From NCBI RefSeq assembly GCF_028288105.1, contig NZ_JAQBOI010000006.1, forward strand, positions 1 to 33,590: a DNA stretch of 33,590 nt, written 5' to 3'. How positions within the stretch are numbered: position 1 is the first letter of the stretch; each line of letters starts with the position of its first letter. Position numbers and translations under genes: made by a program. Under the pieces are notes generated by a model. The model was not told the origin of the DNA. It worked only from the letters and a program-made list of their open reading frames with translations, and made no database searches. Below, piece by piece: positions 1 to 33,590 of this stretch. This DNA comes from Mucilaginibacter sp. (lineage in GTDB: Bacteria; Bacteroidota; Bacteroidia; Sphingobacteriales; Sphingobacteriaceae).

Positions 1-450
1 GACATATTTCTTCACTTGTGGAATACGCGTGCTTATGTTAAACCCGAGCAAGGGATTAAAGGGTATTTGCTAACGGTATCTAAAAATATAGTTTTTACCT
101 GGCTGAGAAATATCTCCCGAAAGAAAAGAATGCAATCGGAATTGGAAGCTTATTTCATTCGCGAGCAGGAAGAATTGCTTCCCGAAAAACGGATAGATGC
201 AACTTTTAGCCTGTCCACCTTACGTACCGCACTAAACGTACTGCCACCTAAAAGAAAAGTTGTTTTCGAAATGATCCGCTTTAAGGATATGACCTATAAT
301 CAAGTGGCCGATCAGCTTTCCATCAGCCGTAACGCGGTAAAAGATCATATGGTAAAAGCAAACCGGGTTGTTGAGGCTTTAAAAACCAATAAGGAATACC
401 TGGATTATATCACGCTATTTTATTTTCTTGTATTTTCCTGCTTAGTATAA
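1..450 (+). CDS. ECF (FecI-type) RNA polymerase sigma factor, 5'-truncated
   Basis: The 3' part of a sigma-70 family ECF factor. The frame is open to base 1 (it begins DIFLHLW), so the true start lies outside the window; a TTG at 16 is not a convincing start. The visible part carries the end of region 2 (GYLLTVSKNIVFTWLRN, a core- and -10-binding helix region) and a complete region 4 whose helix-turn-helix is MTYNQVADQLSISRNAVKDH. The hydrophobic C-terminal tail (LFYFLVFSCLV) is common in Bacteroidota FecI-like factors. A FecR gene and an STN-type TonB receptor follow, so by family knowledge this factor should direct transcription of that receptor when the FecR signal is relayed. The usual direct sigma-fecR adjacency is broken here by an opposite-strand gene. 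Confidence 0.9.
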   Translation, partial: DIFLHLWNTRAYVKPEQGIKGYLLTVSKNIVFTWLRNISRKKRMQSELEAYFIREQEELLPEKRIDATFSLSTLRTALNVLPPKRKVVFEMIRFKDMTYNQVADQLSISRNAVKDHMVKANRVVEALKTNKEYLDYITLFYFLVFSCLV

Positions 451-525
451 GTATTACTTATAAAACTTCTGTAATATATGTAGCTACTTTATGTTATGGA
501 AATATTCTCCCGCCACAGATTTCCG

Positions 526-1080
526 TCACTGTTTTAAGTAACGAAGCGCAACACATCCCGATTTTAAAATCTTTGAATCCACAAGTTTTAATTCTAATTT
601 CTCCTGTAGGTTAGTTTCTTCAAACAACCGTCTCCCTTCTCCTGCAACTAGTGGTTGGAAGACAAAATGGTATTCATCGACCAAACCAAGTTCTATCAAT
701 TGCGAAGGAAGAGTTACACCACCAAGCGAGATATTCTTGCCTTGTTCCTGTTTCAATTTCAATATTTCGTCTCCAGGATTTGTCCGAACAATTCTCGTGT
801 TTTTATCTTCAACCCTGTCTAACGTTTTGGAAAAAACAAGCTTGTCTATGGAGTCAAATACCCGCGCAAATTCGTTCGATGCTTTGCTCATAGACTGTTT
901 TTTTGCAACATCGGGCCAAAAAGGGATCATCAATTCGTAAGTTTTACGCCCATAAACGATCAGGTCAACATCTCGCATAAGGTCCGTAAAATATTCATGT
1001 ACACCTTCATAGCCAACCCCTTTGGTGTGGTCACAGCAGCCATCCAGGGTCAAGTTGATGCCATAGATTACCTTTCTCAT
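526..1080 (-). CDS. RibD C-terminal/dihydrofolate reductase-fold family protein
   Basis: A 184-aa cytosolic protein of the RibD_C/DHFR-like fold (YyaP/YwjB type). It starts MRKVIYGINLTLDGCCDH, the usual N-terminal strand of this family, continues with LIVYGRKTYELMIPFWPD (NADPH-site region) and ends with the SLGGVTLPSQLIELGLVD segment and the VAGEGRRLFEE motif near the C-terminus. The frame stays open upstream to 1188, but the extra 36 residues look unlike the family. A TAATTTTAG box on the - strand, close to the Bacteroidota -7 consensus, lies about 30 nt upstream of 1080 and so inside the extension. Substrate unknown; family members are annotated as reductases, often without assay. It lies antisense between the sigma factor and FecR genes, which suggests later insertion. 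Confidence 0.88.
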   Translation of the reverse strand: MRKVIYGINLTLDGCCDHTKGVGYEGVHEYFTDLMRDVDLIVYGRKTYELMIPFWPDVAKKQSMSKASNEFARVFDSIDKLVFSKTLDRVEDKNTRIVRTNPGDEILKLKQEQGKNISLGGVTLPSQLIELGLVDEYHFVFQPLVAGEGRRLFEETNLQEKLELKLVDSKILKSGCVALRYLKQ

Positions 1081-1214
1081 TGGATTGATTTTAGTATTTG
1101 GTTTCCTAAAATTAGTAATTTTTTTAGGGTTCGTTATATGGCCAGAGAATGATGATGGAGGCTCGGATAAAATGAGAATACATCTCAATAAAAAAGATAA
1201 ATCAAATTTATTTT

Positions 1215-1270
1215 TTTTAGAGCTACCCTAAAACCCTGCTCGGGTAGTATATATAAGTAGTCGGCCGATA
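1215..1270 (+). promoter_or_regulatory. Probable fecR promoter/leader with inverted repeat
   Basis: The stretch before fecR has a T-rich run, then CTACCC and GGGTAG as a 6-bp inverted repeat (about 1222-1247), followed by AGTATATATAAGTAG. It may be the retained sigma-to-fecR spacer of the ancestral locus, or a promoter read by the cognate ECF factor. No start site can be fixed from sequence alone. Confidence 0.35.
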
Positions 1271-1285
1271 TGAGGCGTTATTTAT

Positions 1286-2278
1286 ATGGATCATAACAGA
1301 AAGAAATATTTACACCGAAGGTATCTCACCAGGGAGCTTTCGAAAGAAGAGCTGAAAGAGTTCTTTAAAATGCTTGAACATAGTGATCCGCAGGATTTAG
1401 CAGATTTTGATGATATAGCTAACGAATTCCCTTCGGATTTTGAACCGGCCGAAGATATAGTACAAAAGATATTGCATAAACAACAAGCCGGAAAATTCTC
1501 CCGCTTAGTTTTTAGAGTAGCGGCAGCTGTCGTTATAGGCTTCGTTATATTATTTGGTGGTACTAAAATTTATCAGGAATATACTTTTATTCAGAAAACA
1601 AAAACTTTCGCTACCGTACGTGTGCCGCTTGGTAAAATAAAAAAGGTAAAACTCGAAGACGGGACAGTGATCACGTTAACTTCAGGTGCTGTTTTTAAAT
1701 ATCCGCAGGCATTTACCAAGACCGAACGCCAGGTTTATCTGTTAGAAGGCCAGGCCTTTTTTGAAGTAGCCCATGACAAAACCAAGCCGTTTCGTGTAAA
1801 TTCCGGTAAACTATCCACTACAGCCTTGGGTACATCTTTTATCATCAAGCATTATAAAAATTATGGTTATGAGAAGGTAAGCTTATATACCGGCAAAGTA
1901 CAGATTGACCGTAACGGTGTAACCGCCCCGCCGGTTATTTTACACCCCGGCCAGGAATTTGATTATCATAATGGCACGCTAAATACGGTGACAGGTTTTG
2001 ATAACTCTGAAGATGCGGTTAAGGCAGGAGTGTTAGACTTTAAACGTGTGCCTTTCCGGGATGCTATTTACAGCATGGCATCTTATTATAACGTAAATAT
2101 CCAATTCAATGAAGATGATTTTAAGAAATATAGCATCAGCGGTAATTTCAATAGCGGTTCTGTAGATGCATTGCTTAGCTCCCTCACTTTTATATATCCA
2201 TTTAAAGTAAACAAAATCAATTCGTCAACCTATAAACTGACCTTATCGAAAAAACAAAAACATAGAGGCCTTAAATAG
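1286..2278 (+). CDS. FecR family anti-sigma factor
   Basis: A 330-aa inner-membrane anti-sigma regulator. Residues 1-70 are a charged cytoplasmic domain that should bind the sigma factor. A transmembrane helix follows at about 74-91 (VFRVAAAVVIGFVILFGG). The periplasmic FecR domain (about 110-205) includes VPLGKIKKVKLEDGTVITL, LLEGQAFFEVAHD and TTALGTSF. A C-terminal DUF4974-type domain at about 255-325 includes FKRVPFRDAIYSMASYYNV; it resembles an STN/secretin domain and by family knowledge contacts the receptor. Length is normal. The stop is followed at once by a strong hairpin and then the receptor gene, the standard sigma, FecR, TonB-receptor order of Bacteroidota. Confidence 0.95.
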   Translation: MDHNRKKYLHRRYLTRELSKEELKEFFKMLEHSDPQDLADFDDIANEFPSDFEPAEDIVQKILHKQQAGKFSRLVFRVAAAVVIGFVILFGGTKIYQEYTFIQKTKTFATVRVPLGKIKKVKLEDGTVITLTSGAVFKYPQAFTKTERQVYLLEGQAFFEVAHDKTKPFRVNSGKLSTTALGTSFIIKHYKNYGYEKVSLYTGKVQIDRNGVTAPPVILHPGQEFDYHNGTLNTVTGFDNSEDAVKAGVLDFKRVPFRDAIYSMASYYNVNIQFNEDDFKKYSISGNFNSGSVDALLSSLTFIYPFKVNKINSSTYKLTLSKKQKHRGLK

Positions 2279-2304
2279 AAAGTACCGCGGCCAGGCGGTA
2301 CTTT
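2279..2304 (+). terminator. Hairpin after fecR (attenuator-like)
   Basis: A perfect 10-bp stem, AAAGTACCGC (2279-2288) with GCGGTACTTT (2295-2304), starts on the base after the fecR stop. There is no long U tract (CCTTAACAA follows), so partial termination or mRNA end protection between fecR and the receptor gene is more likely than a full stop. Confidence 0.6.
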
Positions 2305-2360
2305 CCTTAACAATTTGACCGGAAAAACCGGTAACAATCGAAACCACATTACTAAAAGCA

Positions 2361-5300
2361 ATGCAGCAATTCAAAAATATGATTTTTAATTTACCTATAA
2401 GTATACATTTAAGAACACAACACACCGCTTATTTATTTATCCTGTTCACCATTTTATTAAGCAGCCCGCTTTTTGCACAGGCAACGGGTAAAACAGATGG
2501 CAACTATAAAACTATCACTAAACCTGTCTCGCTTGAATTTGCGCAGGTAAATGCAGTACAGATACTCGAAGTATTAAAAACACAAACCAATTATAATTTT
2601 ATTTACAACCCAAACGAGCTTGAAAAGGTTGAACTAAAGAAAGTGAGTTATCGCCAGGAAGCCTTGGGGAAAGTCCTGGAAAAACTAACCGTATCCGGCA
2701 TGAACTTTTCCTTGTCGGGCAACTCTATCTATGTAAATTATACCAAACCCGCTCCGCTCAGGAAACCAGATCCCGGCCGTATTAGTGGTAAAATAGTTGA
2801 CGATAAGGGTGAAACTTTACCGGGTGCCAGTATAAGGGTTATCCAAACAGGGCAGGGTATTACCAGCAGTGTAGATGGTAGCTACCAGTTAACGCTTGAA
2901 CCGGGTACTTACACACTGGAGGTAAGTTATATCTCTTTTCAAACCAAACGCATCACAGAGGTTATTGTTAAAGCCGGGCAGCTTACCAGGTTGGATATCT
3001 CTTTAAAGGTATCATCCAGCGCTTTAAAGGAAGTGGTAGTACAATCCTCTTTTAAAAGAGAATCGATAACCGGTTTGTATGCGCAGCAAAAAAATAATGC
3101 TTCTATAACGGATGGTATCTCTGCCGAGCAAATATCACGTACGCCAGATAATAATTTGGGTCAGGTGCTTAAACGCATCAGCGGGGTAACCACAATAGAT
3201 ACCCGCTATGTGGTAGTAAGAGGGTTAACCGAACGTTACAACCAGGCCATGCTTGATGGGGTGATCATCCCCAGTACGGATATGAACCGCAGAAATTTTT
3301 CGTTCGACGTAGTTCCGCAGGAGCTGGTGAGTAACGTGGTAGTTAACAAAACAGCCAGCCCGGATATGTCTGCAGAGTTTTCTGGAGGCCAGATCCTGAT
3401 CAACACCCTGGATATTCCGGAGCAAAATTTTAACTCCTTTACCATTGGTACCGGTTATAACAGCCGTACCACCGGTAAGGATTTTGTAATGCTGGGCGGC
3501 CGTGGTAAATACGATTACTTTGGTTTTGATGATGGCCGCAGAAAAACGCCGATGAACCTTCAAGCATGGACACAGCAAAACAGCACTGACCCAATCCCTG
3601 CTTACGCTGTACCACAAAGCAAACATTTTAACAGCGAACAGCTTAAAGCCTATACTTATCAAGGGGCGCTGAACCAAAATTACCGCTTTTCGCTTGGCCG
3701 TTTATACCAGTTGAGAGAAGGATTAAAATTTGGCTTCACCGGAGGCTTAACTTATCGTAATACGCAGGAAACTAACCCTTTTATAACAGTACGAAACTCA
3801 AATTTGACTTTTGCCGGCAAGGGCGATCCTATTGATACTGCCGCGATCAGAAGCTCGGGCAGCTTGTATAAATTTAATACCACCATTGGTGGGGTGTTGA
3901 ATGCAGGTGTTCAGGGCGAAAAATTTAAAATAACTTCTAAAAATTACTACTCTCACGTACTTAACGAAACTTCGCAATATGCTTCCAGGTATGATGCCAC
4001 AGAAAGCAAAAGATTTATTGAATTTTTTGACAGCCCCGAATTTACTACGGTTTACCAGAGCAAATTGGAAGGCGAAAACCTGATCGGTAAAAATGGATTA
4101 AAGTTTAACTGGAGTGGCGCGTTAACCAACATCAGTCAGGATATTAAGGATATGAGACGACTGAGGTATAACAAGACAGCCAGTATAGCGGGAGTAGATT
4201 ATTATGACAGCCCGAACACTTCGGTGTTTAGTGACGGATCTGGTCTTTATGATTACCGCTTATCAACACATTTAAATGAACGGGATTATAACTGGTCGGC
4301 CAGTTTGAGCCAGCCCTTTAATTTTTTAAAGGATAAAAGCGTACTAAAAGTAGGTTATAATGGCTGGCGAAAGCAACGTTCTTTAGGGTCAAGCGAGGTG
4401 CGTATTATTAAGCAAGACGCAAATGCAGAGTTAACCGGCAGGTACGAGGATATTCTTGCCCCCCAAAGAATAGGTGCTACTGCCGACTCTGCATTTTATT
4501 ATGCCGATGCATCACGTAATGGGACCCAGTATACAGGTTCTTCTAAATATCATGCAGCCTATCTGATGCTGGATCAACGCTTTTTTCAAAAATTGAGGGT
4601 TGTTTACGGCGTAAGGGCAGAGAATTTTAACCTGGCCAACAGGCAGGAACAGTTTCTGCGTGCCCCCAATTTTAATGGTTTTGAGAAAGTAAATCCATTT
4701 ATAACAGGTGAAAAGAACTGGCGTTTTTTGCCATCTGTAAATATAAGTTACAGCTTAACCGACAAGATGAACCTAAGGGCTGCGTATTCCACCACCGTGG
4801 TACGACCGGATTTTAGAGAAACTTCTTATTTTGAGTTGTACGATGCTTATTTAGACGCTTTTATTAGCGGTTGGGACGTAGTGAGCACCAAGATAAAAAA
4901 TTATGATCTGCGATATGAATGGTACCCTTCATCTGGGGAGATCATTTCAGTATCGGCATTCTATAAAGATTTTGATAAACCCTTAGAGCTGGTTGATCAG
5001 CCTGTGAGCGGGGGAGGAGGCAGGTCACGTTTCCTTCGTTTCCAAAACCAGGACAGGGCCATAAATAAGGGGATTGAAATAGAGGTGCGTAAATCATTGG
5101 ATTTTATAGCAGACAAGCAATGGCTGCATAACCTAACGGTGTTTGGAAATGGTACCTGGACAAAATCAAAGGTTTACGCTTTAGCATATTTTGTAGATGC
5201 TGTTAATAATGGCGAGTCATTTAAATTACGGCAAGAGGTTATCCCGGGTGTTAACCGTCCTTTGTATGGCCAGTCTCCCTGGATGGCAAATGCAGGTATC

Positions 5301-5666
5301 AACTATAACTCAAAATATGTAGGTGCAAATGTGAGCTACAACCGGTCTGGTTACCGCTCGTATGTTACCGCAGTAGACCCAAATGGTATCGAATACGAGA
5401 ATGGCCGTAACCTGGTAGATCTGCAATTGAGTACGCGATTGCTTAAACAAAAGGCAGAGATCAGGCTGAATATTGCGAACATATTGGATGAGGAAACATT
5501 CTTTTATACCAATCCTACCGCTTACGTAGGCGGAACCGCAGATTATAACAATGGCTATGTACTGGTTAACGGAACCGATGCCTATGAAAAAGATAAAGGG
5601 GACCGCATATCTTATCGTGTAAAAAACGGAAGAACGGCCAGTTTGACCTTTACCTATAAGTTTTAA
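2361..5666 (+). CDS. TonB-dependent outer-membrane receptor with STN signalling domain
   Basis: An 1101-aa FecA-like transducer. The signal peptide core is at about 22-38 (AYLFILFTILLSSPLFAQ). An STN (secretin/TonB short N-terminal) domain at about 50-125 should contact FecR in the periplasm. A carboxypeptidase-regulatory-like Ig domain (about 140-225, GRISGKIVDDKGETLPGASI) is followed by a plug (about 245-355, including VRGLTERYNQAMLDGV) and a long beta-barrel ending LTFTYKF with the aromatic C-terminus of outer-membrane proteins. The second Met (residue 7) is an alternative start. The upstream sigma and FecR genes imply substrate-induced expression; a lipoprotein follows. The substrate cannot be told: there is no SusD partner, so a siderophore, metal complex or oligopeptide is as likely as a glycan. 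Confidence 0.93.
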   Translation: MQQFKNMIFNLPISIHLRTQHTAYLFILFTILLSSPLFAQATGKTDGNYKTITKPVSLEFAQVNAVQILEVLKTQTNYNFIYNPNELEKVELKKVSYRQEALGKVLEKLTVSGMNFSLSGNSIYVNYTKPAPLRKPDPGRISGKIVDDKGETLPGASIRVIQTGQGITSSVDGSYQLTLEPGTYTLEVSYISFQTKRITEVIVKAGQLTRLDISLKVSSSALKEVVVQSSFKRESITGLYAQQKNNASITDGISAEQISRTPDNNLGQVLKRISGVTTIDTRYVVVRGLTERYNQAMLDGVIIPSTDMNRRNFSFDVVPQELVSNVVVNKTASPDMSAEFSGGQILINTLDIPEQNFNSFTIGTGYNSRTTGKDFVMLGGRGKYDYFGFDDGRRKTPMNLQAWTQQNSTDPIPAYAVPQSKHFNSEQLKAYTYQGALNQNYRFSLGRLYQLREGLKFGFTGGLTYRNTQETNPFITVRNSNLTFAGKGDPIDTAAIRSSGSLYKFNTTIGGVLNAGVQGEKFKITSKNYYSHVLNETSQYASRYDATESKRFIEFFDSPEFTTVYQSKLEGENLIGKNGLKFNWSGALTNISQDIKDMRRLRYNKTASIAGVDYYDSPNTSVFSDGSGLYDYRLSTHLNERDYNWSASLSQPFNFLKDKSVLKVGYNGWRKQRSLGSSEVRIIKQDANAELTGRYEDILAPQRIGATADSAFYYADASRNGTQYTGSSKYHAAYLMLDQRFFQKLRVVYGVRAENFNLANRQEQFLRAPNFNGFEKVNPFITGEKNWRFLPSVNISYSLTDKMNLRAAYSTTVVRPDFRETSYFELYDAYLDAFISGWDVVSTKIKNYDLRYEWYPSSGEIISVSAFYKDFDKPLELVDQPVSGGGGRSRFLRFQNQDRAINKGIEIEVRKSLDFIADKQWLHNLTVFGNGTWTKSKVYALAYFVDAVNNGESFKLRQEVIPGVNRPLYGQSPWMANAGINYNSKYVGANVSYNRSGYRSYVTAVDPNGIEYENGRNLVDLQLSTRLLKQKAEIRLNIANILDEETFFYTNPTAYVGGTADYNNGYVLVNGTDAYEKDKGDRISYRVKNGRTASLTFTYKF

Positions 5667-5869
5667 AAAAGAAAAGATTTATAATTAATTAATACTTACA
5701 TATTGGAGGTTTAATTACTTTGATAAGTGATATAAAATACTATTAATCAATTAGTTATGAAAAATATTTTTTATGTTTTCCTTGCATTGGTTAAACTAAT
5801 AATTCAACTTTACAATGTTTTATAATACAAACAAAACCCTTTTATCCATTAATTAAAAATTCCTAACAA

Positions 5870-7303
5870 ATGAAAACAATCCATGCAACATTAGCAGCAC
5901 TCGCAGTAGCTGCTACCTTTGGCCTAACAAGCTGTAAGAAAGATTTAGTTGGTTCGAACGGAGATTTTAATAAATCTTCTAAAGCGCCTATTGATTACAG
6001 TACACTTCCACAAGTGCACTTAAGTGGTGTTTACACTGCAAAACGTGTTTTAAGCCCTGATACCTTGTATAAATTAGACGGGGTGGTTTATTTTTCGGGC
6101 GCCAATGCTAAATTGTATATTAAAGCAGGTACACACGTAGTAACCGGTAATGCGGTAACTTATGGCGGCAGGTCTTTAAAAGGCGTATTGGTTATAGCCA
6201 AAAATGCTCAGATATTCGCAAATGGTAACAAAAATAATGTTGCTGAAGCGAGCTATAACCCAGACAGTACCATCGTTTTTGGTCCTGATCCGGCTGTAGC
6301 AGTTCCGGTACCTGGTGATTTTGGCGGTGTTATTCTGTTAGGAAAAGCCCAAACCAACCAGCCAACCACTACGGTTATTGAAGGTATCCCAACTTCACCG
6401 CCGGCCGATGTTACTTTTGGTGGAACTACTACAAATGATAATTCAGGTGTTATACGTTTCGCCCGTATTGAGTATGCAGGATTTTTGTTATCAACTGATA
6501 ATGAAATCAATGGCCTTACTTTGGGTGGTGTAGGCTCTGGAACAACTTTAAACCACATCCAGGTATCTTTCAGTAATGATGATTCCTTCGAGTTTTTTGG
6601 CGGAACAGTTAATGCAGATCACCTTATTGCCTTAGCAGGAACTGATGATGATTTTGATTTTGACAATGGTTACTCTGGTACAATTCAGTATGCCCTTGCA
6701 TTGAAAGATCCTTTTTCTACCCACACAGTTTCTGGCGGTGTAAGCGATGCTAACGGTATCGAATCTGATAACAATGCTGCAGGAAATGGTGCTTTAACGC
6801 CACTTACAAACCCAAAACTTAGAAACTTTACTATCCTGGGTTACTCTACCAATGGCAGTGCATCAGATCTGGAAAAAGCTAACCACTGGAGAAGAGCATC
6901 ATCGCTTGATATTCAGAACTCAATTCTTGGCGGGTTTAACACAGGTGTTCAGTTTGAAGGTATTACTACTGCTGGTTCTATATTCCGCAACAACGTGGTA
7001 CAAGCCTATACAACTGCATCTACCACTACAACTACTAACCCGGCTACTTACAGCTTAATTAGTACTGATGTTTTAGCAAGCACAGCAGCAGCTAATGGTT
7101 TCCTTAAATTAACAAGCGCTTCTGCTTTCTATGACGAAAGTGCCTATACCCCGCTTAATTTAAGACCATTATCAACTTCACCTGCGTTTAGCGGTGGGAA
7201 CACTACCGGTGGTGGTACCGCTTACCGTGGTGCAATTGATCCTGCAGCTACAGCATCAACTATCTGGACAAGCAACTGGACAGATTTCACACCATCTTTT
7301 TAA
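5870..7303 (+). CDS. Surface lipoprotein of the Gly/Asp-rich beta-helix type
   Basis: A 477-aa lipoprotein with a signal peptidase II site at GLTSC (Cys22) and SCKK after it. The body has repeated short motifs typical of a right-handed beta-helix family common in Bacteroidota: GVILLGKAQTN, VIRFARIEYAG, NEINGLTLGGVGSGTTLNHI, DDSFEFFGGTVNADHL and DDDFDFDNGYSG. Members are often misnamed multidrug transporter in databases, but no membrane helices are visible. The Asp-rich stretch near residues 257-267 could bind Ca2+; that is an inference. It follows the STN-type receptor by about 200 nt and is probably its surface partner, loading or capturing the substrate. The family is recognised; the precise function is not known. 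Confidence 0.75.
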   Translation: MKTIHATLAALAVAATFGLTSCKKDLVGSNGDFNKSSKAPIDYSTLPQVHLSGVYTAKRVLSPDTLYKLDGVVYFSGANAKLYIKAGTHVVTGNAVTYGGRSLKGVLVIAKNAQIFANGNKNNVAEASYNPDSTIVFGPDPAVAVPVPGDFGGVILLGKAQTNQPTTTVIEGIPTSPPADVTFGGTTTNDNSGVIRFARIEYAGFLLSTDNEINGLTLGGVGSGTTLNHIQVSFSNDDSFEFFGGTVNADHLIALAGTDDDFDFDNGYSGTIQYALALKDPFSTHTVSGGVSDANGIESDNNAAGNGALTPLTNPKLRNFTILGYSTNGSASDLEKANHWRRASSLDIQNSILGGFNTGVQFEGITTAGSIFRNNVVQAYTTASTTTTTNPATYSLISTDVLASTAAANGFLKLTSASAFYDESAYTPLNLRPLSTSPAFSGGNTTGGGTAYRGAIDPAATASTIWTSNWTDFTPSF

Positions 7304-7350
7304 GTTTAAATTTCAATCTGTTTGTTTTATAAAACATAATATAAGTTAAT

Positions 7351-7378
7351 AAGTAGCGGCCCTAACAGGCCGCTACTT
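7351..7378 (+). terminator. Intercistronic hairpin
   Basis: A perfect 11-bp stem, AAGTAGCGGCC (7351-7361) with GGCCGCTACTT (7368-7378), and a 6-nt loop, 12 nt before the next ATG. No U tract follows. It is the same kind of element as the hairpin after fecR, so it is probably an attenuator or mRNA stabiliser between two genes of one unit. Confidence 0.6.
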
Positions 7379-7390
7379 TAAATCATTGAT

Positions 7391-8149
7391 ATGAAAAAAT
7401 ACATTTACTTTTTAATATTGCTAATTGCAACCGCTACTTATTCCTGCAAAAAAGAAGCTACGCTATCTAAGGCGGCCACGTTTGCCAGTGTTACATTTGA
7501 CGACCCATTTGATGTGTTTGCCGGCCCCAATGGCCCATTAATAATCACTTACCAGGGCAAACCCATTGAACCGCGAGCAGACAGAAGCCTGACGGTGTTG
7601 GCGGGCGAAGGCGAATTTGAGTTTTTTAACTCAGCTACCAATACCAGTGTTTTGACCAGGAAACTTACTATCAGCAAAGACACTGCAAAAACATACGTGT
7701 TTTTTAAACCAGACCCCGATGCGCCGCGTGTAGAGCTATTGGAAAACAACCAGCTTTTAGAGCCCCGCCCTGCCACAGAAGATCGTATAAAGGTTAAACT
7801 AGCAAACTTCGCCCAGTCTATTCTGGGTAATAAAAATATTAAAGTTGTTTTTAGCCAGAACGGAATTCCGGTAGATACTATCCAGACGGTTGGTTCGGAA
7901 TTTACCAACGGATATTCGGAGATGAGCAGGGAGATCAAGATAGTAAGAAATGTAAAGAGGCCCACTACTATTTATTCGGTAACTTTTTTGGATGAGAATA
8001 ACAACCCGGTTTTAGATACAAATAGTACACCCGTTGAAAGTACATTTATTTCAAATAATAGTGTAGGGGTTAACCTTTACACCATTATAATATCTGTTGT
8101 TGGAGGTCAAATCCCATATATTAGTACTCCTACGTTATTTGAAGACTAA
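7391..8149 (+). CDS. Lipoprotein of unknown function
   Basis: A 252-aa protein with a short signal peptide and lipobox ATYSC (Cys19, followed by KKEA). The rest is predicted beta-rich and soluble, with segments such as GEGEFEFFNSATNTSV and DRIKVKLANFAQSILGNKN, the latter faintly like DUF4397 proteins (RFANFSPDAP). I do not recognise a family. It lies about 90 nt after the beta-helix lipoprotein, behind an intercistronic hairpin, and is probably the last gene of the sigma/FecR/receptor unit. A role as accessory outer-membrane lipoprotein is inferred from position only. Confidence 0.8.
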   Translation: MKKYIYFLILLIATATYSCKKEATLSKAATFASVTFDDPFDVFAGPNGPLIITYQGKPIEPRADRSLTVLAGEGEFEFFNSATNTSVLTRKLTISKDTAKTYVFFKPDPDAPRVELLENNQLLEPRPATEDRIKVKLANFAQSILGNKNIKVVFSQNGIPVDTIQTVGSEFTNGYSEMSREIKIVRNVKRPTTIYSVTFLDENNNPVLDTNSTPVESTFISNNSVGVNLYTIIISVVGGQIPYISTPTLFED

Positions 8150-8292
8150 TATATTAGCAGCCGCTTGAATAAGAATTAGAGCCAGTGTATTCACTAAATC
8201 CAATGGTGTAGTCACAGCCAAAATATTAATAATTCAGTATAATTTATACCGCTTTATTCCTTATTCATAGGTAATATCAAGACTATAATCTA

Positions 8293-8348
8293 AAATATAT
8301 AATAAATTCTATAAAAACTATAGACATTATAGAATTTATTATATATTT
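8293..8348. repeat. 22-bp perfect inverted repeat at a promoter
   Basis: The arm 8293-8314 (AAATATATAATAAATTCTAT plus AA) is the exact reverse complement of 8327-8348, with a 12-nt spacer holding CTATAG. The right arm covers all but the last base of the -7 box of the promoter described next. As DNA it could be a dyad operator; as RNA it would lie upstream of the start site and so would not be transcribed from that promoter. A terminator for the upstream unit is possible but there is no T tract. The 8150-8292 stretch before it shows no gene. Confidence 0.75.
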
Positions 8349-8349
8349 G
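8342..8349 (+). promoter_or_regulatory. Bacteroidota-type -7 promoter element (TATATTTG)
   Basis: TATATTTGC matches the TAnnTTTG -7 consensus of the primary Bacteroidota sigma factor exactly, and lies about 25 nt upstream of the SAM riboswitch P1 helix. That places the transcript start at about 8356. The tRNA-Phe gene in this window has the same kind of box (TACATTTGC). A clear -33 TTG is not seen: its place is inside the inverted repeat, which hints that an activator or repressor acts there. Confidence 0.7.
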
Positions 8350-8374
8350 CATCATCATAATCGTTCTTTAATAA

Positions 8375-8485
8375 CTTATCCAGAAAGACAGAGGGAAAGG
8401 CCCGAAGACGTCTTAGCAACCTGTACCGGCTTTTAAGCTTGTAAAAGGTGCTAATTCCTGCTCCATTTAATGGGAGAAAGATAAG
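8375..8485 (+). ncRNA. SAM-I (S-box) riboswitch
   Basis: A canonical SAM-I aptamer. P1 is CTTATC (8375-8380) with GATAAG (8480-8485). J1/2 is AGA, P2a is AAGAC with GTCTT, and the internal GAGGGA...GGCCCGAAGA forms the kink-turn and pseudoknot side. AGCAACC (8415-8421) is the conserved J2/3 core, GGTGCTAATTCC (8447-8458) the P3/J3-4 core, and P4 is CTCCAT with ATGGGAG. It precedes a cysteine desulfurase gene. Known S-box logic predicts the gene is off when SAM is plentiful. The expression platform is weak: the 3' P1 strand can also pair with TTATCTTT (about 8515-8522), which ends near a 7-T run at 8529-8535, and a second GATAAG lies at 8538-8543. Confidence 0.93.
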
Positions 8486-8583
8486 ATGACAAGAAATTAA
8501 AAGTTTACAGCGCTTTATCTTTTGTGTCTTTTTTTGAGATAAGTTACTAAAGTAACATAGTAACATTTTAAAATATTTAGAAG

Positions 8584-9720
8584 ATGAGAATTTACCTGGA
8601 TAACGCTGCTACCACACAACTGGATAACGAGGTATTTAAAACAATAACCCCTTATTTACTGGAATTTTACGGCAATCCGTCGTCGCATCACGAACATGGG
8701 CGCGAAGTAAAAACTGCTATTGAAGGTGCACGTACTACCATTGCCGATCTGCTAAATGCATCGCCAAACGAAATTGTGTTTACCAGCGGTGGCACCGAAG
8801 CCGATAACACGGCTATCCTGTCGAGCGTGCGTTCTCATCAAATAAAACACGTTATCACCACACCGTTTGAGCACCATGCCGTTTTACATACCCTTGATGT
8901 GCTGAAGAATAACGGCGAAATAAAATTAAGCTTTATAGATACCGATAGCCGGGGCAACCTGGATATTAACCACCTGGATACTTTGTTAAAAAGCAACAGC
9001 CGTTCGCTGGTATCAGTAATGCATGCCAATAACGAGATAGGTAACCTTAATAATATTGAGCTGATAGGGGAGGTCTGTAATAGCAGGGGCGCACTTTTTC
9101 ACTCAGACACGGTACAAACCATGGGCCACTACAGGCACAATCTGTCAAAATTAAAAACGCACTTTATAGCGGCATCGGCACATAAATTTCACGGACCAAA
9201 AGGGGTAGGGTTTATTTACTGTCGCGATGGTATACAGCTATCACAACTATTACACGGCGGGGCGCAGGAACGTAAGCTGCGGGCCGGTACCGAAAATATC
9301 CACGGCATTATAGGGCTGGCAAAAGCTTTAGAAATTGCTTATCGTGATATTGATGAGCACCAGTTTTATATTCAAAAATTAAAAAACAGGATGATTGCCA
9401 AACTGCAGGAACAAATAGGCGATGTAAGGTTCAATGGTAATTCGGCTAACGCAGAAAAAAGCCTTTACACGGTGCTAAGCGCAAGCCTGCCTGTTAACCA
9501 TGCAACCGGCGACCTGCTAACTTACCTTGATCAAAACAACATCTCGGTATCAGGCGGTAGTGCCTGCTCAACCGGCTCGGCATCGCATGTATTGAAAGCC
9601 ATTGGGGCTGATCTGTCAAGAAATACGGTCAGGTTTTCGTTCAGCAAGTTTAATACTGCTGCCGAGATAGATTACACAGTAGAAAAACTATCGGCATTAT
9701 ATAAAGCCATAGCAGCATAA
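8584..9720 (+). CDS. Cysteine desulfurase (NifS/IscS class)
   Basis: A 378-aa PLP enzyme that moves sulfur from cysteine to its own active-site Cys as persulfide, giving alanine. Seen: the N-terminal YLDNAATTQ, the TSGGTEADN cofactor segment, HANNEIGN, the PLP lysine in SAHKFHGPKG (Lys201) and the mobile-loop catalytic Cys328 in GSACSTGSASH, which has the group I (NifS/IscS) form rather than SufS. Length is normal for the family. It follows the SAM-I riboswitch by about 100 nt, an unusual target for an S-box, and precedes a secreted DsbD alpha-like protein by 12 nt, so the two are probably co-transcribed. It may supply sulfur for Fe-S clusters, tRNA thiolation or cysteine breakdown. No IscU or SufE gene is beside it. 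Confidence 0.95.
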   Translation: MRIYLDNAATTQLDNEVFKTITPYLLEFYGNPSSHHEHGREVKTAIEGARTTIADLLNASPNEIVFTSGGTEADNTAILSSVRSHQIKHVITTPFEHHAVLHTLDVLKNNGEIKLSFIDTDSRGNLDINHLDTLLKSNSRSLVSVMHANNEIGNLNNIELIGEVCNSRGALFHSDTVQTMGHYRHNLSKLKTHFIAASAHKFHGPKGVGFIYCRDGIQLSQLLHGGAQERKLRAGTENIHGIIGLAKALEIAYRDIDEHQFYIQKLKNRMIAKLQEQIGDVRFNGNSANAEKSLYTVLSASLPVNHATGDLLTYLDQNNISVSGGSACSTGSASHVLKAIGADLSRNTVRFSFSKFNTAAEIDYTVEKLSALYKAIAA

Positions 9721-9732
9721 CAAGAATAACAA

Positions 9733-10179
9733 ATGAAGAAATATATCATCGGCGCAGGCATTATATTATCAGGGTTTTGCGCAAGCGCGCAAGTACTAAC
9801 CCCGGTAAAGTGGGCCTACGCTGCTAAAAAAATAAATAATAATGAAGCGGTTGTTTTGGTAAAAGCAACCATTGATAAAGGCTGGCATATTTACTCGCAA
9901 AACGTTGCGGATGGCGGCCCGGCAAAAACGGCGCTGGTCTTCAATAAATCTGACGAGTACACATTGGTGAACAAAACTATAGAACCGCAGCCACTTAAAA
10001 AGTACGAGAAGGCTTTTGATATGAATGTAACCTACTTTGAAAATACGGTAGTGTTTCAGCAGAAAGTTAGGCTGGTAAAAGATAAGCCGGTTATAAAAGG
10101 CACTATTTCATTTATGGCCTGTAGTAACAAAGAATGTTTACCGCCCGAAGATGTAGAATTTTCGGTCGCATTAAAATAG
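9733..10179 (+). CDS. Secreted DsbD N-terminal (alpha) domain-like protein
   Basis: A 148-aa periplasmic protein with a signal peptide cut after CASA (about residue 19). The remainder matches the immunoglobulin-like N-terminal domain of the thiol reductant transporter DsbD: VKATIDKGWHIYSQN, then a C-terminal ACSNKECLPPED with Cys130 and Cys135, equivalent to the redox pair of nDsbD. The membrane and thioredoxin parts of DsbD are absent, so it would act as a stand-alone thiol carrier or as partner of a DsbD elsewhere. It lies 12 nt after the cysteine desulfurase, under the same SAM riboswitch. Tandem TlpA-like oxidoreductases downstream fit a periplasmic thiol-redox role. Confidence 0.85.
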   Translation: MKKYIIGAGIILSGFCASAQVLTPVKWAYAAKKINNNEAVVLVKATIDKGWHIYSQNVADGGPAKTALVFNKSDEYTLVNKTIEPQPLKKYEKAFDMNVTYFENTVVFQQKVRLVKDKPVIKGTISFMACSNKECLPPEDVEFSVALK

Positions 10180-10270
10180 AACAGATATAAACACATATAC
10201 CCTTACACAATTAGATATTAAGTCAATCCTCCACCAATTGATTTTATTATTTATAAAGAATAATAAACAA

Positions 10271-10360
10271 ATGAAAACTGACGCATCTAAACATCTTATT
10301 GCCTTTCACCACTTAGCAACCCGCTCTGGTATCGCTATGCAAAGCTGTTGTTGCCTGTAA
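10271..10360 (+). CDS. Small ORF, 29 aa, ending Cys-Cys-Cys-Leu (candidate leader peptide)
   Basis: An ATG-started ORF 91 nt after the DsbD-like gene, preceded by an A-rich stretch typical of Bacteroidota start regions. The product begins MKTDASKHLIAF and ends GIAMQSCCCL; the Cys codons are TGT TGT TGC directly before Leu and the stop. There is no signal peptide or membrane helix. A run of Cys codons just before the stop, in a sulfur-gene leader, is what a ribosome-mediated cysteine sensor would look like, as known for poly-Cys uORFs in mycobacteria. A modified-peptide precursor is an alternative, but no maturase is nearby. Translation is not proven; the case rests on the resemblance to the second small ORF at 10763. 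Confidence 0.55.
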   Translation: MKTDASKHLIAFHHLATRSGIAMQSCCCL

Positions 10361-10406
10361 GTATCTACACGCAATCGGGACATTAAAACAAGATCTTATA
10401 AGATTA

Positions 10407-10492
10407 ACATCCTGGCACTGTGTATAGTGACAAGGCTTTATGCAATGGTGGAACTTCATTCAGCTAAATCTCTATTCCAGTAGCCGGGATGT
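10407..10492 (+). ncRNA. Candidate structured RNA after the Cys-rich small ORF
   Basis: The bases ACATCCTGGC (10407-10416) can pair with GCCGGGATGT (10483-10492) as a 10-bp helix with one G-U, closing about 66 nt. Inside are a small CACT/AGTG hairpin (10416-10429) and an AATGG/TCATT hairpin (about 10444-10460). It begins 47 nt after the stop of the poly-Cys ORF. I do not recognise a known family. It may be the regulatory half of the leader, or an ORF with chance structure, since a 32-codon frame (10440-10538) runs through it. Confidence 0.4.
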
Positions 10493-10538
10493 AAATCAAA
10501 AAACGATAACAAATACAAAAAATGTATTATTACACTAA
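10440..10538 (+). CDS. Possible small ORF, 32 aa
   Basis: An ATG frame within the leader encodes MQWWNFIQLNLYSSSRDVN and a polar tail. Tandem Trp followed by an amphipathic stretch is unusual for a random frame, but there is no domain or signal. It overlaps the 3' half of the candidate RNA structure, so either the structure or the coding may be real, or both in a translation-dependent switch. Low confidence. Confidence 0.25.
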   Translation: MQWWNFIQLNLYSSSRDVNQKTITNTKNVLLH

Positions 10539-10559
10539 ATATTTTAAATAAATACTACT

Positions 10560-10579
10560 AAGTCTATAGATTTAATTTG
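10560..10579 (+). promoter_or_regulatory. Candidate second promoter with TCTATAGA dyad
   Basis: AAGTCTATAGATTT (10560-10573) is a 14-bp dyad with one mismatch, and TAATTTGC (from 10573) is one base short of the TAnnTTTG -7 spacing. The same 8-bp word, in the opposite orientation (CTATAGAC, 8319-8326), lies in the promoter of the SAM riboswitch. This could start a separate transcript for the second leader module and the TlpA-like genes. Confidence 0.4.
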
Positions 10580-10632
10580 CTTTTTTAATATTTATTATTA
10601 CCTTTACTGCATCTAATTAACCCCACCATTAA

Positions 10633-10757
10633 TTAGTTGATTTATTAAGAAAAAGGGAGAGGAAGTCTCGATGATCTTTTAGCAACTTTTCAGATAGCCT
10701 GAAATAAGTGCTCTACTTTATCCAAAGGAATAATCTAACGGATAATAAATTAACTAA
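10633..10757 (+). ncRNA. Diverged SAM-I-like aptamer
   Basis: P1 is a 15-bp helix with one G-U: 10633-10647 (TTAGTTGATTTATTA) with 10743-10757. After it come AGA, then P2a AAAAG with CTTTT, P2b GAGA with TCTC, the kink-turn sequence CGATGA, and AGCAAC in the J2/3 position, in the same order as the canonical SAM-I element at 8375. P2a and P2b differ from that element by compensatory changes. P3 is CTTTTCAG with CTGAAATAAG, followed by GTGCTC where SAM-I has GTGCTAA. That core difference means the ligand or affinity may have changed. P1 ends 5 nt before the ATG of the Cys/Met small ORF, so ligand binding could mask its start. Confidence 0.65.
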
Positions 10758-10762
10758 GTGTT

Positions 10763-10840
10763 ATGAAAAATTTGAAGTATCCAAAACTAAACAGACAACC
10801 AGCCGCCGCCCCACCGCGATGTTGTTGTATGTGCATGTAG
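10763..10840 (+). CDS. Small ORF, 25 aa, ending Cys-Cys-Cys-Met-Cys-Met (candidate leader peptide)
   Basis: An ATG-started ORF beginning 5 nt after the P1 helix of the second SAM-like element. The product starts MKNLKYPKLNRQPAAAPP and ends RCCCMCM: the last six codons before TAG are TGT TGT TGT ATG TGC ATG, all sulfur amino acids. It is basic, has no membrane segment and is too short for a domain. The placement, between a SAM-like aptamer and the redox genes, and the similarity in plan to the 29-aa ORF at 10271 support a leader peptide that reports cysteine and methionine charging through ribosome stalling. That role is inference; the frame and residues are seen. Confidence 0.6.
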   Translation: MKNLKYPKLNRQPAAAPPRCCCMCM

Positions 10841-11000
10841 TTTCCGGCATTATCCAAGGTAAGTTTTAATTACACGGATTAAGTATTAATGGCTTTGCCG
10901 TTGATGCGCATGGAACTGTTATGCCTCAAAATTTCTATTACACTTCCTTAATATCCATTAAGCAAGTAAAAAATCATTAACAAAATCAAATTCTACAAAC
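10841..11000 (+). other. Leader segment with a module shared with 10434-10476
   Basis: This 160-nt gap before the first TlpA-like gene repeats three words of the earlier leader in the same order and similar spacing: GGCTTT (10891 versus 10434), TGGAACT (10911 versus 10449) and AAAT with TCTATT (10929 versus 10466). It also has a short ATG frame (10889-10951, MALPLMRMELLCLKISITLP) that I cannot support as a gene. Confidence 0.4.
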
Positions 11001-12317
11001 ATGAACTTCAAAAACTATCTATTAAAAGCAAAATACCTTACGCTGGGTGTTTTATTGAGTGGTGCAGCGTTGGCCGGCGACAAAGTGCCCGGCGCAAAAT
11101 TTATTAAAGAAGGTGTGTGGCGAGGGGTATTTACGGTAAGCGAATCGCAGGTGCCGTTCAACTTTGAGTTTAAGGGGAAAGATCCTAAGCATGCCATTTT
11201 TACCCTGATCAACGGTAGCCGCCGGGATGATTTCCATGTGCAGCGCCTGGGTAAAGATTCGGTATATATAAAAATGAATACTTATGATGCCGCCCTGGTT
11301 GCTAAAATTGAAGATGACGGCAAAATAAGTGGCGAGTATCGCAGCCTGGTACCGGGTTTTAGAGGTAACGCCCTGCCATTTACGGCCGAATATGGTAAAA
11401 GCTACCGCTTTGTTGAGCCTGGTAAAGATGTTGCACCTGCAGCTGATCTATCCGGAAAGTGGGAGATAAAAACCTATAGTAAAGAAGCCGTACCTGCATC
11501 TATCGCCATTATTAAACAAAAAGGAAACAAACTTACAGGTGTTATTATGACTGTTGTGGGCGATACCCGCGAACTGGAAGGCACTATACAAGGCGATGAA
11601 TTCGCGCTGAGCGGCTTTACCGGCCCAAGCCCTTTTATTGTAAAGGGAAAGGTTAACGCCGATGGTACTATTAGTGGTGAGCAAGGATTCGGGATCTATA
11701 AAAACTTAAAGTTTGATGCCACCAAAAATGCCAATGTTGAACTGCCCGATCCATATAAACTTACCTTCCTGAAAGAAGGATACAAGAAACTCGATTTCTC
11801 TTTCCCGGGTATTGATGGCAAACAGATCTCGTTAAGCGATCAAAAATATAAAGGCAAGGTTGTCATCATTGAAGTTATTGGCACCTGGTGCCCAAATTGC
11901 ACCGATCAAACCGTGTTCCTGTCGCCTTGGTTTAACAAAAACCGCCAGCGTGGGGTAGAGGCAATTGCCATTGGTTTTGAACAGAAAGATAGCCTGGAAT
12001 ATGCTAAATACACATTAGGCAAGCTTAAAGAAAAATACAATATCAATTACGATATAGCTTTTGGCGGCTTGGCCGATAAAAAACTGGTATCGCAAAAACT
12101 GCCTGCGCTTAACAAATTCGTGGCTTTCCCAACTACTATTATTGTTGACAGGAAAGGTGATGTCCGCGAGATCTATACAGGCTACACAGGTACCGTAACC
12201 GGCAAATACCACGATGATTACGAGAAGAAATTTAACAAGCTATTGGATGAGTTGATAGCTGAACCGGCACCAGAAACCGCGCAGGTTATTGATACCAACA
12301 CCCGCCAGGGCAATTAA
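11001..12317 (+). CDS. TlpA-like thioredoxin-fold oxidoreductase, copy 1
   Basis: A 438-aa exported protein. The signal peptide ends after AALA (about residue 25). Residues 30-255 form a beta-rich region of unknown family with two similar blocks (KFIKEGVWRGVFTVSESQVP and LSGKWEIKTYSKEAVPASIA). The C-terminal redoxin/TlpA domain (about 262-425) has the motif GTWCPNC with Cys297 and Cys300, and a cis-Pro segment FVAFPTTIIVDRKG. CPNC is an unusual dithiol pair that should be redox-active, probably reducing periplasmic disulfides or peroxides. A close paralogue follows 32 nt downstream. It is the first long gene after the Cys/Met leader region. Confidence 0.9.
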   Translation: MNFKNYLLKAKYLTLGVLLSGAALAGDKVPGAKFIKEGVWRGVFTVSESQVPFNFEFKGKDPKHAIFTLINGSRRDDFHVQRLGKDSVYIKMNTYDAALVAKIEDDGKISGEYRSLVPGFRGNALPFTAEYGKSYRFVEPGKDVAPAADLSGKWEIKTYSKEAVPASIAIIKQKGNKLTGVIMTVVGDTRELEGTIQGDEFALSGFTGPSPFIVKGKVNADGTISGEQGFGIYKNLKFDATKNANVELPDPYKLTFLKEGYKKLDFSFPGIDGKQISLSDQKYKGKVVIIEVIGTWCPNCTDQTVFLSPWFNKNRQRGVEAIAIGFEQKDSLEYAKYTLGKLKEKYNINYDIAFGGLADKKLVSQKLPALNKFVAFPTTIIVDRKGDVREIYTGYTGTVTGKYHDDYEKKFNKLLDELIAEPAPETAQVIDTNTRQGN

Positions 12318-12349
12318 TTTTATAAACTGACTTATAGACACTATAAAAA

Positions 12350-13654
12350 ATGAAAAACAACAACTTAAAAGGGCTTTTAGTAGGCCTGTTATTTAGCGGT
12401 GCTGCCTTTGCAGGCGATAAAGAACCGGCTAAATTTATTAAAGAAGGCGTATGGCGCGGGGTGTTCCGCGTAAGCGAATCGCAGGTGCCGTTCAACTTTG
12501 AATTTAAGGGGAAGGATGCAGAGCACGCGGTTTTTACCTTATTAAACGGAAGCCGCCGTGATAACTTCCATGTACAAAAAATTGGCAAAGATTCGGTATT
12601 CATCAAAATGAATACCTACGATGCTGCACTGGTTGCCAAAATTGAAGATAATGGCACCCTAAGCGGGGAATACCGCAGTCTTGTACCGGGCTTTAGAGGA
12701 AACTCCTTGCCCTTTACTGCCGAGTATGGCAAAAGCTACCGTTTTGTTGAGCCCGGAAAGGATGTTGCCCCGGCAGCAAACCTTACCGGAAAATGGGAGC
12801 TGAAAGTATATTCGAAAGAGCAGGTGCCCAACAAGATTGCCGTTCTTAAACAAACAGGTAACAAACTTACAGGTGTAATAATGCAGGTAACCGGCGACAG
12901 CCGCGAACTGGAAGGCACCGTACAGGGCGACCAGTTTGAACTATCGGGCTTTACCGGCCCAAGTCCAAAGATCTACCGCGGTAAAATAAATGCCGATGGT
13001 ACATTAAGCGGCGAAATTGGTTCAGGTATTTATGATAACACCAAGTTTGACGCGGTGAAAGATGATGAAGCCGAACTGCCAGATCCATACAAGCTAACCT
13101 TTTTGAAAGAAGGCTACAAAAAGCTTGACTTTACCTTTCCTGATCTTAACGGCAAACCGGTATCATTAAGTGATGACAAGTACAAAGGCAAGGTTGTTAT
13201 TGTAGAAATAATAGGTACCTGGTGCCCTAACTGTACAGATCAAACAGTATTCCTGTCGCCTTGGTTCAATAAAAACCACCAGCGTGGGGTAGAAGCCATT
13301 GCCCTTGGCTTTGAACAAAAAGACAGCCTTAAATATGCCCAGTACACATTAGGCAAGCTGCGCGATAAATACAATGTTAAATATGACATACTGTTTGGTG
13401 GCCTGGCCGATAAAAAACTTGTATCGCAAAAACTGCCTGCGCTTAACAAATTTGTTGCATTCCCAACAACTATTATTATTGATAGAAAAGGCGAAGTGCG
13501 CGAGATCTACACAGGCTACACCGGCACGGTAACCGGCAAGTATTATAAGGATTACGAAAAGAAATTCAACGCCTTGCTGGATAAACTATTAGCAGAAGAA
13601 GCACCCGCAACTGCAGCAGTAAATACTGATGATAGCGCAATACAAGGAAGATAA
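12350..13654 (+). CDS. TlpA-like thioredoxin-fold oxidoreductase, copy 2
   Basis: A 434-aa paralogue of the preceding gene, alike along its whole length: the same signal peptide type (LLFSGAAFA), the KFIKEGVWRGVFRVSESQVP block, the GTWCPNC redox motif (Cys292, Cys295) and FVAFPTTIIIDRKGEVREIY. Long identical nucleotide runs point to a fairly recent tandem duplication, while the two beta-rich regions differ more (for instance SKEQVPNKIAVLKQTG against SKEAVPASIAIIKQKG). Both active sites are intact, so neither copy looks dead. It ends the first segment of the envelope redox unit; a strong terminator-like hairpin follows 42 nt after its stop. Confidence 0.9.
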   Translation: MKNNNLKGLLVGLLFSGAAFAGDKEPAKFIKEGVWRGVFRVSESQVPFNFEFKGKDAEHAVFTLLNGSRRDNFHVQKIGKDSVFIKMNTYDAALVAKIEDNGTLSGEYRSLVPGFRGNSLPFTAEYGKSYRFVEPGKDVAPAANLTGKWELKVYSKEQVPNKIAVLKQTGNKLTGVIMQVTGDSRELEGTVQGDQFELSGFTGPSPKIYRGKINADGTLSGEIGSGIYDNTKFDAVKDDEAELPDPYKLTFLKEGYKKLDFTFPDLNGKPVSLSDDKYKGKVVIVEIIGTWCPNCTDQTVFLSPWFNKNHQRGVEAIALGFEQKDSLKYAQYTLGKLRDKYNVKYDILFGGLADKKLVSQKLPALNKFVAFPTTIIIDRKGEVREIYTGYTGTVTGKYYKDYEKKFNALLDKLLAEEAPATAAVNTDDSAIQGR

Positions 13655-13696
13655 AGATTAACTGACTATACAATAATTAACTAAACTAATCACAAT

Positions 13697-13727
13697 CCCG
13701 GCGCGGGTGGTTCTGCGCCGGGTTTTT
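13697..13727 (+). terminator. Rho-independent terminator
   Basis: CCCGGCGC (13697-13704) pairs with GCGCCGGG (13715-13722) around a 10-nt loop and is followed by TTTTT. This is the best terminator in the redox island. It lies 25 nt before the YceI start, so YceI is either read through at reduced level or has a very close promoter. Confidence 0.85.
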
Positions 13728-13751
13728 AATCAACTTAAATCAAAAAAGAAA

Positions 13752-14417
13752 ATGAAATTAACATTAGGCCTTTCGGTAATAACAATCGCATCTATTACCG
13801 CGTTAACGGGCATAGTTCCGCCAACAAAATCAAACAAAGTAGAATCAACTTCTGCCAAAATTGTAACTATAAGTAACAAGTTTGCAAAACCGGTAGTATT
13901 TAAGGTTGATAACAAAACCAGCAAACTTACCTGGCTGGCCAAAAAAGCCACAGGCGAACACAGTGGTACTATAGAAGTTAGCGATGGTAGCTTTACGGTT
14001 GAAGGTAACACGCTTAAAGCCGGCGCCTTTGATATTGACACCCGCAGCATTACTGATACCGATATTGCCGATGAAGGTGCAAACGGTAAATTGGTTACCC
14101 ACCTAAAAAGCCCCGATTTTTTTAGTGTGGAAAAGCACCCTAAGGCAAACTTTGTGTTAACCAGCGCTACTAAAGCAACAGGCAATACTTACAATGTAAA
14201 AGGTAACTTAACCATTAAGGGCATTACTAACGAAGTAAGCTTCCCGGCTACGGTTGCGGTAAGCGGCAAAAAGTTAAGCGCCAATGCCAAAATTACTATT
14301 GACCGTACCAAATACGATATCAAGTTTCGCTCAAAAAACTTCTTCGAAAACCTGGGCGACAAGGTGATCTACGACGATTTTGATATTGATGTTGCGTTGG
14401 TAGCAAACGCGCAATAA
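13752..14417 (+). CDS. YceI-like family protein
   Basis: A 221-aa exported protein. The frame is open further up to 13707, but that region lies in a terminator hairpin, and the Met at 13752 begins a proper signal peptide (MKLTLGLSVITIASITALTG). The mature part is the YceI lipocalin-like fold that binds polyisoprenoid-type lipids in its tunnel: VDNKTSKLTWLAKKATGEHS, the ITDTDIADEGANGKLVTHLK segment, SPDFFSVEKHPKANFVLTSA, and the C-terminal KFRSKNFFENLGDKVIYDDF. YceI genes often sit near cytochrome genes in Bacteroidota; here a di-heme peroxidase follows. It may serve quinone or lipid handling for envelope electron transfer, but its exact role is unknown. Confidence 0.93.
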   Translation: MKLTLGLSVITIASITALTGIVPPTKSNKVESTSAKIVTISNKFAKPVVFKVDNKTSKLTWLAKKATGEHSGTIEVSDGSFTVEGNTLKAGAFDIDTRSITDTDIADEGANGKLVTHLKSPDFFSVEKHPKANFVLTSATKATGNTYNVKGNLTIKGITNEVSFPATVAVSGKKLSANAKITIDRTKYDIKFRSKNFFENLGDKVIYDDFDIDVALVANAQ

Positions 14418-14456
14418 TATCTCAAGGTACCTTTTTCATAAAGGTTTAGGTTGAAA

Positions 14457-14494
14457 AATAAAGCTCCCTGTTCGGGGTGGACAGGGACTTTATT
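14457..14494 (+). terminator. Terminator-like hairpin after YceI
   Basis: The stem is AATAAAG, a bulged C, then TCCCTGT (14457-14471) with ACAGGGACTTTATT (14481-14494), a 14-bp stem. The following ATTGTCTAAATTTT is only weakly U-rich, so termination may be partial. The next gene starts 70 nt later on the same strand. Confidence 0.6.
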
Positions 14495-14564
14495 GTCTAA
14501 ATTTTGCCATCCCATATATAAAATAATTGTACACTAGTTGATTTAGCTAAGCGAGAAAAAGGTC

Positions 14565-15530
14565 ATGAAAAAGGCATACACTATACTTACATTAATAGGT
14601 TTTGTTTTCTTACTGATAACGCAGGTAAGTTTCATGCCTGATAATGACGAGGTGCAGACCAGGGAGCAGCTTGGCAGTAAACTGTTTTTTGATAATATAT
14701 TATCAAAAGACCGTACCATCAATTGCTCATCGTGCCATAACCCGGAGTTTGCTTTTGCTGATACCGCTGTTTTTAGCAAAGGCATTGGCGGTAAGCTAAC
14801 CGCACGTAATTCGCCGGGGCTTACAAATTTATCGGGCCGTACCCACTTTTTTTGGGATGGCCGTGCAGCCTCGTTAGAGGAGCAGGCCCTTGGGCCAATT
14901 ACATCGCCTGATGAAATGGGCTTATCCATTGAGGAGGCAGTTGAACGACTTAACAAGAACGAATTTTATGCAAACGCTTTTCAAAAAATATTTAAAGCAG
15001 CGCCGAATAAAGATAATTTGTTGAAAGCACTTGCTGCTTTTGAACGGACGCTGGAAACAACCAATAGCCCCTACGACCGCTATATAAACGGTGACGATAA
15101 TGCATTATCTGCCGCCGCGGTACGTGGCCGCAATATATTTATTGGCAAGGGTAACTGTAATAATTGCCACTCGGGCGAGGATTTTACAGCAGACCGCTTT
15201 AAAAGCATAGGCTTATATAATGGTAAGGACCTGAACGATGCCGGCAGGTTCAAAATAACAAAAGACAGCACCGTACTGGGCGAATTTAAAATACCAGGCC
15301 TGCGCAACGTGGCCGTAACAGCGCCATACATGCACAACGGTAAATTTAAAACCCTGCGCAGCGTGGTGGAGTATTACAACAACCCATCGGCTGTGGTAAG
15401 CGACGGTATAAACCGCGACCTGTCTTTAGATAAACCATTGAACCTTTCATCGCAGGATATTGACGACGTAGTTGAATTCCTAAAAGCATTAACCGATGAC
15501 AGGTTCGTGAAAAACATAAGCAAAAGCTAA
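14565..15530 (+). CDS. Di-heme cytochrome c peroxidase (CcpA/MauG family)
   Basis: A 321-aa exported protein with a signal peptide (about 1-24, TILTLIGFVFLLITQVSF). Two heme c attachment sites are present: CSSCH (Cys54, Cys57, His58) and CNNCH (Cys198, Cys201, His202). Other family marks are LGSKLFFDNILSKDRTINC, SPGLTNLSGRTHFFWDGRA with the calcium and heme environment, and MHNGKFKTLRSVVEYYN near the C-terminus. It reduces H2O2 to water in the periplasm with electrons from c-type cytochromes or other donors; a MauG-like oxidase role is less likely given the length. It lies between YceI and a TonB receptor, in a set ending in superoxide dismutase, so a joint defence against superoxide and peroxide is likely. 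Confidence 0.93.
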   Translation: MKKAYTILTLIGFVFLLITQVSFMPDNDEVQTREQLGSKLFFDNILSKDRTINCSSCHNPEFAFADTAVFSKGIGGKLTARNSPGLTNLSGRTHFFWDGRAASLEEQALGPITSPDEMGLSIEEAVERLNKNEFYANAFQKIFKAAPNKDNLLKALAAFERTLETTNSPYDRYINGDDNALSAAAVRGRNIFIGKGNCNNCHSGEDFTADRFKSIGLYNGKDLNDAGRFKITKDSTVLGEFKIPGLRNVAVTAPYMHNGKFKTLRSVVEYYNNPSAVVSDGINRDLSLDKPLNLSSQDIDDVVEFLKALTDDRFVKNISKS

Positions 15531-15569
15531 CCCGGTAACAAAATCTAAAACTTTAATAATTAAGCATAA

Positions 15570-15589
15570 TGCAGGCCAAAAGGCCTGTA
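15570..15589 (+). terminator. Intercistronic hairpin before the TonB receptor
   Basis: TGCAGGCC (15570-15577) pairs with GGCCTGTA (15582-15589) around AAAA, with one G-U. No U tract follows. It is another compact GC hairpin in a gap between co-directional genes, 35 nt before the next ATG. Confidence 0.5.
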
Positions 15590-15624
15590 CGCAATACCCC
15601 TTTGTCTAAACTTAACTTACAAAC

Positions 15625-18396
15625 ATGAAACGATTTATACTATATATATTATTTTTAAGCCTCATTTACGGGCAACATGCATTTGCTCAGCAGGGCAGGC
15701 GAGTAACCGGTGTGGTTACCTCTGCGGATGACAGCCAACCATTGCCGGGCGTATCCGTGCTGGTAAAAGGTACCGGCGAAGGCGTAGTAACCAAAACAGA
15801 CGGTACATTTGAGCTTAACATCAGCACTGGTAAATACCTTGTTTTTTCGTTTGTTGGGTACGAAACGCAGGAAATTTACATCGATGGCATCCGTAAGTTT
15901 GAGGTGGCCCTTAAACCAAAGGGTAACCAGTTAGGCGACGTACAGATCATCGGCTCACGTAATGCCAACCGTACCAAGCTAAACTCGGCCAACCCGGTTG
16001 ATGTTATCGATATAAAGGCCTTGCAAGAGAGCAGTCCGCAGGTAAGCGTTACGCAATTGCTGCAGTATGTATCGCCATCTTTTCATTCATCAGTATCTGG
16101 TGGGGGCGATGCGGCATCGGCAACTTCAACCGCGCAACTGCGTGGTTTAGGTGTAGACCAATTACTTGTGCTGATAAATGGTAAACGCCGCCACAAAAGC
16201 TCTAACATTAGCTGGGGTGGCCTGGGCAACGGCGCTACCGGGTACGATTTAAACTCCATCCCAACAGGCTCAATTGAGCGGATAGAGATTTTGCGTGATG
16301 GCGCTGCTGCCCAATATGGCTCTGACGCTATTGCCGGAGTAATAAACATCGTACTAAAGAAAACCACCGATCAGCTAACGCTTAATTCTACAGCCAGTAG
16401 TCGCCGCCGGGGGGACGGTATTACCACACGTACCAGTAGTAATTATGGCGTTAAGCTCGGTGACAAAGGCGGTTTCCTGAACGTGACCGGCGAGTTTGCG
16501 ACCCAGGCGGTTTCCCTGCCAGTGGGAAAGGATGAATCGGGGTTATATATTGGCCCTGCATATGGTGGTGGCGCCAATACCCGTGGTTTCGATCAGATCT
16601 ATACCAAAGAGATAGATGATGCCATTATCAAATCGAGAGGGATAGACCGCCATTATTTCGACCAGCGCGGTAGTACCAATAAAGCTATTGATGGCTTGCT
16701 TTTCTTTAATGCCGCTGTGCCATTGAAACAGGATGTTGAACTGTATTCTTTTGGTGGCATAAGTCAGCGTAATTCGCAATTTACAGCTGTGTACCGCCTA
16801 CCGGGATGGACAGAGCGTAACAACACCTTCATATATCCTGATGGATTTTTACCGGCAATGGATAACATCATTTCAGATAAATCATTCGCGGTGGGGGTAA
16901 AAGCCAAAGTACGCGGATGGAATGTTGATATATCTAACGTTTATGGTAACAATAGCTTCGGCAATGTAATAACCAACTCGTTAAATGCAAGTTACGGTTT
17001 ACGTACACCACGCAAATTTGATGCGGGCAGCTATAGCGCCAGCCAAAACACAGGTAGCTTGGATTTTAGCCGGTATTTCGATAAAATACTAAAAGGAGTA
17101 AACATCGCTTTTGGTGGACAGTATCGCGTAGAAACCTATCGCATAAATGCAGGGGAAGAGGCGTCTTATTCAAAAGCTGATCTGAGACAGATCTATGGTG
17201 TTGATACCACTTCTGGCGGTATTATCTATAATACATCGTTAGGGCAAACGCCATTAAATGGCTTATCGCCCGGCTCACAAATCCACGCTGGTTTCAGGCC
17301 AAGTAACGAGGTGAATGTCAACCGGTCTATTTCTGCAGGCTATGCCGATGTCGAAGTGAATGCAACTAATGCGTGGTTGTTATCAGGCGCATTAAGGGTA
17401 GAGAACTACTCAGACTTTGGAAGCGTATTTACCTACAAAGCCGCAACCCGATATAAATTCGCCGACTTTTTAAGCGTTCGCGGATCCATTAACACGGGTT
17501 TCCGTGCGCCCGATCTGGCACAATTTTATTATACGGAAACATCAACCACATTCCAAAACGGTGTGGCTATTGACCAGGTTACCGCCAATAACGAGAACCC
17601 GGCTACCAAGGCATTAGGTATCCCCACCTTAACACCCGAACGTTCTAAAGGATATACTGCTGGTATCACCTCATCGCCTATACCAAACTTTGAATTAACG
17701 GTAGATGCTTATAAAATAGATATCCGCGATAGGGTAGGGAACACCGGGCGCTTTTCGGCAACTGATACAAACTTACCTGCCGATGTTAGGGCACTGTTTG
17801 TGCAAACGGGTACGGTGCAAGCCAAGTTCTTCTACAATTCGTTTAGTACCAGTACTAAGGGCGTAGAGCTTACAGGTAGTTATAAGTACACCTTCGCGAA
17901 CGGCGCGAAAGCTACTTTGTTAGTTGGCGCAAACTTCCTGGAAACCAAACTAACCAAAGTAAATACCCCAAAAGGGTTGGAAGCTTACCGCTATATCATA
18001 TTTGATGAATCGGAAAAAGCGCGCGTAACAAGTAATATCCCATCAAAGAAAATCACCTTGCAGGGAACTTATGGCATTGATAGGTTGAACGTCCTGTTGC
18101 GTACAGTATATTTTGGATCGGTAGTTTCGGTTACCCAGCTTAACGCCAACTTCCCTAAACCCGATTATTACTATCAATCGTTTAGTCCCGTTTGGATAAC
18201 CGACCTGTCCGCAAGTTATGCGGTATCTAACAACCTGTCGGCCACTATTGGCGCTAACAATCTGTTCAACATACTGGGCGACTACACCATCCCGGCACCG
18301 GGCAGCAACATCACCAGGAACCCCGGCCCGGGTGCAACACAGGCAGGAACCAATACAGGCGTACAGCCATTTGTAAGATTATCAGCAAAATTTTAG
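15625..18396 (+). CDS. TonB-dependent receptor, no STN domain
   Basis: A 923-aa outer-membrane protein. Signal peptide about 1-22 (ILYILFLSLIYGQHAFAQ), carboxypeptidase-regulatory-like domain about 27-105 (VTGVVTSADDSQPLPGVSVL), a plug at about 125-240 with SIERIEILRDGAAAQYGSDA followed by IAGVINIVL, and a barrel with a TonB-receptor C-terminus (FVRLSAKF). It is shorter than SusC and lacks a SusD partner; the plug is of the type seen in receptors for metal chelates or small organic ligands. It is followed by a DUF4397-like lipoprotein and a secreted superoxide dismutase. The sulfur-responsive leader upstream suggests a sulfur compound, or iron/heme for the peroxidase and dismutase; both are inference. 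Confidence 0.92.
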   Translation: MKRFILYILFLSLIYGQHAFAQQGRRVTGVVTSADDSQPLPGVSVLVKGTGEGVVTKTDGTFELNISTGKYLVFSFVGYETQEIYIDGIRKFEVALKPKGNQLGDVQIIGSRNANRTKLNSANPVDVIDIKALQESSPQVSVTQLLQYVSPSFHSSVSGGGDAASATSTAQLRGLGVDQLLVLINGKRRHKSSNISWGGLGNGATGYDLNSIPTGSIERIEILRDGAAAQYGSDAIAGVINIVLKKTTDQLTLNSTASSRRRGDGITTRTSSNYGVKLGDKGGFLNVTGEFATQAVSLPVGKDESGLYIGPAYGGGANTRGFDQIYTKEIDDAIIKSRGIDRHYFDQRGSTNKAIDGLLFFNAAVPLKQDVELYSFGGISQRNSQFTAVYRLPGWTERNNTFIYPDGFLPAMDNIISDKSFAVGVKAKVRGWNVDISNVYGNNSFGNVITNSLNASYGLRTPRKFDAGSYSASQNTGSLDFSRYFDKILKGVNIAFGGQYRVETYRINAGEEASYSKADLRQIYGVDTTSGGIIYNTSLGQTPLNGLSPGSQIHAGFRPSNEVNVNRSISAGYADVEVNATNAWLLSGALRVENYSDFGSVFTYKAATRYKFADFLSVRGSINTGFRAPDLAQFYYTETSTTFQNGVAIDQVTANNENPATKALGIPTLTPERSKGYTAGITSSPIPNFELTVDAYKIDIRDRVGNTGRFSATDTNLPADVRALFVQTGTVQAKFFYNSFSTSTKGVELTGSYKYTFANGAKATLLVGANFLETKLTKVNTPKGLEAYRYIIFDESEKARVTSNIPSKKITLQGTYGIDRLNVLLRTVYFGSVVSVTQLNANFPKPDYYYQSFSPVWITDLSASYAVSNNLSATIGANNLFNILGDYTIPAPGSNITRNPGPGATQAGTNTGVQPFVRLSAKF

Positions 18397-18416
18397 ATCA
18401 TTTAAGAACAGAACAC

Positions 18417-19325
18417 ATGAAAATCATCGATCATATTATAAAGAAATTAGCGAGGCTAAAAAGTTTACCCCGCCTTAAGTACGCGTATGCATTAAGCGGA
18501 TTAATATTGCTTTCGGCATCATGCAAAAAAACAGATTACCTGGACACAGATAATTCGCAAAGGCCGCCATTAAGCGCGAAGGTAAAACTGGTAAACGCGC
18601 TAAGCACCACCCCTCCATTAAACTTTTTAGATTTTACGCGGCAAATAAATGCCACTTTGGTTACGCATAATGCCGCTACAGATTATTTAGATACCCAATT
18701 TGGTAAAGTGCAGTTTAATACCACAGAAGGCAGCAATACCAGCTACAAATCATCGTATGTGTTTGGCGGAAGTGCCAACTTTGTCCAGGAGAATGATAAA
18801 TCATCATTCTCGGGCCCTAATGGCCCCATAGCCGATTTCTACCATACGTTATTCGCGGTAGCTAAACGTAAACCCAGTAAGGTAAACCCGGGTAACCGCG
18901 ACAGCTTGATCTTAGTTTATGATGATCTGACTGTGCCTGCATCCGGCAAAGCCAAGGTGCGTTTTGCAAACTTCTCGCCCGATGCACCAAATGTAAACTT
19001 CAGCGCTGTGGGCAGCACTGCTATATTCACTAATGTAGGCTATGGTAGCTTTGGTGACCAAACGGTACTTACTTACGATGCTGCAGGTAAAGGGCCGGCA
19101 ACAATCCCCGGCTTAACCTGGAAAACTTTAGGGCCATTTAAAGAAATAAATGCCACCTCGGCCGTAGCTTTCGAGATCCGGAATAGCACTACAAATACGG
19201 TTATCCCTGTAACGGGTACCACTTTAAATAGCGTAACGTTTGAGGCAGGTAAAATTTACACCATATTTATAAACGGAACGGTAGCAGCAGGTACGCTTGG
19301 TGCAACAATTATAACCCATAATTAG
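18417..19325 (+). CDS. DUF4397-like lipoprotein
   Basis: A 302-aa lipoprotein with an unusually long basic n-region and a lipobox LSASC (Cys36, then KK). The middle has KAKVRFANFSPDAPNVNFSA, the hallmark of the DUF4397 beta-sandwich family, and the C-terminus has FEAGKIYTIFINGTVAAG, which is also typical of it. It starts 20 nt after the TonB receptor and so is very likely its co-expressed partner at the cell surface. The family's biochemical function is unknown; substrate capture or adhesion are possible. Confidence 0.85.
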   Translation: MKIIDHIIKKLARLKSLPRLKYAYALSGLILLSASCKKTDYLDTDNSQRPPLSAKVKLVNALSTTPPLNFLDFTRQINATLVTHNAATDYLDTQFGKVQFNTTEGSNTSYKSSYVFGGSANFVQENDKSSFSGPNGPIADFYHTLFAVAKRKPSKVNPGNRDSLILVYDDLTVPASGKAKVRFANFSPDAPNVNFSAVGSTAIFTNVGYGSFGDQTVLTYDAAGKGPATIPGLTWKTLGPFKEINATSAVAFEIRNSTTNTVIPVTGTTLNSVTFEAGKIYTIFINGTVAAGTLGATIITHN

Positions 19326-19357
19326 TTATAGTAGAGTACATTTATAAAAACATCATC

Positions 19358-20092
19358 ATGGAAAATAATAGCAGAAGAAAATTCATTAGTAATACCTTAA
19401 CTGCAACCGTAGCCGTTGCGGTAGGCGCGCCCTTGATATTAAATAGTAATCCGGCGTCGGCAGCAACAAATAGTATTTTTAACCCCGCCGAGCCTTTTAA
19501 ATTTACGCAGGTACCGCTGCCATTTAAATATGCCGACCTGGAACCAAGTATAGACGCGCTGACTAACGAGATCCATTACACCAAGCACCATACGGCCTAC
19601 ATCAAGAATGTAAACGATGCCATTATAGCCGAGAAGATTCCCTATACTACAGAAAAGGAATTTTTTGCCAATGCATCAAAGCTATCTGCCAAAGCCCGTA
19701 ACAATGCAGGTGGCGCCTGGAACCACAACTTTTTTTGGGAAAGCCTGAAAGCACCCGGAGCAACCGGTCCTGATGGTAAGCTAAAAGATGCGCTAACGTC
19801 GGCATTTGGTTCGGTTGATAAGTTTAAGGAGGAGTTTGGCAAGGCAGCACTGGGTCGTTTTGGTTCGGGCTGGGCATGGTTGGTTAATGATGGCGGTAAG
19901 CTTAAAATAGGTTCAACAGCCAACCAGGACAACCCATGGTTTGATAATTCGGAACTGAAGGGCACACCGCTTTTAGGCCTTGATGTTTGGGAACACGCCT
20001 ACTATCTGAAATATCAAAACAAACGCGCCGATTATATTACCAATTTTTGGAATGTGGTTAACTGGGAACAGGTTGCTAAAAGGTTAGGATAA
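19358..20092 (+). CDS. Tat-exported superoxide dismutase (Mn/Fe family)
   Basis: A 244-aa Fe/Mn superoxide dismutase that turns superoxide into O2 and H2O2. The N-terminus NSRRKFISNTLTATVAVAVG is a twin-arginine signal, so the folded, metal-loaded enzyme is exported. All four metal ligands are visible: His73 (NEIHYTKHH), the His in AWNHNFFWE, and Asp and His in GLDVWEHAYYLKYQN. The active-site Gln lies in the C-terminal domain (GSTANQDNPW), which favours manganese; a cambialistic enzyme is possible. It starts 32 nt after the DUF4397 lipoprotein and closes the envelope redox set; the peroxidase upstream can remove the H2O2 it makes. Confidence 0.93.
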   Translation: MENNSRRKFISNTLTATVAVAVGAPLILNSNPASAATNSIFNPAEPFKFTQVPLPFKYADLEPSIDALTNEIHYTKHHTAYIKNVNDAIIAEKIPYTTEKEFFANASKLSAKARNNAGGAWNHNFFWESLKAPGATGPDGKLKDALTSAFGSVDKFKEEFGKAALGRFGSGWAWLVNDGGKLKIGSTANQDNPWFDNSELKGTPLLGLDVWEHAYYLKYQNKRADYITNFWNVVNWEQVAKRLG

Positions 20093-20125
20093 AAACGCTT
20101 TTAATAATTGATTACTGATTACAGC

Positions 20126-20160
20126 ACCTTATAATTATTATTGCATAATAATTATAAGGT
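20126..20160. promoter_or_regulatory. 15-bp perfect inverted repeat abutting the regulator ATG
   Basis: ACCTTATAATTATTA (20126-20140) and TAATAATTATAAGGT (20146-20160) are exact reverse complements around TTGCA, and the ATG of the response regulator starts at 20161. TATTATTGCA inside it is one base off the TAnnTTTG -7 box, so the dyad could cover a promoter and serve as an autoregulatory operator. As RNA it would form a 16-bp hairpin against the start codon. No T tract follows, so it is not a standard terminator of the dismutase unit. Confidence 0.65.
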
Positions 20161-21483
20161 ATGCAAGCAACCATCCTGATCATTGATGATGAAAAAAAAC
20201 TGAACGATCTGCTCTCGCGTATCATTGGTTTGGAAGGGTTTCGTGTAATTCAGGCCTATAATGGCAAGGATGGCATTAAATTACTGGAGCAGCAGGATGT
20301 GCTTGTGGTATTAAGCGATGTAAAGTTACCCGATGCCAACGGGGTAGACCTTGTAAAAACCATCAAAGCAAAAAAGCCCTATGTAGAGGTAATAAACCTT
20401 ACCGCTTACGGTACTATTAATGATGGCGTACAAGCTATCAAAAATGGCGCGTTCAACTACATTGTTAAGGGCGATGATAACGATAAGATAATCCCATTAC
20501 TAAACCAGGCGGTTGAAAAAGCGCAGCTACAGCAAAATGCTTTTAATGCTGATAAAAAGGTAAGCGGAAAATTCAGTTTCTCGCAGATAATTGGTCAGTC
20601 TAAATCTATTGTTGAGGCCGTTGACCTTGCCCGTAAGGTGGCCGCTACCGATACCACCGTTTTGCTCTTGGGCGAAACAGGTACGGGTAAGGAGGTATTT
20701 GCATCGGCTATACATTATGAGAGCCAGCGCAGGCAAATGCCATTTGTAGCTATTAACTGCAGCAGTTTTACCGGCGAACTTTTAGAAAGCGAACTATTTG
20801 GCTATAAAGCAGGCGCCTTTACCGGAGCCGTTAAAGATAAAAAAGGACTATTTGAAGAAGCTCATCACGGCAGTATTTTCCTGGATGAGATTGGCGAAAT
20901 GAGCCTTGAACTGCAGGCCAAACTTTTACGTGTACTGGAAAGTAAAACTTTTATTAAGCTGGGCGATACACAAACCACCAAGGTTAACATCCGCATTATG
21001 GCGGCAACGAACCGCGATCTGCAAAAAGAAGCGGAGGAAGGAAAGTTCAGGCTTGATCTTTTTTACCGATTATCTGTTTTCACTATTGCCCTGCCCTCGC
21101 TTAACGAACGCAAAGAAGACATTGAGCTGCTGGCTAAATACTACCTTAAATTTTTTACTGATAAAGCAGGCCGATCTGTTAAAATGAGTGATGAGTTTTT
21201 AAATCTGCTTAAACGCCATCAATGGAAGGGCAACATCCGCGAGCTTAAGAATGTTATTGAACGTTCGGTTATCCTTGCTGAGGATAGTCTTACCCTGGAT
21301 ACACTGCCACCTCAATTTAATATTCAAAATGTGGATAGTAACTCGCTTGATCTGCAGAGCATCGAAAAACAGCACATTGGTAAAGTGCTGACCTACACAA
21401 AAGGTAATAAAACCGAAACCGCGCGCTTGCTGGGCATTGGCCTAACTACGCTTTATAGAAAGATAGACGAGTACGGTTTGTAA
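20161..21483 (+). CDS. Sigma-54-dependent NtrC-type response regulator
   Basis: A 440-aa regulator with three domains. The receiver (1-118) has the acidic pair in LIIDDE and phospho-acceptor Asp53 (LSDVKLPD). The AAA+ domain (about 143-375) has Walker A GETGTGKE, the sigma-54 contact motif GAFTGA, Walker B IFLDEIGEM and an arginine-rich sensor region. The C-terminus has a Fis-type helix-turn-helix (KTETARLLGIGLTTLYRKID). It should activate sigma-54 promoters when phosphorylated. No OmpR-type KdpE is found in the window, and two Kdp sensor proteins lie at the other end of the kdp cluster, so this protein probably replaces KdpE. A possible binding array lies about 200 nt after its stop, before kdpF. 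Confidence 0.93.
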   Translation: MQATILIIDDEKKLNDLLSRIIGLEGFRVIQAYNGKDGIKLLEQQDVLVVLSDVKLPDANGVDLVKTIKAKKPYVEVINLTAYGTINDGVQAIKNGAFNYIVKGDDNDKIIPLLNQAVEKAQLQQNAFNADKKVSGKFSFSQIIGQSKSIVEAVDLARKVAATDTTVLLLGETGTGKEVFASAIHYESQRRQMPFVAINCSSFTGELLESELFGYKAGAFTGAVKDKKGLFEEAHHGSIFLDEIGEMSLELQAKLLRVLESKTFIKLGDTQTTKVNIRIMAATNRDLQKEAEEGKFRLDLFYRLSVFTIALPSLNERKEDIELLAKYYLKFFTDKAGRSVKMSDEFLNLLKRHQWKGNIRELKNVIERSVILAEDSLTLDTLPPQFNIQNVDSNSLDLQSIEKQHIGKVLTYTKGNKTETARLLGIGLTTLYRKIDEYGL

Positions 21484-21679
21484 ATATCGTCCAAATAAAT
21501 TGTCAGTCTGACTTATCAAATCCCGTGGCCTTTGAAGGTGCAATGACAGATCTTTGCAGCGGGGGAGGAGGGTGACCGGCTATATTATAGTGCATGTTTG
21601 CCTGTGCTTGGTTTGGATTTAATGGTGACGTTATTTCGTCAGTAGCTTATTTTTAAATTAATCATTATCAGTTATTTAT

Positions 21680-21717
21680 GTGTTCACGATGGCGTTCACG
21701 GCCGTGAACGTGAACAC
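21680..21717. promoter_or_regulatory. Four-half-site palindromic array upstream of kdp
   Basis: GTGTTCAC (21680-21687), a 6-bp spacer, the perfect 16-bp palindrome GTTCACGGCCGTGAAC (21694-21709) and GTGAACAC (21710-21717). The outer pair is also an exact inverted repeat, giving four GTTCAC half-sites, two in each direction. Nested dyads 100-350 bp upstream of an operon are what NtrC-family activators bind as enhancers. A -24/-12 sigma-54 promoter was looked for between here and 22015; only candidates with spacing one base too long were seen. The 21484-21679 stretch before it shows nothing else. Confidence 0.6.
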
Positions 21718-21789
21718 TTCTCACGCCATTTACCAACAATTTGTCACCATGACACGCTTATTTAAAAGCGATGATAAATGTATCAACCC

Positions 21790-21907
21790 TTTGCATCTTC
21801 GCGCGAAATAAAAACCTCTGTGCTTTTCCCTCCGTTACCTCTGTGGTTAAATCTAAACAATCTTCCAAAACGATAATCAACCCTTCCAAAATGGAAGGGT
21901 TTTTTGT
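21790..21907 (+). ncRNA. Candidate small RNA or attenuated leader containing a dispersed-type repeat
   Basis: CTTTGCATC (from 21789) resembles the 3' half of a Bacteroidota -7 promoter, and a strong terminator ends about 115 nt later. Between them lies AAACCTCTGTGCTTTTCCCT and CCTCTGTGGTTAAAT, a CTCTGTG-type sequence of the sort seen dispersed in intergenic regions of this phylum. It may be a short transcript that ends before kdp, or just a repeat copy. Confidence 0.3.
21879..21907 (+). terminator. Rho-independent terminator upstream of kdp
   Basis: AACCCTTCC (21879-21887) pairs with GGAAGGGTT (21893-21901 plus following T) around AAAAT, and TTTTTT follows. It separates the response-regulator region from kdp, so the kdp promoter should lie in 21908-22014. 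That stretch has a TATCTAA/TTAGATA inverted repeat (21936-21942, 21954-21960). Confidence 0.85.
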
Positions 21908-22014
21908 TTAATGAAATCCTCATTAAATCAATAAATATCTAAATGTCAATTGCTTAGATAATTGTCTATTAAAGCGGCGTCTCTATTGGCATAGGTGATC
22001 AAAATATCAAAACA

Positions 22015-22098
22015 ATGATCACTATAATTCTCTTTCTCGCCATCCTAATTAGCTGGTGGTTCATTTTTAAATCTATCGACTGGTTCGAAAAAATCTAA
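22015..22098 (+). CDS. 27-aa single-pass membrane peptide upstream of kdpF
   Basis: The ATG frame encodes MITIILFLAILISWWFIF, then KSIDWFEKI. Residues 2-18 form one transmembrane helix ending in a Trp-Trp-Phe interface belt and a short charged tail. It lies 5 nt before kdpF and is in the same orientation, so it is very likely the first gene of the kdp transcript. KdpF itself is a single-helix lipid-like stabiliser of KdpABC; this may be a second such subunit. I do not know a named family for it. Confidence 0.7.
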   Translation: MITIILFLAILISWWFIFKSIDWFEKI

Positions 22099-22103
22099 TC
22101 AAC

Positions 22104-22181
22104 ATGATCGCATTATTCATTATCTCCATCGCGGTTTTCATATACATGATATATGTGCTGCTTAAACCCGAAAAATTTTAA
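22104..22181 (+). CDS. kdpF: KdpF, small subunit of the potassium-transporting ATPase
   Basis: A 25-aa membrane peptide, MIALFIISIAVFIYMIYVLL followed by KPEKF. The single helix and the C-terminal YxLLKPEKF are the signature of KdpF, which stabilises the KdpABC complex. It starts 5 nt after the 27-aa peptide and ends 13 nt before kdpA. Confidence 0.9.
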   Translation: MIALFIISIAVFIYMIYVLLKPEKF

Positions 22182-22194
22182 TCCTTAACACACA

Positions 22195-23913
22195 ATGAAC
22201 ACAGAACTATTTGGAATCATTGCCTCGTTTGCCCTGATGCTGGTTATCGGCATCCCGTTGGGTAAATATCTGGCAAAAATGTTTGCCGGCGAAAAGGTGT
22301 GGACAGACTTTATGAAACCTGTTGAACAAGGCATTTATAAACTGTCTGGCATTAACCCTAATGAGCCGATGAACTGGAAACAGTTTTTAAAAGCCATGAT
22401 GTGTATTAATCTTTTATGGTTAGTATACGGCTTCTTCGTATTAATGAACCAGGATAAGTTGCCCTGGAACCCTGACGGAAACCCCGGCATGACGGCTGAT
22501 CTGGCATTTAATACCATCATCAGTTTTGTGGTGAACTGTAACTTACAGCACTACAGCGGCGAAAGCGGAGCCAGTTATTTGGTGCAGCATTACATATTTA
22601 TGTTTTTGCAGTTTGTGAGTGCCGCAACCGGCATTGCCTGTGCTGTAGGTTTATTTAAAGCCTTTCGCGATAAAACCACAAACGATATTGGTAACTTCTG
22701 GAACTACTTTTTGAGGGCTATAACCCGTTTATTATTACCCTTATCAATAGTAGTCGCGTTAATATTAACATTTAATGGTACACCAAGCAGCTATGCAGGT
22801 AAAGATCAATTCATCTCCCTGCAAGGCGATACCATGCACGTATCCCGTGGGCCGGCAGCGCAATTTATCGCTATAAAACACTTGGGTACAAACGGTGGCG
22901 GTTGGTTTGGTGCAAACTCTACCCATCCGCTGGAAAACCCTAACTACCTGACTAATATTACCGAGATCGTTTCTCAAATGATCATACCCATCGCTATGGT
23001 TCTATGCTTCGGATATTTTATCCGCAGAAAAAAACTGGGTTGGGTAATTTTTGGGGTGATGATGATCGGCGCATTGCTCCTGCTCGTCCCGTCCATCGGC
23101 AGCGAAATAGGCGGTAATCCGGCCATAACCAAAATGGGCATAGCCCAGCCAACCGGCGCTATGGAAGGTAAAGAAGTACGCATTGGGCCAACCGCGACAG
23201 CCTTCTGGAGTACTTTCACAACTATCGTATCAACCGGTTCGGTTAACGGAATGCACGATAGCACCATGGCGCTTACCGGCTTATGGCAGCTATTGGGTAT
23301 GATGATAAATGGCTTCTTCGGCGGCTGCGGTGTGGGCGTATTAAACTACTTCATCTACCTTATTATAGCGGTGTTTATATCCGGCCTGATGGTTGGGCGA
23401 ACCCCCGAGTTTTTGGGTCACAAGGTAGAGGCGCGCGAGGTAAAGATCGCCGCTTTAATAACCCTGTTAAGTCCGCTGCTTATTATGGCGGGTACGGCTA
23501 TAGCTGCGTTTGTATTCACTAATCATGGTAATGCCGATTGGGCCGTTAAGCCATCGGCGTGGTTAAACAATCCAAGTTTCCATGGTTTTAGCGAAATGCT
23601 TTACGAGATGACCTCATCTAACGCCAACAATGGCTCCGGCTTTGAAGGTTTAGGCGATAACAACATCTTCTGGAATGTAAGCACAGGTATTGTAATGATA
23701 CTTGGCAGGTTCCTGCCTATTATTGGCCCGGTGGCCATAGCAGGTTTACTTGCTCAAAAGAAATACATCCCCGAATCGGCAGGTACGCTAAAAACCGATA
23801 CCATAACCTTCGGCCTGATGACCTTCGCTGTAATACTTGTTTTAAACGCATTATCGTACTTCCCTGCTTTGGCTTTGGGCCCTATTGCAGAGTTCTTCTC
23901 AATGCATAAGTAA
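22195..23913 (+). CDS. kdpA: Potassium-transporting ATPase subunit KdpA
   Basis: A 572-aa polytopic inner-membrane protein, the K+-selective channel-like subunit of KdpFABC. Family marks seen include NLQHYSGESGASYL, KHLGTNGGGWFGANSTHPLENP, ANNGSGFEGLGDN and GRFLPIIGPVAIAG, which contain the selectivity-filter glycines of the four pore repeats. About ten transmembrane helices are visible. Length is typical. It follows kdpF by 13 nt; a 50-nt gap with a dispersed hairpin repeat separates it from kdpB. The pump scavenges K+ when external K+ is very low or the cell is under osmotic stress. Confidence 0.97.
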   Translation: MNTELFGIIASFALMLVIGIPLGKYLAKMFAGEKVWTDFMKPVEQGIYKLSGINPNEPMNWKQFLKAMMCINLLWLVYGFFVLMNQDKLPWNPDGNPGMTADLAFNTIISFVVNCNLQHYSGESGASYLVQHYIFMFLQFVSAATGIACAVGLFKAFRDKTTNDIGNFWNYFLRAITRLLLPLSIVVALILTFNGTPSSYAGKDQFISLQGDTMHVSRGPAAQFIAIKHLGTNGGGWFGANSTHPLENPNYLTNITEIVSQMIIPIAMVLCFGYFIRRKKLGWVIFGVMMIGALLLLVPSIGSEIGGNPAITKMGIAQPTGAMEGKEVRIGPTATAFWSTFTTIVSTGSVNGMHDSTMALTGLWQLLGMMINGFFGGCGVGVLNYFIYLIIAVFISGLMVGRTPEFLGHKVEAREVKIAALITLLSPLLIMAGTAIAAFVFTNHGNADWAVKPSAWLNNPSFHGFSEMLYEMTSSNANNGSGFEGLGDNNIFWNVSTGIVMILGRFLPIIGPVAIAGLLAQKKYIPESAGTLKTDTITFGLMTFAVILVLNALSYFPALALGPIAEFFSMHK

Positions 23914-23963
23914 AGCCTCACCCCAAACCCCTCTCCGATAGAGAGGGGCTTTAAAAAAACACA
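23914..23963. repeat. Dispersed hairpin repeat between kdpA and kdpB
   Basis: CCTCACCCCAAACCCCTCTC followed by CGATA and GAGAGGGG forms an 8-bp perfect stem (23928-23935 with 941-948). Sequences of the CCTCACCCCnnnCCCCTCTC type are scattered through many Bacteroidota genomes. As RNA the hairpin could act as an intercistronic stabiliser. Confidence 0.7.
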
Positions 23964-25997
23964 ATGAAAACTCAATCTAATAAATTATTTGAACCGGCTT
24001 TAGTGCAAACCGCACTGAAAGAGTCGTTCATCAAACTGAACCCTAAAGTAATGCTTCGTAACCCGGTAATGTTTACCGTTGAAGTAGGTACTGCCATTAT
24101 GCTGTACATGAGCGTTTACAGCTTTATGCATGCCGGCCAGGGCTCATTCACATATAACTTTATCATATTTATTGTGCTGCTGCTTACCCTGCTGTTTGCC
24201 AACTTCGCCGAAGCCATAGCCGAGGCACGCGGTAAAGCACAGGCCGATAGCTTACGTAAGACCCGGGAGGAAACACCTGCCAATGTTTTGTTAAGCGATG
24301 GTAGCATCGTTAGCAAATCATCAAACGAATTAAGAAAGGGAGATGTATTTGTTTGCGAGGCAGGCGATACTATCCCAACTGATGGTGAGATTATTGAAGG
24401 CCTGGCTACTATAGATGAATCGGCCATTACAGGTGAATCTGCCCCGGTTATCCGCGAGGCAGGGGGTGATAAATCATCTGTTACCGGTGGTACAAAAATA
24501 CTATCCGATAAGATAAAAGTTATAGTAACCACCGAACCGGGCGAAAGCTTCCTTGATAAAATGATAGCCCTTGTAGAAGGGGCATCGCGCCAAAAAACGC
24601 CAAACGAGATAGCTTTAACGATCTTATTAGCCAGTTTTACGCTCATTTTCGTCATCGTTTGTGTTACGCTGAAACCGTTTGCAGATTATGCCAATACGCC
24701 CATCACTATTGCGGCATTAATATCACTTTTCGTTTGTTTAATTCCCACAACTATCGGTGGCCTTTTATCGGCCATTGGTATTGCGGGGATGGACAGGGCG
24801 TTGCGTGCCAATGTGATCACAAAATCTGGTAAAGCGGTTGAAACCGCAGGTGATATTGACGTATTGCTGCTGGATAAAACCGGTACCATCACCATTGGTA
24901 ACCGTAAAGCCACCCAATTTTGGCCGGCCCCGGGCGTATTACCCGAAGATCTGGTAAAAGCTGCTGTATTATCATCATTAGCAGATGAAACGCCAGAAGG
25001 CAAATCAATAATTGAGCTGGCGCAGCAAAGCAATATGCACATTTCAATGGCTGCGCCAAAAGGTGCCGAATTCATTAAGTTCACTGCCGAAACCCGTTCA
25101 AGCGGTATTAATACTGCAGATGGCTTACGGATCCGTAAGGGTGCTTTTGACTCGATCCGGAACCTATCTGTAAACGCAGGGCACAAGTTTTCTGCCGATG
25201 TAGAAGAACGTGTAAAGGCAATCGCTTCAAACGGTGGTACGCCGCTGGTTGTATCACAAAACGAGGTGGTTTTGGGTACCATAGAGCTGCAGGACATTAT
25301 CAAACCCGGTATAGCCGAACGTTTTGAGCGCCTGCGAAAAATGGGTATCAAAACGGTAATGGTAACTGGTGATAACCCGCTTACTGCCAAATTTATTGCC
25401 GAAAAAGCCGGTGTAGATGATTTTATTGCCGAGGCCAAACCCGAAGATAAAATGAACTACATCAAACACGAGCAGCTAAGCGGCCGACTGGTTGCCATGA
25501 TGGGCGATGGTACAAACGATGCCCCGGCACTTGCCCAGGCAGATGTTGGTGTAGCTATGAACAGTGGTACCCAAGCCGCCAAGGAAGCCGGTAACATGGT
25601 TGATCTGGATAACGACCCAACCAAGTTGATAGAGATCGTTGAGATAGGTAAGCAACTGCTTATCACCCGTGGTACACTCACAACCTTCTCTATAGCAAAT
25701 GACGTGGCGAAGTATTTTGCCATTGTTCCGGCATTGTTTATCGCTTCTATTCCGGCGTTGCAGGCTATAAACATTATGCACCTGCACAGCCCGGAGAGCG
25801 CTATACTTTCTGCCGTGATATTCAATGCCATTATTATCCCGATGCTGATACCGTTGGCATTAAAAGGTGTAGAATATAAACCGATAGGCGCCAGCGCGCT
25901 GCTTCGCCGTAACTTGTTAATATACGGTTTGGGTGGTGTTATCGCGCCATTCATCGGCATCAAATTAATCGACTTACTTATTTCCCTATTCTTCTAA
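23964..25997 (+). CDS. kdpB: Potassium-transporting P-type ATPase subunit KdpB
   Basis: The 677-aa catalytic P-type ATPase of KdpFABC. Phosphorylated Asp304 lies in [10 protein letters not shown], the actuator motif is AITGESAP, and the hinge motif [20 protein letters not shown] and [20 protein letters not shown] are intact. The transmembrane motif before the phosphorylation domain is [18 protein letters not shown] (the KdpB form of the PEGL/CPC region). Normal length. Energises K+ uptake through KdpA. Lies between the repeat-bearing gap and kdpC, 12 nt upstream of the latter. Confidence 0.98.
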
Positions 25998-26009
25998 TTA
26001 ATTAAGATC

Positions 26010-26576
26010 ATGAAAAGTAACATCATAAAATCCATACGTATCACACTGGTATTAACCGTAATACTATGCGTGATATACCCGGTAGCTATATCCCTTGCGG
26101 GTAAGCTATCAAAAGGCCGTGGCGATGGCGAAACCATTACCGTAAACGGCAAAGTGGTTGGTTATGCCAACATTGGCCAAAGCTTTACCCAGGCCAAATA
26201 CTTTTGGGGCAGGCCATCGGCTGTTGGTTACAATGCGGCAGGTTCAGCAGGTTCAAACAAGGGCCCAAGCAATCCCGATTACCTGAAGGATGTGAGCAAC
26301 CGTATTGATACCCTGCTTAAATACCATCCATACCTGAAACGCGCGGATATCCCTGCCGAAATGGTAACAGCATCTGGTAGTGGCCTTGACCCGGACATAT
26401 CACCGGCAGCGGCCAAAATACAGATCAAACGTATTGCTGATACCCGCAAATTATCTGTACAGCAAGTTACTGATTTGGTTTCAGCACATACCGAAGCACC
26501 ACTTTTAGGTGTGTTTGGCCCCGCAAAAGTGAACGTGCTAAAATTGAATGTAGCCTTAGACGCATTAAAAAAATAA
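26010..26576 (+). CDS. kdpC: Potassium-transporting ATPase subunit KdpC
   Basis: A 188-aa protein with one N-terminal membrane helix (about 9-30, ITLVLTVILCVIYPVAISLA) and a periplasmic domain. Family marks: IGQSFTQAKYFWGRPSAVGY, SGSGLDPDISPAAAKIQIKR and LGVFGPAKVNVLKLN. It bridges KdpA and KdpB and raises the ATP affinity of the pump. Start chosen at 26010, 12 nt after kdpB; the upstream sequence has no other Met. A palindromic dispersed repeat follows its stop. Confidence 0.97.
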   Translation: MKSNIIKSIRITLVLTVILCVIYPVAISLAGKLSKGRGDGETITVNGKVVGYANIGQSFTQAKYFWGRPSAVGYNAAGSAGSNKGPSNPDYLKDVSNRIDTLLKYHPYLKRADIPAEMVTASGSGLDPDISPAAAKIQIKRIADTRKLSVQQVTDLVSAHTEAPLLGVFGPAKVNVLKLNVALDALKK

Positions 26577-26589
26577 CAAAAGACCAAAA

Positions 26590-26690
26590 TGTCATTTCGA
26601 ACGATAGAGAGAAACCTTGTTCGAATGTTAGGCGGCGACCTTTGCATATTTAACAAGATTTCTCCTCGCTATCGCTCGTTCGAAATGACA
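26590..26690. repeat. Dispersed palindromic repeat between kdpC and the porin gene
   Basis: TGTCATTTCGAACGA (26590-26604) and TCGTTCGAAATGACA (26676-26690) are exact inverted repeats enclosing about 70 nt that also pair partly (TTGTT with AACAA, GATTTCTCC). Elements with TGTCATTTCGAAC arms occur in many copies in Bacteroidota genomes; by form it is a small non-coding palindromic unit, like a REP or MITE. Confidence 0.8.
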
Positions 26691-26712
26691 AGTATATAAC
26701 CGATCAAAAAAA

Positions 26713-27768
26713 ATGAAAACACTCCTTATATCATCAGTAATATTTTTAGCTGCTATAACTGCCAAAGCGCAAGACACGACCAAAACCGTAGAAAACCCTT
26801 TAACCATTTCGGGTTCGGTGGATGCTTATTATAAATACGATTTTTCAAAATTCAGGAACGCGACTGGTGGCTCCAACATCCCCACCAGTTTTGCTACCGA
26901 CCAAAATTCTATCTCGATAGGTATGGTTGACCTGGCCGTTAAAAAGAAAGTAAATAAAGCATCCTTTGTAGGCGAGTTATCATTTGGTCCGCGGGGCGAG
27001 GCACAGTCAATCCCAAACAGTGGCACCAACGGGCAATCGTTCCATATCCAGAATTTATATATGGGTTACGATGTAACGGATAAACTAAACCTTACTGCCG
27101 GCTACATGTCAACCTTTGTGGGTTACGAAGTAATATCACCTGTAGGAAATTTCAACTACTCCACTTCGTACCTGTTTACCAACGGCCCCTTCCAGAATGC
27201 AGGTTTCAAAGCTACTTACGCTTTTACAAGCAAAATAAGCCTGATGGCCGGGATATTTAACGATACCTGGAACAATTACCAGTCGACAAGGGATGTGTCT
27301 ACATTTGGGGCACAGCTATTTGTTAGTCCGCTTAAAGGCTGGACAGCTTACATTAATTTGTTAAGCGGTAAAACCTCAGGTACCATTGTGGATCTGACCA
27401 CTGCCTATCAAATAACCGATGCCTTTAAATTAGGGCTGAACGGTGCAACCTTTTCGGCACCAGATGCAGTAAAGGGTGGTTTTGAAGGAGTGGCATTATA
27501 TCCGCAATTAGCAGTTTCAAAAGCGGTAACTTTAGGGTTAAGAGGCGAATATTTTAAAACTAAAAACGGAGGTTTTGTAACGGCAGGCCCACCAGCTGGA
27601 GAATCAATAACGGCATTTACTTTAACCGCCAACATTAAGGCAGGCCCATTAACACTGATCCCCGAAGCAAGATTAGATAATGGTTCAACCAGTCAGTTCA
27701 TTAATAACAATGGCGGGCCAACTAAGCAGGCATCGCAATTTTTAGTGGCGGCTGTTTACGCGTTTTAA
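26713..27768 (+). CDS. Outer-membrane beta-barrel porin (OmpL-like, BBP2 family)
   Basis: A 351-aa outer-membrane protein with a signal peptide cut after AKA (about residue 19). The mature part begins with PLTISGSVDAYYKYDFSKF and has alternating strands ending AAVYAF, with a C-terminal Phe. SFATDQNSISIGMVDLAVKK and VNKASFVGELSFGPRGEAQS fit the beta-barrel porin-2 (OmpL-like) family. It lies within the kdp cluster in the same direction, after the KdpC repeat, and may let K+ or small solutes cross the outer membrane when Kdp is induced. The substrate is an inference. Confidence 0.88.
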   Translation: MKTLLISSVIFLAAITAKAQDTTKTVENPLTISGSVDAYYKYDFSKFRNATGGSNIPTSFATDQNSISIGMVDLAVKKKVNKASFVGELSFGPRGEAQSIPNSGTNGQSFHIQNLYMGYDVTDKLNLTAGYMSTFVGYEVISPVGNFNYSTSYLFTNGPFQNAGFKATYAFTSKISLMAGIFNDTWNNYQSTRDVSTFGAQLFVSPLKGWTAYINLLSGKTSGTIVDLTTAYQITDAFKLGLNGATFSAPDAVKGGFEGVALYPQLAVSKAVTLGLRGEYFKTKNGGFVTAGPPAGESITAFTLTANIKAGPLTLIPEARLDNGSTSQFINNNGGPTKQASQFLVAAVYAF

Positions 27769-27798
27769 ATAGAAAACTGATTAAAGCATGTTCATTAG

Positions 27799-27930
27799 TT
27801 TACTCACCCGGTCGTTGCTTCGCTCGACCACCCTCTCTCCGCAAGCGGAAAGAGGGGTAGAAATTTTCTTTTTAATCCTCTTTACGCAGCAGAGAGGGTC
27901 GACCAGCACAGCGTAGTCGGGGTGAGTAAA
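27799..27930. repeat. Dispersed palindromic repeat between porin and kdpD
   Basis: The ends TTTACTCACCC (27799-27809) and GGGTGAGTAAA (27920-27930) are exact inverted repeats. Inside lie GGTCGTTGCTTCGCTCGACC and CCTCTCTCCGCAAGCGGAAA, further small dyads. This is the third different dispersed palindrome in the kdp cluster and may be a MITE-like unit. Confidence 0.75.
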
Positions 27931-27950
27931 TACGACGTTAAACAATAATA

Positions 27951-29069
27951 ATGGCAGACACATCTGTAAAAAACTTTATCGACCTGGTAAAAAAATCCAG
28001 GCGGGGCAAGCTGAAGATCTATATCGGCATGAGCGCGGGTGTGGGTAAAACTTACCGGATGCTGCAGGAAGCCCATGCTTTGCTAAAAAATAATATAGAT
28101 GTACAGATAGGTTATATTGAAACACATAACCGTGCCGAAACACATGCTTTATTAGCCGGACTACCGTTAATAGATCGTCGTAAAACATTTTACAAGGGCA
28201 AAGAGCTGGAAGAAATGGACCTGCAGGCCATTCTAAACCGGCACCCCGAAGTGGTTATTGTTGATGAACTGGCCCACAGTAATATTGAAGGTAGCAAAAA
28301 CAGCAAACGCTGGCAAGATGTAAGGGATATACTGGAAGCAGGCATTAGTGTAATAACAGCGCTTAATGTTCAACATTTAGAAAGCCTTAACGAAGAAATA
28401 CAAGATATTACCGGCATCCCCATTACCGAAAGGGTGCCCGACAAAATACTGGAAATTGCAGACGAGATCGTAAATATTGACCTTACCGCCGATGAGCTAA
28501 TAGATAGGTTGAAAGAAGGTAAGATCTACGATAAAGCGAAGGTGGAAACCGCCCTGCAAAACTTTTTCCGCAACGATAAAATTTTGCAGCTGCGCGAAAT
28601 CGCTTTGAAAGAGGTGGCGCATCATTTGGAGCGGAAGATAGATATAGAGGTGCCTAAGCAGATCAAACTACGGCCCGAGAAGTTTTTGGCTTGCATATCA
28701 TCAAATGCAGAAACCGCGAAGATCGTTATCCGTAAAACAGCACGGTTGGCCTCTTATTATCGTTCGCAATGGATAGTGCTGTATGTGCAAAGCAGCAGCG
28801 AAAGCCTTGACCGTATTAAACTGGATAAGCAACGCCATCTCATAAATAATTTTAAACTTGCAACAGAACTTGGCGCCGAACTGATCAAGATAAAAAGTGA
28901 CGCTATAACACAAACAATTATGAAAGTAGCCGAAGAAAAAGAGGTGACCACCATTTGTATAGGCAAGCCACATTTAAATTTATGGCAGGTAATACTAAGG
29001 ACCGCCATATTTAACGAGCTACTGAATAAGATAGCATTAACAGAAACCGATTTAGTGATATTATCATGA
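27951..29069 (+). CDS. kdpD: KdpD sensor domain protein lacking the kinase part
   Basis: A 372-aa cytosolic protein equal to the N-terminal half of KdpD. Residues 1-225 are the KdpD domain, with Walker A GMSAGVGKT (26-34), ETHNRAETHALLAGLP, VIVDELAHSN and TALNVQHLESLNEEIQDITG. Residues 245-372 are a universal-stress-protein-like domain (FLACISSNAETAKIVIRKTA, TICIGKPHLNLWQVILR). The four membrane helices and the histidine kinase of full KdpD are missing. The next gene, a separate kinase, overlaps it by 4 nt (ATGA). It should sense K+ or nucleotide state and act on that kinase. Confidence 0.92.
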   Translation: MADTSVKNFIDLVKKSRRGKLKIYIGMSAGVGKTYRMLQEAHALLKNNIDVQIGYIETHNRAETHALLAGLPLIDRRKTFYKGKELEEMDLQAILNRHPEVVIVDELAHSNIEGSKNSKRWQDVRDILEAGISVITALNVQHLESLNEEIQDITGIPITERVPDKILEIADEIVNIDLTADELIDRLKEGKIYDKAKVETALQNFFRNDKILQLREIALKEVAHHLERKIDIEVPKQIKLRPEKFLACISSNAETAKIVIRKTARLASYYRSQWIVLYVQSSSESLDRIKLDKQRHLINNFKLATELGAELIKIKSDAITQTIMKVAEEKEVTTICIGKPHLNLWQVILRTAIFNELLNKIALTETDLVILS

Positions 29070-30808
29070 AAGTAAAAAATAAACTCCGTTTAGGATTTGG
29101 CTTTTTGTTTATAGTCGTCCTTTTTTTTGGCATAACATCTTTATTCTATATCAACCAAATATCAAACAGTGCAAAAGTTATTTTAAAAGACAACTATAAG
29201 TCGCTAAGCATTGTCCGTGAAATGCGTTCCATTCTTGATGAAAATAGCATACCGCTTAATGCAACAGCGCTAAGGTCTTTTAGTGACCTGTTGTTTAAGG
29301 AAGTCAATAATATAACCGAGCCCGGCGAACGGCAAGCTGTGCAGGGGTTACAGGTAGCATTTGATAAACTTCAAAAAAAGGGAGACCTATTAACGTTGCA
29401 GCAAACCGAAAAAGAGGCCCGAAGATACCTCCGGAAAATAGAAACGGTTAACATGCAAGCCATTGTTCATAAAAATGACATGGCCAACACTTCTGTTGAT
29501 GAAGCAACCTTATTTTTGGGTTTAACCGGCGCATTTACTTTCCTGGTGCTTTTTAGTTTCAGTGTAAACTTCCCCAGTATCATCTCTAAACCTTTAAATG
29601 CATTGCTGGAAGGTATAAGAGAAATTAGTCAGAAAAATTACAACAAGCGCCTTCACTTTGAACAGAACGATGAATTTGCCGAAGTAGCCAACGCCTTTAA
29701 CCAAATGGCTACCCGTTTAAACGATTGGGAGAACAGCAACCTGGCTACCGTAATATCCGAAAAACGACGTATCGAAACTATAATTGATCAAATGCAGGAT
29801 GCTATTATCGGTATAAACGAAAAGCAGGATATACTTTTTATGAACGATGCCGCCCGCAAAACTTTAAATATTACCGATGATAAAATAATAGGTAAAAATG
29901 CTGATCAACTGGTGAAAAGTAATGACCTGTTTAGATCTATCCTGAAAGATGAAACTACGATCAAGCCCTTTAAAATTGTATTGGATAGCCGCGAATCATT
30001 TTTCCAACTGCAACGCAGTGATATAGTAGTGCCCGATATTGACAAATCTGAAGGTGCATTGCAATTGGCAAGCCGATCAGCAGGGAAGGTGTATATCCTC
30101 AAAAATATTACCGAGTTTAAAGAACGTGATGAAGCGAAAACCAATTTTATAGCCACTATATCGCATGAGTTAAAAACGCCTATCGCTTCTATAAAAATGA
30201 GCCTAAAGCTGCTTAACGACGAACGGGTAGGTACGCTGAATACCGAGCAGGACCAGTTGGTTAGCCATATTAAAGATGATAATGATCGCCTGCTAAAAAT
30301 AACCAGCGAGCTGCTGGAACTTTCGCAGGTGGAAACCGGGAACATCCAGTTAAACTTTGTGCCGGTAAACCCCATGCAAATTGTTGACTATGCGGTTACA
30401 TCCATCCAATTTCAGGCGCAGCAAAAGCAAGTGCAATTGGAAGTAGTAAAAGATGATAACCTACCGGATGTGCAGGCAGACATAGAGAAAACCGCCTGGG
30501 TACTGGTTAACTTTCTATCGAACGCGCTACGTTACAGCGCCGAAAAATCAAAAATTATTATCCAGGTAACCCAACGTAAAGACCTGGTTGAATTTTCTGT
30601 GAAAGATTTTGGTAAAGGCATTGACGAAACTTATCAAAAACGCCTGTTCGACCGTTATTTCCAGGTACCTACAGATGGACAAAACAAATCAGGATCGGGT
30701 TTAGGGCTTGCCATCTCTAAAGATTTTATTAATGCGCAGGGTGGTACTATTGGTGTTCAAAGTGAAATTGGCGCGGGCAGCAGGTTTTATTTTACTTTGC
30801 GTGTTTAA
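29066..30808 (+). CDS. HAMP-PAS sensor histidine kinase of the kdp cluster
   Basis: A 580-aa membrane kinase. Helix 1 is at about 11-31 and helix 2 at about 154-175; the roughly 120 residues between them form a four-helix-bundle-like sensor. HAMP (about 172-228, KPLNALLEGIREISQKNYNK) leads to a PAS domain (about 236-355, IIDQMQDAIIGINEKQDILF). The dimerisation domain has the phospho-acceptor His367 in ATISHELKTPIAS. ATP-binding motifs are NFLSNALRYSAEKSK, DFGKGIDETY and GSGLGLAISKDF. It overlaps the truncated kdpD by 4 nt, so the two are translationally coupled and probably form a split KdpD. The likely partner is the NtrC-type regulator at 20161. Confidence 0.93.
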   Translation: MKVKNKLRLGFGFLFIVVLFFGITSLFYINQISNSAKVILKDNYKSLSIVREMRSILDENSIPLNATALRSFSDLLFKEVNNITEPGERQAVQGLQVAFDKLQKKGDLLTLQQTEKEARRYLRKIETVNMQAIVHKNDMANTSVDEATLFLGLTGAFTFLVLFSFSVNFPSIISKPLNALLEGIREISQKNYNKRLHFEQNDEFAEVANAFNQMATRLNDWENSNLATVISEKRRIETIIDQMQDAIIGINEKQDILFMNDAARKTLNITDDKIIGKNADQLVKSNDLFRSILKDETTIKPFKIVLDSRESFFQLQRSDIVVPDIDKSEGALQLASRSAGKVYILKNITEFKERDEAKTNFIATISHELKTPIASIKMSLKLLNDERVGTLNTEQDQLVSHIKDDNDRLLKITSELLELSQVETGNIQLNFVPVNPMQIVDYAVTSIQFQAQQKQVQLEVVKDDNLPDVQADIEKTAWVLVNFLSNALRYSAEKSKIIIQVTQRKDLVEFSVKDFGKGIDETYQKRLFDRYFQVPTDGQNKSGSGLGLAISKDFINAQGGTIGVQSEIGAGSRFYFTLRV

Positions 30809-30816
30809 GGGAGATT

Positions 30817-31560
30817 CTATTCAAAAGCAAAACTTGTGAAGGATACCCCATTAAATATACATACACCCGCTCCATAAGTTCCAAACCAGAGTTTGCCTTT
30901 TGTGTCTTTATAGATAGTATTTATAGCATTGCTTGTAAGCCCATCTTTTGTGGTATAGTTGGTTAGTTTATTGCCATCGTAGCGCCAAACACCGGCATCA
31001 AAAGTTCCAAGCCAAATTGCTCCACTCTCGTCTTCATTTATCGTGGAAACACGAGCCATTGTGCCCAGCCCTGGCTTGCCCGATACTTTTGACGTTTTAA
31101 AAAATTCATCATTGCCCAGCCCTTTTTCTTGCGTAACGTTAGTTATAGATTTTCCATCGTATCTGAATAATCCATAGCCATTATTGCCAAACCAAAGGTT
31201 TTCGTTTTTGTCTTCTAATAAACCACGAACTGCCGGGCCTGCTAAACCTTTTGCAGTAAGCCAGGTAAAAATTTTGCCATCGTAGCGGCATACGCCCATG
31301 CTTTGCGTGCCAAACCAAACATTCCCTTTTTTATCTTTAAGGATGCAATAAACACTGTAAGGGGTGAGGCGATTGGACGGAACCGGAGGTTGTGCATGGT
31401 CAGTTTTAGGTAATGGTAAATAGATAAGCGATTTACCGTTGTAGCGATAAACTCCTCCTGCTGCCGCGAACCACAGATCGCCCGGCTCTATTTTCCAATC
31501 TTTATCGGAGCTGCCGTCTGAAAAGATTTTAGAGGCTTTAGGTGAGTTCGTTAAATGAGT
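30817..31560 (-). pseudogene. Truncated two-component-type propeller repeat protein
   Basis: The frame is open from 31560 down to a TAG at 30817 and encodes about five Reg_prop (two-component regulator propeller) repeats: GDLWFAAAGGVYRYNG, GNVWFGTQSMGVCRYDG, NLWFGNNGYGLFRYDG, AIWLGTFDAGVWRYDG and KLWFGTYGAGVCIFNG. The first ATG (31299) falls between repeats two and three, so a protein from it would lack a signal peptide and half the blade set. A stop lies directly upstream at 31561-31563, and a partly family-like frame (DNDSTFKKVNSFNELT) lies just above it in another register, which suggests a frameshift. I read it as a decayed gene; a short 160-aa product (30817-31299) cannot be ruled out. 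It converges on the kinase gene with 8 nt between stops. Confidence 0.7.
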
Positions 31561-31563
31561 TTA

Positions 31564-31985
31564 CCTTTTTAAAAGTAGAATCATTGTCACTTAGAGTACA
31601 AAGGCAATCGCATCTCAACTAAGCGGTTGGAAGATTGTAAGAATAAAGAAATAGAGTGAGTGATGATTACTAAGCAAAGTTAGGCACCAGGAACAACACA
31701 AGGCAAGGAACTACGGCATAAACACAACCCTCTACACCATCCAACATTTATTCCGTTCCTCCTTGCATTTAGTTTTTCCTTACGCCTGTATGGGCACCAT
31801 AATCATTCATTCACTTAAACACAAATTATGAAGAAAACACAGTAAGAAATGCGCCAAGAGTGCGCCAAATTAAGACAGTTCAAGCTTAAATGTGCAGAAA
31901 TGCATGTAACTTGCTGTCTAAGGACGTTATTAACTAAATAGAATCTATAATCTGCATTTAAAGCTTGCAGAGGCATATAACAGCA
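31564..31985. other. Gap with no recognisable gene
   Basis: About 420 nt, AT-rich, without a supported ORF on either strand. A 30-codon ATG frame at about 31848 (MRQECAKLRQFKLKCAEM) and a repeated TGCGCCAA word are seen but do not make a gene. It lies on the 3' side of tRNA-Phe, where integrative elements often insert, so remnants of one are possible; no duplicate of the tRNA 3' end was seen. Confidence 0.5.
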
Positions 31986-32020
31986 TAAAAAAAGCCTCTC
32001 AGATTACTCTAAGAGGCTAA
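31986..32020 (-). terminator. Terminator of tRNA-Phe
   Basis: Read on the - strand: AGCCTCT (32018-32012) pairs with AGAGGCT (31999-31993) around a 12-nt loop and is followed by a run of T (31993-31986). It lies just after the tRNA 3' end. Confidence 0.85.
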
Positions 32021-32028
32021 GTTAAGTG

Positions 32029-32101
32029 TGGTATCAGCTGGGATCGAACCAGCGACACAAGGATTTTCAGTCCTTTGCTCTACCGACTGAGCTATGATAC
32101 C
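32029..32101 (-). tRNA. tRNA-Phe (GAA)
   Basis: A 73-nt cloverleaf. Acceptor GGTATCA with TGATACC, D arm GCTC/GAGC, anticodon stem AAGGA/TCCTT with loop CTGAAAA (anticodon GAA), and T arm GCTGG, TTCGATC, CCAGC. The discriminator base is A and the CCA end is not encoded. A TACATTTGC promoter box lies upstream and a terminator downstream, so it is a single-gene unit. Confidence 0.97.
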
Positions 32102-32118
32102 GCTCCGTTTAAGGTTTG

Positions 32119-32126
32119 CAAATGTA
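32119..32126 (-). promoter_or_regulatory. -7 promoter element of tRNA-Phe
   Basis: On the - strand TACATTTG (followed by CA) matches TAnnTTTG exactly and lies 17 nt before the tRNA 5' end. It serves as an in-window reference for the promoter type of this organism. The 32127-32328 stretch to the next gene shows nothing else. Confidence 0.75.
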
Positions 32127-32328
32127 GCGTTTTTTTTATTTTCAGAAAGTATTTTTTTCATTTTAAATTGTAATTATGTAGTAACACAGCGTAGTTTAGT
32201 CTTCTGCTATTGAAAGTCAGGCGTTTAAGAATAAAATTATTCTTGATTATTTTTTTCAACTTATCAGCCCTTGCAACGTTAAAACAATTCCATACTTTAG
32301 CTTTAAATTACTATGCACGCATAATATA

Positions 32329-33590
32329 ATGATTGGACAAGTTATATTTATCATCATTTTACTGGCTGCTGTTTATCTGTTTGGTAAAAACGTAGCAAAA
32401 GTACGGCGCAATATATTATTAGGCAGGGATACCAATAGGTCAGATGATTCGGCCAGGCGCTGGAAAGTGATGGCTAAAGTGGCCCTTGGTCAAACCAAAA
32501 TGGTAAAGCGCCCCGTTGCAGCTATTATGCATTTCTTTATTTACATAGGGTTTGTAATTATTAACCTGGAAGTACTGGAGATAATGATAGATGGGATATT
32601 TGGTTCGCACCGTATATTCTCTGAGCCATTAGGCAGCCTTTATGGTTTGCTGATAGGCAGCTTTGAGATACTGGCCCTGCTGGTGCTGGTAGCATGTGTA
32701 GTTTTCCTTGCACGGCGTAATATGCTGCGTTTAAAGCGCTTTAACGGCATAGAGATGACCGCCTGGCCAAAGTCTGATGCAAATTACATCCTCACAATTG
32801 AAATACTGCTCATGGTAGCCTTCCTGACCATGAACGCAGCTGATTATAAATTACAATTGTTACATTTTGGTCATTATACTGAAGCGGGGAGTTTTCCAGT
32901 AAGTACTTTAATAGGGCCGCTATTGCCAACTGGTGCTAATGCATTAGCAACTATTGAGCGGGTTTGCTGGTGGTTTCACATCATTGGGATACTGACATTC
33001 TTAAATTACCTGCCATATTCCAAGCACTTTCATATTTTGCTGGCGTTCCCAAATACGTGGTATTCTAATCTGCATAAAAAAGGGGAGTTCACCAACATGG
33101 CATCAGTTACCAGCGAGGTAAAAGCAATGCTTGATCCATCTTTTGTGCCCGAAGCTACAGCGGTAAGCCGCTTTGGTGCTAAAGATGTAACTGACCTTAC
33201 CTGGAAGAACCTGATGGAAGCATATACTTGTACCGAGTGTGGAAGGTGCACAGCGGTTTGCCCGGCAAATATTACAGGTAAGCTGCTATCGCCCCGCAAA
33301 ATAATGATGGATACCCGCGACAGGCTGACCGAGGTAGGTAATAATATAGATAAGCATGGCAAGGATTATACAGACGATAAGGCTTTGTTGGATAACTACA
33401 TTACCCGAGAAGAATTATGGGCCTGTACAACTTGTAATGCCTGTGTGGAGGCCTGTCCGGTGAACATTAACCCGCTTGAAATTATAACAGAAATGCGCAG
33501 GTACTTAGTGATGGAAGAATCACAGGCACCGGCAAGTCTTAATAATATGTTCGGCAATATGGAGAATAATGGCGCTCCATGGAAATACAG
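32329..33590 (+). CDS. Membrane-anchored di-[4Fe-4S] oxidoreductase, 3'-truncated
   Basis: The frame starts at ATG 32329 and is open to the end of the window (420 residues seen). The N-terminal part has a helix at about 2-18 and further helices up to about residue 235 (VAAIMHFFIYIGFVIINLEV, SFEILALLVLVACVVFLA, WWFHIIGILTFLNYLPYS), resembling a nitrate reductase gamma/HdrE-like heme b membrane domain. Then come two ferredoxin-type clusters: CTECGRCTAVCP (Cys301, 304, 307, 311) and CTTCNACVEACP (Cys366, 369, 372, 376). This is the (Fe-S)-binding heterodisulfide-reductase-like protein common in Bacteroidota, thought to pass electrons between the quinone pool and soluble donors. A CCG-domain partner would be expected downstream, beyond the window. 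Confidence 0.9.
   Translation, partial: MIGQVIFIIILLAAVYLFGKNVAKVRRNILLGRDTNRSDDSARRWKVMAKVALGQTKMVKRPVAAIMHFFIYIGFVIINLEVLEIMIDGIFGSHRIFSEPLGSLYGLLIGSFEILALLVLVACVVFLARRNMLRLKRFNGIEMTAWPKSDANYILTIEILLMVAFLTMNAADYKLQLLHFGHYTEAGSFPVSTLIGPLLPTGANALATIERVCWWFHIIGILTFLNYLPYSKHFHILLAFPNTWYSNLHKKGEFTNMASVTSEVKAMLDPSFVPEATAVSRFGAKDVTDLTWKNLMEAYTCTECGRCTAVCPANITGKLLSPRKIMMDTRDRLTEVGNNIDKHGKDYTDDKALLDNYITREELWACTTCNACVEACPVNINPLEIITEMRRYLVMEESQAPASLNNMFGNMENNGAPWKY

Follow-up and report, generated by a model that had tools for sequence, protein, structure and literature searches.

We suggest that two short open reading frames (ORFs) lying ahead of redox genes in a Mucilaginibacter genome, here ORF1 and ORF2, are probably leader peptides that sense charged Cys-tRNA, with SAM probably gating their translation. 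What the sequence establishes is the ORFs themselves, the conservation of their Cys ends, the presence of a riboswitch and the spacing. That the frames are translated, that ribosomes stall on them and that SAM acts as a gate are inferences with no translation, stalling or expression data behind them, and the same holds for the output step, which might be early termination, mRNA decay or a change in translation.

Two Cys-run ORFs and their setting

The window, by which we mean the whole 33.6-kb stretch of DNA that was analysed, contains a cysteine-desulfurase-like gene (Aminotran_5; the top NCBIfam model is NifS, under its cut-off) paired with a DsbD_N-like gene ending at 10179. Separated from this pair by 821 nt are two TlpA/AhpC-TSA-like paralogues in succession, located at 11001..12317 (plus strand; Pfam PF00578, 2.2e-14), the first gene after the ORF2 leader, and at 12350..13654 (plus strand; PF00578, 6.1e-14). 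ORF1 (10271..10360, plus strand) translates into the 29 aa MKTDASKHLIAFHHLATRSGIAMQSCCCL and ends in SCCCL, while ORF2 (10763..10840, plus strand) translates into the 25 aa MKNLKYPKLNRQPAAAPPRCCCMCM and ends in RCCCMCM, with its Cys codons at 10820-10828 and 10832-10834 and its end 160 nt from its gene. Chance occurrence was assessed by counting ATG-started ORFs of 10-45 aa that carry CCC within their last 8 residues. Dinucleotide shuffling of the 821-nt leader produced one such ORF in 15 of 20,000 shuffles and two in 0, and on both strands of the whole 33.6-kb window ORF1 and ORF2 are the only ORFs to satisfy the rule.

Several claims of an initial annotation, made from the sequence alone, held: the lengths and ends of the two ORFs (29 aa ending in CCCL and 25 aa ending in CCCMCM) are right and their coordinates exact, both do lie between a SAM-riboswitch-led desulfurase/DsbD pair and the TlpA genes, and two poly-Cys ends in one leader are indeed very unlikely by chance (0/20,000 shuffles). 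Its placement of both ORFs in one leader is probably wrong, a second SAM-I riboswitch and a promoter match belonging to it having gone unnoticed. SAM-I riboswitch 1 (8373..8487, plus strand; Rfam RF00162, 81.6 bits) precedes the desulfurase-like gene and has no CCC ORF downstream of it (leader L002). The second, divergent riboswitch (10639..10751, plus strand; RF00162, 50.3 bits versus a gathering score of 44.4) leaves 11 nt between its end and the ATG of ORF2. Its identity as SAM-I meets the gathering score of the covariance model, and SAM binding is inferred; it is well known which bases of the SAM-I aptamer touch SAM, and in the alignment to the RF00162 model the GCAAC and GUGC stretches are retained.

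A promoter of the Bacteroidota type is predicted for the ORF2 leader at 10576..10606 (plus strand), where the regular expression TTTG-N19-TACCTTTA, written after the generally known consensus for the phylum, finds a match; the other two of its three plus-strand matches in the window fall inside genes. The ORF2 ATG would lie 157 nt downstream of this predicted promoter with the riboswitch in between, an arrangement that leans against a leaderless start, the transcript start not having been mapped. The plus-strand order is then operon 1, a CCACC hairpin, ORF1, a long hairpin, the promoter, a second CCACC hairpin, the SAM riboswitch, ORF2 and the TlpA genes. Because the second riboswitch, the promoter match and a strong hairpin all lie between the two ORFs, we think it likely that the 821-nt stretch is not a single leader, and that ORF1 trails the desulfurase/DsbD genes and ORF2 sits in a riboswitch leader of its own.

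Conservation of the Cys ends in TlpA leaders

A search with the TlpA-like protein against genome contigs returned 43 loci from Mucilaginibacter, Pedobacter, Chitinophaga and one Sphingobacteriaceae bin, which together with the window gave 44 leaders of up to 760 nt each. These loci are related and hence do not count as independent cases. In 40 of the 44 leaders there is a short ORF whose last 12 residues include CC and three or more Cys, on the reverse strand there is none (0/44), and CCC falls within the last 13 residues in 35/44; across 200 shuffled leader sets, the mean was 0.745 of 44 and the maximum 4. In each of the four leaders that fail the rule (L146, L158, L159 and L168), a short ORF is present whose Cys run is no more than CC. 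Peptide ends vary by clade (RCCCMCM, RCCCLVQYAFWF, RCCCCCL, KFCCCMCM, QNSCCCK, CMPCCCR), and in some leaders the Cys run is eroded (RCCIIQF, RCCSIQF, RCCW, SRCCK). The CCCMCM end of ORF2 is retained in the nearest relative and, as KFCCCMCM, in four Pedobacter.

The frame of ORF1 is likewise retained in the nearest relative, L134, where it is one residue longer. A short ORF whose end contains CC lies near the ORF1 position in 15 other Mucilaginibacter loci, and L146, not among these, has one farther upstream; no equivalent was seen in L139, and the sequences of L135 and L148 are cut short for this comparison. Pedobacter leaders of the L158-L167 kind encode ORF1-like peptides (e.g. YNCCCR), followed by the AUGGUGG hairpin and then by CCACC hairpins, and mostly lack ORF2; a SAM aptamer match was obtained in three of the four scanned (L158, L160 and L164, not L162). 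In Pedobacter sp. V48-type and Chitinophaga leaders ORF2 is present, with no aptamer match where scanned (L150, L155, L171, L173, L176). Altogether, an Rfam scan of 17 of the 43 loci placed a SAM-I match in the TlpA leader of 11 (51.3-62.2 bits) and none in that of the six others (L150, L155, L162, L171, L173, L176); L150 and L155 have a match farther upstream, which in L150 is ahead of a desulfurase-like gene.

The initial annotation had named non-conservation of the frames or Cys codons in relatives as grounds for refutation, and had proposed the search that would reveal it. The outcome favours it: Cys-run ends are retained in Mucilaginibacter, Pedobacter and Chitinophaga while the remaining peptide changes. 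Its reading of the ORFs as Cys-sensing leader peptides is largely supported, whereas ribosome stalling under cysteine shortage and the switching of the downstream genes by it are inferred, in the absence of translation or expression data. The case for methionine sensing, which it had also raised, is weaker, and Met is missing from many other TlpA tails.

Poly-Cys ORFs behind other SAM riboswitches

A poly-Cys ORF follows three of the six SAM riboswitches found in this genome, in leaders L001 (SusC/TonB receptor), L004 (metY, an O-acetylhomoserine-sulfhydrylase-like gene) and L006 (TlpA), and none follows those of the desulfurase, a peroxiredoxin-like gene and a metH-like gene; gene names for L001 and L003-L005 were read from translations. 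These six leaders, 29 from the genus and 89 from a phylum sample (29 arriving as loci and 60 chosen places) make up a set of 124, in which a few leaders lack the full downstream stretch. A CCC ORF lies between aptamer and gene in 12 of the 124 and on the reverse strand of none (0/124), leaving 112 examined SAM leaders without one. Outside the genus, such ORFs occur in L213 (same family, metY), in L225 (family f2), and in L237, L239 and L240, all from one GC-rich genome of family f9 and with metY among them; the examined SAM leaders from other families had none. Equivalent poly-Cys ORFs precede metY, TonB receptors and a cysH-like gene. The poly-Cys-led TonB receptor of L035 is convergent to genes for siroheme synthesis, cysH, cysD and cysN, and metY is followed by metX-like and homoserine-dehydrogenase-like genes, all these names again being read from translations.

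We note that the SAM riboswitch of L225 precedes a PAPS-reductase-like gene, and that the ORF in between, MKKTTTFPSKTTVANAFKFAAACCCCQKFAACCCKC, contains two Cys runs. A search of the window's own genome for TGYTGYTGYTRR gave 83 matches against 12 for the reversed pattern, an excess that we reject as evidence, as it seems to be mostly the other strand of ordinary coding sequence. Among 67 distinct Cys3-stop places that were read (TGG ends dropped), 12 have an ORF that starts with ATG and does not exceed 60 aa, and only four (L035, L049, L059, L074) were accepted as leaders by context; others, such as L011 and L018, seem to be inside coding frames.

Leaders of metY

In Mucilaginibacter, a poly-Cys ORF is present in 50/50 usable metY leaders (L330 and 9 of 59 close matches are left out of this count), and in 47 of them CCC occurs within the last six residues. 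The last 8 residues contain on average 5.44 Cys and 1.2 Met, with Cys making up about 2% of residues elsewhere, and mean pairwise identity is 0.61 over these last 8 residues versus 0.16 over residues 2-21. The Cys codons in the last 11 positions number 289, of which 169 are TGT and 120 TGC; hence Cys is retained while the codon varies.

In a family sample of 30 metY leaders, a strict rule (CCC, CxCC or CCxC) was passed by 17. The SAM core motif is present in 26 of the 30, and under a looser rule (CC anywhere among the final five residues of the ORF) 21 of those 26 have the ORF. It is absent from the other five SAM-bearing leaders (L277, L287, L288, L289 and L293), in all of which the aptamer is confirmed by Rfam, and the four leaders without a SAM match have no ORF at that place; L276, which has no SAM match, has a CCWL-ended frame far upstream. 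The start codon lies 47-57 nt after the aptamer core GGTGCYA in 20 of the 21 leaders, and 38 nt after it in one. The metY leader ORF therefore starts directly behind P1.

RNA structure around the ORFs

No U-tract terminator (GC stem followed by a U-tract) was found on the plus strand between 10100 and 11050, and the window leader lacks the intrinsic terminator that a classical attenuator has between leader ORF and gene. A hairpin whose 5' arm includes the end and stop codon of ORF2 is predicted at 10833..10924 (plus strand), weakly (fold of 10821-10935, z -1.79), and it is conceivable that a ribosome stalled on the CCC codons of ORF2 would block it. The form of the hairpin behind ORF2 differs between clades: RNAalifold reports structure there only within close sets (the window's own clade, the V48 type, Chitinophaga, and L143/L144/L148/L149) and little across the remaining Mucilaginibacter.

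RNAalifold found no common structure in the corresponding region of the metY leaders (energy -0.5, almost none), a failure that might be due to hairpin arms shifting in the alignment, and we therefore searched for helices sequence by sequence. In 49/50 leaders, a helix with 5 pairs or more begins no farther than 18 nt past the stop, and in 45 it does so at 4-11 nt. Its arms differ with pairing kept (ACACGU:ACGUGU, GCACGC:GCGUGU, CCACGU:ACGUGG, CAUCACU:GGUGAUG), and the best-helix score exceeds the mean of the leader's own mononucleotide shuffles in 47/50 (average 14.5 versus 11.8). The fold z of the region behind the ORF averages -1.8 and is -1.5 or lower in 31/50. In 46/50, the 5' arm of the helix shares 3 nt or more with the segment pairing best with the Cys-codon region, but the duplex between Cys codons and downstream arm is only slightly better than shuffled (mean z -0.92). 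Given this weak duplex and the lack of a common RNAalifold structure, the arm overlap makes a two-state RNA switch behind the metY ORFs a plausible possibility and does not show it.

Between ORF1 and the predicted promoter lies a long conserved hairpin that carries AUGGUGG towards its apex (10407..10492, plus strand; fold z -3.92; 36 sequences, own included), which had no match among Rfam families up to E 5. It may govern read-through from operon 1. We also observe that its stems are almost wholly different between Mucilaginibacter and Pedobacter, with pairing retained.

A proposed model of two sulfur inputs

We posit that the ORF2 leader would take two inputs, SAM first and cysteine second. 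With SAM bound, the leader-peptide start site would probably be closed, since ORF2 begins only 11 nt behind the P1 stem of the riboswitch; at low SAM, P1 would open and free the A/U-rich region in which the leader peptide starts. A ribosome would then start at the ATG and, provided that Cys-tRNA is charged, pass the Cys codons; if cysteine is scarce, it would slow or stall just ahead of the stop. The stalled ribosome would mask the RNA around the stop codon and decide the next hairpin, so that the sulfur and redox genes are turned up. ORF1, in turn, would probably control read-through into the second operon by way of the 10407-10492 hairpin.

A bolder reading, on which we would not lean to either side, is that of a nested gate, in which the SAM-I riboswitch controls the start of a leader peptide and not that of a sulfur gene, and release comes only if SAM is low and Cys-tRNA short. 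The same module would then serve methionine synthesis, sulfur-linked TonB receptors and periplasmic thiol-redox genes throughout the Sphingobacteriaceae and, here and there, in other families.

Alternative explanations

One alternative is that the short ORFs encode trans-acting Cys-rich micropeptides, for instance binding metal or sulfane sulfur, and that their position before sulfur genes reflects co-expression. The Cys-rich ends and the redox and sulfur neighbours speak for it, as does the extra conserved stretch (VQYAFWF and similar) that follows the Cys run in many Mucilaginibacter ORF2. We nevertheless consider it unlikely, since N-terminal identity among the metY peptides is just 0.16, lengths span 12 aa (MKNLKFCCCMCM) to more than 40 aa, four of the short peptides had no match when searched against Pfam and NCBIfam, and the leaders of unlinked genes have only the Cys end and its position in common.

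It is also doubtful that the ORFs report methionine or general translation (ribosome delivery, reinitiation) and not cysteine. The peptide ends are often rich in Met (on average 1.2 of the final 8 residues for metY, and CCCMCM in the window), and leader ORFs with reinitiation have been proposed in Bacteroidetes, their distance from the gene peaking at 11-14 bp (PMC4833913). Against this, Cys is about 4.5 times as frequent as Met in the metY tails, ORF2 ends 160 nt and not 11-14 from its gene, and the riboswitch already reports on SAM.

That the frames are mere by-products of RNA conserved as a structure or binding site (the SAM aptamer, the GGUGG and CCACC hairpins), with the TGTTGTTG stretches being structural, can draw on the near constancy of CGATGTTGTTG in many Mucilaginibacter ORF2 and on the structured RNAs that surround both ORFs, but is very unlikely when Cys codons alternate between TGT and TGC, the ORF1 of L134 is one residue longer and in frame, the DNA encoding the Cys-run ends is markedly different in Chitinophaga, Pedobacter and the metY leaders, and the reverse strands of the TlpA and SAM leaders hold zero Cys-run ORFs.

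Relation to known systems

Leader peptides that sense charged Cys-tRNA remain our preferred reading, and they have a precedent in the Actinobacteria. Leader peptides with a Cys run near the stop have been proposed in Mycobacterium, Propionibacterium and Bifidobacterium (Seliverstov et al. 2005, PMC1262725), and attenuation has been proposed for the actinobacterial poly-Cys leaders (PMC1262725; Shell et al. 2015, PMC4633059). The mycobacterial leaders have no conserved terminator hairpin (PMC1262725), and ribosome occupancy has been observed on poly-Cys leader ORFs of M. smegmatis (PMC4633059). Going by its title as cited in PMC13236596, the work of Canestrari et al. (2020) concerns leaderless, cysteine-responsive attenuation in mycobacteria. 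The ORFs described here match these in being short and lying ahead of sulfur genes, in having consecutive Cys codons close to the stop, and in conserving the Cys end among relatives while the rest has diverged. They differ in belonging to another phylum, the mycobacterial ones being moreover leaderless by that title, in that ORF2 and the metY ORFs lie directly behind a SAM-I riboswitch, and in having TonB receptors and TlpA-like proteins among their targets. We would make a similar distinction for the SAM-I riboswitch itself (RF00162): the aptamers here reach the gathering score, but what is translated next is probably a leader peptide and not the sulfur gene.

Closer in phylogeny, leader-peptide attenuation of amino-acid synthesis operons has been mentioned in general terms for Flavobacterium psychrophilum (PMC9723704), and small ORFs in long 5' UTRs in Bacteroides thetaiotaomicron (PMC7366714). 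The trp and his attenuators are the classical examples. Shared with such attenuators are a leader ORF with regulatory codons and, in the metY leaders, possible alternative hairpins; in contrast, the Cys codons here are at the very end of the ORF, a riboswitch stands in front, and the window leader has no U-tract terminator. We found no cysteine case in Bacteroidota in the open-access literature searched (supplements excluded, subscription papers mostly outside), and none is named in the relevant passages of PMC9723704 and PMC7366714 (supplements excluded).

If the proposal is true, cysteine-responsive leader peptides extend from Actinobacteria to Bacteroidota, the hosts here being soil Bacteroidota, and two unrelated RNA sensors in one leader form a logic gate, so that the production of sulfur enzymes and transporters probably depends on two sulfur signals. 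It would also supply a sequence handle: an ORF that ends in Cys codons and starts within about 10 nt behind a SAM aptamer would predict sulfur-responsive transporters and redox genes.

Other features of the leaders

Two hairpins of the window carry CCACC in the loop. A small one lies upstream of ORF1 (10220..10244, plus strand; fold z -1.81), and another, CTAATTAA-CCCCACCA-TTAATTAG, lies close to where the ORF2 leader is predicted to begin (10613..10636, plus strand; fold of 10608-10642, z -4.45), the latter being conserved in Mucilaginibacter and taking a varied form in Pedobacter. Such hairpins recur in relatives L134-L176, in a comparison that leaves out L135, L148 and L154. The AUGGUGG loop of the long hairpin is complementary to the CCACC loops over 7-9 contiguous nt in 36/36 sequences with both. 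A kissing interaction between the GGUGG and CCACC loops was considered and is not upheld: covariation is unsupportive, and 159 of 2000 permutations with partners from other loci reach the real mean. The CCACC hairpin is also rejected as a general motif, copies with at most 3 mismatches being present in only 5 of 101 family genomes.

Riboswitch arrangement varies as well. Two Pedobacter TlpA leaders have SAM-I riboswitches in tandem, at 3077-3182 and 3215-3325 in L157 and at 3077-3182 and 3215-3324 in L168, each of them sitting behind a CCACC motif. In L150, L155 and L171-L173, no SAM aptamer match was obtained (L172 was not scanned) and the poly-Cys ORF remains; a short hairpin seems to sit there on an apparently identical P1 stem.

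Finally, a TCTATAGA palindrome, a candidate operator, lies upstream of the second promoter (10563..10570, plus strand). Similar palindromes are also found, upstream of promoters, at window position 8318 and in leaders L001, L002, L003, L035 and L059, and these sites may be the operator of a transcription factor common to several sulfur leaders. The Pedobacter equivalent of this palindrome is CTACTAAATTAGTAG-like.
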